From Bacteroidota bacterium (GTDB taxonomy: Bacteria > Bacteroidota > Bacteroidia > UKL13-3): a stretch of 58,897 nucleotides of DNA. The stretch spans positions 1-58,897 of the forward strand of contig CANGPW010000005.1 of NCBI GenBank assembly GCA_947456185.1, given 5' to 3'. Both the position numbers and the translations under genes were made by a program. A model generated the notes under the pieces. The model worked only from the letters and a program-made list of their open reading frames with translations, ran no database searches and was not told the DNA's origin. This document shows, in pieces, positions 1 through 58,897 of the stretch. How positions within the stretch are numbered: position 1 is the stretch's first letter; the number at the start of each line of letters is the position of its first letter.

Positions 1-282
1 AAACAACAAATAGACGTAAGGAGTTTGGATTTAAGCAAAGAATTTCGCTCAAGTGGAAAATTAGTATTGCAAGATTTACCAATAAAAGAAGGGTTAGACA
101 AAGAAACTGCCAAAAAAGTAGTATCATTTATTAAAGACACAAAACTAAAAGTTCAAGCAAGTATCATGGACGATCAGGTTAGAGTAACAGCCAAGCAAAT
201 AGATGATTTACAAAACACCATGTCGGCTGTTAGAGGACATGATTTTGACGTTCCACTTCAATTTGATAACATGAGAAGCTAA
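1..282 (+). CDS. yajQ: YajQ/DUF520 family nucleotide-binding protein, C-terminal part (truncated by window edge)
   Basis: Frame is open from base 1; C-terminus KLKVQASIMDDQVRVTAKQIDDLQ...PLQFDNMR matches the YajQ signature. Confidence 0.85.
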   Translation, partial: KQQIDVRSLDLSKEFRSSGKLVLQDLPIKEGLDKETAKKVVSFIKDTKLKVQASIMDDQVRVTAKQIDDLQNTMSAVRGHDFDVPLQFDNMRS

Positions 283-363
283 CGGATTTTGGATGTTGTC
301 CCGATGCATCGGAATTGAATGTTGGATGTTTTAATTGAAAACAGTATTGAATAATGAATTATT

Positions 364-404
364 AAAAAAAAAGTCCGTTTGTAAATGCAACCGGACTTTT
401 TTTT
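364..404. terminator. Rho-independent, possibly bidirectional terminator
   Basis: AAGTCCG ... CGGACTT hairpin flanked by A-run and T-run between convergent genes. Confidence 0.75.
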
Positions 405-420
405 CTAATTTATTATAAAA

Positions 421-3003
421 TTATTCTAAAATAATTTTCTTAGTAATGCTTCCATTATCTGATTTAATATTCAAGAAATAAATACCTGCATTTAAATTAG
501 TAGCATCAAACTCAGCTAAATTTTCATTGATAGTTTTAGCTAAAATTGATAATTTTTTTCCACTTATATCTACTAAATTAAATTCCACATTTTGTAAATT
601 ATAATTTGCATTTATACTGAATTTACCTTTACTAGGATTTGGAAAAATATCAATTGATTGTTGATTTATAACATCATTGATTGAAATAGTTAATTCCGCG
701 GGTAATTTAAATCCATTTTTACCATCTGAACGAGATGTGGCTAAACCTTGAGATGCATCCGCCCCCATTCCTCTTCTGGCAAAAGCTTTCCAAAGTAATA
801 ATTTATTTGAACCTCCATTTAAAATTGAATCAGCTAATATTACAGCATTTCTTGCATCCATAAAACCAGGATTACAAGGTTGTAATTTTAAACCTTCGAC
901 TACTAATTGTAGGGTTTTATTATTACCTCCTGTTCCTGTATACATATTTTCATCAAAACCGTATTTGTCAATCATGTCTAAATAAATATCGTATAATGCA
1001 CTACACCAAACAAAACCAACACCATGAGGAATACTAAGTGTTTTTATACTTTCATAAGTAACAGGATTGGTAATCATACTTCTTGCATATTTATAAGGTC
1101 GAATTCCTAAACCTGAAGTATCTTCTCCAATTAAATGAGTTCCCACTCCTCTGCCAGCTAATGTTGTTTCATATGGTTTTGAAGTTAAAACCAAGGCAAA
1201 AAAATCGCTCCAACCCTCACCTGCTTGTTCTTGATTGGTTAAACATGATGAATTTCCCGCACCACCAGTTAATCGAGTTGAAATTCCATGACCATATTCG
1301 TGTGCAATTACCCCATTGTCTAAATCGCTGTCATAAATTCTTTTAGTTGATGCAACGCTAGAATCAAATAAACTTACATTTAATCCAATAGTGTCTAGTT
1401 TAAATTTATCACCATCGGCTTTTGCAATCATCAATGAAGGAATTGTTATACCAGCAGAAGAACCAGTCATGGCAAATGCACCGTTTGCAGAACTGTTTAT
1501 AATAACAGCAGCAATGGCTCCCGCATTTTGAGCATTTAATATTTTAGTAGCATAAGTGCAATTAGTTCCTCCCCTAGTAATTAGAGCAATTTTACCTGCT
1601 AATGCAGCACTATTTACTAAAGTAGAACAACCCAAAGTTGGATTTATTGTTCCATCATTTACCAAAACCATATTGGCAGTGATAGGAACTAAACTTAATT
1701 TAGGACTAAAGGTTGCCAAAATTCCACCATATTTTTTTGCAATTGGCGAAGGTGAGTTTACCTCTAAAATATTAGAAACAGCAGCAGTTGGAACTCCCCA
1801 CAAATACATTTGCATTCTTGAATTCATTCCGTCAACTGGAGTTGCAAAGTTTGCATTATCGGTACCGCTACCATCTTGAGCATCGGCATTTACATAATCA
1901 TTACCAAGTCCTAAACCTGTATAATTTTTTTGTTGAAAATTACCACTTTCCTCATCAAAACCATAATTATTAAAAACATCGTGCATGGTATTATTCCAAA
2001 AAAATAAATTTGTAATTGCAGCGCTTAAATTAGGACGAGGACCAGCATCTAAACCATAAGGAAAATCAAAAATTAAATCATTTCCACCATTTGGCGAAAA
2101 ACCAGTTGTTCCGTTAGAACCTAGCGTATCTTCTTTTGCCCAAACATTGTTACCACGTGTTATTGTATAATCTGCTCCATCAATTGCATCAGTATCATGC
2201 CAACCATATGGCGAAGCATTGATATCATTGGCGTTAGAAACTAATTGCCTATTTCCTCTTGCCGGACTTTCCATAGGAATAGGATATACATTGTAAGATC
2301 CGGCTGGGCTAGTTTTACCTATAGAATTGTTATCTTCAAATTCAAAATAATAAGGTTTATTAATATTTGATGCTGTCATGTTTTCAGCATTACATTTGGT
2401 TGTATAATTATTTTTTTCAATGATAGAACCGTCTTGCGCATCTATAATTAAATTTAACCAATCATTGGTCTCATCATTTAATACTTCTATTTCCCATGCA
2501 GCAAACAATTGATTGTTTTTTTCATAAAAAACAGGTTTACCATTTATTGCTTCACTTGAAACATTTTTATCAACTATTTTAAAATTAGCATTGCTTGGTA
2601 AAGCAGATTTATTTAACACATTTTTTACAATTTTTGCTTCAGTTAAAGCAATATTCAATGCAGTAGATGCATCTATTTTTAAAGCATTTGCTATTACAAC
2701 ATTACTTTTTAAAGCAATGTTTTTAGAAATAATATTCCCATTTTTATCAATGTGAATGCTACTTTGGGTGTTAAAAACCTCGTTACCATTTACTACTTGT
2801 TTAAAATAAATATGTGTAATTCCTGTTTTTTTATCTAATGATGAACTATTAACAATAACTTCAGATTCAGTTACGTTAGGAAATCCATTTTTATTAAGTT
2901 GCTGAACTACGTCAATATGAGCGTTCTGAGCATATGAAACTGCGCTTATTGAAAGCAAAAATGCTGTGAAAATTCTCTTCATTTGGTTTTTATTTATTAC
3001 CAA
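421..3003 (-). CDS. M36 (fungalysin-like) metallopeptidase with PA domain and T9SS type A sorting domain
   Basis: HEYGHGISTRL zinc motif, PA-like insert, C-terminal IFPNPSKGKF...GIYFLNIKSDNGSITKKIILE. Confidence 0.88.
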   Translation of the reverse strand: MVINKNQMKRIFTAFLLSISAVSYAQNAHIDVVQQLNKNGFPNVTESEVIVNSSSLDKKTGITHIYFKQVVNGNEVFNTQSSIHIDKNGNIISKNIALKSNVVIANALKIDASTALNIALTEAKIVKNVLNKSALPSNANFKIVDKNVSSEAINGKPVFYEKNNQLFAAWEIEVLNDETNDWLNLIIDAQDGSIIEKNNYTTKCNAENMTASNINKPYYFEFEDNNSIGKTSPAGSYNVYPIPMESPARGNRQLVSNANDINASPYGWHDTDAIDGADYTITRGNNVWAKEDTLGSNGTTGFSPNGGNDLIFDFPYGLDAGPRPNLSAAITNLFFWNNTMHDVFNNYGFDEESGNFQQKNYTGLGLGNDYVNADAQDGSGTDNANFATPVDGMNSRMQMYLWGVPTAAVSNILEVNSPSPIAKKYGGILATFSPKLSLVPITANMVLVNDGTINPTLGCSTLVNSAALAGKIALITRGGTNCTYATKILNAQNAGAIAAVIINSSANGAFAMTGSSAGITIPSLMIAKADGDKFKLDTIGLNVSLFDSSVASTKRIYDSDLDNGVIAHEYGHGISTRLTGGAGNSSCLTNQEQAGEGWSDFFALVLTSKPYETTLAGRGVGTHLIGEDTSGLGIRPYKYARSMITNPVTYESIKTLSIPHGVGFVWCSALYDIYLDMIDKYGFDENMYTGTGGNNKTLQLVVEGLKLQPCNPGFMDARNAVILADSILNGGSNKLLLWKAFARRGMGADASQGLATSRSDGKNGFKLPAELTISINDVINQQSIDIFPNPSKGKFSINANYNLQNVEFNLVDISGKKLSILAKTINENLAEFDATNLNAGIYFLNIKSDNGSITKKIILE

Positions 3004-3098
3004 ATATATAATAAGTTTTTAAAAAACAATGCCTTACATAAATACGATTGTAGTTTGTGTATTTAAAAGTTATTTTGCAACCAATATTTTTAAAATAA

Positions 3099-4103
3099 AT
3101 GAATAAAGAAATAGTAGTTAGCGGAATAAGACCAACTGGAAATTTACATTTAGGAAATTACATGGGTGCTGTAAAAAATTTTATAAAAATGCAGTATGAA
3201 TATAACTGTTATTTTTTTATAGCCGATTTTCATTCCCTAACAACTCATCCTAATCCTAAGGATTTACATCAAAATGTAAAGCAGGTTTTAGCTGAATACA
3301 TTGCATGTGGTATTGATCCCGAAGCATGTACTATATATATTCAAAGTGATTTACCTGAAATAGCTGAGTTGTACTTATTATTAAATATGCATGCTTATAA
3401 AGGTGAATTGGAAAGAGTAACTTCATTTAAAGAAAAAGCAAAATCACATCCTAATAATATCAATGCGGGTTTATTAACCTATCCAGTTTTAATGGCTGCC
3501 GATATATTGATACACAAAGCGCTAAAAGTGCCAGTAGGTAAAGACCAAGAACAACATTTGGAAATGGCTAGAACTTTTGGAAATAGGTTCAATAGAATTT
3601 ATAATAATGTGTTGTTTCCTGAACCACAAGCATTTAATTATGGCAATCAATTAGTAAAAGTTCCAGGACTACAAGGAGGCGGAAAAATGAGTAAAAGTGA
3701 TGGAGATAATACTGTTATCAATTTAAATGATGATGATGCAACTGTTAGAAAAAAAATAATGAAAGCGGTGAGCGATGTTTCACCATTAGAACCAAACTCC
3801 ACTCCTAGCCAAGCTGTTCAAAATTTATTTGATTTAATGACATTGGTTTCTAGCCAAGAAGTAATAAATTATTATAAAACAACATTTGCAGATTGTAGCA
3901 TTCGTTATGGCGATTTAAAAAAACAACTTGCAGAAGACATGTCTACGTTTATTTCTCCAATTAAGCAAAGAATAGATGAAATAAGTGGCAATGATGAAAT
4001 GCTAGGGAAAATAGCTAAAATGGGCGCGGAAAAAGCCAGAGACAGTGCAAGCAAAACCATTGCTACCGCAAGAGAAATGATCGGTTTTACAAAATTTTAT
4101 TAG
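3099..4103 (+). CDS. trpS: Tryptophan--tRNA ligase
   Basis: GIRPTGNLHLGNYMGA and KMSKS motifs. Confidence 0.96.
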   Translation: MNKEIVVSGIRPTGNLHLGNYMGAVKNFIKMQYEYNCYFFIADFHSLTTHPNPKDLHQNVKQVLAEYIACGIDPEACTIYIQSDLPEIAELYLLLNMHAYKGELERVTSFKEKAKSHPNNINAGLLTYPVLMAADILIHKALKVPVGKDQEQHLEMARTFGNRFNRIYNNVLFPEPQAFNYGNQLVKVPGLQGGGKMSKSDGDNTVINLNDDDATVRKKIMKAVSDVSPLEPNSTPSQAVQNLFDLMTLVSSQEVINYYKTTFADCSIRYGDLKKQLAEDMSTFISPIKQRIDEISGNDEMLGKIAKMGAEKARDSASKTIATAREMIGFTKFY

Positions 4104-4139
4104 GGTAAATTTTAATTATTTAAAAACATTTATCTTAGT

Positions 4140-5087
4140 ATGAAAGTACATTATAACATTGATGAAATTCCAACAATAAAAAATGCCATTGTTAGTCAAG
4201 GTACTTTTGATGGTGTTCATTTGGCTCATAAAAAAATAATTGAACGCTTAAAACAAATTGCTTCTATTAAAAATGGAGAAACAGTAATAATTACATTTGA
4301 GCCACATCCTAGAATAGTGCTTTTGCCACTTGACCATGGTTTACAATTGTTAAGTACTTTAAATGAAAAAATAAATTTATTAGAAAAAGTAGGAATTGAC
4401 CATTTAATTATTCTACCATTTACTAAGGAGTTTTCACGCTTAAGTTCGGAACAATTTATCAGAAATATATTAGTTAATAAAATAAAAACCAATACTTTAG
4501 TAATTGGATACGACCATAGATTTGGAAAAAACAGGGAAGGTTCGTTCGAGCATTTAAAAAATTCTGCATCACTTTATGAATTTGAAGTGGAGGAAATTCC
4601 AGAACAAGATATAGATGATATAGCTGTAAGTTCAACTAAAATTAGACAAGCACTGTTAAATAACGATATTCAAACTGCTCAAAAATACTTGGGAAATAGT
4701 TATAGTTTGGAAGGAAATGTAATTAAAGGAAAGCAATTAGGAAGAACAATTGGTTATCCAACTGCCAATATTGAAGTAGAAAATTCGTATAAACTAATAC
4801 CACAAGACGGGGTTTACGCAGTTTGGGTTTGGTATAATAAAGCACGATTTGGCGGCATGTTAAATATTGGTAATAACCCCACAATAAAGGATAAAGGAAG
4901 AAGCATTGAGGTAAATATTTTTAATTTTGAAAAGGAAATATATACTGAAAATTTAAAAATAGAATTTGTTAGTAAACTTCGAAATGAAGTGAAATTTGAT
5001 GGCTTAGATGCACTAAAAAATCAATTGCATTTAGACAAACAAAATGCCCAAGCAATACTGAATAAAATTGGAGTTGCAATTATTTAA
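4140..5087 (+). CDS. ribF: Bifunctional riboflavin kinase / FAD synthetase
   Basis: GTFDGVHLAHKKII nucleotidyltransferase motif and GRTIGYPTANIE flavokinase motif. Confidence 0.95.
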   Translation: MKVHYNIDEIPTIKNAIVSQGTFDGVHLAHKKIIERLKQIASIKNGETVIITFEPHPRIVLLPLDHGLQLLSTLNEKINLLEKVGIDHLIILPFTKEFSRLSSEQFIRNILVNKIKTNTLVIGYDHRFGKNREGSFEHLKNSASLYEFEVEEIPEQDIDDIAVSSTKIRQALLNNDIQTAQKYLGNSYSLEGNVIKGKQLGRTIGYPTANIEVENSYKLIPQDGVYAVWVWYNKARFGGMLNIGNNPTIKDKGRSIEVNIFNFEKEIYTENLKIEFVSKLRNEVKFDGLDALKNQLHLDKQNAQAILNKIGVAII

Positions 5088-5180
5088 TATAAATTGTGCA
5101 AATTTGCAATGAAAGTCTGCTACTTTTAAAAAATTAAAAAGTAGTTTGAAAATACAAATAAGTGAAATTGGAAAACACCA

Positions 5181-5720
5181 ATGAACAGTAAAATTATACT
5201 TGAAAAAAAACAATTTAGCATTGTAATAGATAGGCTTTGTTATGAGCTTATTGAAAAACATGGATCATTTGAAAACACTGCCATTATTGGGCTTCAACCT
5301 CGAGGAACATTTTTTGCAAGAAGAATTTTAAAGCGTTTGGTTGAAATAACTGAAAACGAAAAATTACTTTATGGCGAATTAGATATTTCATTTTACAGAG
5401 ATGATTTTAGACGTGGAAAAGTACAAATAGTTCCCAATGCCATGAAAATAAATTTTACAGTTGAAAGCAAAAAAGTGGTATTGATTGACGATGTACTTTA
5501 TACAGGTAGAAGTATTCGTTCTGCTTTGGATGCTTTAGTTGATTTTGGAAGACCAGAAAAAGTAGAGTTAATGGTTTTAATTGACAGGCGTTTTAGCCGC
5601 CATTTACCAATTCAACCCGATTACACGGGAATAACAGTAGATACAAGGGCAAACGACAAGGTGAAAGTGGAATGGAAAGAAAATAGTAAAGCAGATGTTG
5701 CATCAATAATAAGTAATTAA
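5181..5720 (+). CDS. pyrR: Bifunctional pyr operon regulator / uracil phosphoribosyltransferase
   Basis: PRPP loop VVLIDDVLYTGRSIRSALDAL; followed by pyrB. Confidence 0.93.
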   Translation: MNSKIILEKKQFSIVIDRLCYELIEKHGSFENTAIIGLQPRGTFFARRILKRLVEITENEKLLYGELDISFYRDDFRRGKVQIVPNAMKINFTVESKKVVLIDDVLYTGRSIRSALDALVDFGRPEKVELMVLIDRRFSRHLPIQPDYTGITVDTRANDKVKVEWKENSKADVASIISN

Positions 5721-5724
5721 TTCA

Positions 5725-6651
5725 ATGAAACAATTTACACAAAAGCATTTACTTGGCATAAAAGACATTACTGTAGACGATATAGAATTGATATTTGAAA
5801 CAGCCGATGGTTTTAAAACTGTTATCAATAGACCCATTAAAAAAGTTCCTTCATTGCGCGATGTAACCATTGCAAATATCTTTTTTGAAAACTCTACTCG
5901 CACAAGAATTTCATTTGAATTGGCACAAAAAAGATTGAGTGCAGATACTGTAAATTTTGCTGCATCCTCTTCATCTGTTTCAAAAGGCGAAACATTAATT
6001 GACACCGTAAATAATATTTTGGCCATGAAAGTTGACATGGTAGTAATGCGCCATCCTGCTCCAGGAGCCGCTATTTTCTTATCACAACACATCAATGCTA
6101 ATATCATCAATGCTGGTGATGGAACCCATGAGCATCCAACGCAAGCTTTGCTTGATGCATTTTCAATACGAGAAAAATTTGGAAATGTAAATGGCAAAAA
6201 AGTGGTAATAGTAGGTGACATTTTACATTCACGGGTGGCCATTTCAAATATCATTTGTTTGAAAAAATTAGGAGCTGAAGTAATGGTTTGCGGACCTACC
6301 ACTTTAATTCCAAAACACATAGAAAGCTTAGGTGTAAAAGTAGAAACAGACTTGATGAAAGCCCTTAATTGGTGTGATGTGGCCAATATGTTACGCATTC
6401 AATTAGAACGTCAAGATATTAAATACTTCCCTTCATTGCGAGAATACAGCATGCTTTATGGTTTAGATAAAAAACGCTTAGATTCATTGGATAAAGAAAT
6501 TGTAGTAATGCATCCAGGACCTATTAACAGAGGCGTAGAAATTACCAGTGATGTAGCCGATAGCAAACATGCTATTATTTTAGACCAAGTAGAAAATGGC
6601 GTAGCCATTAGAATGGCTGTAATGTATTTATTGGCAAGCCAACAATCATAA
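5725..6651 (+). CDS. pyrB: Aspartate carbamoyltransferase catalytic subunit
   Basis: FFENSTRTRISFE and MHPGPINRGVEI motifs. Confidence 0.96.
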   Translation: MKQFTQKHLLGIKDITVDDIELIFETADGFKTVINRPIKKVPSLRDVTIANIFFENSTRTRISFELAQKRLSADTVNFAASSSSVSKGETLIDTVNNILAMKVDMVVMRHPAPGAAIFLSQHINANIINAGDGTHEHPTQALLDAFSIREKFGNVNGKKVVIVGDILHSRVAISNIICLKKLGAEVMVCGPTTLIPKHIESLGVKVETDLMKALNWCDVANMLRIQLERQDIKYFPSLREYSMLYGLDKKRLDSLDKEIVVMHPGPINRGVEITSDVADSKHAIILDQVENGVAIRMAVMYLLASQQS

Positions 6652-6683
6652 GAGATTATTTCTTAAGCAAAATAAATCGAAAC

Positions 6684-7409
6684 TTACTTCGCAAAAACTA
6701 CCACCAAAGCAAAGAAAACGCCAATTAAAACAGCATAAGTTTTGAGTTTTGAGAATTGATGGTGTTCCGATGATTCAAACAAAATGGTAGTAGAAATGTG
6801 TAAAAAAGTTCCAATTACAAATGCCATAAATTGATTAAAAACCAATTCAGGAACAGAATAATTTAAACTATAGCTCAGCATTGCTCCTATTGGCGAAGCC
6901 AAACAATAAAAAGTCATCAAAGCTATGATTACTTTATTGTTTAATTTTAAACCTTTTAAGATTATTGCCAAGGCAAAAGCTGCTGGAAATTCGTGCAATG
7001 CAATACCCACCAAAATAGAATAACTTATACTAGCATTGCTTTGAAAAAAAGCACCCAAAGGAATTCCTTCTAAAAATGTATGCAAGCACATACTGGCAAT
7101 AATGCCAAATGGAATGACATGTTTTTTAACTACATCGTGCAAGTGAAAATGGCCGTGTTCAATTCCTTTTGAATATTTTTCCATTAATATTTGAAACCAA
7201 AAACCTGCTAAAATAAACATGCCCGTATATTTATTTGAATTGGAATATACTTCTGGCATTAAACTTATAATAGTTATTGAAAACAAATAAGCACCCGCAA
7301 ACGATAACAATAATTTTAATTTATTTTCATCGTATTTATTAGAATACAATGCAGCCAAAGAACCTAAAAAAGGTGAAATAAATAGCAATCCTAAAAACAA
7401 AAAACACAT
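6684..7409 (-). CDS. ZIP family metal transporter
   Basis: Multi-TM; HTFLEGIPLG and ALHEFPAAFALA motifs. Confidence 0.85.
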   Translation of the reverse strand: MCFLFLGLLFISPFLGSLAALYSNKYDENKLKLLLSFAGAYLFSITIISLMPEVYSNSNKYTGMFILAGFWFQILMEKYSKGIEHGHFHLHDVVKKHVIPFGIIASMCLHTFLEGIPLGAFFQSNASISYSILVGIALHEFPAAFALAIILKGLKLNNKVIIALMTFYCLASPIGAMLSYSLNYSVPELVFNQFMAFVIGTFLHISTTILFESSEHHQFSKLKTYAVLIGVFFALVVVFAK

Positions 7410-7436
7410 GATATAATATTTGATATAATGATTAAA

Positions 7437-8000
7437 TTAATTGGCAAGTTTAATAAATTTTAAGCTATACCGAGCAAATGCAGCACCGAATAAACTACCT
7501 ACCAAGGCGCCAAAAAACACATCGAGTGGATAATGAACGCCAACATATACTTGGGAAAATGCAATGGAAAAAGCCCAAAACAATGCAACAGGAATGACCC
7601 ATTTACCAACATGTTTAAAATAAAAAATAAAGAATAATGCCAAAGCAAAATGATTGGTTGCATGAGCTGAAATAAAGCTAAAACCATTACAACTTGGCAC
7701 CAAATGATGAACCAATCCTTGTAAATTTGGTTCGCTACAAGGCCTAATTCTCATAAAAGTATTTTTAACTAAATTAGCACTAAATTGATCAGAAACAGTA
7801 ATCATTAATGCAATCACCAACAATATTTTCCAAGTGTCGTTTTTGTAATTTGTATAGAAAAAATAAATGATAGCGGCATAAAAAATATACCAAGTGCTTT
7901 GATTACGAATAATTGGGCAAAGCCAATCCAAAAATGAATTAGCAAGCGTATTATTTACAAACAAAAACCACAACCTGTCGTATTGTAATATAGTTTCCAT
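7437..8000 (-). CDS. PAP2-type phosphatase
   Basis: R(I)RPC..., FISAHATNHFA, SQVYVGVHYPLDV PAP2 motifs. Confidence 0.88.
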   Translation of the reverse strand: METILQYDRLWFLFVNNTLANSFLDWLCPIIRNQSTWYIFYAAIIYFFYTNYKNDTWKILLVIALMITVSDQFSANLVKNTFMRIRPCSEPNLQGLVHHLVPSCNGFSFISAHATNHFALALFFIFYFKHVGKWVIPVALFWAFSIAFSQVYVGVHYPLDVFFGALVGSLFGAAFARYSLKFIKLAN

Positions 8001-8003
8001 GAA

Positions 8004-8741
8004 TTATACTTTTTGAGCTAAAAAAATCAATCTATCGCTGGTATTGGCTTCATAATTTTGAAGATGATAATTACCAAATACATTTAGAATTTTAAAACCA
8101 GTTTGCTCAAACAGTTTTTCAAAATCGGAAAGAGTTAGCAACTGAACTTCTTCTTGAAAATAGTAATTTTTATTATCAACGTCAAATGCTATTTGCTTAA
8201 TTACTTTTTGGTTTTCAATTACTTTTTTCAAATTAAATGTAACACCTTCAATGGTTTTTGTTTCAGTAATATTTTGTTGCAATTTTACCTTTTCAGCGTT
8301 CAAAAAATCAAGCAGTAAAATACCGTTAGGTTTTAAACAATGACGAAATTGATTCAACACTAGTTGATTTTCTTCATCCGATTTAAAATATCCAAAACTT
8401 GTAAATAAATTAAATGCATAATCAAAAACTGGATCTATGCATAAATTTCGTAAATCGGCTACTTCAAAATGCAAATTTTCATTTTCGAATTGCTTTGCAA
8501 AATCAATGCTATTGGCCGACAAATCAACACCTTTTAAGTTAAAACCTGCATTGTTTAAAAAAACAGAATGCCTTCCTTTGCCACAGGCTAAATCAACAAT
8601 GGTACTTCCTTCAGGTATTTTTAAAGCAGAAATTATGTTATTTAAAAAAAGTTCGGCTTCTGTTAAATCACGGTTTTTATATAAAATATGATAGTAAGGC
8701 GAATCAAACCAATCGGCAAACCATTCTTTGTTGTTATTCAT
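8004..8741 (-). CDS. Class I SAM-dependent methyltransferase
   Basis: VDLACGKGRHSVFL motif I; ATG at 8741 preferred over the track's alternative start at 8765. Confidence 0.82.
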   Translation of the reverse strand: MNNNKEWFADWFDSPYYHILYKNRDLTEAELFLNNIISALKIPEGSTIVDLACGKGRHSVFLNNAGFNLKGVDLSANSIDFAKQFENENLHFEVADLRNLCIDPVFDYAFNLFTSFGYFKSDEENQLVLNQFRHCLKPNGILLLDFLNAEKVKLQQNITETKTIEGVTFNLKKVIENQKVIKQIAFDVDNKNYYFQEEVQLLTLSDFEKLFEQTGFKILNVFGNYHLQNYEANTSDRLIFLAQKV

Positions 8742-8752
8742 AAATTGGGTTG

Positions 8753-8782
8753 CAAATAAAGGCAAATATTTTCAATTGTAAT
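8753..8782. repeat. 30-bp near-direct repeat, copy 1 (CAAATAAARGCAAATATTTTCAATWGTAAT)
   Basis: 28/30 identical to 9757-9786. Confidence 0.85.
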
Positions 8783-8850
8783 TGAAATGTTTGAAGGTTA
8801 ATTTTCATTCCGTTGGCTGTAATTCAACTTTGCTCAATAAACCTGAACGA

Positions 8851-9207
8851 CTATTCTTTGGTTGATTTTTTATAATCAATATTTTGTTCATTCAACATCA
8901 TCATTGAATTACTGTACAAAACTTCATGTTGAAGCTGTATATTTTTATGGAAATATTCGGGTAGCCTAGCCCAATCAAATATTTCAACTATGATTGGAAT
9001 ATTACTTTCTTGAATCTTTTCTTCTAAATCTAAAAAAACATCAATGGGTAGTTTTTGTAACAATGGAGTGCGTATAACCAAGTCAAGGTCACTTCCTTCA
9101 TGAGCATTACCATTCACTCTACTACCATAAGCCCATACTTCAATAGGCGTTTGAATACTATCAAATATTGCAATTAACCGTTCCTTATCTTTAGCTCTCA
9201 GTATCAT
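8851..9207 (-). CDS. MNT-domain nucleotidyltransferase, antitoxin candidate
   Basis: GSRVNGNAHEGSDLDLVI (GSX10DXD) motif. Confidence 0.87.
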   Translation of the reverse strand: MILRAKDKERLIAIFDSIQTPIEVWAYGSRVNGNAHEGSDLDLVIRTPLLQKLPIDVFLDLEEKIQESNIPIIVEIFDWARLPEYFHKNIQLQHEVLYSNSMMMLNEQNIDYKKSTKE

Positions 9208-9625
9208 TATTTTGTTGGTTTATGGCTGCTGCTAATTGTGTAGCATCAATTAAAAAGTTTGGGAGTAATACCAAAGTTTCTTCTGCAAAGTTTACTCCAT
9301 AATCGTGCGCAGTATTGTTTCTATTGTCTCTGTATTCAAAAAAACGTTCGCATAATTCTGGAGAAATTATACTTCTTAAAACTGCTTGTTTAAATACGTC
9401 TTTATAATACAATTGATCTACTGATTTTGAAGAATGGAAATAAGGTTTTAGTGCTTTACGCAATAATTTTCCGCATTGCTCTAAAATTATTTCAAACTCC
9501 TTTACACTTGCCGAACGATACATATCATAATCAATTTCATCAACATTTGCTTTAAGTAATAAACCATATGCTTTTTCTAAAGTACTTATGCATCTTAACA
9601 AATATGTTGTATCTATTTTGTTCAT
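9191..9625 (-). CDS. HEPT-domain protein, toxin candidate
   Basis: Helical; RNNTAH (Rx4H) motif; overlaps the downstream MNT gene by 17 nt. Confidence 0.85.
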   Translation of the reverse strand: MNKIDTTYLLRCISTLEKAYGLLLKANVDEIDYDMYRSASVKEFEIILEQCGKLLRKALKPYFHSSKSVDQLYYKDVFKQAVLRSIISPELCERFFEYRDNRNNTAHDYGVNFAEETLVLLPNFLIDATQLAAAINQQNNDTES

Positions 9626-9756
9626 TGAGTTTATTAGACTTTTTTATAAAAATGTATAGCCTTAATTAATTTTACTTGCTTTAAACAAATTTATTTAATT
9701 AGATTACAAATCCAATATTAAATGATTTGCTGTTATTAATATTGAATTCTATATTA

Positions 9757-9786
9757 CAAATAAAAGCAAATATTTTCAATAGTAAT
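9757..9786. repeat. 30-bp near-direct repeat, copy 2
   Basis: 28/30 identical to 8753-8782. Confidence 0.85.
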
Positions 9787-9865
9787 CAATCCAATTTATT
9801 GATCTGATCACCAATTTTCCATTAATCATATACAGCTTTAAACTAAAATTCGTTTATTTGCTTTC

Positions 9866-12800
9866 ATGCGAAAGGTTTTGATAATAATTTTTGTTGGAAT
9901 GGCTGTATTGGCAAAAAGCCAGAACAGGCAAAAAACAATTTTATTATTAAGCGATAGTTTATTATTAGACAGTCAAATAATTGTGCATCAATCAGTAATT
10001 GTAAGTAATGGAACTAATGTTTTTCTAGAAAATATTGATTATAGAATCAATTATACTAACCAAACATTCATCAATTTAAAAATACCAAAACCGGTTACTT
10101 TACTTGTAAAATACAGTTCGCCAAATTTTGATTTCAAGAAAATTTATCAAAATAAAAACCCAAAAATAATAGACAAAGAAGGCATTGAAACCAAAAATCC
10201 ATTTTTGTATAATCCCAATGAAACTGATTTTTTAAATGCTGAAAGTGCAAGCAGTGGTTTAAAAATGAATGGGAGTATTTCGCGTGGATTAGGTTTGGGA
10301 AATGCACAAAATGTGGTGGTAAATGCCAATTTAAATTTACAATTGAGCGGAAAAATAAATAACGATATTGATGTATTGGCTGCCATTAGCGATGACAATA
10401 ATCCCATACAACCAGAAGGAAATACGCAGCAGCTGCAAGACTTTGACAAGGTTTTTATTCAATTAAGTAAAAACAAAACCAAAGTAGTAATTGGTGATTT
10501 TGAAATGCGCAAACCAACAGAAAGTTACTTTTTAAATTATAATAAAAAATCGAGAGGTGCGCAGGTACAAACTGCTTTTGATGTTAAAAAATTGTTTTCA
10601 AAATCGAAGGAAAAAGCAGTATTACAAGTTGGCGCAGAAGTAGCCATTAGTCGTGGGCGATTTGCACGAAATACGTTAATAGCGATTGAAGGAAACCAAG
10701 GTCCTTATCGATTAACTGGCGTAAACGGTGAATTGTTTATTATATTAATTTCAGGAACAGAAGCCATTTATTTAGATGGAGTAAAACTAAACAGAGGCGA
10801 ACAAAACGATTATATCATAGATTATAACAGTGGCGAAATTACTTTTACTCCCAAAAGAATTATTACGCAATACAGCAGAATTATAGCTGAATTTCAATAC
10901 GGTGACCGAAATTTTGCAAGAACAGTTTTTACCACCAATGCCCATTATAAAGCTGAAAAATATGCCATCAGGGGAAGTTATTTTACCGAGCAAGACGATA
11001 AAGACCAACCTTTTCAGCAAACATTAAGCGATAACGATAAAAAGATTTTAGCCAATGTTGGCAATAATTTAAAACAAGCGGTTACAAACGGTGCAACTCG
11101 TGTTGCTGGATTTAGCAATACCAAAATTTTATACAGGAAATTAGATACTTTAGGAAATATTGATGTGTATGTTTTTAGCAATAATGGTCAAAATGATTCT
11201 GTGTTTTATGAAGTAAAATTTAGCAATGTTGGGAACAATAATGGTAATTATATTCAATCGGCTTCATCGGCAAATGGACGAGTTTTTCAGTTTATAGCAC
11301 CCATCAATGGTATAAAGCAAGGTAACTTTGAACCTATAATTTTATTAACTGCTCCCAATAAAATGGAAATGCTAAATGTAGGTTTTGATTTGACTAATTT
11401 TAAAAATACAAAAATAACTGTTGAGCTAGCTCAAAGTAATTTGAACAGGAATTTATTTAGCAATATAGACAAGCAAAATGATAAAGGATTTGGAGCAAAA
11501 ATAATTATCAATAACAAAAACAATTTATCAAAAACTTGGCTATGGCAAAATCAATTGAATTACGAATGGGTAGATCAAAATTTTAGGTATGTAGAACGCT
11601 ACAGAAATGTAGAGTTTGATAGACTTTGGAACCGTCAATTAACCAATATTACCAATGCTGATACTGGCTATAATGAGCATATTTTATCGGCTAAAACTAG
11701 CATAGAAAATACGCAAATATTTAATGCTTATTACCAATTTCAAATGTATAATCGCAACCAGAATTATGTGGGTTTGATGAATCAAATTGGAAGTAATTTA
11801 GATTATAAAAATAACCAAATAAATGCGAATGCCGAATATTTAACAATTGATATTAACAACACTGTTTTACAGCAAAGTATTGCTCAAAATCAAACTTATA
11901 AATATAATTTGGGTTATGCTAGAACGCAATTTAAACACCAAACTGGAGTAAATTATTTAGCAGAAAAAAGTAATTTTTTTAAAACAAATGATACTTTATT
12001 AAGCGGAAGTTTTGCTTATAACCAAAGTAATTATTTTTTTCAAAATACCGATACTTTAAAATTAAAATACCGCATAGATTATACCAACAGAAACGATTTT
12101 CAAGCACGTAACACTAATTATTATTTAGCCAGTATCTCACAAAATATAAATGCAACTACTATTTTAAAACAAGACAATGGTAACAGATTGAATTTGAATT
12201 TTACGTTCAGAAATTTTGAAATAAATGATTCCACCATCAAAAATTTAAAACCAGAAAGAACAGTCTTGGCAAGGATTGAATATGATTATGCTTTTATGAA
12301 ACGAATGTTTACCGCCAACACATATTACCAAATAGGAAGTGGCAATGAATTACGTAGAGATTTTAGTTATTTGGAAGTACCAAAAGGGCAAGGTGTTTAT
12401 GTTTGGAAAGATTTTAACACAGACAATATTCAGCAGTTGAATGAGTTTGTAATAGCCAGTTTTATTGACAGAAACATAGCCAATTATATCCGCGTTTATT
12501 TACCAACAAACTCTACCATAAGAACTAATTCAGTTCAATTTAACCAAACTTTAAATATCAATCCCGCCAGTATTTGGTTGAACAAAAAAGGTGTTTTAAA
12601 ATTCATCAGTAAGTTCAATAATCAATCAGGATTAAGGATAGAGCGTAAAATTATTGCCGATAATACTTTTGATTTCATCAATCCTTTTAACAATATTTTT
12701 AACGATACTACTTTGATCAATGTAAATAGTTTGGCAAGAAATACCTTATTTTTTAACCGCAGTAATGCCACGTTTGGCGCTGATTGGAGCATTCAAGACA

Positions 12801-13372
12801 ATCAAAGTAAAGTAATTTTAACCAATGGAATTGACAGCAGACGCAAGTTGGAGAATGGATTAAATACCCGTTGGAATGCCAATGAATTTTGGACCATTAA
12901 CTTGCTTTATAATTTTGGAGAACGCAGTTATTTATCTGAGTTTTTTATACAACAAAATTATAGTTATATTTATACCGAATGGAAACCAAAATTGATTTAT
13001 CAGGCCAATAAAAACTTTAGAACAACATTGAATGCAGGTTATTTTGAAGCCAATAATGCCAAAGAATATGGCAATCAAAAAGGAAAAACAACGGAAATTG
13101 GTTTAGAAATGCGTTATAACTTTACTCAAATTGGTGCCTTAAGTGCAAAGTATAGTTTGTACGAGGTGGAGTTTAATGGCGAGGCTGGCAGCAATTTAGG
13201 TTACGATATGTTGCAAGGATTAACCACTGGCAAAAACCAAGTTTGGAACATTAATTTACAACAACGCATTGGGCAAAATATTCAAATAAACCTTAACTAC
13301 GATGCACGCTCATCGGGTATTAGCGATACCATTTTACATACCGGCAGAATGGAAGCAAGGTATATATTTTAA
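9866..13372 (+). CDS. Large outer-membrane beta-barrel-like protein of unknown function
   Basis: Signal peptide, long beta-rich sequence, aromatic C-terminal end (MEARYIF). Confidence 0.65.
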   Translation: MRKVLIIIFVGMAVLAKSQNRQKTILLLSDSLLLDSQIIVHQSVIVSNGTNVFLENIDYRINYTNQTFINLKIPKPVTLLVKYSSPNFDFKKIYQNKNPKIIDKEGIETKNPFLYNPNETDFLNAESASSGLKMNGSISRGLGLGNAQNVVVNANLNLQLSGKINNDIDVLAAISDDNNPIQPEGNTQQLQDFDKVFIQLSKNKTKVVIGDFEMRKPTESYFLNYNKKSRGAQVQTAFDVKKLFSKSKEKAVLQVGAEVAISRGRFARNTLIAIEGNQGPYRLTGVNGELFIILISGTEAIYLDGVKLNRGEQNDYIIDYNSGEITFTPKRIITQYSRIIAEFQYGDRNFARTVFTTNAHYKAEKYAIRGSYFTEQDDKDQPFQQTLSDNDKKILANVGNNLKQAVTNGATRVAGFSNTKILYRKLDTLGNIDVYVFSNNGQNDSVFYEVKFSNVGNNNGNYIQSASSANGRVFQFIAPINGIKQGNFEPIILLTAPNKMEMLNVGFDLTNFKNTKITVELAQSNLNRNLFSNIDKQNDKGFGAKIIINNKNNLSKTWLWQNQLNYEWVDQNFRYVERYRNVEFDRLWNRQLTNITNADTGYNEHILSAKTSIENTQIFNAYYQFQMYNRNQNYVGLMNQIGSNLDYKNNQINANAEYLTIDINNTVLQQSIAQNQTYKYNLGYARTQFKHQTGVNYLAEKSNFFKTNDTLLSGSFAYNQSNYFFQNTDTLKLKYRIDYTNRNDFQARNTNYYLASISQNINATTILKQDNGNRLNLNFTFRNFEINDSTIKNLKPERTVLARIEYDYAFMKRMFTANTYYQIGSGNELRRDFSYLEVPKGQGVYVWKDFNTDNIQQLNEFVIASFIDRNIANYIRVYLPTNSTIRTNSVQFNQTLNINPASIWLNKKGVLKFISKFNNQSGLRIERKIIADNTFDFINPFNNIFNDTTLINVNSLARNTLFFNRSNATFGADWSIQDNQSKVILTNGIDSRRKLENGLNTRWNANEFWTINLLYNFGERSYLSEFFIQQNYSYIYTEWKPKLIYQANKNFRTTLNAGYFEANNAKEYGNQKGKTTEIGLEMRYNFTQIGALSAKYSLYEVEFNGEAGSNLGYDMLQGLTTGKNQVWNINLQQRIGQNIQINLNYDARSSGISDTILHTGRMEARYIF

Positions 13373-13545
13373 GATTGATTGAATTAACCTAGGGTGGACA
13401 TATTTGTTTGCTCGTTAAAAAGAGAAACAAATTTTCAAATAAATATTATTTTTTTAAGTTTATAATAAAATGAATTCGTTTCTAACATTAGCAAAATTTA
13501 TATAATTAAACCAACCCTATTTCAAATAAAACAATTAGTTATAAA

Positions 13546-13575
13546 AAAAGCTACACCATTTACGATGTAGCTTTT
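13546..13575 (-). terminator. Hairpin terminator for the 13578-15137 gene
   Basis: AAAAGCTACA ... TGTAGCTTTT. Confidence 0.7.
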
Positions 13576-13577
13576 GT

Positions 13578-15137
13578 TTATTTTTGTCTCTTTAAAAGTC
13601 CAGAACCATCTTTTTCATAATCTTCTATAAAACTTTTTATTTTTTCAGCAGCTATTCGTTTAGCAATTACCTTTTTATTTTTATCAATAATATATAAAAC
13701 AGGAGTGCTATAAACATCATAATATTGGCGGAAATTAGTTTCATTCAATGGATCGTATAAGTTTAGTTTCCAAGGGAATTTTTGTTCTATTAAATATTTT
13801 TTCCACTCTTCTACCGTTTCGGTCATACTTACAGGAAATAAATCAAAATTTAAGGGCAATGTTGGTTTCAATATTTTAGCTCCTTTATTTTTTAAATTGA
13901 TTATGTTGTTTTGTGCAAATATTTCTTTGTTTAAATCTTTATATGCTTCAGCTATTTTAGGCATCTCCTCTTTGCAGTGTCCACATGTTGCGCTCCAAAA
14001 CAATACCAAAGTATACTTTGAATCCATATTATAAAGACTATGATATTGTCCGTTGGTATCCAACATTGTTAAGTTTTTAACTTTAGCACCTATTAAATTA
14101 TGTCTAAGTTTTTCAACCCTATCTTTCATTTTCCAAATTAGTAAACTATCAACCCAATAAGCTTTTCCTTTGGCATAATAATTATCTATCAGATGAACAA
14201 AAACAGCGTCCATTCCCATATATTGAGAAGATTCGTAATAATTGGTTGTCCAAAACAGGCAGAATTTAAAGTTTTCTTTACCTTTTTCCGCTAATTTTAA
14301 AACTTTATCAGCGGTTTCATTTATGCTATCGGGAATTTGTGGAACTACTTTTAACATAAAAGTTTCAAACTTTGGAAAAAAGATTGGTGTTCTTGTAATT
14401 CTATCATCCGAAAAGTCAAAATTATCGAAGTAATGCTGTTTGTAATAATTATACTGAAAATTAGAATCAATAATTTCGCCTTTCTCATTTTTGGGAGCAG
14501 GAGGAACATCTATTTCTTGCATCATTCTAAAAACTTTACTGATTAAAGTGGTGGGATTATTTTCCAAAATAACTTTTCTTTGAGCAGTTAAATCCTTCAT
14601 CAAACTGCGGTAAGTATCCATTAATTTATCTTCTTCGGCAGTATTCTTAGCTTCTTTAGCAGCTTTAATTTTTATTTCTAATTCATTGGCTTGTTTGCCA
14701 ATATTTGCCGAAAACTGATTGTATTTAAAAAATACTTCATTTTCGTATGAACCTTTAACAACCATGTTTTCTATCAATGAATTGGTATCAGTTTCTAAAC
14801 TAAATACTTGTTCAGTTACTATAAAGTCAAACAAAAGCGACTTGTCGGCAGTAGCTATTAAATATACACCACCCTCCAATTTTCCAGGTCCCGAAAAATT
14901 CATTTTACCTTTAGCATCAGCAATTGCGCTGTCTCTCAAATATTGCTTATCACCAAAGTAATAACCAAGGTAAAACATCTTATTTTGAAAACCTTTTATG
15001 GTTACTGTAATTGAATGTCCTGTAATCGATTTTTCTGAATTGTTCTCTAAATTGATTTTAGCTTTACCTTTTTGTGCTAAGGCAATAAAACTTAAACTTG
15101 ATAATAAAATAATGGTCGAAATTTTTAAAATACGCAT
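13578..15137 (-). CDS. TlpA-like thioredoxin-fold protein with DUF4369/DUF5106-like regions
   Basis: Signal peptide; VLFWSATCGHCKEEMPKI (CxxC). Confidence 0.83.
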   Translation of the reverse strand: MRILKISTIILLSSLSFIALAQKGKAKINLENNSEKSITGHSITVTIKGFQNKMFYLGYYFGDKQYLRDSAIADAKGKMNFSGPGKLEGGVYLIATADKSLLFDFIVTEQVFSLETDTNSLIENMVVKGSYENEVFFKYNQFSANIGKQANELEIKIKAAKEAKNTAEEDKLMDTYRSLMKDLTAQRKVILENNPTTLISKVFRMMQEIDVPPAPKNEKGEIIDSNFQYNYYKQHYFDNFDFSDDRITRTPIFFPKFETFMLKVVPQIPDSINETADKVLKLAEKGKENFKFCLFWTTNYYESSQYMGMDAVFVHLIDNYYAKGKAYWVDSLLIWKMKDRVEKLRHNLIGAKVKNLTMLDTNGQYHSLYNMDSKYTLVLFWSATCGHCKEEMPKIAEAYKDLNKEIFAQNNIINLKNKGAKILKPTLPLNFDLFPVSMTETVEEWKKYLIEQKFPWKLNLYDPLNETNFRQYYDVYSTPVLYIIDKNKKVIAKRIAAEKIKSFIEDYEKDGSGLLKRQK

Positions 15138-15335
15138 ATGTAATTGTTTTATTTGGCGGTAAAATTAAGAAAAAACTACACTAGAATAAAAAATAAAATA
15201 TGTTTAACAATTTTTTAAGTATAAATTTAAAAAATATATTTGATATAAAATAGCAATCTATATTAATTTAAAGTTTGATATAGCGCAAGTGTTTAATAGA
15301 TTTGCCAAAAAAAATTCACTAAATAAAATAATAAA

Positions 15336-16232
15336 ATGAAAAATATTACAGTAATTGGTTCAGGTACAATGGGAAATGGTATAGCACATACTTTTGCTCA
15401 ATTTGGCTACCAAGTAAACTTAATAGATGTAAATGAAGTTGCTTTGCAAAAAGCAATTGCTACCATTGGTAAAAATTTAGACAGACAAGTTACAAAAGGT
15501 TTGATCACTGAAGCCGATAAAACTGCAACTTTAGCTAATATTACAACTTATACTAACTTAAAAGATGCTGCAAGCAATGCAGATTTAGTAATAGAAGCTG
15601 CAAGTGAAAACATGGCTATTAAATTAGATATTTTTAAACAATTGGATGAAATTTGCCCTGCTCATACCATATTAGCGTCTAACACTTCTTCTATTTCTAT
15701 TACAAAAATTGCAAGTGTTACCAAACGCCCAACACATGTTATTGGAATGCATTTTATGAATCCAGTGCCTGTAATGAAATTGGTAGAAATAATTAATGGT
15801 TTTAAAACCAGTGAAGAAGTTACAGAAACAATTTTAACACTTTCAAAAGCAGTAGGAAAAATTCCAGCTTTGGCCAATGATTATGCTGGCTTTATAGCAA
15901 ATAGAATTTTGATGCCAATGATCAATGAAGCCATTTACTGTTTACAACAAGGTGTTGGATCTGTTGAATCCATTGATACCGTCATGAAATTAGGAATGGC
16001 TCACCCAATGGGACCTTTACAACTAGCCGATTTTATAGGTTTAGATGTCTGCCTTGCTATTATGAATGTATTGCAGGAAGGCTTGGGCGATCATCGTTAT
16101 GCTCCATCACCATTATTGGTTAACATGGTAACTGCTGGAAATTTAGGTGTAAAATCGGGTGAAGGATTTTATGTTCACACTGCTGGTAGCAAAGATTTGG
16201 TGGTGAGTTCTCGTTTTAAAAACCATAGATAG
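15336..16232 (+). CDS. hbd: 3-hydroxybutyryl-CoA dehydrogenase
   Basis: GSGTMGNGIAHTFAQ NAD site; SSISITKIA; HFMNPVPVMKLVEI. Confidence 0.92.
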   Translation: MKNITVIGSGTMGNGIAHTFAQFGYQVNLIDVNEVALQKAIATIGKNLDRQVTKGLITEADKTATLANITTYTNLKDAASNADLVIEAASENMAIKLDIFKQLDEICPAHTILASNTSSISITKIASVTKRPTHVIGMHFMNPVPVMKLVEIINGFKTSEEVTETILTLSKAVGKIPALANDYAGFIANRILMPMINEAIYCLQQGVGSVESIDTVMKLGMAHPMGPLQLADFIGLDVCLAIMNVLQEGLGDHRYAPSPLLVNMVTAGNLGVKSGEGFYVHTAGSKDLVVSSRFKNHR

Positions 16233-16260
16233 TTTAACTTGCTATATTTTACTATAAATA

Positions 16261-16296
16261 AAAACCTTGTAACTTCATTGTTGCAAGGTTTTTTTT
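16261..16296 (+). terminator. Rho-independent terminator
   Basis: AAAACCTTG ... CAAGGTTTTTTTT. Confidence 0.8.
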
Positions 16297-16326
16297 ATTT
16301 AATCAATTACAATTCTCATCTCTAAA

Positions 16327-16342
16327 TGTAACAATTGTTGCA
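16327..16342. promoter_or_regulatory. CRP/FNR-like box A (TGTAACAATTGTTGCA)
   Basis: Near-palindrome, 37 bp upstream (start to start) of TAATTTTG at 16364. Confidence 0.6.
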
Positions 16343-16363
16343 AAGCATCAATAATAGAAGGCT

Positions 16364-16371
16364 TAATTTTG
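16364..16371 (+). promoter_or_regulatory. Bacteroidota -7 element TAATTTTG
   Basis: Matches TAnnTTTG; ATG of the downstream gene 25 bp further. Confidence 0.55.
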
Positions 16372-16395
16372 TAACATAAAAAATATACAAAACAA

Positions 16396-18093
16396 ATGAA
16401 ATACATAGTTATAGGAGCAGTTGCGGGTGGTGCTAGCACAGCCGCAAGATTACGAAGATTAGACGAACACGCGGAGATTGTGATTTTTGAAAAAGGGGAA
16501 TATATTTCTTACGCTAATTGTGGTTTGCCCTATTATATAGGCAATGTAATAAAGGACAGAAATGCATTGTTTGTACAAACAGCAGCTTCATTTAACCAAC
16601 GATTCAATATTGATGTAAGAACTTTAACTGAAGTATTAGCTATCAATGCTGATACCAAAACTGTTACAGCATTTAACCAAACTACTGGTAAAACTTACAA
16701 TGAAACATACGACAAGTTAGTATTATCGCCTGGTGCAGAACCAATTCGTCCGCCTTTACCCGGTGTAACAAACGAAGGGATTTTTACGCTTAGAAACTTA
16801 GCCGATACTGATTATATTAAGGCTTTTGTAAATCAAAAACAGGTAAAAAAAGCAGTGATTATTGGTGCTGGATTTATTGGATTAGAAATGGCAGAAAATC
16901 TGCATGACTTAGGTTTAGAAGTTACTATTATAGAAATGGGAAACCAAATATTAGCACCTTTAGATTTCCCAATTGCTGCCATTGTTCAGCAACATATAAG
17001 GGAAAAAGGGGTGAATTTATTATTAAGTTCGGCAGTTACTGGTTTTGAAAAACATAACAATCAGCTAAAGGTATTATTGAAATCGGGAGAAGCCCTAGAT
17101 GCCGATGTGGTCATCATGTCAATAGGTGTTAAGCCCGATACGCGTTTGGCTGTTCAAGCAGGAATAAGTTTGGGAGCCGCAAAAGGAATTTGGGTAAATG
17201 AGTTTTTGCAAACTTCCAATCCTGATATATATGCCGTGGGCGATGCAATAGAATTTACAAATCCTATTACCAACCAATCGATGAATACTTATTTGGCTGG
17301 CCCTGCTAATAAACAAGGGCGTATTTGTGCGGATAATATAGTGCTTGGGAACAAAAACAGATATAATGGCGCTATCAATACGGCCATTGTAAAAGTGTTT
17401 GACATGACGGTAGCTACTGCCGGAACGGCATCCAAACATTTAACCAATGCTAATATTGAACACATCGTTTCTACCACGCATAATGGTTCACATGCTGGCT
17501 ACTATCCTGGTGCTAAACAAATGAGTATTCAAATAGCATTTTCACCTATCGATGGTCAATTATTAAGTGCGCAAATAGCTGGATTTGAAGGTGTGGATAA
17601 ACGCATTGACATACTGTCATCGATAATAAAAAGAAAGAGTACTATTCATGAATTAACGGAGTTTGAACATGCTTATGCGCCTCCATTTTCATCGGCAAAG
17701 GATCCTGTAAATATTGCAGCGTTTGTGGCAGAAAACATATTGCTTAAAAAGCATAAAATATATTATTGGAACAATTTAGAAAGCGTTACTGAAACCGATA
17801 TTTTGCTAGATGTAAGAACGCTTTCAGAGTTTGAAGCCGGCCACATTCCAAATGCTTTGAATATTCCCCTAGATTCTATAAGGGAAAGGATAAATGAGTT
17901 GGATAAAAACCAAAAGATTTATATTTATTGCCTTGGCGGACAAAGAGGATATTTGGCGCAGCAAATATTAAAACAACATGGGTTTAACACCGAAAATTTA
18001 TCGGGTGGATACCAACTTTGGAAAAATTGTACCAATGAAATTGCTGAAAGCAATAATTTAGCAATGAAAACAAATCAAATGGCTATTATATAA
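16396..18093 (+). CDS. CoA-disulfide-reductase-like FAD oxidoreductase with C-terminal rhodanese domain
   Basis: IVIGAVAGGASTAARLRR, ISYANCGLPYYIG, and rhodanese IYIYCLGGQRGY. Confidence 0.9.
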   Translation: MKYIVIGAVAGGASTAARLRRLDEHAEIVIFEKGEYISYANCGLPYYIGNVIKDRNALFVQTAASFNQRFNIDVRTLTEVLAINADTKTVTAFNQTTGKTYNETYDKLVLSPGAEPIRPPLPGVTNEGIFTLRNLADTDYIKAFVNQKQVKKAVIIGAGFIGLEMAENLHDLGLEVTIIEMGNQILAPLDFPIAAIVQQHIREKGVNLLLSSAVTGFEKHNNQLKVLLKSGEALDADVVIMSIGVKPDTRLAVQAGISLGAAKGIWVNEFLQTSNPDIYAVGDAIEFTNPITNQSMNTYLAGPANKQGRICADNIVLGNKNRYNGAINTAIVKVFDMTVATAGTASKHLTNANIEHIVSTTHNGSHAGYYPGAKQMSIQIAFSPIDGQLLSAQIAGFEGVDKRIDILSSIIKRKSTIHELTEFEHAYAPPFSSAKDPVNIAAFVAENILLKKHKIYYWNNLESVTETDILLDVRTLSEFEAGHIPNALNIPLDSIRERINELDKNQKIYIYCLGGQRGYLAQQILKQHGFNTENLSGGYQLWKNCTNEIAESNNLAMKTNQMAII

Positions 18094-18103
18094 TAGATAA
18101 TTA

Positions 18104-18119
18104 TGTAACAAATGTGACA
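18104..18119. promoter_or_regulatory. CRP/FNR-like box B (TGTAACAAATGTGACA)
   Basis: Imperfect palindrome, 37 bp upstream of TACCATTG at 18141. Confidence 0.65.
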
Positions 18120-18184
18120 TAATTATTATTTAAAATAGCATACCATTGTATAGTAAAAAATATTCACTTAAAAAAAATAAAAAA

Positions 18185-18391
18185 ATGAAAGCAAACATGG
18201 GAACCGCTGACAAAGTAGTAAGAATACTTGCAGCCATTTTAATTGGAGTTCTTTATTTTATGGGACAAATTACAGGAACTGTAGCTATTATTTTAATGGC
18301 TGTAGCAGTCATTTTTATTGCTACAAGTTTTATGAGTTTTTGCCCTTTGTACTTGCCATTTGGCATTTCTACCAAGAAAAAAGAAAGCTAA
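18185..18391 (+). CDS. DUF2892 (YgaP-like) membrane protein
   Basis: MKANMGTADKVVRILAAILIG; ATG at 18185 preferred over the track start. Confidence 0.82.
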   Translation: MKANMGTADKVVRILAAILIGVLYFMGQITGTVAIILMAVAVIFIATSFMSFCPLYLPFGISTKKKES

Positions 18392-18558
18392 GAATTTATC
18401 ATTTTTAAAACCAATCTTATTTTATAACAGCTTTACATAAATTGTTGAGCTGTTATATTTTTTTAAATCTAAATCAATCATTTTAAATGAAGGTAAATAC
18501 CACCATGGAAATGTAGAAGTGATAAGATATGTTGGCATAAAATAAATTTATTTCATTA

Positions 18559-18574
18559 TGTAACAAAAGTAACC
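18559..18574. promoter_or_regulatory. CRP/FNR-like box C (TGTAACAAAAGTAACC)
   Basis: 37 bp upstream of TACATTTG at 18596. Confidence 0.55.
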
Positions 18575-18595
18575 AAGCAATGAAAAGCTTATTGC

Positions 18596-18603
18596 TACAT
18601 TTG
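18596..18603 (+). promoter_or_regulatory. Bacteroidota -7 element TACATTTG
   Basis: Matches TAnnTTTG. Confidence 0.6.
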
Positions 18604-18619
18604 TATTAACAATAAAAAC

Positions 18620-18823
18620 ATGAATACTTTAAACAAATATAAATTCCATATTTTAGGAATAATAATTGGCGCAATAGCTGGTTATGCATATTATTATTTT
18701 GTAGGGTGTGCCAGCGGAACTTGTGCCATTACCTCAAAGCCTTTAAATAGTACTTTATATGGCGCAGTAATGGGCGGATTATTGGCTGATTTATTTAAAA
18801 AAGAAAAAACAAAAAGTATTTAA
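18620..18823 (+). CDS. DUF6132-like small membrane protein
   Basis: Two TM segments with VGCASGTCAIT loop and YGAVMGGLLAD. Confidence 0.65.
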   Translation: MNTLNKYKFHILGIIIGAIAGYAYYYFVGCASGTCAITSKPLNSTLYGAVMGGLLADLFKKEKTKSI

Positions 18824-18836
18824 AAAAATTAAGATC

Positions 18837-19112
18837 ATGAAAACTGAAGAAATCATTATTGCCAATCTTAAATGTAATGGTTGCGCAACTACCATTAAAA
18901 GAGAATTATTAGGAATAAACGGGGTAAAAACGGTAGCGGTTGACATAGACAAAGATGCCATAGACTTAACCTACGATGATAATGTAGAAAGAAGTACAAT
19001 TATTAGTAAGCTTCTTTCACTTGGTTACCCTGAGGCAACGGAAAAAAACGGATTGCTTTTGCAATTAAAAAGCTACACCAGTTGTATGATTGGTAAAGTA
19101 CATAATTTATAA
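18837..19112 (+). CDS. Heavy-metal-associated (HMA) domain protein
   Basis: NLKCNGCATTIKREL CxxC motif. Confidence 0.85.
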   Translation: MKTEEIIIANLKCNGCATTIKRELLGINGVKTVAVDIDKDAIDLTYDDNVERSTIISKLLSLGYPEATEKNGLLLQLKSYTSCMIGKVHNL

Positions 19113-19118
19113 ACTAAA

Positions 19119-19403
19119 ATGGATATAGAAAATTTAATTAAAGAAAACAAAGGAACAGTAGTTGACGTTAGAACACCATCGGAGTTTATGGGTGGAAATG
19201 TGGCTGGCTCTATAAACATTCCGTTAAACGAAGTAGTAGCAAGAATGGATGAATTAAAAAGCTTAAAATTGCCTCTTATACTTTGCTGTGCATCGGGAGG
19301 AAGAAGCGGGCAAGCCCACCACTACTTATCAAACCAAGGAATAGATTGTGTAAACGGTGGTTCATGGTTAAATGTAAATTATTATCAAAATCAAACAGCT
19401 TAA
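19119..19403 (+). CDS. Rhodanese-like sulfurtransferase
   Basis: VVDVRTPSEFMGGNVAGSINIP; active-site loop CCASGGRS. Confidence 0.9.
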   Translation: MDIENLIKENKGTVVDVRTPSEFMGGNVAGSINIPLNEVVARMDELKSLKLPLILCCASGGRSGQAHHYLSNQGIDCVNGGSWLNVNYYQNQTA

Positions 19404-19412
19404 TAAACAAAA

Positions 19413-19730
19413 ATGATTAACACAATTAAACAATTATTTGGCTTAGGTCCAAAGGTAGATTACGCAGCATTAGTAAAACAGGGCGCTATTATTTTAGACG
19501 TTCGTAGTAAAGGCGAATATGCAGGCGGACATATAAAAGGATCGTTAAATATTTCGGTTGACACCTTAAGTAATAACTTGAGTAAATTAAAAGATAAAAA
19601 CAAGCCAATTATTACTTGTTGTGCATCGGGCATGAGAAGTTCATCGGCCAAAGGTATTTTAAAATCAAACGGATATACCGATGTTCATAATGGTGGTGCG
19701 TGGAGTAGTTTACAATATAAAATTAAATAA
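19413..19730 (+). CDS. Rhodanese-like sulfurtransferase
   Basis: ILDVRSKGEYAGGHIKGSLNIS; loop CCASGMRS. Confidence 0.9.
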   Translation: MINTIKQLFGLGPKVDYAALVKQGAIILDVRSKGEYAGGHIKGSLNISVDTLSNNLSKLKDKNKPIITCCASGMRSSSAKGILKSNGYTDVHNGGAWSSLQYKIK

Positions 19731-19978
19731 TGAACATACAAACACTTTTAATAGGTTGGAATTTTATGCGCGGATTGCGTTTAGTATTAGGAGTTATATT
19801 CCTCATGCAAGCTATTGAAATGCGAGATAATATTACTGGCTTAATTGCAACATTCTTTTTGTTTCAAGCAGCAACAAATACCGGTTGCTGTGGGTCAAAT
19901 GGATGTGCTGTTCCAATCAATAAAACTAAGGTAGACGATATGCAAGACGTAACATTTGAAGAAGTAAAATCAAAATAA
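19730..19978 (+). CDS. Small DUF2892-like membrane protein with CCGSNGC motif
   Basis: Two hydrophobic segments; start overlaps upstream stop by one base (TAATG). Confidence 0.6.
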
Positions 19979-19980
19979 AT

Positions 19981-20277
19981 ATGGCAACATTTTCAGAAAT
20001 TATTAAAAGTGACAAGCCTACATTAGTCGATTTTTTTGCGGAATGGTGTGGACCTTGTAAAACAATGAAACCAATTTTGGAAGATTTAAAATCGAAAATT
20101 GGTGCGGAAGCAACTATTTTAAAAATAGATGTAGATAAAAATCAACAAGTAGCAAATACATTCCAAATACAAGGTGTGCCAACCCTAATTTTATTTAAAA
20201 ATGGTGAAATTAAATGGCGACAATCTGGTGTGTTTTCAGCCAATAACTTAGCACAAATAATTAAACAAAACTCTTAA
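19981..20277 (+). CDS. trxA: Thioredoxin
   Basis: [16 protein letters not shown]. Confidence 0.93.
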
Positions 20278-20285
20278 AAAAACAT

Positions 20286-21014
20286 ATGAAAAATTACCTA
20301 TTTATAAGCATTTCAATACTTACTATTTTATTTAGCAGTTGTTCAAATGGACAATCTCAAAAATACAAAAGCAACCTTTCTGCTATTGAATTTTCGAAGA
20401 AAATAACTGATTTACCAAGCGTAACTATTATTGATGTTCGTTCACCTGAAGAATTTGAAGGAGGACATATTCAAAACGCACAAAATATTGACTGGAATGG
20501 AAACAATTTTAATAAACAAATTTCAACTCTTGACCAATCGAAACCAGTTATAGTTTATTGCTTAAGTGGAGGTAGAAGTTCATCGGCAGCTAAAAAAATG
20601 CGTAACGATGGTTTTAAAGAAGTATATGAATTAGATGGCGGAATAATGCAATGGCGCAACAGTAATTTGCCAGAGACCACTGATGGAGTTAATGTAAAAG
20701 AAGTTGGAATGAGCATGCAACAATATGAAGATCTAACCAAAGGAAACAAATTGGTTTTAGTTGATTTCAATGCTGAATGGTGTGCACCTTGCAAAAAAAT
20801 GTTACCAATGCTTGAAGAAATTTCAACTACCATGCAAGACAAAGTAAAAGTTGAAAAAATAGATGTAGATGTAAACAGCGAATTAGCTACCACCTTAAAA
20901 GTTGAATCAATTCCAATGTTTATTTTGTATAAAAATGGAACTGAAGTTTGGAAACATTTAGGTTTAATAGAAAAAGACAAATTGATTGAAGCAATCAATC
21001 AGAACAGTAAATAA
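20286..21014 (+). CDS. Rhodanese-thioredoxin fusion lipoprotein
   Basis: Lipobox FSSC; rhodanese loop YCLSGGRS; thioredoxin FNAEWCAPCKKM. Confidence 0.9.
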   Translation: MKNYLFISISILTILFSSCSNGQSQKYKSNLSAIEFSKKITDLPSVTIIDVRSPEEFEGGHIQNAQNIDWNGNNFNKQISTLDQSKPVIVYCLSGGRSSSAAKKMRNDGFKEVYELDGGIMQWRNSNLPETTDGVNVKEVGMSMQQYEDLTKGNKLVLVDFNAEWCAPCKKMLPMLEEISTTMQDKVKVEKIDVDVNSELATTLKVESIPMFILYKNGTEVWKHLGLIEKDKLIEAINQNSK

Positions 21015-21031
21015 ATATTTAATTAAAGCAA

Positions 21032-21676
21032 TTAGTTTTTAAAAATGTAAACCAATTGTTTTGTTTCAAAAAACTCACCTTCAAAAAAAGTATTTAAGTC
21101 AGCGGTTTGAACATGTAATTTAGCATTCAATCGCTTTAATTCTTTAATTTCTTCTTTTAAATCACCTCCTTTTAGTAATAAATAGCCGTTGAGTTTTGAG
21201 TTAAAACAATCTTCAGCTATATAATCTTGCGTCCAGCGATAAAGCGTTACCATTGGTGCCACTGCCCTACTCAAAATGAAATGAAATTCTTCTTTTAAAT
21301 TCTCAACCCTGCCCACTACAAAATCAGTATTATTTAAACCAATTCCTTTTGAAATTTCTTCGGCAACTTTAATTTTCTTAGCTACAGAATCACATAAAGT
21401 AAATTCAGTATCAGGAAATAATATTGCTAAGGGAATTCCTGGAAATCCACCACCAGTGCCAATATCTAATATTTTAGTGCCTTTTTCAAATTGAATATAC
21501 TTGGCAATAGCTAAACTATGCAAAACATGCTTTTCATACAGTGATTCAATGTCTTTTCTGGAAACAACATTTATTTTACTGTTCCAATCAACATATAAAT
21601 CGTAAAGTAATTTAAACTGTTCCGTTTGATGCTCAGTTAAATTGGGGAAGTATTTAGTTATAATTTCAAAATTCAA
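21032..21676 (-). CDS. rsmG: 16S rRNA (guanine527-N7)-methyltransferase
   Basis: VVSRKDIESLYEKHVLHSLAIAKY and DIGTGGGFPGIPLAI. Confidence 0.93.
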   Translation of the reverse strand: MNFEIITKYFPNLTEHQTEQFKLLYDLYVDWNSKINVVSRKDIESLYEKHVLHSLAIAKYIQFEKGTKILDIGTGGGFPGIPLAILFPDTEFTLCDSVAKKIKVAEEISKGIGLNNTDFVVGRVENLKEEFHFILSRAVAPMVTLYRWTQDYIAEDCFNSKLNGYLLLKGGDLKEEIKELKRLNAKLHVQTADLNTFFEGEFFETKQLVYIFKN

Positions 21677-21688
21677 AATTTGTAATAA

Positions 21689-22447
21689 TTAAAGTCGGGT
21701 GCAAAATAGTTTATTTCCTTTACCTAACCTCAATCCAATTGTTAACACATGAACAGTATAGGAATCATGCATTTTAGTAATTTGAGAATTATTTATTAAA
21801 CCAGTTAAATTTTTTGTATTGGTTAAATTTAGCATATTATCAATTCCAATGCTTAACAATTGGTTCAACCTAACATGATATCCAATTCCAAAAGTTCCAT
21901 AAAACGCAATTTGTTTTTCAGGTAGATCATTTATACCTGTTCTACCAATTCCAACAGAATTCTTTATTAAATAAGGGTCTACATATGCTAATGTTGCAGA
22001 ATAATTTGCAGCACCAATACCAGCAATTAAATTTATTGTATAAAAATCGTCTCTTAAATATAAATTATGATTTAAACTGATGTTAGTTTGAATGTTAATA
22101 TCGTCTAATGTAGTGTTAAAAAAGGTAGTAGCCCCCCAAGATTTACCAAATCTTTGACCTTTTAAATCTGCATGATCATACCTGAAACCAATTTCAAATC
22201 TATCATTAAAAGTTTTATAAAATCCAGCAGTATAAGCTGCAGACAACTCATTGGGATTACTCTTTTTTGGTAATGATAATAATCTTCCTGCACCCCAATA
22301 AATAGAGGTACCAGCACCAATAATAATTTTATAATTATTTAACGGTAGTAAACGTGTAGCATACTGCGCAAATGATTGATTTATTAAAAATAAACTAATA
22401 AATAAATAAAAATATTTTTTCATAATTTTATATTGCAATAATAACAA
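21689..22447 (-). CDS. Predicted outer-membrane beta-barrel protein
   Basis: Signal peptide (LFLINQSFAQ) and alternating beta pattern. Confidence 0.5.
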   Translation of the reverse strand: MLLLQYKIMKKYFYLFISLFLINQSFAQYATRLLPLNNYKIIIGAGTSIYWGAGRLLSLPKKSNPNELSAAYTAGFYKTFNDRFEIGFRYDHADLKGQRFGKSWGATTFFNTTLDDINIQTNISLNHNLYLRDDFYTINLIAGIGAANYSATLAYVDPYLIKNSVGIGRTGINDLPEKQIAFYGTFGIGYHVRLNQLLSIGIDNMLNLTNTKNLTGLINNSQITKMHDSYTVHVLTIGLRLGKGNKLFCTRL

Positions 22448-22620
22448 AATAAATTAAATTTACAATCATTAAATATTGATTATCAATTAAATGAGATTGA
22501 AATTAGATGAAAATATCATTATAAAAAAGTGCATTTTTTTACAAATTAAACTCACCATTTAAATAAAATGTTTATATAAAAAACATTGGATTAACTTTAT
22601 TTGAAAAATAAAAAATAAAT

Positions 22621-23502
22621 ATGCTGATAGAAATAAAGAATTTAAATAAAACTTATGTTAATCATCAAGCTCTAAAAAATATAAATATCAATATACCAAA
22701 GCAAAGTATTTTTGGTTTACTAGGTCCAAATGGCGCAGGTAAGACTAGTTTAATTAGAATATTAACACAAATTACTCAAGCCGAGTCAGGAACTATTTTA
22801 TTTGATGGTGAAATACTAAAGGAAAAGCATCTTTATGAAATTGGCTATTTACCTGAAGAAAGAGGTTTGTATAAAAAAATGCAAGTTGGTGAACAGCTTT
22901 TATATTTTGCAGAATTAAAGGGTTTAAGTAAAGCTGAATCAAGAAAAAAAGTAAAATATTGGGTTGATAAATTTGAGATAAAAGATTGGTTGAACAAAAA
23001 AGTTGAAGAGCTTTCAAAAGGCATGCAACAAAAAATTCAATTTATTGCAAGTGTTATTCATCAACCCAAATTAATAATTTTAGATGAACCTTTTAGTGGT
23101 TTTGATCCACAAAATGCACAGCTATTAGTAAATGAAATATTAAAACTTAGAGATGAAGGAAGCACAATTATATTCTCTACTCATCGAATGGATACGGTTG
23201 AAAAACTTTGTGATGACATTGCCATGATCAATAAAAGTGAAGTGGTGCTAAGTGGCAATAAAAACGATATAAAACTGCAATTCAGTAATGATGAATACTG
23301 TATTCAGTTTAATGGGAAAATAGTTGAATCAAACCATTTTGAAATAATAACCAATACTGAAAACGAAGCTACAATTAAAATTTTATCTAACAAAAAAGAT
23401 GCCATTTCTTTTTTAAATAATCAAGTTGAACTTCAATCATTCTCCCCAAAGATTGCTACCATGGAAGATATTTTTATCAAAATGGTTCAAACTAATTTAT
23501 AA
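22621..23502 (+). CDS. ABC transporter ATP-binding protein with DUF4162-like C-terminus
   Basis: Walker A GPNGAGKTS, ELSKGMQQK signature, LIILDEPFSGFDP. Confidence 0.92.
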   Translation: MLIEIKNLNKTYVNHQALKNININIPKQSIFGLLGPNGAGKTSLIRILTQITQAESGTILFDGEILKEKHLYEIGYLPEERGLYKKMQVGEQLLYFAELKGLSKAESRKKVKYWVDKFEIKDWLNKKVEELSKGMQQKIQFIASVIHQPKLIILDEPFSGFDPQNAQLLVNEILKLRDEGSTIIFSTHRMDTVEKLCDDIAMINKSEVVLSGNKNDIKLQFSNDEYCIQFNGKIVESNHFEIITNTENEATIKILSNKKDAISFLNNQVELQSFSPKIATMEDIFIKMVQTNL

Positions 23503-23507
23503 TAAAA

Positions 23508-24713
23508 CTATATTTTTCTACAATGGTAGAAAAGTTTTTCGCCTTGATTATTTTGGGTGAAAAACAAATATTGATCACCACCAGTTTTTAGATTAAACTG
23601 CTTTGCAATTACTGCTTCATTGATAGGGAAATTTCTTTTACTAATATTAGCTTTTAAAATTTCTTTTTCCTTTAAATAGCTTTTCAAACTTGATTTGGAA
23701 AAAGAAAATGAGTCAATAATTTTAAAACACCTACCATAAAAATTTTCAATTAATTCATGACCAACAAAAAAATTTGAATTTAAAGCAATCATTTTTAAAC
23801 CTAAGCTTTGAGCATAATTAGCACTCAAATTAGCTTTTATAATTGAAGCATTTGGTTCATAAAAGTATTCATTTGAATTTGAATTCTTTGATTCTTTTTC
23901 AAATGAATTCGAATGACTGAATTCATGTATGTTTTGATCATTGATTATATTTATGGCTTTTATAACAGTTGAATTAAAGATAGTGAAATCAACTAAAAGC
24001 AATACTTCTTTTACTTCATTTTTTAAAGAAACAACATGAATTGCTTTAATATTTTCAATTTCAGATTTACAATAATTCAAATCAATCATTGGTGATAATT
24101 TTATCAATAATTGATTTGTAATTAGTTTTAATTGAGGCAACAATTCTAAAATATTTGGCGTGCAATCTGAAAGTAAAAACTTTTTCGAATTGGCTGTTGA
24201 TCTTCTATCCGCATCAATATAAACCAAATCAAATTTAGATGTGTTTTTTGTTAAAAAATCTTCAGCAAAAACTGTTAATCTTTCAATATGATTGATTCCA
24301 ATTTTTTTAAAATTATATTTTACAATTTCATTCAATTCCTCATCAGCATCTAAAGAAACAACTTTTGAAAAAACTTTTGAAAATGCGATGTCATCAACAC
24401 CTAAACCACCACATAAGTCTAAAACTGAATTACCTGTATACAATAAAGATTTGTATAAAGCAGTCAATTCGCTGCTTGATTGTTCATAACTTTTAGTAGG
24501 CAGCCAACAATAATTTGAAGTAAGTGTCGGTAATTTGTAGCTAGCTTTTTTAATATTTAAAATAGTTTCTAATACTAAATTGGCATTAAAATCCGTTTGT
24601 TCAATTGATTTAAACTTAAATGAAAGCATATTTATGTCGTCATTTAAATGTTTTTCAACAAAGTTTTTTAAATTAAAATTTAAATGTTCTGGTAAAAGAT
24701 TATACTTTTGCAA
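23508..24713 (-). CDS. Class I SAM-dependent methyltransferase (THUMP-like)
   Basis: SVLDLCGGLGVDDIAFS and LVYIDADRR. Confidence 0.8.
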   Translation of the reverse strand: MQKYNLLPEHLNFNLKNFVEKHLNDDINMLSFKFKSIEQTDFNANLVLETILNIKKASYKLPTLTSNYCWLPTKSYEQSSSELTALYKSLLYTGNSVLDLCGGLGVDDIAFSKVFSKVVSLDADEELNEIVKYNFKKIGINHIERLTVFAEDFLTKNTSKFDLVYIDADRRSTANSKKFLLSDCTPNILELLPQLKLITNQLLIKLSPMIDLNYCKSEIENIKAIHVVSLKNEVKEVLLLVDFTIFNSTVIKAINIINDQNIHEFSHSNSFEKESKNSNSNEYFYEPNASIIKANLSANYAQSLGLKMIALNSNFFVGHELIENFYGRCFKIIDSFSFSKSSLKSYLKEKEILKANISKRNFPINEAVIAKQFNLKTGGDQYLFFTQNNQGEKLFYHCRKI

Positions 24714-24766
24714 AGTAATTTTTAAGTGTTAAAAATATATAGTTAAATTATAAAAATCAAATAGTT

Positions 24767-24850
24767 ATGAAAAAATTAGCTCCGTTCGCAATATTTGCAT
24801 TAATCATTGTTTTAATGATTTCATGCAAAGGATCATGTCCAAAATTTTAG
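24767..24850 (+). CDS. 27-aa predicted micro-lipoprotein MKKLAPFAIFALIIVLMISCKGSCPKF (not in ORF track)
   Basis: ATG to TAG; n/h regions and LMISC lipobox; mature peptide CKGSCPKF. Confidence 0.55.
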   Translation: MKKLAPFAIFALIIVLMISCKGSCPKF

Positions 24851-24887
24851 TGTTAAACTAATTTAAATATTACTGAAAATTCAGTAA

Positions 24888-25295
24888 CTAAACAAACTGA
24901 AAGTTTATATCTTGAATTAAATCAGGATGTAAACTTTTACTCACTGGGCAACTTAGTCCAATTTCAATTATTTTAGCTTTATCTTCTTCTGTTAAGTCAT
25001 TTTTAGGAATAAAAACATTTATTTCAATTTTACTAATTCTTCTCGGATTACTGCTCATATGCTTTTTAACTGTCAATTTTGAGTCAATTAAATTATAACC
25101 CATCAGTCTAGTTTGGATTGCAATTGTAGTCATCATACAACTACCTAAAGCTTTAGCTACAAGGTCAGTTGGAGAAAAAGCAAGGCCTTTTCCAAAATTA
25201 TCAGTTGGTGCATCAGTAATAATTTTACTGCCTGATTGTAGGTGAGTTGCCTCACATCTAAATTCTCCTAAATAAATTACTTCTGCTGTATTCAT
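24888..25295 (-). CDS. OsmC family peroxiredoxin-like protein
   Basis: FSPTDLVAKALGSCMMTTIAI and second Cys in GLSCPVSKSLHP. Confidence 0.88.
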   Translation of the reverse strand: MNTAEVIYLGEFRCEATHLQSGSKIITDAPTDNFGKGLAFSPTDLVAKALGSCMMTTIAIQTRLMGYNLIDSKLTVKKHMSSNPRRISKIEINVFIPKNDLTEEDKAKIIEIGLSCPVSKSLHPDLIQDINFQFV

Positions 25296-25336
25296 TTTTT
25301 GTTATTTTTGACAACAATAATAAAAGAAAATCCACA

Positions 25337-26083
25337 TTGCAAAAACGAATTTATATTACATTTTATATTGTGCTGTTTTTTATCAATTACAGTTCTGCTC
25401 AAAATGCACCAATAACTGATGGTGAACTTCTTTATTACAAAGATTTCAATATTGGATTTAGTTTAAATACTTATGGTGGTGGTGGCATTTATTACCGACA
25501 TGGTTGGCATAAAACAGGAAATGTTAAGAATTATATTGAATCAGATATTTCATATATTAGACATCCAAAGGAAATTTGGCGTTATGGTTATCAAGAAAAT
25601 CCAAGTACTTATACATTTGGCCGTTTGAATTATACTTATTTTTTGCGTAATAGCTTTGGACAAAAAATAGAATTAACAGAAAGAAGTTATAAAAACGCTT
25701 TAGGTTTAAATTTTATATATAATATTGGCATTTCATTAGCACTATTAAAACCTGCATATATTGATTATTTTATTCAAAATGCTGATGGGACAAACTCATT
25801 AGTAACTGAAAAATATAATCCCGAAAAACATAATATTGAATACAGAATTTATGGAAACGGTCCATTTTTATCAGGATTCAATGAATTAGATGTAAAGGTT
25901 GGTTTATTTGGAAGAGTTGGTTTAAATATAGAATATGGCCAATATCCTGATGAATACAAATCGTTAGAAGCAGGTTTAACATTTGATGCATTTAACGAAA
26001 AACTTCCAATGGTGAATAAAGCAGAACAAATTCAATTTTTTCCTGCGATGTACATTGCATTTAATTTTGGATGGAAAAAATAA
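25337..26083 (+). CDS. Conserved hypothetical protein, probable outer-membrane protein (TTG start)
   Basis: Signal peptide IVLFFINYSSAQ; beta-rich; FNFGWKK C-terminus. Confidence 0.55.
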   Translation: MQKRIYITFYIVLFFINYSSAQNAPITDGELLYYKDFNIGFSLNTYGGGGIYYRHGWHKTGNVKNYIESDISYIRHPKEIWRYGYQENPSTYTFGRLNYTYFLRNSFGQKIELTERSYKNALGLNFIYNIGISLALLKPAYIDYFIQNADGTNSLVTEKYNPEKHNIEYRIYGNGPFLSGFNELDVKVGLFGRVGLNIEYGQYPDEYKSLEAGLTFDAFNEKLPMVNKAEQIQFFPAMYIAFNFGWKK

Positions 26084-26252
26084 AAATGCCTTTATTGATT
26101 AATGTTTGCATTATTTATTTTCAGTCTAACGCCTTACCATCGCAATCCTTTGCGCAATCGTTAGAAGGTAGGTTTCGATTTTATCTTAACACTTTTGGTC
26201 ATACATCGACAAGCTCAACGATTCTGAACAGTGATGGAAACAAACATTTGCC

Positions 26253-26828
26253 ACGACCAATTGCCACGACCTTTAGGTCGTGGATAGGATAGATAAAAAA
26301 TAACTTGGCTTTAGCCAAAACTGATACTACTATGCCATATACCAAAATAATGATTCATTTTATATGGGCAACCAAAAACAGGAGTCCCATAATAACAGCC
26401 GAGTTAAAACCATTGCTTTTGACTCATATTAAGGAAAATAGCAAAAAAAAAGAAATATACATTGATTGCCTCAACTGCGTTGAAGACCATATTCACCTAT
26501 TAATTTCATTAGGTCGTGAACAAACTGTAGCAAAAACAGCCATGCTCATAAAGGGGGAGTCCTCTTTTTGGGTAAATAAACAAAAATTGATTGATCAAAA
26601 ATTTGAATGGCAAGATGAATATATTGGATTATCGGTTAGCGAATCTGCTATAGATAATGTAAGGCGGTATATCGAAAATCAAGAAGAACATCATAGAAAA
26701 AAAACTTTTATGCAAGAGTATAATGATTTTTTAAAAGCGCATGGTTTTAGCAATGAAGATTTTGGCTAAAGCCGTTTGAGAGTTTTTTATTTTTTTTCCA
26801 CGCCCTGAAGGACTTGGCAATTGGTCGT
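26253..26828 (+). mobile_element. RAYT/IS200-like element with nested inverted repeats
   Basis: 31-bp outer inverted repeats (27/31) at 26253-26283 and 26798-26828; 14-bp inner repeats at 26307-26320 and 26760-26773. Confidence 0.72.
26332..26769 (+). CDS. IS200-like / REP-associated tyrosine transposase
   Basis: HFIWATKNR, HUH motif DHIHLLI, Tyr helix VRRYIENQEEHH; ATG 26332 preferred over track TTG. Confidence 0.88.
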   Translation: MPYTKIMIHFIWATKNRSPIITAELKPLLLTHIKENSKKKEIYIDCLNCVEDHIHLLISLGREQTVAKTAMLIKGESSFWVNKQKLIDQKFEWQDEYIGLSVSESAIDNVRRYIENQEEHHRKKTFMQEYNDFLKAHGFSNEDFG

Positions 26829-27009
26829 ATAATCGGCTGACGGAAGTATTTCGAATTTTAGCGCAGTTCCGACTTATATTAATAAATTTCCAAATTTATC
26901 ATTTTATACTTATCCATTATTCAAATCACAAGAAATTTATAAAATCATAAATTAAAAACAATAATTCAAATTGCATTATTAACTTTGAAGAAATTTTGAA
27001 GAAATTAGA

Positions 27010-27876
27010 ATGATAGAATTACCAGTATTAAGCGAGGCAAGAGTAAAAAAACCTAGCTGGTTAAAAGTAAAATTACCAACAGGCGAAAACTATAGAAAAG
27101 TTCGCCTATTGGTGGATGAATATAAATTACATACTATTTGTGAAAGTGGAAATTGTCCAAATATGGGTGAATGTTGGGGTGAAGGTACTGCCACTTTTAT
27201 GATTTTAGGAAATATTTGTACACGTAGTTGCTCGTTTTGTGCGGTAGCAACTGGAAGAGCAAAAACCTATGATTTAGAAGAGCCAATGCGTGTAGCAGAA
27301 GCCATTAAACTAATGAAAGTAAAGCATGCTGTTCTAACATCGGTAAACAGAGATGAATTACCCGATAAAGGTGCTCAAGTTTGGGCTGACACCATTAGAT
27401 TAGTGAAAGAATTAAGTCCAACTACCACCATGGAAACTTTAATTCCTGACTTTTTAAGTAAATGGGATTTATTGTACCAAGTAATTGATGAAAAACCTGA
27501 AGTAGTTAGCCATAACATGGAAACAGTTCCTAGGTTATACCGTAAAATACGTCCTCAAGCTAAATATGAACGCAGCCTAGAACAAATAAAATTAACCAAA
27601 GAAAGAGGCCGTAGAACCAAAAGTGGCGTAATGCTTGGCTTGGGTGAAACTGAAGCTGAAGTATTTCAAATCATGGATGATTTAGTAGCTCATGGTTGCG
27701 ATGTATTAACGCTTGGCCAATATTTACAACCAACTAAAATGCACGTAGCCGTTGAAGAATTTATCACTCCTGAACAGTTTGATTATTTCAAAGTAGTTGG
27801 TTTAGAAAAAGGTTTAAAATATGTAGAAAGTGGTGCTTTGGTGCGCTCGAGTTACCATGCTGAAAGACACATTTAA
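27010..27876 (+). CDS. lipA: Lipoyl synthase
   Basis: [36 protein letters not shown]. Confidence 0.97.
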
Positions 27877-27996
27877 TGTCCGATATAAAATTCCAATTTC
27901 ATCGTTATGCTTGCTATAAAAAAGGTCATTTACTATTAGTAAACTCGCTTTTTTCCATCTTCGCAAGCCTCGAACTTGAAATTTTCTAATCAGACA
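27877..27996. repeat. 120-bp nested palindromic (MITE/REP-like) element
   Basis: TGTCYGAT...AAAATT termini, GCTTGC/GCAAGC, AAAAAAG/CTTTTTT and central TTTACTATTAGTAAA, nearly all centred near 27936. Confidence 0.65.
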
Positions 27997-28041
27997 ATAT
28001 GTAAATCATTTATAAAAAATAACAGAAATTCATAATATAAA

Positions 28042-28851
28042 ATGTTAAAAAATATCATTGAACAAGCATGGGAAAACCGTGACTTAATCAAACAAACCGA
28101 AACTCAACAAGCAATCAGAGAAGTAATTGAGCAATTGGATAAAGGAATGTTAAGAACTGCCGAACCATCTGCTACAGGTTGGCAAGTAAACGATTGGGTA
28201 AAAAAAGCGGTAATCATGTATTTTCCAATTCAAAAAATGGAAACCATTGAAGTGGGTCCTTTTGAATTCCATGATAAAATGTTATTGAAACGGAATTATG
28301 CAGAATTGGGTGTTAGGGTTGTACCTCATGCAGTGGCTCGTTATGGTTCGTTTTTAGCCAAAGGTGTAATATTGATGCCAAGTTATGTAAATATTGGTGC
28401 GTATGTAGATGAAGGAACCATGGTAGACACTTGGGCTACTGTTGGTAGTTGCGCTCAAATAGGAAAAAATGTTCATTTAAGTGGTGGTGTTGGAATTGGT
28501 GGAGTTTTAGAACCTGTTCAAGCTGCGCCAGTAATCATTGAAGACAATTGTTTCATTGGTTCTCGTTGCATAGTTGTGGAAGGTGTGAGGGTTGAATCTG
28601 AAGCTGTTTTAGGAGCTGGAGTAACATTGACCATGAGTACAAAAATTATAGATGTAACAGGAGAAAATCCTATTGAATACAAAGGAATTGTTCCAGCTAG
28701 TTCGGTAGTAATTCCTGGTTCATATACCAAGAAATTTCCTGCAGGAGATTATCAAGTACCTTGCGCCATTATTATTGGAAAACGCAAGGAAAGTACTGAT
28801 AAAAAAACCAGCTTAAATGATGCTTTAAGAGATAACAGTGTGGCTGTTTAA
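28042..28851 (+). CDS. dapD: 2,3,4,5-tetrahydropyridine-2,6-dicarboxylate N-succinyltransferase
   Basis: Left-handed beta-helix repeats; GAYVDEGTMVDTWATVGSCAQIGKNVHLSGGVGIGGVLEP. Confidence 0.95.
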   Translation: MLKNIIEQAWENRDLIKQTETQQAIREVIEQLDKGMLRTAEPSATGWQVNDWVKKAVIMYFPIQKMETIEVGPFEFHDKMLLKRNYAELGVRVVPHAVARYGSFLAKGVILMPSYVNIGAYVDEGTMVDTWATVGSCAQIGKNVHLSGGVGIGGVLEPVQAAPVIIEDNCFIGSRCIVVEGVRVESEAVLGAGVTLTMSTKIIDVTGENPIEYKGIVPASSVVIPGSYTKKFPAGDYQVPCAIIIGKRKESTDKKTSLNDALRDNSVAV

Positions 28852-28879
28852 ATCTTTTTATTTAAACAAAAATTTATAA

Positions 28880-30007
28880 ATGAAAATAGGATTTGATGCT
28901 AAACGAGCTTTTAATAACTCAACAGGTTTGGGTAATTATTCACGTTTAGTTATTATTTCATTATTGCAAAATTTTCCTGAACATCAGTACTATTTATTTA
29001 CACCAACTATTGATGAAAAGTTTGAAAATATTTTCAGTGAATTTAATAATGTAGAGATTATAGAACCTGAAAATTATTTGCTTAAAAAATTCCATTCGGC
29101 ATGGCGAAGTTACAGTATTGGCGACATCGTTAACGATTTATCATTAGATATTTTTCATGGTTTAAGTAATGAAATTCCCAATGGAATTAATAGTGATAAA
29201 ACAAAAACTGTGGTAACCATTCACGATTTAATTTTTCTGCGTTATCCTGATTATTACAATACCATTGATGCCTATATATACAAGAAAAAATTTAAGCGAT
29301 CTTGTCAAAATGCTGATTTAATATTGGCTGCTAGCAAGCAAACAAAAACAGATATTTCTGATTATTTTAAAATAGATGATCAGAAAATAAAAGTGCTTTA
29401 TCAAGATTGTGATGCTGCTTTTGCAAAGCAATATTCAACAATTGAAAAGGAAAAAATTATTGCTCAATACAATTTATCTAAACAATTCATATTAAGTGTT
29501 GGTACCATTGAAAAAAGGAAAAATCAATTTACAATATTAAAAGCTTTAACTAAACTTTCAATCGATTGGAACTTGGTTTTAATTGGAAAAAAAACTGATT
29601 ATACCAAAGAATTATTTGATTTTGCTACCAAAAATAATTTACAAAGCAGGATACAAATTCTTGAGAATATAAGCTTTGAAGATTTACCTATCATTTATCA
29701 ATGTAGCCAAGTATTTGTTTACATTTCGGAATTTGAAGGATTTGGAATTCCTGTGTTGGAAGCAATGAAAAGCAAAATACCTGTAATTACGTCCAATACT
29801 TCGTCTTTACCTGAAGTGATTGGACCAAATGGTAATTGCATAGCACCTTTCGATGATTATGCAATTGTTCATTTCATAAACAATGAATTGCAAAGCAAAG
29901 ATACAATTAGTAAAATAGTAACAGAGGCAAAAGAAAGAACTTTACTATTTGATAAAAATTTATTGGCAAAAACACTGATGAGTTTTTACACTGAATTGAA
30001 AATTTAA
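28880..30007 (+). CDS. Glycosyltransferase family 4/1 protein
   Basis: SVGTIEKRKNQ and EFEGFGIPVLEAMKSKIPVITSNTSSLPEV. Confidence 0.9.
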   Translation: MKIGFDAKRAFNNSTGLGNYSRLVIISLLQNFPEHQYYLFTPTIDEKFENIFSEFNNVEIIEPENYLLKKFHSAWRSYSIGDIVNDLSLDIFHGLSNEIPNGINSDKTKTVVTIHDLIFLRYPDYYNTIDAYIYKKKFKRSCQNADLILAASKQTKTDISDYFKIDDQKIKVLYQDCDAAFAKQYSTIEKEKIIAQYNLSKQFILSVGTIEKRKNQFTILKALTKLSIDWNLVLIGKKTDYTKELFDFATKNNLQSRIQILENISFEDLPIIYQCSQVFVYISEFEGFGIPVLEAMKSKIPVITSNTSSLPEVIGPNGNCIAPFDDYAIVHFINNELQSKDTISKIVTEAKERTLLFDKNLLAKTLMSFYTELKI

Positions 30008-30012
30008 AATAA

Positions 30013-30049
30013 AAAAAGCAAAATAAACACCTAGTCTATTTTGCTTTTT
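30013..30049. terminator. Bidirectional terminator
   Basis: AAAAAGCAAAATA ... TATTTTGCTTTTT. Confidence 0.85.
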
Positions 30050-30070
30050 TATAATAATTAATTTTATATT

Positions 30071-31021
30071 TTATTCAGTAAATGATCCCATTGCACTGAA
30101 CTTTTCTATTCTTGTATTTATTAAATCATCCGCATTCATTGCACTAAGTTCATTCAACATTTTATCAATTTCCGTTTTCATAATCACGAATGCTTCAGCA
30201 GGATTTTCGTGCGCTCCGCCCAATGGTTCCAGAATAATTCCATCAATCAATTTGTTTTTGTACATATCGTTAGCGGTTAATTTTAGTGCATCTGCAGCTT
30301 TTTCTTTAAACTCCCAAGTACGCCACAAAATAGATGAACAACTTTCAGGTGAAATTACCGAATACCAAGTATTTTCCATCATCATCACTCTATCGCCAAC
30401 ACCAATTCCTAAAGCACCACCACTTGCACCCTCCCCTATGATGATACAAATAACAGGCACTTTAAGCACGCTCATTTCTAACAAATTTCTAGCAATGGCT
30501 TCGCCTTGTCCGCGTTCCTCAGCTTCTAATCCTGGAGATGCACCGGGAGTATCAATAAAACAAACAATTGGTTTATTGAATTTTTCAGCTAATTTCATTA
30601 AACGCAATGCTTTTCTATAACCTTCAGGATTTGGCATTCCAAAATTCCTGAACTGACGTTGTTTGGTGTTTCTACCTTTTTGATGACCAACAATCATGAC
30701 TGTTTTACCATTAATGGAAGCAAATCCACCAATCATCGCTTTGTCGTCTTTTACATTTCTATCGCCATGTAATTCAACAAAATTATCGAAACAATTTTCA
30801 ACATAATCTAAAGTATATGGTCTGTCAGGATGACGGCTTACTTGAACGCGTTGCCATCCATTTAAATTACTATACAATTCTTTCTTAGTAGATATAATCT
30901 TTTCTTCTAACTCTTTAATAGAAGCGCTTACATCAATTTTACCTTTATCAGCTACTTCCTTAACCTTTTTCAATTGGTCTTCTAAATCCTGTATTGGTTT
31001 TTCAAAATCAAAATGTGCCAT
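30071..31021 (-). CDS. accA: Acetyl-CoA carboxylase carboxyltransferase subunit alpha
   Basis: [41 protein letters not shown]. Confidence 0.96.
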
Positions 31022-31125
31022 ACTGCAATAATACTAAGCCTTACGTTAAGTTTTAACAAATAAATTTTATATGCTTGTAAATAAGGCTATTTTTTATAAA
31101 AAAGGGGTAAAAATAAAGAAAGGAC

Positions 31126-31155
31126 TTGACAAAAAAACAAAAAAGCCTATATTTG
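31126..31155 (+). promoter_or_regulatory. Promoter for tRNA pair
   Basis: TTGAC (31126) and TATATTTG (31148), 19 bp between TTG and TA. Confidence 0.65.
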
Positions 31156-31201
31156 CACTCCTTTAAACGAGAGGTTTGTTTAAAAGTTCTTTTAAAAAAA
31201 T

Positions 31202-31275
31202 GGTGTGGTAGTTCAGTTGGTTAGAATACCTGCCTGTCACGCAGGGGGTCGCGGGTTCGAGTCCCGTCCGCACCG
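31202..31275 (+). tRNA. tRNA-Asp (GTC)
   Basis: Acceptor GGTGTGG/CCGCACC; anticodon loop CTGTCAC; TTCGAGT loop. Confidence 0.95.
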
Positions 31276-31282
31276 CAGTAAT

Positions 31283-31356
31283 GGTTTCGTAGCTCAATTG
31301 AATAGAGCATCTCACTACGGATGAGAAGGTTCAAGGTTTGAATCCTTGCGAGACCA
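31283..31356 (+). tRNA. tRNA-Arg (ACG)
   Basis: Acceptor GGTTTCG/CGAGACC; anticodon loop CTACGGA. Confidence 0.93.
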
Positions 31357-31364
31357 CAAAAAGT

Positions 31365-31408
31365 AAAATGCCTTGGTTGTTTTAAAACAATCAAGGCATT
31401 TTTTTTAT
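31365..31408 (+). terminator. Terminator after tRNA pair
   Basis: AATGCCTTGGTTGTTTTAAAACAATCAAGGCATTTTTTT. Confidence 0.85.
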
Positions 31409-31594
31409 TAATTTTTTAGCTAATACAGTTTTACAAAATGTACTCAATTTATTCTAAAAAATTAAAGCGTTTTTAAACTCTTTTTTGATGTTTAGTTTGT
31501 TTAAAAAGTGGATTACAAATCTTTTTAACAAACAGTTTTTATTACAAATCCGAACTAGCTGAAAGTAGATTGCAAAAAATACCATAGGTAAATG

Positions 31595-33434
31595 CTAGGC
31601 TGCTGAATTTGATAATTTAACTTGCTCAGCATACTCCAGAGGAGTTAAACCAGTTTTACTTTTAAAAACCCTAAAAAACGATGCAGTAGATTGAAATCCT
31701 GAAGACTCTTGGATTTCTTCCATCCGAATTTTTTTTATGATTATTTATTGATTCAACTATCATTGATTTAACATGGTTGATTCTATATTCATTCAATAAA
31801 CTTCTAAAGTTATCTTCATAATTTGATTTAATGGCATGATACAAATACTTTTTGTTGGTACCCAGTAATTTTATTAAATCGTCTAAGTTGATTTCTGGAT
31901 TCAAATATAATTTTTTTGTTTCTAATAATTCGCGCAATTCAAAATACAAGTTTGAATAATTGTTATTATTAATTTCATCATTAGTTTTAACAAGAATTAT
32001 AGGCTCATGGCTAGTTTGTAAATTCAACATTTCAGCTGGCGCACTGTTTGAATCATTTTCAATTACAACAGATTGATCAGTTAAATTAGATATGACTAAT
32101 TTATTTTTATTATTGCGCCATTCAAGCCATTTTTTTACGGAATTAATTTCATTATCCCAATTTTCCGTGGCTTTAAAAATTAATTTTTTACGTTTATTCT
32201 CCAAATATTTATACCCCAAAACAACAAGTATGAGTAAAACAGTTATCAAAATAAATAAAAATAAAAATTGAATGGTGGCTTTATTTTTTGTTTCTGTTAA
32301 CTTATTTAAAGCTAATTTCTTTTCATTTTCTTCTAACTTAAACTTGATATCAAGTTTATTTAATTCATTAATCCTAATTTTTTCATAATATTTGTTTTTT
32401 AAGTCAACAAATTTTTCAAAATATTTAAGCGCATTTTCCTGATCACCAATGTTTCTGAAAGATAAATAAAGTATACTATCTATATAAATTTTACCCGCTA
32501 AAATTTCTCTGTTCTTATTGTTATATCTTTCTGCTTTTACACCATAAAAAACAGCTTTGTAATAATCTTTAAAAAGGAAGCTGTTATTTGCCATAATTCT
32601 ATAGCAATCAATTATATTATGAATATCATTTATGGATAAGGAAATTTTTAAGGCCTCAGCTAAATATTTTTCAGAATTTTTTTTGTCATTAATCATTGCA
32701 TAAGTTAATGAGAAACGCATGTTTAAGTCAATTGATGCAGCTTCTTTTGGTGAAATTATGTTATTGTTTATCAGATTTTTAGCTGTAAATAAATCATTTA
32801 AACTTTCTTTAATTTTACCTAGTCTAACTAATATTCCGGCTCTATTAATTAAAGCAAAAATTTTTTCTTCAATGAAAACTGGATTTTTAAAATTAAAATT
32901 TTTATCATTGGAATATTTTATTGATAAGTTTGAATAATACAGCGCCAAATTTAAATTTTGATTCTCATTTTCAATTAAATTGCCCAACGTGTAGTAAGCT
33001 CTTACTATTATATATGTTGAATTTATTTTTTTTGCCAGGTTTGCTGCTTTCAATAAATACTGAGTACTGCTATTGATATCAAGGTTTTCCTTATAGCCTA
33101 TCCCCAATCTTAAATAGGTATAACAAATCAATTCAGAATCATGAACAAATGGGAGCATGTCCAGCGAATATTTCATGAAAAATAATGCTGAATCATTATT
33201 ACTCATATTTAAGTATGCACGAGTGATACAGTTATTATAAAAAAGCTTTTCTTCATTGGATTTTGCTTTTAATAATTTGAAACGAGCTACTTGAATTGAT
33301 TTCTCAAATTGGTTGGTTTGATTTAATCGCTCAATCAATGGATCTTCATATTTACTTTGAGCTTGCGTTTTTAAAACACCTATATCACAAATGAGTAAAA
33401 GTATAATAAAATATGGGGTTATTAATTTATTCAT
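31595..33434 (-). pseudogene. TPR-TM-AraC-type regulator, frameshifted in an A8 tract (T8 on plus strand, 31729-31736)
   Basis: Removing one A restores HKKIRMEEIQESSGFQSTASFFRVFKSKTGLTPLEYAEQVKLSNSAA* ending at 31595. Confidence 0.85.
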
Positions 33435-33545
33435 ATTTTAATTTATACAAAAAAAAAAATAAAAATGTTTTACATAATATAAAAATTAATTAAAAATCAT
33501 ATTTTTATTTTTGCTTAAATTTTAAATAGTTTCCAAAAAAGTTAT

Positions 33546-34916
33546 CTAATTATTTTCAAACCAAGCTTGTACATGTTTTTCGGAACTAGGCTTTAAAACT
33601 ATTTTGTTATCTATATCTAATAAGTACATGGTGGGTGATCCAAATACAAAATAATCTTTAGCGGCTCTAGCTTCCCAGCTTTTTAAATCACAGCTCGACA
33701 CCCAAGGAAAATCTTTGGCAAATATTTGAAAACTGCTTAAATCTGTATCTAAAGAAACGAATACGATGTCTAATTGATACTTGTTTTTCCAAGTTTCGTA
33801 ATAAGGCACAAGCTTTGGAATTTCTTCTTTGCATTTGCTACACCAACTGGCACCAAAAACAATTAATTTATAATTTGATTTTAGGTCTGCTAATTGTGTA
33901 AAAGGTTTGGTGGCATTTTCAAAAACAATATTGGGCGTTTTATTGCCAATTTTCATGGCCCTGTACATTTCTAATTGCCTTGCAAAATCGTTATTGATGA
34001 CGCAACTATTTTGAGTCAATAACTTCATCGCCAAATATTCTGATGCATTAAACAAACTGTGTTTTTCAAATAAATTAAAAAGAAATTTTGTCACCTCATT
34101 GAGGTGCGCTTCATTGCTTAATAAGTTTGGAATTAAATAATCAATAGAAATTTTCATCTCTTGATAAACAGTATCCAGAGGTGCACCCATGTTTTCTAGT
34201 AGCCAAAAATGGCTTTCCAATGCATCTTTTAATAAACCACTTTTATACAATTTGGCTTCGTTATAATTTAAAGACCTAAAAGCCGCAATGGTAGCAGGTA
34301 TTTCCTTTGGCCTGCTTTTAACAATTGCATCCACTTCACTTAACAATTTACGGGTGGGTAAATACCAATACACAAAAGAATTTGGATCTAATTTTTTTAA
34401 ATAATCTCTATCCTCACTTTCAATTCTTAATTGTTCTTTAAAAATTGTTTTTTTTATTTTGGAAGACCATTGTAATGTGGTATCTGTCCAATAAATATTT
34501 TGCAAATATTGCCAGGCACTTACTACTTGTTGGCGTTTGCTGTGTTGTCTAGCATAGCCTTCAAATATTTTTTGTTCCACACCGCTTATAATTTGAATGC
34601 TTTCTGGTATACTAATTAATTCCCCTTTGAGTTTAATTTGATCGTTAGCCAAAACCAAAAAATAAATCTTTTTATCTTCCGACATAATATATCCCATGCC
34701 ATTATCTTTGTTGCTATAATTTAAAGAAAATTCACCTTGGGCATTCACTTCAGTACTGTCTATGGTATAGCTACTCATATTTTCAAAGCCAATTAAGCTC
34801 AATTTTGATCCAGCCATCAATGGGAAGTTTCCTATTATTTTATTTTGTGCATTACAGCAGAAATAAAATATAACAAAAAAAGATGTTAAAAAATATCGTT
34901 TGAAATGATTTATCAT
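33546..34916 (-). CDS. TlpA-like thioredoxin-fold protein
   Basis: Signal peptide; VFGASWCSKCKEEIPKLVPYY. Confidence 0.85.
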   Translation of the reverse strand: MINHFKRYFLTSFFVIFYFCCNAQNKIIGNFPLMAGSKLSLIGFENMSSYTIDSTEVNAQGEFSLNYSNKDNGMGYIMSEDKKIYFLVLANDQIKLKGELISIPESIQIISGVEQKIFEGYARQHSKRQQVVSAWQYLQNIYWTDTTLQWSSKIKKTIFKEQLRIESEDRDYLKKLDPNSFVYWYLPTRKLLSEVDAIVKSRPKEIPATIAAFRSLNYNEAKLYKSGLLKDALESHFWLLENMGAPLDTVYQEMKISIDYLIPNLLSNEAHLNEVTKFLFNLFEKHSLFNASEYLAMKLLTQNSCVINNDFARQLEMYRAMKIGNKTPNIVFENATKPFTQLADLKSNYKLIVFGASWCSKCKEEIPKLVPYYETWKNKYQLDIVFVSLDTDLSSFQIFAKDFPWVSSCDLKSWEARAAKDYFVFGSPTMYLLDIDNKIVLKPSSEKHVQAWFENN

Positions 34917-34938
34917 TAATGGATTTATTATTTGCTAC

Positions 34939-37638
34939 TTAATTAATATCCTTAATAAAATGAACACACCAGTTGTTTAACTGGGTACCAAAATTAGTAG
35001 GTAAATTATCAGTATAAAGTGCTGGTGTTATATCTGAATCACGTAAGTTTCCTTTAGCAGAATAAACATTGTACCTTCCTCCAGCAACACCATAAGCGGG
35101 AGCAGGTATAGGGGCACTGTTTGTATAGGCATAGGCAATTTTCTTGTTTGCCCCAGTTGGCGTATTGCTAAGCGTAATAAGTATACTTGTTCCATTGCTT
35201 GCTAAAGCAACATTGGTAATGGTGGCAGAATTGGTTGCATCAAAATACTCAAAACCATAATTGGCGGTACTCATTACTTTTATAGTGTCAAATTGCAAAG
35301 GTGCAACGGGTACGTTAAAATTAACAGTAATCACATTACTAGAAATACTTACAGTTGATGGAGACAATGGCTTCCAAGCTACGCCATCAACCAATACTTT
35401 TTTCATTACCTTACCATAATATTCACCTAGTCTTCTAAAAGAATATGCTGTCATGTGGAAATCATGAGTTGCTATGTAATCAAACATATATTTAGGCGTT
35501 ACTAAATATATTTTTGATGGATTTTCCTCTGCTGCATCAAGTTGACCAATTGGTGTTTTAACCGATGTATAACTAGCACCAGTTGAGCCTGCTCCACCTA
35601 CACTTGATAATTGACACAAAAACAATGGAATTGCATCTGTTTGTCCAGTAATTTTTCTAATATCTGTTTGATAATCATTTTGTAATCCAACTAAATAAGA
35701 TTTGTAAGTTGATGCAATATTATTATTATCTGTTTCTCCGTGAACAAATGTAATTGCACTTGCCAAATAAGGACTATTTTGAGATTGTAAAATATTTTTT
35801 ATCTCACTCATTCTAGATAACCCATAATTATAAACAGATGTACCTTTATTAATTTGCCAAAATGCAGATCCACCTGAACCAGATAAAGTAACAATACTTC
35901 TAAAATTATCACCATTAACATTATTGAAAGTGGAATAACTTATATAATTTGCCATTGCACTAGACTTTGTTTCATTGGATGCAGATGTATTAGGCTCTAT
36001 TAAAGGGATTAAACTTGTAACATTAGATTGATTATTTATCTTTTTATTAGAATAAGGTTGGGTAAGAGTAATTGGATTACCACAACAACCCAGCGAAAGA
36101 CTTTGCCCTGATGTTAAAATTTGATGATATACATTATTATTTACAATTGTTGTTGGAGTAGCTGATAATAATGTACTGAGAACAGGAGTGTTTCCAGACA
36201 CAATAGCTTTTACCATAAAATTATACACAACACCATTTGTTAAACCCTCCACTGTGGCTCCTGCTGTAGTGCTTACCCCATCTGGATAGGTAGTCCAATT
36301 AGTATTGTTTGTATTTAGCTTGTAATAGATTTCATAATCAGTAGCATTTGTAATGGCATTGAATTGTATTAAAACCTTTCCATCTTGAGGATAAGGTATC
36401 AAGGTTAGTGATTCTGAATTAAGGGTACCTTTTATGCAACGAACCGACAAGCCATTGCTTCTATTTGAGTATATTGCACTTAAAATATTACTGCCTATGG
36501 TATAGCCAATAGAGCTAATTCCACTAGTGCTTTGGGTCCAATAGGAGCCTGTGCCACCTGTATTTGTGAGTGTCCCAGAAGTAGCATTACGTGTGCCAGG
36601 TGTTACCAATTTAAAACCACCATTAGGACCGTTACTAAAAGCAGTGGAGCTATTTGATATTAAGTACGAATTGAATTCTGATTCAAACTCGGCAGATGTT
36701 GGTAAACGAAATCCCGTTGGACAGGGATTATTGATATCAGTTCTGTATTGCCATAAGTTATTGTTTTGCAAACTTAACCAATCATATGGAGTACTAGCAT
36801 TAGTTATAAATAAAGCATTAGTTGATGTAGTAGTAGATGACAAAGTAGAACTTGTTCCATTTATGGGAGAACCAGCTGTACTAGCACTCCAACTGATAGA
36901 AGCATGGCCATCATTTCCTCGGCCCCATTGGTACAAGCATCCATAAGCATAGTTATCTGTGGAAGAAGTTGCGGCTCTTTTAGCCCCCAAGTTTCTATCC
37001 ATCCAAATTTTCCCAGTGGAAGAAGTAAGCTCTAAATATTCAAAAAATCCCGTACCATCACAAACCGCATTACCATCGATTGCATAAGTGGTTACAGCGT
37101 TGGCTACTGCAGCTGAAGAAGTACCTGCAGAATTGCTAGCTAATACAGAAAAGGTATAACTTGTTCCACTTAATAAACCTGTAAAAACATAATTTAATGC
37201 AGAACCCGTAAACGAAAAACCGCCAGGTGAAGCTGTTACTGTATAACTACTAATACCACTACCTCCGTTGTTTAATGGAGGTGAAAAGGATACAGAGGCA
37301 CTGGTATAGCCTAAAACTGTGGCAACAGCATTTGTTGGCGCAGAGGGAACAGTTAACGCTGTAACTATAGTTCCCGCACTGTTTACCCAAAGGTTACCGT
37401 TAAAAATTTGCAAAATACCATTGGTAGCACAATCTGTACACCATACCTGCAAACCAGCCGTCGGATTGGTAATGGCATTCCTTTGCAACAATGTCATTTT
37501 AGGTAGTAAAAAACCTTTTGAACCACTAGTAATATCTAGTTTGGCTGATGTATTTGGATTTAAAGTTCCTATTCCAATTTGGGAAAAAGAATTATGCGTT
37601 ATAAATATAAACACAATGAATAATGTTAATTTTCTCAC
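34939..37638 (-). CDS. Secreted FN3-FISUMP-FN3-SGNH esterase multidomain protein
   Basis: MDRNLGAKRAAT...CLYQWGRGNDGHAS (FISUMP); TSGQSLSLG, VHGETD, THDFHMT (SGNH blocks). Confidence 0.75.
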   Translation of the reverse strand: MRKLTLFIVFIFITHNSFSQIGIGTLNPNTSAKLDITSGSKGFLLPKMTLLQRNAITNPTAGLQVWCTDCATNGILQIFNGNLWVNSAGTIVTALTVPSAPTNAVATVLGYTSASVSFSPPLNNGGSGISSYTVTASPGGFSFTGSALNYVFTGLLSGTSYTFSVLASNSAGTSSAAVANAVTTYAIDGNAVCDGTGFFEYLELTSSTGKIWMDRNLGAKRAATSSTDNYAYGCLYQWGRGNDGHASISWSASTAGSPINGTSSTLSSTTTSTNALFITNASTPYDWLSLQNNNLWQYRTDINNPCPTGFRLPTSAEFESEFNSYLISNSSTAFSNGPNGGFKLVTPGTRNATSGTLTNTGGTGSYWTQSTSGISSIGYTIGSNILSAIYSNRSNGLSVRCIKGTLNSESLTLIPYPQDGKVLIQFNAITNATDYEIYYKLNTNNTNWTTYPDGVSTTAGATVEGLTNGVVYNFMVKAIVSGNTPVLSTLLSATPTTIVNNNVYHQILTSGQSLSLGCCGNPITLTQPYSNKKINNQSNVTSLIPLIEPNTSASNETKSSAMANYISYSTFNNVNGDNFRSIVTLSGSGGSAFWQINKGTSVYNYGLSRMSEIKNILQSQNSPYLASAITFVHGETDNNNIASTYKSYLVGLQNDYQTDIRKITGQTDAIPLFLCQLSSVGGAGSTGASYTSVKTPIGQLDAAEENPSKIYLVTPKYMFDYIATHDFHMTAYSFRRLGEYYGKVMKKVLVDGVAWKPLSPSTVSISSNVITVNFNVPVAPLQFDTIKVMSTANYGFEYFDATNSATITNVALASNGTSILITLSNTPTGANKKIAYAYTNSAPIPAPAYGVAGGRYNVYSAKGNLRDSDITPALYTDNLPTNFGTQLNNWCVHFIKDIN

Positions 37639-37663
37639 AGAAATATTTACTTAAATAATTTTT

Positions 37664-38770
37664 TTAATTTTTAATACATCGAACTGACAAACCATTATTT
37701 TTATATGTAAAAGTGTTGTTTGATCCAATAGCTGTAGGAGTAATAGAAAAATTACCATCATTGGTATGATAATATCCACTACCACCAGCTATTCCAGTTA
37801 AATTTCCTGTATTAACTCTGCGACCAGCTACTGGCAACTTAGTTACAGCATTAGACCAAGAAGTAGCATTAGTACCTACATTATAGGTATTACTAAACAT
37901 ATTATTAACTTCAGCAACTGAAGGAAGTCTGTAACCCGAAGGACAAGGATTATTAATTCCTGTAATGCCTTGCCAACGAGTTTCGGGGCTTGGTGCAGTA
38001 GTCATCCATGAATCATTATTAGTACCAGCATTAATAAATAATGCGTTTCCAGGACTTGTGCTACTAGATAATGTAGTAGTTACTCCATTTACTGTTGCAC
38101 CACTAAATGATGAAGTCCAATCAACAGAAGCATGACCATCATTGCCTCTACCCCATTGATAGAAACAACCGTAAGCAAAATAATCGTTATAAACTGTAGC
38201 GGCACGGCTAGCGCCTAAGTTTCTGTCCATCCAAGTATAGGTTACCCCATTAAAAGTATGCGTTACATCTTTTACTACTGTAGGACGTGTGCCATCACAA
38301 ATTGCAGTACCACCAAAAGGCGGAGCCATATTGGCTATAGCGCCAGCATTAGTTCTCCATTGTGTTCCATCAAAAATAGATGTTTCTCCTGCACCTGAAT
38401 TACAATTACTGCACCACACAGTTAAACCCGAGGCTGCAGCCGAAGGTTCTAAGGCATTTCTTTGAGTATAAGTAAATGAAGCTAAACCTGAGGCAGCTGC
38501 ACCTGCAGCATTCACCCAAGAAGTACCATTGTAAATTTGAAATTCACCTAAAGTTCCCAAACCACAATTGGTGCAATATACTTGCAGCCCAATAGTGGTA
38601 GTCATTGTGGTTCTTTGATCATAGGTTACCCGAGGCAACAAAAACCCTTTAGTGGCGCTAGTTACATCCAACTTAGCAGAGGCCTCAGGGCTGGAGGTAC
38701 CAATACCAACTTGAGCAAAGCTGATGGTAGTTAGCAATATAATTATTGAAAATAATATTAATTTTTTCAC
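37664..38770 (-). CDS. FISUMP-domain secreted protein
   Basis: TKGFLLPR...CTNC modules plus TWMDRNLGASRAAT...QWGRGNDGHAS...LSVRCIKN. Confidence 0.8.
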   Translation of the reverse strand: MKKLILFSIIILLTTISFAQVGIGTSSPEASAKLDVTSATKGFLLPRVTYDQRTTMTTTIGLQVYCTNCGLGTLGEFQIYNGTSWVNAAGAAASGLASFTYTQRNALEPSAAASGLTVWCSNCNSGAGETSIFDGTQWRTNAGAIANMAPPFGGTAICDGTRPTVVKDVTHTFNGVTYTWMDRNLGASRAATVYNDYFAYGCFYQWGRGNDGHASVDWTSSFSGATVNGVTTTLSSSTSPGNALFINAGTNNDSWMTTAPSPETRWQGITGINNPCPSGYRLPSVAEVNNMFSNTYNVGTNATSWSNAVTKLPVAGRRVNTGNLTGIAGGSGYYHTNDGNFSITPTAIGSNNTFTYKNNGLSVRCIKN

Positions 38771-38802
38771 AGAAATATTTTCTTAAATAATTTTATTAAT
38801 TA

Positions 38803-40026
38803 TTAATTTTTAATACATCTAACAGATGCTCCATTATTAGCATATATATAAGTGCTAGAAGCACCAGCACTTGTTGAATTTATAGAAAAATTTCCATTAG
38901 CAGTATGATAATAGCCGCTAGAACCATTTCCTATAAAACTTCCCGAATTACTTCTAATACCCGCTACAGGCAACCTTGTTATAGCATTAGGCCAAGAAGT
39001 AGCACTTGTACCTACATTATAAATATTATTTATCATAGCATTAAATTCTGCACTTGTAGGAATTCTATAACCTGTAGGACATGGATTATTCAAAGCATTA
39101 ACCCCACCCTGCCAACGTGTTTCGGGATTCGGTACACTGGCCATCCATGACGAAGTACCATTACCCGGATTAATAAATAATGCATTGCCAGGACTTGTGC
39201 TACTAGCTAATGTGGAAGTTACTCCGGTCGCTGCAGCACCAACATTAGATGACGAATGATTCATAGAAGCATGGCCATCATTGCCTCTACCCCATTGATA
39301 TAAACAACCGTAAGCAAGATAATCATTGAATGTTATTGCAGCACGGCTAGCACCTATATTTCTGTCCATCCAGGTATAAGTTATTCCATTATAAGTATGG
39401 GTTACATCTTTTACTACCGTAGGGCGTGTGCCATCACAAATTGCAGTTCCACCAGTGAGCGGAGCCATGTTGGCTATTGCACCCGTACTATTTGTCCAAT
39501 TAGTACCATTGAAAATGGATAATTCACCCGCTCCAGAATTACAATCGGTACACCACACTTGTAAACCCGCTGCACTTGTTGCCGGTTCAATCGCATTTCT
39601 TTGGGTAGCAGTCATTCTTGAAGTTAAAAACCCTTTGGTGGTAGATACCAATTCCAATTGGGCAGAACCATTTGCAGAGCTAGCACCTATTACAATAGGG
39701 TTAGTTCCTCCGGTAGTGCTATTACCTGCGGTAATCACACTGGTTGTTGCACCACCTATAAGATTTGTCCAAGCAATACCATTGTATATTTGGGTTTCAC
39801 CATTCGCGCCACAATCTGAACACCATATTTCTAAACCCGCTACAGGTGAAGAAATTACATTGCGCTGCGATGCAGTCATTCTGGGAGGTAAAAAACCTTT
39901 GGTGGTAGAGCTAATTTCTAATATGGCAGCACTGTTTGGGTTTGTAGTACCTATACCCACTTGCGCTTGCGCCTGTATGACTGTAAATAATGTCAGGGCA
40001 AAAAATATTTTATATGTTGTTTTCAT
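38803..40026 (-). CDS. FISUMP-domain secreted protein
   Basis: Two CxxC modules plus FISUMP core. Confidence 0.8.
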   Translation of the reverse strand: MKTTYKIFFALTLFTVIQAQAQVGIGTTNPNSAAILEISSTTKGFLPPRMTASQRNVISSPVAGLEIWCSDCGANGETQIYNGIAWTNLIGGATTSVITAGNSTTGGTNPIVIGASSANGSAQLELVSTTKGFLTSRMTATQRNAIEPATSAAGLQVWCTDCNSGAGELSIFNGTNWTNSTGAIANMAPLTGGTAICDGTRPTVVKDVTHTYNGITYTWMDRNIGASRAAITFNDYLAYGCLYQWGRGNDGHASMNHSSSNVGAAATGVTSTLASSTSPGNALFINPGNGTSSWMASVPNPETRWQGGVNALNNPCPTGYRIPTSAEFNAMINNIYNVGTSATSWPNAITRLPVAGIRSNSGSFIGNGSSGYYHTANGNFSINSTSAGASSTYIYANNGASVRCIKN

Positions 40027-40071
40027 TTTCTTTTTTTGTGATTGTTTTTTATCCTTTTAAAAAGTTTAATA

Positions 40072-41202
40072 TTAATTTTTGATACATCGAACCGATAAAG
40101 AAATATTTTTATAAATATAACTGCTCGAACCAGCACTATTAGAAGCAGTAGAAAAATTCCCACTAATAGTGTGATAAATTCCCATATTATTCATATTTAA
40201 AAGAGAACCTCCATTAAGTCTATTACCAGCTACAGGCAATTTTGTTGTAGCATTAGACCAAGAAGTAGCATTTGTACCAACATTATAGATATTATTTATC
40301 ATAGCATTAAATTCTGCAGATGTCGGAATTCTATAACCCGCAGGACAAGGATTATTTAAAGCATTTACACCACCCTGCCAACGTGTTTCGGGGTTCGGTG
40401 CAGTAGTCATCCAGGATACACTGCCATCAGTACCTGCATTAATATATAATGCGTTTCCAGGACTTGTAGTACTAGACAATATTGTAGTTACTCCATTTGC
40501 TGCTACACCACTACTTGATGAAGTCCAATTAATAGAAGCATGACCATCATTGCCTCTACCCCATTGATATGAACAACCGTAAGCAAGATAATCGTTATAT
40601 ACTGAAGCGGCACGGCTAGCGCCTAAGTTTCTGTCCATCCAAGTATAGGTTACCCCATTATAAGTATGCGTTACATCTTTTACTACTGTAGGACGTGTGC
40701 CATCACAAATTGCAGTTCCACCAAAAGGCGGAGCCATATTGGCTAAAGCGCCAGCAGTAGTTCTCCATTGTGTCCCATCAAAAACAGATGTTTCTCCTGC
40801 ACCTGAATTACAATCACTGCACCACACAGATAAACCTGAGGCAGCAGCTGAAGGTTCCAAGGCATTTCTTTGGGTATAAGTTAATGATGCTAAACCAGAG
40901 GCAGCTGCACCTGCAGCATTCACCCAAGAAGTGCCATTGTAAATTTGCAATTCACCTAAAGTTCCCAAACCACAATTGGTGCAATATACTTGCAGCCCAG
41001 TAGTGGTAGTCATTGTGATTCTTTGATCATAGGTTACCCGAGGCAACAAAAACCCTTTGGTAGCACTAGTTACATCTAACTTAGCAGAGGCCTCAGGACT
41101 CGAAGTTCCAATACCCACTTGTGCATTTACTTTGAAAAACATCAAAAGAGAAAGCCCTAAGCTGAGTATGGTTGTGCGTATAATATTAAAATGGATTTTC
41201 AT
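40072..41202 (-). CDS. FISUMP-domain secreted protein (mosaic of the two neighbouring paralogs)
   Basis: N-terminal part near-identical to 37664-38770; C-terminal part closest to 38803-40026. Confidence 0.8.
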   Translation of the reverse strand: MKIHFNIIRTTILSLGLSLLMFFKVNAQVGIGTSSPEASAKLDVTSATKGFLLPRVTYDQRITMTTTTGLQVYCTNCGLGTLGELQIYNGTSWVNAAGAAASGLASLTYTQRNALEPSAAASGLSVWCSDCNSGAGETSVFDGTQWRTTAGALANMAPPFGGTAICDGTRPTVVKDVTHTYNGVTYTWMDRNLGASRAASVYNDYLAYGCSYQWGRGNDGHASINWTSSSSGVAANGVTTILSSTTSPGNALYINAGTDGSVSWMTTAPNPETRWQGGVNALNNPCPAGYRIPTSAEFNAMINNIYNVGTNATSWSNATTKLPVAGNRLNGGSLLNMNNMGIYHTISGNFSTASNSAGSSSYIYKNISLSVRCIKN

Positions 41203-41227
41203 ATTTCTTCTTTTATTAAATTATGAT

Positions 41228-41431
41228 TTAAAGAATTGTTGTTTCTTCTTTTTTCTTTCTTAATCGTGCCGCGCCATAAGCTAAACCTGCAACTAATAAA
41301 ATAGAGATACCACCATCTACTGGAACATCCTCTGGTTCATCTCCAAATCCTCCTGTTGTACTTCCTGGTTGTGCTTTAGCAGCGTAAGTCATGCATACTA
41401 AAATTGCTAATATTGATATTATTTTTTTCAT
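41228..41431 (-). CDS. PID-CTERM-like small secreted/sorted protein
   Basis: Signal peptide; C-terminal PVDGG + ISILLVAGLAYGAA + RLRKKKEE. Confidence 0.65.
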   Translation of the reverse strand: MKKIISILAILVCMTYAAKAQPGSTTGGFGDEPEDVPVDGGISILLVAGLAYGAARLRKKKEETTIL

Positions 41432-41502
41432 ATTTTTAATTAGTTGATAGTTGATGGACCATAGACCATACTACTTGTTTACTATGGTCTATTTACTATG
41501 GT

Positions 41503-43452
41503 CTACTTCACAAATTTTACTGTTTGATTAAATCCGTTTTGGTTGGTAATGGTAACAAAATATACACCATTGCTTAAGCCTTCAATGTTTAATTTTGAAT
41601 CAGTTCCAATCATGTTGGTATTCATTAATTGTTGGCCTGAAACATTGGTAATACTCACATAGGAATTTTTAAAATTGGCATTGTTCAAATTAATGTTCAA
41701 AACATCTGTTGCAGGATTTGGATATACATTAAGTTTGGTATTTAATACCAAAGCTTGTTCTAAATTAGTTGCACTATTTTTAAATACCAATTCAAATCGG
41801 TTATCTACCTTAGATAAGGGATCAATTACCACACTTAATTTTTTATCTTGATCAATGGCCGTAGTTGTATTCAAATATATATCATTTAAATAAATAGATA
41901 CCCCTGCATCAAAGCCCGAAACTTGGGTTATATCTAATTGGTATGTTCCAATGGTATTTCCCCATACCGATAATGGAATGGTTTTTTCAGTATAGTTATT
42001 TGAAATAAAATTAATGGCTGCATATTTTTCAACACCTACTACAGAAGAAACATTGACCGTAGCGTTTGCCAATTTGCTAAAATCTTCACTTTCTAAAAAT
42101 TCATCATTGAATTTTGAACCAAATACTATTAAAGTTTCATCAATATTGGCACTGTCTTGTGTTAATTTTATTCTTAATTGATTACTTGGAGTCGTTTTTA
42201 ATAATAAGGTAGTAGGTGCTGTTAAGGTTTTAACTGACTCTGTACATGTCAATACAGGTGAAGAACCAGTAGCTTTCACAAAAAACCCTTGTCCTGAACC
42301 AATTACACTACCACCGCCATTAAGCGATGTAAGAGTAAGTCCAGCTGATGCATCACTGGTTAAAAGTGAATAAGCATATGAATTAGTAGATGGTCTATAT
42401 ATGGCTACACCTGTTCCAACATTGGTTTTTGTCCATCCTGATGCCGACATCCAATCAATATTACATGGAAAAGGATTACCTACTAAATTCCATCCTTGAC
42501 CACCGCTAGTGGTATAAGTAACAGGTAAAGAAACTGGACTAGAAGGATAAGAACCATTCACCCAAATTGTTGTGGCATTATTGGTAGTATTAAAAGTTGT
42601 TAAACTAATACTTCTATCACCTCTTACAAATACTCTATATCCTTTTCCATTTATTAAATTGGTACTACCATCAATGTTGGACCATTTGGCTACATCGTTA
42701 ATGGTTCCTGTGGTATTGGTTTCATTATAAAAAAAAGCAGATTTTGCATTGTTAGTTGAGGCATCTACCGTTCCAGTTGGGCCAGTAATTTGAATTCCTC
42801 TTCCAGAGGTGTTTCCTCCATTGTCACGCCATTGTGAAGTAATGCTACCCACAACAGGAGAAGCCAAAAAGCGGTATCTTCTTCCATTTGCTGGAATGTA
42901 TCTTTCAACTGTTAAATTACCACTGATGATACCTGTTGAAATACCTATACATGCAGTTCCATTGCTATCAGACTTTAACGTTAAGAATCCACCGGTTGTT
43001 AAGGTTGTACCTGAACCTACTATAACTGTTCCTGGGCTATTACCTCCAGTAATGTTAAGTGCATTACCCAATGTAGCGTTAGCAGTTCCGGAAATGGTTA
43101 AATTTTTCAATACATTGGTAGTTCCTAAAGTGGTTTGGTCAAAATAATAAGTACCACTTGTACTTGTTCCGCCAATTATTAAATTGGAAGTACTAGAACC
43201 TTTGATGGTTCCTGTACCTGATGATGAACCTCCATTCAAGGTCGCAGTTGCACCTGGTGCAATAATAAGATTGCCTGCATTTGTAAAGGTTTCAGCAACA
43301 AATAAATTTTCACCGCTTGATAAGTTAATTTCTGCTCCAGAAGTAATGTAAAGCTGGGCATTTGTGAGGATTGGAAATAATAAACAAAAAGCAATAGTAA
43401 TTTTTTTCATATTTTTTTCATTTTGATACAACAAATAATGTGTAATTTTCAA
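41503..43452 (-). CDS. Secreted protein with T9SS type A sorting domain
   Basis: Signal peptide; C-terminus VYPNPATDVLNI...GVYFVTITNQNGFNQTVKFVK. Confidence 0.83.
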   Translation of the reverse strand: MKITHYLLYQNEKNMKKITIAFCLLFPILTNAQLYITSGAEINLSSGENLFVAETFTNAGNLIIAPGATATLNGGSSSGTGTIKGSSTSNLIIGGTSTSGTYYFDQTTLGTTNVLKNLTISGTANATLGNALNITGGNSPGTVIVGSGTTLTTGGFLTLKSDSNGTACIGISTGIISGNLTVERYIPANGRRYRFLASPVVGSITSQWRDNGGNTSGRGIQITGPTGTVDASTNNAKSAFFYNETNTTGTINDVAKWSNIDGSTNLINGKGYRVFVRGDRSISLTTFNTTNNATTIWVNGSYPSSPVSLPVTYTTSGGQGWNLVGNPFPCNIDWMSASGWTKTNVGTGVAIYRPSTNSYAYSLLTSDASAGLTLTSLNGGGSVIGSGQGFFVKATGSSPVLTCTESVKTLTAPTTLLLKTTPSNQLRIKLTQDSANIDETLIVFGSKFNDEFLESEDFSKLANATVNVSSVVGVEKYAAINFISNNYTEKTIPLSVWGNTIGTYQLDITQVSGFDAGVSIYLNDIYLNTTTAIDQDKKLSVVIDPLSKVDNRFELVFKNSATNLEQALVLNTKLNVYPNPATDVLNINLNNANFKNSYVSITNVSGQQLMNTNMIGTDSKLNIEGLSNGVYFVTITNQNGFNQTVKFVK

Positions 43453-43883
43453 AAAAAATAGCTCTTAAATAAGAGAATTAGATTTTATTATTAATAAAGT
43501 ATATAAATAATAGTTTTTAAATTATTTATTTTAAAAGTATGATTATGATATAATTTTATATTTTCATATATTTCAAAATCAGTGTATTAAATAATTGCTA
43601 TCAAATAAGATAAATTCCAAATATGGTAAATATAATTTTTTTGATACAAATTTATATTTTATACTATTCAAATTATTGGATTCAATGGATTGAAAATGTT
43701 ATTAAATTACTTTTTTAAGAGTAAATTATTTCTTTCTCTTGCGTTTCAGTTATGGTTAATATATGGTAGGGGAAATAGTAACCAATCTTTTAAACTGGCT
43801 TTCTCATGAAGAATTCCCATAAAGCATATGGTAATATTTAATTCAAAAATTTAATATAAAATCAGAAAAACATACAAATTTAT

Positions 43884-44840
43884 TTAATCCTTGATACAAC
43901 GAATTGCACAACCTGCAGCTCTATATGGGTCTTGATAAAAGTATGCTGATATTCCAAAAAACTCAAATTTGTTTGCATAATAAACTGAATTAGTTAAGCT
44001 AACCGTTGAAGTCCAATATTCAGCGGCATCATTACTCCCAAAACTATTATATACATTTCCATCGGTACCTCTATAACCCGATAATGGTAATTTCAATGTT
44101 GAGCTAAACGCACTAGTTGCTTTATTTGCCAACCAGGTATTCTTCTCTGCAGTAAAATCATCATTAGTAGGAACTCTAAATCCACTAGAACAAGGATTAT
44201 TGATGCCATTATAACCTTGCCATAAGTTGTTGTTTTGTGTGGTTCTCCAATCTAAACTACCAATTATAAAATTACCATGTCCTGGATTATCTGTTGTAGA
44301 TTGAGTGGATGTGGTGCCAGAAATACCAACCCGCGATGTTTGAGATCTAAGTTGGTGTCCATCAGCACCTCTACCCCACTGAAACAAATCTCAATATCCA
44401 TAAGAATCATTGGATGTATTTGCAACTCTTGTTGCACCCAAGTTACGGTCAAGCCAACATTTTGTTCCTGTAGAATAAGTTTTTGAAATTGTTCCATATT
44501 TTACGCTAGCACCATTATAAGTAAATGTAACCGTACTGGTCCCACAGATAAAAGCACCCGCGGCTGTTTCACCTATCAAGTTAGTCCAAGCATTATTGCC
44601 ATTATATACTTGCATTTCTCCTGCTGGGCCACAATCTGAACACCATATTAATAATCCTGCCACGGGAGTTACAATTGCATTTTTTTGGGTATATGTCATT
44701 CTTGGAAGTAAAAAACCTTTAGTTGAGCTATTTACATCAAGTATAGCATGTGCATTTGGTATAGTTGTTCCAATACCAACTTGCGCAAAACTAATGTTAC
44801 ATAACAAAGTTATTATTGAAAATAAAATTATTTTTATCAT
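43884..44840 (-). pseudogene. FISUMP-domain protein interrupted by in-frame TGA (44391-44393)
   Basis: Both halves share one frame: ...SNDSYGY*DLFQWGRGADGHQ... Confidence 0.83.
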
Positions 44841-44976
44841 TTTATTGAGTTACGGGTTTGCAAGTTATGGTTTTTCAAACTTACCTTCCCATTTTTAGCA
44901 CTTAAAAATAATAAAATATTTTTTTTAACTTTATTTAATTATAAACATATACAAAGCTGGCTTATCAATTTATATA

Positions 44977-45000
44977 TCAGTTGGTTCGGATTATAAATCC
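44977..45000 (+). repeat. Dispersed repeat TCAGTTGGTTCGGATTATAAATCC
   Basis: Related copies in inverted orientation at 45969-45993 and 31541-31562. Confidence 0.6.
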
Positions 45001-45158
45001 AAGTCAGCATTTAATGTAATCTAAACTAATTCTAAACTTTTTTATATCTTCTTTCAATTTACTTTGTATTTTACAGCAATTAATTGGCTTAAGGAGATTT
45101 ATTTTAAAGAATAGCTATTTTACAATGTACGTGTTTTTAGTAATTTTTATTAATATTT

Positions 45159-45614
45159 TTACGTAGTAAGATAGATCAATCTAATTTTAGGTATATGTTT
45201 AGGTTTAAATTTTCGATTGATTTTTTCATCACAGTCTATTTTTCCAATTTTGTTTCCAATAGAAATTAAATTATTTAAAATTTTAAAATCGTCAAATGTA
45301 ATACTCCAGATTAAGCTGGGCGAAATTTTCTCAATAAGGTAGGTATTTTGTTGATTAGATAACAAATAATCATATACTGAATTAAAACAACCTGCAAAAC
45401 CAAATTCAAATACTATGTTAGTACTATTAAGAGATAATTTATTTCTAATAAATCCATTTTCTAAATAGGAGAAACTGTTTTTATTATTTCCAATATCCAA
45501 AAAAATAGTATTATTAATTTGATCATTGCTAACGCTAAATTCAGGAGAGAATAATTCCCAATTTGTTTTAGAAAAGGGAAATGATTTTGCAACATTTAAT
45601 TTTAAATCATTCAT
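45159..45614 (-). CDS. Hypothetical protein
   Basis: Open frame with ATG; no motif recognised. Confidence 0.45.
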   Translation of the reverse strand: MNDLKLNVAKSFPFSKTNWELFSPEFSVSNDQINNTIFLDIGNNKNSFSYLENGFIRNKLSLNSTNIVFEFGFAGCFNSVYDYLLSNQQNTYLIEKISPSLIWSITFDDFKILNNLISIGNKIGKIDCDEKINRKFKPKHIPKIRLIYLTT

Positions 45615-46251
45615 GGTTTTATAATTTTTATTTATTTCAAAATTATCTGTCTAATAGTTATTTACTTGTCTTAAAAATGATATTTTTAAAAACTATCAAA
45701 TTATTTTTTAAAAGTTATTTTTTGATATTTAAAGTAGTAATATTATAATAGTACAGGAAAATTTGATAGGATAAATTATACTCCTAAAACAATAATTTTC
45801 TTAAAGCAACTATTTCGTGTGTATTATTGAATGAGTTGGAAAGATTTTGCATACTTCCTTTGAATTTTTTAACATTTAAAATGCTACAAAATATTTTTCT
45901 ATTGATATTATTTTATATAAATATAGGTATTTATAAAGCTGATTATAAATCCTTATAATATTTGGCTCAAATTATAAATCACGAACCAGCTGATTAATAA
46001 TAACACCTACTCTGCCCTTCCTTTTAGGAAGGGTTAAATTAAGTTGCAATAAATTAACATCTATACCTGTAAATAAATGCCAGTTATTTGTCGAACTAAG
46101 GCTTTACGAAGGCTGTGTCAGCATGTTAACAGTTCAAATGGAATGGTTTAGATACCACCTACTAAAAATCAAGGTATTTTTTTTTAATTTTAATAAATAA
46201 CTTTAAATTTATTGAAATTATCGACTTTTTGTAACACATTGCAACACAAAT

Positions 46252-46536
46252 ATGATTAATCAAAAAAAGTGTGAGCATTGCAATAATTGGACAGATGGCA
46301 AAAAAGCTTTTTGTGATACTTGTGGTGGAATTTTAGACTTTAAATATCGTAAAGAAAGAGACGATTTGGAAAAAGAATTGGGAAACGTTCCAATGCTTTT
46401 TGAATATGTTAAAATAAAAAATGCTGAAAATAATAAGTTACTGTTCCTAATTGAAAAAGCAATTCATGGAGGACAAGCAATTATTTTTGCAATAATTACA
46501 TTGGTTACATTTATCATATTGGCATTACCTTTATAA
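46252..46536 (+). CDS. Small zinc-ribbon membrane protein
   Basis: CEHCNNWTDGKKAFCDTCG plus C-terminal TM segment. Confidence 0.6.
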   Translation: MINQKKCEHCNNWTDGKKAFCDTCGGILDFKYRKERDDLEKELGNVPMLFEYVKIKNAENNKLLFLIEKAIHGGQAIIFAIITLVTFIILALPL

Positions 46537-46539
46537 ATT

Positions 46540-46890
46540 ATGACTCCTCAAAACAAATATTTCTATTTTTATATTGCCATTTTATTATGGATGACTCACT
46601 CTATATTATTAGCTGCAAAAATTCATGTTCAATTTTTTGATAACTATTTAGATGATTTAACATTATTACCCATCCTATTAGGTATTGCCTTAATCATTCA
46701 AAGGAAAAAAATTTCAAAAAATAACGAATATAAATTCAACCGTGTTTTAATTGTATTTGCTTGCTTATACTTTTGTATCATGTTTGAGTTGGTAATACCG
46801 CATTTTAGCAAAAGTTTTACTGCAGATTGGCTTGATTGTATTGCTTATGGATTGGGTGCCTTATACTTTGATCGTTTGATTAACAAATAG
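46540..46890 (+). CDS. Small multi-TM membrane protein
   Basis: Hydrophobic segments; starts 3 nt after the previous stop. Confidence 0.55.
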   Translation: MTPQNKYFYFYIAILLWMTHSILLAAKIHVQFFDNYLDDLTLLPILLGIALIIQRKKISKNNEYKFNRVLIVFACLYFCIMFELVIPHFSKSFTADWLDCIAYGLGALYFDRLINK

Positions 46891-46917
46891 CATTTGCAAA
46901 AAGAAGTTTTAAAAAAC

Positions 46918-47091
46918 TTACTTTATCGTTTCTTCAATATTCCTCAACTTATTTTCGCATAGTTTTACAAGCTCTTTGGCTTCTATCAGTTTTACTGAAA
47001 GCGTTTCTAAATCTATTTCGTTGTTTTCCATTTGCGCTACTATTTCTTCTAGTTTTTGTTGCACTTGGCTGTATGTTATTTCTTGTGTCAT
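46918..47091 (-). CDS. xseB: Exodeoxyribonuclease VII small subunit (not in ORF track)
   Basis: Reverse strand reads MTQEITYSQVQQKLEEIVAQMENNEIDLETLSVKLIEAKELVKLCENKLRNIEETIK*; next to xseA. Confidence 0.9.
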   Translation of the reverse strand: MTQEITYSQVQQKLEEIVAQMENNEIDLETLSVKLIEAKELVKLCENKLRNIEETIK

Positions 47092-47307
47092 TTTTGATTT
47101 ATTGAATACAATATTGAAAGATTTGAAGATTGAAAAATTACAAAATTACAAAATTTAAAGATTAAAAATTATATTTAGTTATTGTTAATTGTCTATTGCT
47201 TATTGTCTATTGCTTATTGTCTATTGCTTATTGCTTCCTTCTACAAACTCAGGATGACATATTTCTAATTATCTATTGCTAATTGCCTATTAATCATTGC
47301 TTATTAC

Positions 47308-48438
47308 TCATTCCACATCAGAAATAATGCTTACAATTTTAGTGTTTTTAATATACGTTTCTATTTCATTTCCCTTTTGCAATTGAGCAACATCACTAAT
47401 AATTTTATTATTTAATTTCACCAAAGCATAGCCTTTTTTCAATACATTTTCAGGGTCTAAACTTTGAAGTAATCGTTTTAAATTTACTAAATTTTGCTTG
47501 GCTCTGTCTATTTTTAAAGCAATGTTTTGTTCTATTTGGTTAAACTGATACAATAAATTATTTTCAAACATATAATTATGGTCAACTATGTGAGCTGCAA
47601 CTTTGGTAGGTGTTTTTAATTGGCGTGCCATTAAATCGACAATGGAAGTATTTCTATCGTGGCCAATTCCGGTAAAAATAGGGATAGGAAAGTTGGCTAC
47701 TAATTTAGCTAATTCATATTGTTCAAAAGGTTTAAAATCGGTTTCGCTCCCTCCTCCCCTTACCATTGCCAAACAATCGTAATGCACGTTACTGTTTATA
47801 ATTTTCTCAAATTGTAGGATGATATTTTCGTGTGCTTTATCGCCTTGAATTTGACATAAATACTCATCTACTTCAAAGGCATAACCATAATTATTATTCA
47901 ATAATTCGTTATTAAAATCTCGTTGTCCGTCAGAATTTTGAGCAGTAATTAAAGCAATTTTTTGAATAACAACTGGCAATTTTAGTTTTTTATTGGGTGT
48001 AAAATATTGCTCTTCGTCTTCAGTAATTTGTCCATTACTTTCATCTACTAATCGTTTTAAAGTAGCTTGTTTTTGCAACTCAATTTGACCCAAAGCAAAG
48101 CTGTTATCAATTTCCAATACATCAAAACTTAAGCCGTATTTGATACTATATTTTACTTTTACTTTGCAAATAATTTGCAATCCGTTGGCAAAATGTTGTT
48201 GAGTTAAACGCTCAAATTGTTCAATAAATACATAACCTTGGCTCCAAGCTGTAGCTTTCATTTCGGCTATAATTTCCGTATCTTTTTTTTCTATTAGTTT
48301 TAAAAAACACCAACGTTTCGATTCGTATTTTTTTACATCTGTAATTTCAGCTTTTATCCAAAATGTTTGATAACCAAACTGACTTTGTAGGGTTTCATCT
48401 ATTTTATAAAGTAACTGTGAAAGATTTATTGCCTGCAT
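47308..48438 (-). CDS. xseA: Exodeoxyribonuclease VII large subunit
   Basis: FWIKAEITDVK, LAMVRGGGSETDFKPF, PIFTGIGHDRNTSIVD. Confidence 0.93.
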   Translation of the reverse strand: MQAINLSQLLYKIDETLQSQFGYQTFWIKAEITDVKKYESKRWCFLKLIEKKDTEIIAEMKATAWSQGYVFIEQFERLTQQHFANGLQIICKVKVKYSIKYGLSFDVLEIDNSFALGQIELQKQATLKRLVDESNGQITEDEEQYFTPNKKLKLPVVIQKIALITAQNSDGQRDFNNELLNNNYGYAFEVDEYLCQIQGDKAHENIILQFEKIINSNVHYDCLAMVRGGGSETDFKPFEQYELAKLVANFPIPIFTGIGHDRNTSIVDLMARQLKTPTKVAAHIVDHNYMFENNLLYQFNQIEQNIALKIDRAKQNLVNLKRLLQSLDPENVLKKGYALVKLNNKIISDVAQLQKGNEIETYIKNTKIVSIISDVE

Positions 48439-48520
48439 GTTTTTGATTGATAGATTGAAAGATTACAAAATTAAAAAATTATAAGATTACATTCCGATAA
48501 ATCGGGAGAAATATTATTTC

Positions 48521-48609
48521 CATTGTATAGTGGAGATATTTATTTTTTAAAAGTTGTAATCAAATTAAATAATTAAATAATTAAATAATCTCCACTAAGT
48601 CATACAATG
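48521..48609. repeat. Long imperfect inverted repeat
   Basis: CATTGTATAGTGGAGAT (48521-48537) versus ATCTCCACT-aagtc-ATACAATG (48588-48609). Confidence 0.75.
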
Positions 48610-48664
48610 TAAAAATGTTTGTTGAAAACAATGTGCAATAATACTATTATTTTTAGTAATATTG

Positions 48665-48681
48665 TGCTAAATATTTTAGCA
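48665..48681. promoter_or_regulatory. Candidate operator TGCTAAA-TAT-TTTAGCA overlapping start codon
   Basis: Perfect 7-bp arms immediately at the regulator's ATG. Confidence 0.5.
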
Positions 48682-49439
48682 TGAGCAAAATTTCAAGTAA
48701 TATTAAGCATTTAAGGCAAATAAAAAAATGGTCGCAAGAACAATTAGCTGTGGCTTTGGATAGTTCACGAGCTAGAATTGGTTCGTATGAAGAAGAACGT
48801 TGCGACCCGCCCGTAGAAACCTTAATTAAGATTTCGAACTTGTTCCATATTTCTATCGATACTTTGGTAAAATGCGATTTACGAACCACAGAAAGTACTT
48901 CTTTTATCACCGTTGGCGAAAACAGAATTTTGTTCCCCATTATGGTTGATAAAAACAACAACGATTTGGTGGAAGTGGTAACGGCAAAAGCTTCTGCTGG
49001 CTATTTAAATGGATATGCCGATCCTGAATATATTGAAAGTTTGCCTTTAATGAATTTACCTTTTAGGGTAATAGGCAAGCACCGGGCGTTTCCTATTAAA
49101 GGCGATTCGATGCCGCCACTTAAAGATGGAAGTTATGTAATTGGAAAGTTTGTAGAATCGATAAAAGACATGAGAAATGGAAGCACATATGTTTTAATTA
49201 CCCACGATGAAGGTGTGGTTTATAAACGTGTATTCATAACCGATAATAACTTGCTACTTGTTTCTGATAATAAAAACTACGAACCTTATTCCATTCATGC
49301 GGCTTCACTTGTTGAAATATGGGAGTTTGTGTGTAATTTAAACATGAGCGATACCAAAGAAGAAGAGTTAAATTTGGATAGCATAATGGCCATGTTGCGC
49401 AGCATGAGGGTAGAGATAGAAAGTTTGAAAAAAAATTAG
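48681..49439 (+). CDS. XRE-HTH / S24 (LexA-CI-like) transcriptional regulator
   Basis: N-terminal HTH; KASAGYLNGY cleavage-like region; PIKGDSMPPLKDGS and VYKRV. Confidence 0.9.
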   Translation: MSKISSNIKHLRQIKKWSQEQLAVALDSSRARIGSYEEERCDPPVETLIKISNLFHISIDTLVKCDLRTTESTSFITVGENRILFPIMVDKNNNDLVEVVTAKASAGYLNGYADPEYIESLPLMNLPFRVIGKHRAFPIKGDSMPPLKDGSYVIGKFVESIKDMRNGSTYVLITHDEGVVYKRVFITDNNLLLVSDNKNYEPYSIHAASLVEIWEFVCNLNMSDTKEEELNLDSIMAMLRSMRVEIESLKKN

Positions 49440-49562
49440 TTGAGTTATTTTTTGTAACTCTTTTTTCTTTTTCTTCTTTCTTTTTCCATTGCTTAAAAAG
49501 AAATCCTGCCTTGCAGGGCTAGACAAAAATATGCTTCCACGCAAAGGACAGAGCTGGCCCGC

Positions 49563-49578
49563 TCCCGATGCATCGGGA
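49563..49578. repeat. Palindrome TCCCGATGCATCGGGA
   Basis: 16-bp perfect palindrome; related copy at 299-314. Confidence 0.7.
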
Positions 49579-49833
49579 TTGTCATGCCAACGCGCGCTGT
49601 TAATGGAATAGAATTACTATAAAAAAATAATTTTTCGTGATTTGTTTTTATGCTATTGAAATTATTGATAAAATAAATAAAACAGAAAAAAGGGATTGAA
49701 TATAAGCTGCGATTCAACCCTTTCAATGTTAGTTTATTTTTTACATTTATAACCGTGGGTTGCTAAACATGGCTATTCAAATTAAACGCTTTCAGAGTTT
49801 TCAAGTGCAAGTAATTCAGGATTTTTAAACTTA

Positions 49834-49864
49834 ACTTTGTCAAAGTTTTAAACTTTGACAAAGT
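49834..49864. repeat. 31-nt nested palindrome ACTTTGTCAAAGTTT-T-AAACTTTGACAAAGT
   Basis: Perfect 15-bp arms. Confidence 0.85.
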
Positions 49865-49925
49865 ATCAAAAATCAACATCCAAAAATCAACATCCAACAT
49901 TCAACATCCAACATTCAAAATCCCC

Positions 49926-51059
49926 TTATTCCTCCGACTTGTTTTTTGTTTTCATCAAAATACTGTAAGCACCTTTGGTTACTATATTTTTAGCTGCTAA
50001 TTTTTCTGCATTTAAAATTTCAATAAATCCTTTTTCGGCACTTCCTGTGCTTACTGAAACCATTTCAAAATTGTTATTATCTTTTTCTACAAACACATAT
50101 TGACTATTTTCAAAACGAACAACTGCCTCTTCGGGCAATACCAATGCATCATTCTTTTTCAATTCAATTTCGGCATTCATATACATTCCTGGCAAAAGCG
50201 TTTTATCATAATCTAAAAAGTGGCAATGCACTTCCGTTATTCTATCAGCCGAAATGGTTTTACCTACCAAAATAATTTCGCAAGGATGCTTTATATTAGG
50301 TTTATAGTTGGTATATGCCACTAATTTTTGTCCAATAACAATTTGCGCTAAATCCTTTTCAAATATGGTTAATGCTAAGTGTATGTCGCTTGGATTTACC
50401 AATTCAAAAAGCACTTCACTTGGCTGCGTATATTTACCAATATTTACATTTACTAAGGTTACAAATCCGTTAATTGGCGAATAAATATTGATACTTTTTG
50501 AAATGTTATTTTCATTGATTGTTTCAGGATTGATGCCAATCAATTTCAGTTTTTCAGAAAGTGCTTTTACCATTATTTTTTGTGTAGAAAATTCCGCTTC
50601 CGTTTGCTGAAAAACTTTATCACTACTTGCTTTACTTTGGTTCAATTCCTTCTGACGGTTATATTCACTGGTGCTATAAACCAATTTTGCTTTAGCCATT
50701 AAATAATCTTGTTGAATTTGAATATACTGTTGATCTTCCATTACAGCTATTACTTCACCTTTGCTCACATGCATGCCTGGCAACAATTTAGTTGATTTTA
50801 AATAACCACCCAAAGGCACACTTACCGATACCATATTTTGTGGCGGAACATCTATTTTTCCATTTACTTTTAAAATACTTGAAAGCGTTATTTGTTCCAA
50901 TTTTCCTAAACCAATATTCGCATTTTTTATTTGGTCGTTGGTTAAGTTCACTATCGTTTCTACCGCAGATTCAGCTTCTTTTTCTGCGAGTTTTGAATTG
51001 CCACAGGCAAAAAAAGTAGTTACGATTACTAGTAATAAAACGGTTTTTATTTTTTGCAT
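49926..51059 (-). CDS. Efflux RND transporter periplasmic adaptor (CusB/HlyD-like) lipoprotein
   Basis: MQKIKTVLLLVIVTTFFACGNS lipoprotein signal; start moved in from 51182 because the extension is repeat-derived. Confidence 0.87.
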   Translation of the reverse strand: MQKIKTVLLLVIVTTFFACGNSKLAEKEAESAVETIVNLTNDQIKNANIGLGKLEQITLSSILKVNGKIDVPPQNMVSVSVPLGGYLKSTKLLPGMHVSKGEVIAVMEDQQYIQIQQDYLMAKAKLVYSTSEYNRQKELNQSKASSDKVFQQTEAEFSTQKIMVKALSEKLKLIGINPETINENNISKSINIYSPINGFVTLVNVNIGKYTQPSEVLFELVNPSDIHLALTIFEKDLAQIVIGQKLVAYTNYKPNIKHPCEIILVGKTISADRITEVHCHFLDYDKTLLPGMYMNAEIELKKNDALVLPEEAVVRFENSQYVFVEKDNNNFEMVSVSTGSAEKGFIEILNAEKLAAKNIVTKGAYSILMKTKNKSEE

Positions 51060-51171
51060 CTTGCCTATTGCCAATTGCTTATTGTCTCCTTCGATTCCGC
51101 TCAGGATAACATCCAAATTTATCGGGAGCATATTGTTTGATGATAGTGGCCAAAAGCCAGCAGCTAGTTGC

Positions 51172-52170
51172 TTATTTTTCATTTTCTAAAATGTGTTTGT
51201 TATTTGATAAAATGTTTTCTTGAGTCCATGCTATTTGATGAACAAATTTTTGTTTTCTTTCGATGCAATTTTTAACATTGCAAAGGTTGCATTGGGAAAA
51301 TAGACAACCATCTATATGAATAAAAAATTCAACCCGATCGTCAAAATGTTTTTTCAATAAATCGGTTAAAGTATCTAAAATATCATGTGCTTGATTTACG
51401 TTAATATAAAACGGAACCGTTAAATGACAATCTATATGGTAATTTCCAGCATAATTTATAACACGCATATTATGAACGTCAATGCAATCATTTTTCCTAT
51501 TATCGTTCAGTACTTTTATAATGTCAGCTATAATTTCTTCATCCGTTTCATCCATCATTCCTGAAAGCGATTTACGAATAATTTTGTAGCCTGTATAAAT
51601 TATAATGAAAGCAAAAATGATGGCTGTTAAACTATCAATCCATGCAAATCCTGTAATTATAATTAATCCCAAACCTACTAATAAACCAAGAGTTGAATAG
51701 GTATCAGATTTTAAATGCGCACCGCTAGCAATGAGTATGGGCGAGTTTTCTTTTTTTCCTTTTGTTACACATAAATGTCCAACAAAATAATTTACAGCCG
51801 AAGTGATCGCTATCAAAATCAAACCATAGTCTAACTGTTTTAATTCATGCGGATGAATAAAATTATCAATGGCTTCATAAATAATAATTAGTCCAGCAAA
51901 ACTGATTAAAAAACCTTCGAAAGCCGATGAAATAAACTCCACTTTTCCATGTCCGTATGGATGTTCTTTATCCTTTGGTTTAGATGACAAAATAATGCTG
52001 TACAAGCCTATAAAACCTGCAATTACGTTCACAGTACTTTCTAAAGCATCGGTTAAAATAGCAACTGATGAAGTTAGCATCCAAGCAACAATTTTCATAG
52101 CAAATAACACAACGGAAACCGCCACTAATATTTGCTGCATTTGAATGGAATTTACCTTTTGTTTTTGCAT
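51172..52170 (-). CDS. Cation diffusion facilitator transporter with Cys-rich C-terminus
   Basis: ILTDALESTVNVIAG and HPYGHGKVEF; GCLFSQCNLCNVKNC. Confidence 0.9.
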   Translation of the reverse strand: MQKQKVNSIQMQQILVAVSVVLFAMKIVAWMLTSSVAILTDALESTVNVIAGFIGLYSIILSSKPKDKEHPYGHGKVEFISSAFEGFLISFAGLIIIYEAIDNFIHPHELKQLDYGLILIAITSAVNYFVGHLCVTKGKKENSPILIASGAHLKSDTYSTLGLLVGLGLIIITGFAWIDSLTAIIFAFIIIYTGYKIIRKSLSGMMDETDEEIIADIIKVLNDNRKNDCIDVHNMRVINYAGNYHIDCHLTVPFYINVNQAHDILDTLTDLLKKHFDDRVEFFIHIDGCLFSQCNLCNVKNCIERKQKFVHQIAWTQENILSNNKHILENEK

Positions 52171-52171
52171 A

Positions 52172-53503
52172 TTATTTATTGCTTAAATAATTTAATTGAA
52201 TAATGCTTTCGTTTAAATTATAAACACCATTTAAGTATTCATTTTTAATAGCAATTGCCTGATTGGTGAGCATCACCCATTCTATATAATTGATATCGCC
52301 ATTGGCAAATTGTTGGTTAGCGGTTTCTATAATAAGTTGGGCGTTATTCAAAGTTTTACTTTCGTAAATAGTAATTGTTTTAAAATAATTTGAATACTGC
52401 GCATTGGCTTTATTCCATTCTGCATTCATTAAATTAGTTTCCGTTTTTAACCTGTTTTCAGCCATTAATTGTTCTAATTTTGAATCACCAATTTTGGCAT
52501 TAAACGATTTGAAAAACAATGGAATTCCTAAACCAATTTGTGCTGCCTGAAAGCGTTTTTCATAACCATAAGCTACATTATCAGCCCCAACTCCTTTTAT
52601 ACTCATATTGCTGTATGCAAGCGTTAATTCTGGCAATAAACGCGCTTTTTCCAATCGTGTGTTTACCAAATAATACTGTTTTTGCTGTTGCAATAATTTA
52701 ATGGATGGATGGTTTCCAATTACGTTGCTATCAGCAGTATTTGAATTATCCATTTTAAAATTATCATCACTTGGAATATAAGCTATTGAAGTATTCAAAA
52801 GCAATTGAAACTGCATCAACAATAATTCCATATCGGTATTCAGCTGATTCAATTGGATGCTAATTTGCGCCCTTTGATTTTCGGCTGTGGTATATTCTAA
52901 CACATTGCTTTCACCCGATTTAAAACGAGCAGTAGCCTTTGTTAAAAAACCAATATACATGCTATCGTTGCTTTGCAATAATTTTTGTTTTTGCAATAAA
53001 AACAAGTACGTATAAAATGTTTGTCGAACTTGTTTTTTTAGTTCTACTTCTTTCAAAGCCACACTCATATTACTGCTTTTCCAAAGCGATTTTAATGCAC
53101 TTTTTTGATAGGAATAAACGCTTGGAAAATTCAAATTTTGAACAATTCCAAAACGTGTATCGTTATAAATGCTATTAATTTGTCCGTACTCTGCATTCAA
53201 CATTGTTTGTGGTATATTGGCTCCAGTACTAATCAACTTTTTCTGATAATCAGCTTTCAGTTTTTCGTTTTTTACATTTAGATTATTATTTAAAGCGCTG
53301 TCAATTGAAGCTTGTAATGTGATTGTATTTTGAGCATTTGTGAATTGGCAATTGGCAATAAGCAATAGGCAAATAACAATTGGCAAATAACAATTGGCAA
53401 TACAAATTTTCAGTTTTGTGGTTTTTATGATTTTTTCTTGCAAATTACTATTTTCATCCCGATTTAACGAGAGCATATTCATTTTTCTTTTTTTCATTTT
53501 CAA
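52172..53503 (-). CDS. TolC-like outer-membrane efflux protein (CusC/CzcC)
   Basis: TLQASIDSALNNNLNVKNEKL and coiled TolC repeats. Confidence 0.85.
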   Translation of the reverse strand: MKMKKRKMNMLSLNRDENSNLQEKIIKTTKLKICIANCYLPIVICLLLIANCQFTNAQNTITLQASIDSALNNNLNVKNEKLKADYQKKLISTGANIPQTMLNAEYGQINSIYNDTRFGIVQNLNFPSVYSYQKSALKSLWKSSNMSVALKEVELKKQVRQTFYTYLFLLQKQKLLQSNDSMYIGFLTKATARFKSGESNVLEYTTAENQRAQISIQLNQLNTDMELLLMQFQLLLNTSIAYIPSDDNFKMDNSNTADSNVIGNHPSIKLLQQQKQYYLVNTRLEKARLLPELTLAYSNMSIKGVGADNVAYGYEKRFQAAQIGLGIPLFFKSFNAKIGDSKLEQLMAENRLKTETNLMNAEWNKANAQYSNYFKTITIYESKTLNNAQLIIETANQQFANGDINYIEWVMLTNQAIAIKNEYLNGVYNLNESIIQLNYLSNK

Positions 53504-53865
53504 TATTTTTCAGGATTGTTAATCATGTGATTTAATAATTTACCAACTTCATCGTTTTTATTAAGTAAATCATTTTTAGTTTGTTCATTAATATATTTCG
53601 TTGCATATGCAAAGTCAATCCAAACATTTGTTTCATAATTTTCGGCATCGCAATCGGTTAATTTAGAAATAAAATGAGCGGGGTATCTCTTTTTTCTATA
53701 TGCTTCCGCAAGATTTGCACAAACACTTCGAGATGATCTTCTTACTTGATCAGTTAAAGAATATTTTTCTTCTGAAGGAAATATTTTACTAATTTCAAAT
53801 AAAGCCATTGCTTGTTCAAAAGCTTTTTTATATAAAGTTGTTTCCTTAAAATTCCTTACACTCAT
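53500..53865 (-). CDS. Four-helix-bundle protein (S23 / 23S rRNA IVS family)
   Basis: LTDQVRRSSRSVCANLAEAY...KLTDCDAENYETNVWID. Confidence 0.9.
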   Translation of the reverse strand: MSVRNFKETTLYKKAFEQAMALFEISKIFPSEEKYSLTDQVRRSSRSVCANLAEAYRKKRYPAHFISKLTDCDAENYETNVWIDFAYATKYINEQTKNDLLNKNDEVGKLLNHMINNPEKY

Positions 53866-53952
53866 TTTCTGTAAAATTTAAAAGTAATAATATTTTTTAT
53901 TGCTTATTGCATTTTGCCAATTACTCGTTGCTTATTGTTTGGTGCCCGTTGC

Positions 53953-56900
53953 CTATTGCCCTTTGCTTATTGCCGATTGTTTGCTGCCTATTGTTCTTTT
54001 AGTTTCATAATTCTCCAGCAATACATACAAAATTGGTAATACAAATAATGTTAACAGCGTTGCAATCATTAATCCTCCAATAACTACAGTGGCTAATGGA
54101 CGTTGAACTTCGGCACCCGCACCGCTACTAATTGCCATAGGTAAAAATCCTAACGAAGCAACAAACGCAGTCATTAACACCGGACGTAATTTTATTTTAG
54201 TTCCCATCAAAACTCGTTTTCTGGTATTGCTCCATCCTTCTGCTTTTAATCGGTTAAACTCCGCAATGAGCACAATTCCATTTAAAACTGCTACACCAAA
54301 AAGTGCAATGAAACCAACACCTGCCGAAATACTAAAAGGCATTTCACGAATAGACAATGCAAATATTCCACCCACTGCCGAAAGCGGAATGGCTGAATAA
54401 ATAAGCAAACTTTGTTTGATAGAATTGAATGAAAAATAAAGCAATAAAAAAATCAATAATAATGAAATAGGAACTGTTACACTTAACCTTGCTTTGGCTG
54501 CATTTAAATTTTCAAAAGCGCCTCCATAAGTCACATAATAACCAGCAGGAAGTTTAATGTTTTTCTCCACTTTGCTTTGCAATTCTTCAACTATTGATTG
54601 CACATCTCGGCCACGAACATTGAATCCTACAACTATTCTTCGTTTGGCATCTTCGCGTTGAATTTGATTAGGGCCTGCTTTCATTTCCACATTTGCTAAT
54701 TGGCTTAAAGGAATTTGAACGCCCAACTCCGTTGGAATTAAAAGGTTTCTTACATCTTCTATATTTTTCCGTTGGTCACCAGCTAAACGAACTACTAATT
54801 CAAAACGTTTTTCACCTTCAAAAACAAATCCTGTAGATTGACCCGCTAAACCAGTATTTACAATTTTATTGATATCAGAAATATTCAAACCATATTGGGC
54901 AATTGCAGCTCTATTATATTCAATAATAATTTGGGGCATTCCACTCACTGGCTCCACAAAAAGATTTTTTGTTCCTTCAACAGTAGCCGATAATTGACCT
55001 AATTTTTCGGCATAATGAGCTAAAGTATCCATATTTTCTCCAAATATTTTACAAACAACATCTTGCTTCGCGCCTGTCATTAATTCGTTAAAACGCATTT
55101 GAACAGGAAACTGAAAACTAGAGGTAACACCTGGAACAGCCTCTATGGCTTTGCTCATTTTTTCGGAAAGTTCAGGGAACGTTTTTGCAGAAGACCACAC
55201 TTCTTTATCCTTTAAAATTACCATCATATCGGCAGCTTCCATTGGCATTGGATCAGTAGGAATTTCACCGCTTCCAATTTTGGTTACTACTTGTTGAACT
55301 TCTGGAAATTGTTCTTTTAATATTTTTGCAGCTTTCTGTGTATTTTCGATGGTGGTGGTTAAATTGCTTCCTGTTAAAACCCTTGTTTCTACAGCAAAAT
55401 CTCCTTCCTCTAAAGCTGGAATAAACTCCCCTCCCATTTGTATTAAAACAAAAATGGAAACAGCAAATAATGATAAAGCAGAAATGATTATTGTTTTTGG
55501 AAATTGAATTACATTACTCAAAGCTTTTTGATAATGACGTTCAAAAAATTCCATCATTTTATCAGAAAAAGTTTTTTTGTGAGAAATCTTTTTGCTCATT
55601 AACAAAGCGCTCATCATGGGAACGTAAGTAATAGAAAGTAAAAATGCGCCAAGCAAAGCAAAGGCAACAGTTTGCGCCATTGGAATGAACATTTTTCCTT
55701 CAATGCCACGCAAAGCAAAAGTTGGTAAATAAACAATTAGAATAATTATTTGTCCGAAAACCACACTTCGAGCCATTTTCTTAGAAGCACCCGTTACCTC
55801 ATCATCCATTTGCTTTTGCGATAAAAGATTGGTGGAAGCGAAATGTTTGCTATGCGTTAATTGATGTAAAACAGCTTCTACTATAAAAACGGAACCATCC
55901 ACAATTAAACCAAAATCCAACGCACCTAAGCTCATTAAATTTCCAATTACACCAAAAATATTCATCATGATTACTGCAAAAAGCATGGCTAATGGAATGA
56001 CTGAAGCCACTAAAAATCCTGCACGCATGTTTCCTAAAAACAAAATCAACACAAAAAGGACAATCAAAGCACCCTCGAGTAAATTAGTTTTAACAGTTCC
56101 AATGGCATTATTCACCATTTTTGTTCTGTCTAAAAATGGATCAATAATTACGCCTTCGGGTAACGTTTTTTGAATTTGAGCAATTCGCTCTTTTACATTT
56201 TTTATAACATCACTGCTATTCGCACCTTTCAACATCATAACAACAGCTCCAGCTACTTCGCCTTTATCATTATAACACATGGCACCATAACGAGTAGCAT
56301 AACCAAAACGAACATCTGCCACATCTTTAATTAAAAGAGGTGCACCACTTGCTGTTTTTTTAATAAAAATCGATTTGATATCATCAATACTTCCAACTAA
56401 ACCCTCACTTCGAATGTATAAAACAGTTGGACCTTTTTCAATATAAGCACCACCAGTATTTTGGTTATTGTTTTCCATAGCAGCAAAAACATCATTCACC
56501 GTAATATTATACGATTGAAGTTTATTGGAATTAATGGCAATTTCGTATTGTTTCAATTTACCACCAAAGCTACTCACATCGGCTACACCTTTTACGCCAA
56601 GCAATTGTCTACGGACCATCCAATCTTGAATAGTTCGTAATTCCATGGCATCGTATTTACTTTCGTAACCTTCTTTTGCACGAACAGAATATTGATAAAT
56701 TTCGCCTAAACCAGTAGTTACAGGTCCCATGGAAATAGAGCCAATTCCCTTTGGCAAATCGGCTTGAACTTGCTGTAATCTTTCCGCTACCTGCTGACGA
56801 GCCCAATAAATATCGATTCCATCCTCAAAAACAATGGTTACTAATGATAATCCAAAACGTGAAAAACTTCTGATTTCATGTAAACCAGAAATATTACTAT

Positions 56901-57117
56901 TGGCCAATTCAATGGGAAACGTAACCAATCTTTCAATATCGGTTGCACCATAAGATGGCGCAACTGTAATTACCTGAACCTGATTATTGGTAATATCGGG
57001 AACAGCATCAATGGGTAGTTTTGTAAACTGGTAACTACCATAACCAATTAAGGCAATTGTAAAAAGCCCTATGATCAGTTTCTGTTTCACAGAAAATGAA
57101 ATAATACTATTCAGCAT
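53953..57117 (-). CDS. CusA/CzcA family heavy-metal efflux RND permease
   Basis: 1054 aa; LPIDAVPDITNNQVQVITVAPSYGATDIERLVTFPIE. Confidence 0.94.
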   Translation of the reverse strand: MLNSIISFSVKQKLIIGLFTIALIGYGSYQFTKLPIDAVPDITNNQVQVITVAPSYGATDIERLVTFPIELANSNISGLHEIRSFSRFGLSLVTIVFEDGIDIYWARQQVAERLQQVQADLPKGIGSISMGPVTTGLGEIYQYSVRAKEGYESKYDAMELRTIQDWMVRRQLLGVKGVADVSSFGGKLKQYEIAINSNKLQSYNITVNDVFAAMENNNQNTGGAYIEKGPTVLYIRSEGLVGSIDDIKSIFIKKTASGAPLLIKDVADVRFGYATRYGAMCYNDKGEVAGAVVMMLKGANSSDVIKNVKERIAQIQKTLPEGVIIDPFLDRTKMVNNAIGTVKTNLLEGALIVLFVLILFLGNMRAGFLVASVIPLAMLFAVIMMNIFGVIGNLMSLGALDFGLIVDGSVFIVEAVLHQLTHSKHFASTNLLSQKQMDDEVTGASKKMARSVVFGQIIILIVYLPTFALRGIEGKMFIPMAQTVAFALLGAFLLSITYVPMMSALLMSKKISHKKTFSDKMMEFFERHYQKALSNVIQFPKTIIISALSLFAVSIFVLIQMGGEFIPALEEGDFAVETRVLTGSNLTTTIENTQKAAKILKEQFPEVQQVVTKIGSGEIPTDPMPMEAADMMVILKDKEVWSSAKTFPELSEKMSKAIEAVPGVTSSFQFPVQMRFNELMTGAKQDVVCKIFGENMDTLAHYAEKLGQLSATVEGTKNLFVEPVSGMPQIIIEYNRAAIAQYGLNISDINKIVNTGLAGQSTGFVFEGEKRFELVVRLAGDQRKNIEDVRNLLIPTELGVQIPLSQLANVEMKAGPNQIQREDAKRRIVVGFNVRGRDVQSIVEELQSKVEKNIKLPAGYYVTYGGAFENLNAAKARLSVTVPISLLLIFLLLYFSFNSIKQSLLIYSAIPLSAVGGIFALSIREMPFSISAGVGFIALFGVAVLNGIVLIAEFNRLKAEGWSNTRKRVLMGTKIKLRPVLMTAFVASLGFLPMAISSGAGAEVQRPLATVVIGGLMIATLLTLFVLPILYVLLENYETKRTIGSKQSAISKGQ

Positions 57118-57220
57118 AATGCATAAAAAAATTTAATTAAAAAAAGCCACTAAATATATTGACAAAACAGTATACAAAAACTATTCAATCAACAATTGAA
57201 GGCGAGAATATATAATATAT

Positions 57221-57607
57221 TTATGAAAACTTTGGCGGTTGCCAAATAGAGTTAATGGAAGAAGTGTTGTTAAATTGTTCCGATTTAATCACAAAATTCT
57301 TAACTGTAAAAGAAGGTAAATTATATGTTTCAATTGTAAGGTCAAAACAGATTGAATTGATGGTATTATTTTTTTCAAAATGCGATTGTGATTTAAAAGG
57401 TAATTTCATGTCTTCATCGTAATCAGCATCTTTTATGGTATTAGTTGAATAATGATTACATAAAAACTCCCAAAAATCAACATGTTTATTTCCTTTATTG
57501 TGTTGCATAAAGTGTTCTACCAATAAAGGCAATTTGAACAATTCATTGAACTCAGTGGCAGTTAATAAATATACACTTAAAAATAATATGGAAATCCATT
57601 TTTTCAA
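57221..57607 (-). CDS. Hypothetical secreted protein upstream of RND operon
   Basis: Signal-like N-terminus; TEFNELFKLPLLVEHFMQHN. Confidence 0.55.
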   Translation of the reverse strand: MKKWISILFLSVYLLTATEFNELFKLPLLVEHFMQHNKGNKHVDFWEFLCNHYSTNTIKDADYDEDMKLPFKSQSHFEKNNTINSICFDLTIETYNLPSFTVKNFVIKSEQFNNTSSINSIWQPPKFS

Positions 57608-57687
57608 TAGTTCAAATGTACAGATAAATGTTTAATTGAAAAAAATATTTATTGCATAATTTCAGCTGATTAAAAATTCAAAAAAAA

Positions 57688-57718
57688 AAGGCCTGTCAAA
57701 CAATTTATGGCAGGCCTT
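57688..57718 (-). terminator. Terminator for ECF sigma gene
   Basis: AAGGCCTGTCA ... TGGCAGGCCTT with upstream A9. Confidence 0.85.
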
Positions 57719-57759
57719 AATTTTACTTATAATTCAAATTTATTACAATTTCTTATTAT

Positions 57760-58305
57760 TTATGCTGCTATTTCATCAGCAACTTTATCGTAACCATACA
57801 TTTTAGCATAGTTGCTTAATTTTCCTTTTAATTCACGTTTTGCAACAAAAATTCTAGTTTTTACAGTTCCAATTGGAATATTAAGCATCACAGCAATTTC
57901 TTCATATTTATATCCATTAAAACTCATGGTAAAAGGAGTTTTTAAATTTAAAGGTAATTTTTCAATTTCAGCTTCAATGTCTTGAATGATAAATTTTTGT
58001 TCCCCTTTATTTGCCTCAGTAATTGCAAAAGAGTCAATAAAATACTCATTACTGGTATTGTCAATAAAAGTATTTCTTTTTACCATTCTTCTGTAATTAT
58101 TAATAAAGGTATTTTTCATAATTGTATATAACCAACCTTTTAAATTTGTTCCCTCTTGAAACTTATCTTGGTAGGTAAATGCTTTTAACATCGTTTCTTG
58201 AACTAAATCATCAGTGTCGTCAATGTTACGAGTCAATTGATAAGCATATTTACGCAAACTTTTTGCTTCATGCTGAACTGTGTTTTTAAAATGTATTGAA
58301 GTCAT
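57760..58305 (-). CDS. ECF-type RNA polymerase sigma factor
   Basis: DDTDDLVQETMLKAF; LKGWLYTIMKNTFINNYRR; IPIGTVKTRIFVAKREL. Confidence 0.93.
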   Translation of the reverse strand: MTSIHFKNTVQHEAKSLRKYAYQLTRNIDDTDDLVQETMLKAFTYQDKFQEGTNLKGWLYTIMKNTFINNYRRMVKRNTFIDNTSNEYFIDSFAITEANKGEQKFIIQDIEAEIEKLPLNLKTPFTMSFNGYKYEEIAVMLNIPIGTVKTRIFVAKRELKGKLSNYAKMYGYDKVADEIAA

Positions 58306-58680
58306 TTTGTTTAATTTTTTTCAATTATTGTTCAACAAGATTGGGCTATTATTTTCACAAAAACAAACTCGTTGTTTAACAAAAAGCCATTTTTGTTAAA
58401 CAAATATTCAATATTTTGATAATCAGTCTATTATTTTTATATAAATGTTTAATTTAAAGTGTTTATTACAAAATAATTACAAATAATAGGCTAATATTAA
58501 AATAATAAAAAGTTATTATTTAGAACTATTCTAATCAAAATTGGTATAAAAGGAATCTTTAAGTTAATATTGAACAAGGAAATTATAAATCAATAAAATT
58601 TGAATTATATTTGAAACAAAATATATTCTTACTGAGTTATTGATTATATACTTCTAAAAAAACAGTATTTTAAAAATAAA

Positions 58681-58897
58681 TGGAAATTTCAGTTTCAAGA
58701 AAAACTCACTTTAATGCAGCACACAGATTAAATGTTGCAAGTTGGAGTGAAGAAAAAAATAAACTATATTTTGGTCCTTGTAACAACAAAAACTACCATG
58801 GTCATAATTACGATTTAATAGTTACAGTTACAGGCGAAATAGATGAGGAAACAGGTTATTTAATTGACTTGAAAATATTAAATGATATAATTTATCA
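58681..58897 (+). CDS. 6-pyruvoyl-tetrahydropterin synthase / QueD family, partial (runs off window)
   Basis: MEISVSRKTHFNAAHRLN...CNNKNYHGHNYDLIVTVTGEID...GYLIDL. Confidence 0.9.

What the first reader, a model, noticed from the sequence alone, without database searches (positions are those of the whole stretch)
16327..18603. Three CRP/FNR-like palindromes with identical 37-bp spacing to TAnnTTTG promoters define a putative sulfur/thiol regulon
TGTAACAATTGTTGCA (16327), TGTAACAAATGTGACA (18104) and TGTAACAAAAGTAACC (18559) fit TGTAAC-N4-GTNNCA. Each starts exactly 37 bp before a -7-like element: TAATTTTG (16364), TACCATTG (18141, one mismatch to TAnnTTTG) and TACATTTG (18596). This spacing would put the box centre near -41 of the inferred start sites, the class II position of CRP/FNR activators. 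The three promoters serve the CoA-disulfide-reductase/rhodanese gene, the DUF2892 gene and the DUF6132-HMA-rhodanese-thioredoxin operon. No Crp/Fnr gene is in the window, so the regulator would act in trans.
Basis: partly seen in the sequence, partly recalled or inferred. Interest (0 to 1): 0.75.

Follow-up and report, generated by a model that had tools for sequence, protein, structure and literature searches.

The report
Bacteroidota sulfide-detox regulon with identified activator
The three promoters really carry a shared switch site, and the same site at the same spacing recurs across many Bacteroidota next to sulfide and persulfide clean-up genes and a particular Crp/Fnr-family regulator gene, so this is one local copy of a widespread sulfur-stress regulon for which I found no description in the papers I could search.

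Summary
In the host genome the composite (box plus -7 element 37 bp on) matches at 0-1 mismatch at only these three sites. All three promoters are conserved in four sister genomes. Across 295 Bacteroidia genomes the composite gives 192 hits against 15 for the reversed pattern. It is found in 33 of 43 genomes with one Crp/Fnr subfamily (A), 62 of 131 with a sister subfamily (B) and 15 of 121 with neither. Around 80 subfamily-A genes, chosen by protein alone, 89 of 103 boxes have the -7 element at the same offset. Adjacent genes encode persulfide dioxygenase-rhodanese fusions, rhodaneses, thioredoxins, TauE, a YgaP-like membrane protein and DUF6132. The host's own subfamily-A gene is G000:C43:22943-23488, outside the window, so it would act in trans. 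Box and spacing equal the canonical NtcA promoter (GTAN8TAC-N22-TAN3T), and the recognition helix is NtcA-like. One cysteine in the effector-domain fold is invariant (106/106 and 18/18) and absent from four host paralogues. I propose a thiol-sensing class II activator of sulfide/persulfide detoxification. Binding, start sites and the signal are untested.

The parts
16327..16342 (+). Regulator box 1, TGTAACAATTGTTGCA, promoter of the CoADR-rhodanese gene
   Evidence: conserved in G001, G002, G003 and G005
16364..16371 (+). -7 element TAATTTTG, 37 bp after box 1
   Evidence: identical in the four sister genomes
16396..18093 (+). CoA-disulfide reductase-like flavoenzyme fused to a rhodanese domain (565 aa)
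   Evidence: Pfam Pyr_redox_2 and Rhodanese; NCBIfam CoADR models below cut-off
18104..18119 (+). Regulator box 2, TGTAACAAATGTGACA, promoter of the YgaP-like/DUF2892 gene
18141..18148 (+). -7 element TACCATTG (variant), 37 bp after box 2
   Evidence: TACCATTG or TAACATTG in the sister genomes
18185..18391 (+). YgaP-like transmembrane protein (DUF2892), 68 aa
   Evidence: Pfam PF11127, 6e-21
18559..18574 (+). Regulator box 3, TGTAACAAAAGTAACC, promoter of the DUF6132 operon
18596..18603 (+). -7 element TACATTTG, 37 bp after box 3
18620..18823 (+). DUF6132 small membrane protein
   Evidence: Pfam PF19628
18837..19112 (+). HMA-domain protein
   Evidence: Pfam PF00403
19119..19403 (+). Single-domain rhodanese 1
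   Evidence: Pfam PF00581
19413..19730 (+). Single-domain rhodanese 2; its orthologue is absent from same-genus genomes that lack the regulator, except G006
   Evidence: Pfam PF00581
19730..19978 (+). Small membrane protein (82 aa), no Pfam family, recurrent in the operon
19981..20277 (+). Thioredoxin
   Evidence: Pfam PF00085
20286..21014 (+). Rhodanese-thioredoxin fusion with lipoprotein-like signal (242 aa)
   Evidence: Pfam Rhodanese and Thioredoxin; signal inferred from sequence

Best explanation
The three promoters form a local sulfide/persulfide (sulfane-sulfur) detoxification regulon. A homodimeric Crp/Fnr-family activator, encoded outside the window at G000:C43:22943-23488, binds TGTAAC-N4-GTNRC centred about 41 bp upstream of the start site and contacts the polymerase bound at TAnnTTTG (class II activation, with the geometry of NtcA promoters). 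It switches on the CoADR-rhodanese enzyme, a YgaP-like membrane protein, and the DUF6132-HMA-rhodanese-rhodanese-thioredoxin operon, which would reduce, carry or dispose of excess sulfane sulfur. The signal is probably read by the invariant Cys75 in the effector-domain fold (persulfidation or oxidation). Shown by sequence: boxes, spacing, conservation, regulator linkage and co-occurrence, gene content, invariant cysteine. Inferred: binding, start sites, activation rather than repression, sensing by Cys75, and the inducer.
For: Composite specific in the host genome. All three boxes and -7 elements conserved with exact 37 bp spacing in four sister genomes; against G003, 45/45 core positions are identical versus 130/330 surrounding ones. 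192 composite hits versus 15 reversed-control hits in 295 Bacteroidia genomes. Co-occurrence with the regulator: 33/43 (A), 62/131 (B), 15/121 (neither). In 80 loci chosen by regulator protein alone, 89 of 103 boxes have ANNTTTG at the same offset, next most common offset 4; a Markov control on an earlier set of 20 such loci gave 0 at that offset. The box overlaps the regulator's own TAA stop codon in 51 of 80 loci and precedes the next gene. 19 of 30 loci found by DNA pattern alone carry sulfur-regulon genes within 1.5 kb, versus 1 of 51 background loci. Same-genus G006 lacks the regulator and its reduced operon has no box; G008 and G009 lack both. Recognition helix GTARVVVSRLL aligns with NtcA GSTRVTVTRLL; NtcA promoters are GTAN8TAC at about -41.5, with 22 nt between box and -10 element at glnA and ilvG and a TAN3T -10 box (PMC3898017). 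Cys75 invariant in 106/106 A and 18/18 B, absent in four host paralogues.
Against: No expression, binding or start-site data. Co-occurrence tests ignore shared ancestry. B-type regulators share the box, so in genomes with both the assignment is not unique. 14 of 103 boxes near subfamily-A genes lack the -7 element at the expected offset. The host's own regulator gene is truncated at a contig end. A second persulfide dioxygenase-rhodanese-like gene in this genome (C89) has no box. Nothing directly identifies sulfide or persulfide as the signal.
Confidence: 0.82

Rival explanations
1. Same regulon and regulator, but the signal is not sulfur: the activator reads a small molecule, oxygen/redox state or nitric oxide in the cyclic-nucleotide-fold pocket, and the sulfur genes respond secondarily.
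For: Crp/Fnr proteins commonly bind small molecules or sense redox (established knowledge); NtcA, the closest characterised relative in box and geometry, responds to 2-oxoglutarate (PMC3898017).
Against: Recurrent target genes are nearly all sulfane-sulfur enzymes. FNR-type cysteine cluster absent: two cysteines in all in the closest full-length orthologue, neither N-terminal. CRP cAMP contacts not conserved in the alignment. The one invariant residue suited to redox or sulfur chemistry is Cys75.
Confidence: 0.3
2. The boxes are operators for a repressor of the same family instead of class II activator sites.
For: The box reaches the -33 region, where a bound repressor would also block polymerase.
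Against: The offset to the -7 element is fixed to the base in 89 of 103 boxes; repressors usually tolerate variable positions, while contact with polymerase at -41.5 does not. Geometry equals the activating NtcA class II promoter.
Confidence: 0.1
3. A different Crp/Fnr paralogue of this genome controls the boxes.
For: Five Crp/Fnr genes exist in the genome; the candidate is not linked to the operon here.
Against: Only the candidate has the R180-V181-S184-R185 helix; the other four differ at these positions. Its orthologues sit directly before the operon in many relatives, and hits track its presence.
Confidence: 0.05
4. Chance palindromes in AT-rich intergenic DNA.
For: The box alone is at background frequency in this genome (27 vs 26).
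Against: All comparative tests.
Confidence: 0.01

Closest known systems
NtcA of cyanobacteria (Crp/Fnr family)
   Same: Box GTAN8TAC centred at about -41.5, 22 nt before the -10/-7 element; recognition helix R-V-x-V-[S/T]-R; class II geometry.
   Different: Scores far below the NtcA family cut-off (42.7 vs 245 bits); target genes are sulfur and not nitrogen; invariant Cys75 lies where NtcA has no cysteine; -7 element is the Bacteroidota TAnnTTTG.
E. coli CRP and FNR
   Same: Same superfamily fold and HTH domains; class II position.
   Different: Box differs from the CRP (TGTGA) and FNR (TTGAT) half-sites (established knowledge); no FNR cysteine cluster; cAMP contacts not conserved in the alignment.
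CstR, BigR and SqrR persulfide-responsive regulators with their detoxification operons
   Same: Control persulfide dioxygenase-rhodanese and related sulfurtransferase genes; cysteine-based sensing is the proposed logic here (PMC9774590 and PMC5823870).
   Different: CstR is a CsoR-like repressor, and BigR and SqrR are repressors of another family; here a Crp/Fnr activator is proposed.
3DV8, Crp/Fnr-family regulator of unknown role (best match in the PDB)
   Same: Closest solved sequence (1e-18), with a cysteine at the position of Cys75.
   Different: Function not stated in the record; its genome context was not examined here.

Membership tests
Crp/Fnr superfamily | cNMP-binding domain plus Crp-type HTH | tested here: met
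   G001 orthologue (99% identical): PF00027 46.6 bits (cut-off 27.5), PF13545 39.1 bits (cut-off 27)
Crp/Fnr superfamily | Dyad-symmetric box at a fixed class I or class II position | tested here: met
   89 of 103 boxes at one exact offset from the -7 element; start sites not mapped
FNR (4Fe-4S oxygen sensor) | N-terminal cysteine cluster | tested here: not met
   Orthologues have 1-4 cysteines, only Cys75 invariant
FNR (4Fe-4S oxygen sensor) | TTGAT-N4-ATCAA box | tested here: not met
   Box is TGTAAC-N4-GTNRC
CRP (cAMP receptor) | cAMP contacts (E72, R82, S83 in E. coli) conserved | tested here: not met
   phmmer alignment gives F, K, V at these places; a gap nearby leaves some uncertainty
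NtcA | GTAN8TAC box with N22 to TAN3T | tested here: met
NtcA | Score above the curated NtcA family cut-off | tested here: not met
   42.7 against 244.95 bits
NtcA | 2-oxoglutarate binding | not tested
   Pocket residues were not compared in detail
Sulfane-sulfur-responsive detoxification regulon | Target genes for persulfide dioxygenase, rhodanese and TauE under one regulator | tested here: met
   in the window itself rhodaneses, thioredoxins and CoADR-rhodanese only
Sulfane-sulfur-responsive detoxification regulon | Induction by sulfide or polysulfide | not testable with these tools
   Needs expression data
Sulfane-sulfur sensor protein | Conserved sensing cysteine(s) | tested here: inconclusive
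   Cys75 invariant, reactivity unknown

The most novel reading that the evidence does not exclude
A Bacteroidota-wide clade of Crp/Fnr activators senses sulfide-derived persulfides through a single invariant cysteine in the cyclic-nucleotide fold and turns on detoxification from NtcA-type class II promoters: a persulfide sensor built on a scaffold not reported for this role in the papers searched.
Probability: 0.5. Interest if true: 0.75.

Novelty: new variant of a known kind. Interest (0 to 1): 0.63.

Why it matters
Bacteroidota are abundant in soil, water and guts, and I found no described sulfide-response regulator for them in the papers I could search. The box, the spacing and the regulator together give an immediately testable regulon in cultured species such as Pedobacter terrae, Emticicia aquatilis and Fluviicola chungangensis, and a way to assign function to DUF6132 and the YgaP-like protein. 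It also shows the NtcA promoter geometry recurring with an unusual sigma factor and an unrelated physiological role.

Tried and rejected
A fourth site before a DsbD-like gene (G000:C9:22703, 2 mismatches; the DsbD reading is mine from the sequence) was rejected: it is not conserved in regulator-bearing G003, G004 and G007, while regulator-less G008 keeps a similar sequence. The 2-mismatch hit on C31 has no gene start following on its strand, those on C39 and C110 lie inside open reading frames, and the 3-mismatch hits were not pursued. The persulfide dioxygenase-rhodanese-like gene at C89 has no box. A strict claim that the R-V helix alone fixes the box was dropped, because some members with R-E also have it. 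Literature searches for a Crp/Fnr sulfide or sulfane-sulfur regulator found none; several of these used a phrase that probably cannot match 'Crp/Fnr', and preprints and most subscription journals are not held. Structure prediction was not run, since sequence alignment already places Cys75.

Full report
Observation. The box alone is no rarer or commoner than its reversed control in the genome (27 vs 26), so by itself it proves little. The composite is another matter: of 55 matches with up to three mismatches, only the three window sites have zero or one. Because that pattern came from the sites, I looked for independent evidence in relatives.

Sister genomes. The CoADR-rhodanese gene and the operon are present in four close relatives. 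All three boxes and all three -7 elements are conserved there with exact spacing. Between the host and G003 (CoADR 77% identical) the 45 core positions are all identical, while only 130 of 330 surrounding positions are; the G003 boxes were found with the box pattern, so box identity is partly conditional, but the -7 elements were not part of that pattern. In the same genus, G008 and G009 lack both the regulator and the operon (G008 is only 65% complete), and G006 lacks the regulator and keeps a reduced operon without any box.

The regulator. The genome has five Crp/Fnr genes. One, G000:C43:22943-23488, cut by a contig end, has orthologues 70-89% identical in relatives that lie directly upstream of the same sulfur operon, with the box and promoter between them. 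In G003 the gene lies beside the operon; in G000, G001, G002 and G005 it lies on a different contig from the operon, and in G001 its neighbours are unrelated genes, so here it should act in trans. In 80 loci selected only by similarity to this protein there are 103 boxes; 89 have ANNTTTG at the identical offset and the next most common offset occurs 4 times. A Markov control on the first 20 loci gave 0.88 boxes where 23 were found and none at that offset. In 51 of the 80 loci the regulator's own TAA stop codon is the TAA of TGTAAC.

Breadth. In 295 Bacteroidia genomes the composite occurs 192 times in 110 genomes, the reversed pattern 15 times. A hit is present in 33 of 43 genomes with a subfamily-A regulator, 62 of 131 with the roughly 40%-identical subfamily B, and 15 of 121 with neither (Fisher P about 1e-14 and 1e-9, ignoring shared ancestry). 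Of 30 loci found by DNA pattern alone, 19 have sulfur-regulon genes within 1.5 kb, against 1 of 51 background loci. Position 14 of the box, left free in the search, is A or G in 98% of 130 sites.

What it controls. In the window: a CoA-disulfide reductase-like flavoenzyme fused to rhodanese, a YgaP-like membrane protein, DUF6132, an HMA protein, two rhodaneses, a thioredoxin and a rhodanese-thioredoxin fusion. In relatives the same promoters also precede metallo-beta-lactamase-rhodanese fusions of the persulfide dioxygenase kind, TauE/SafE, OsmC and thiopurine-methyltransferase-like proteins. This is the gene set of sulfide and persulfide detoxification (established knowledge of CstR and BigR systems).

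Mechanism. The box is GTA-N8-TAC followed by 22 nt and TA, which is the canonical NtcA-activated promoter (PMC3898017), here joined to the Bacteroidota -7 element TAnnTTTG (PMC7366714). The regulator's recognition helix aligns with that of NtcA, and the four paralogues in the genome differ at those positions. A spacing fixed to the base argues for contact with polymerase, hence activation. The regulator lacks the FNR cysteine cluster and the CRP cAMP contacts. One cysteine, Cys75, at the start of the phosphate-binding cassette as aligned with CRP, is invariant in 106 of 106 A and 18 of 18 B sequences; most B sequences add one or two more a few residues on. I therefore propose thiol-based sensing of persulfide. 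That step is inference.

Known or new. Crp/Fnr class II activation and sulfide-detoxification regulons are both known kinds. I found no description of a Crp/Fnr regulator in this role in Bacteroidota in the papers searched, with the limits stated under Tried and rejected. I file it as a new variant of a known kind.

Noticed in passing
18392-18558: In G003 a methyltransferase gene (197 aa) lies between the DUF2892 and DUF6132 promoters; G001, G002 and G005 also have about 540 bp more between these promoters than the window, so the host probably lost this gene.
   Followed up: partly
L275 (G000:C89:457-1752): A second persulfide dioxygenase-rhodanese-like gene in the host genome has no box upstream, so it may be regulated differently.
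   Followed up: partly
L032 (G000:C6:7689-7949): A different Crp/Fnr-like gene lies just upstream of a rhodopsin-like gene and a lycopene-cyclase-like gene (read from the translations, not tested with family models).
   Followed up: no
L255-L274: Subfamily-B regulators, about 40% identical, share the box and the target genes but carry extra cysteines six to seven residues after Cys75 in most members.
   Followed up: partly
38232-38276 and 40640-40684: Two near-identical stretches on the minus strand, 2.4 kb apart, point to repeated modules in a long gene or tandem paralogues.
   Followed up: no
L143-L222: The box overlaps the regulator's stop codon in 51 of 80 loci, a compact arrangement in which the regulator's last codons are part of the next promoter.
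   Followed up: yes
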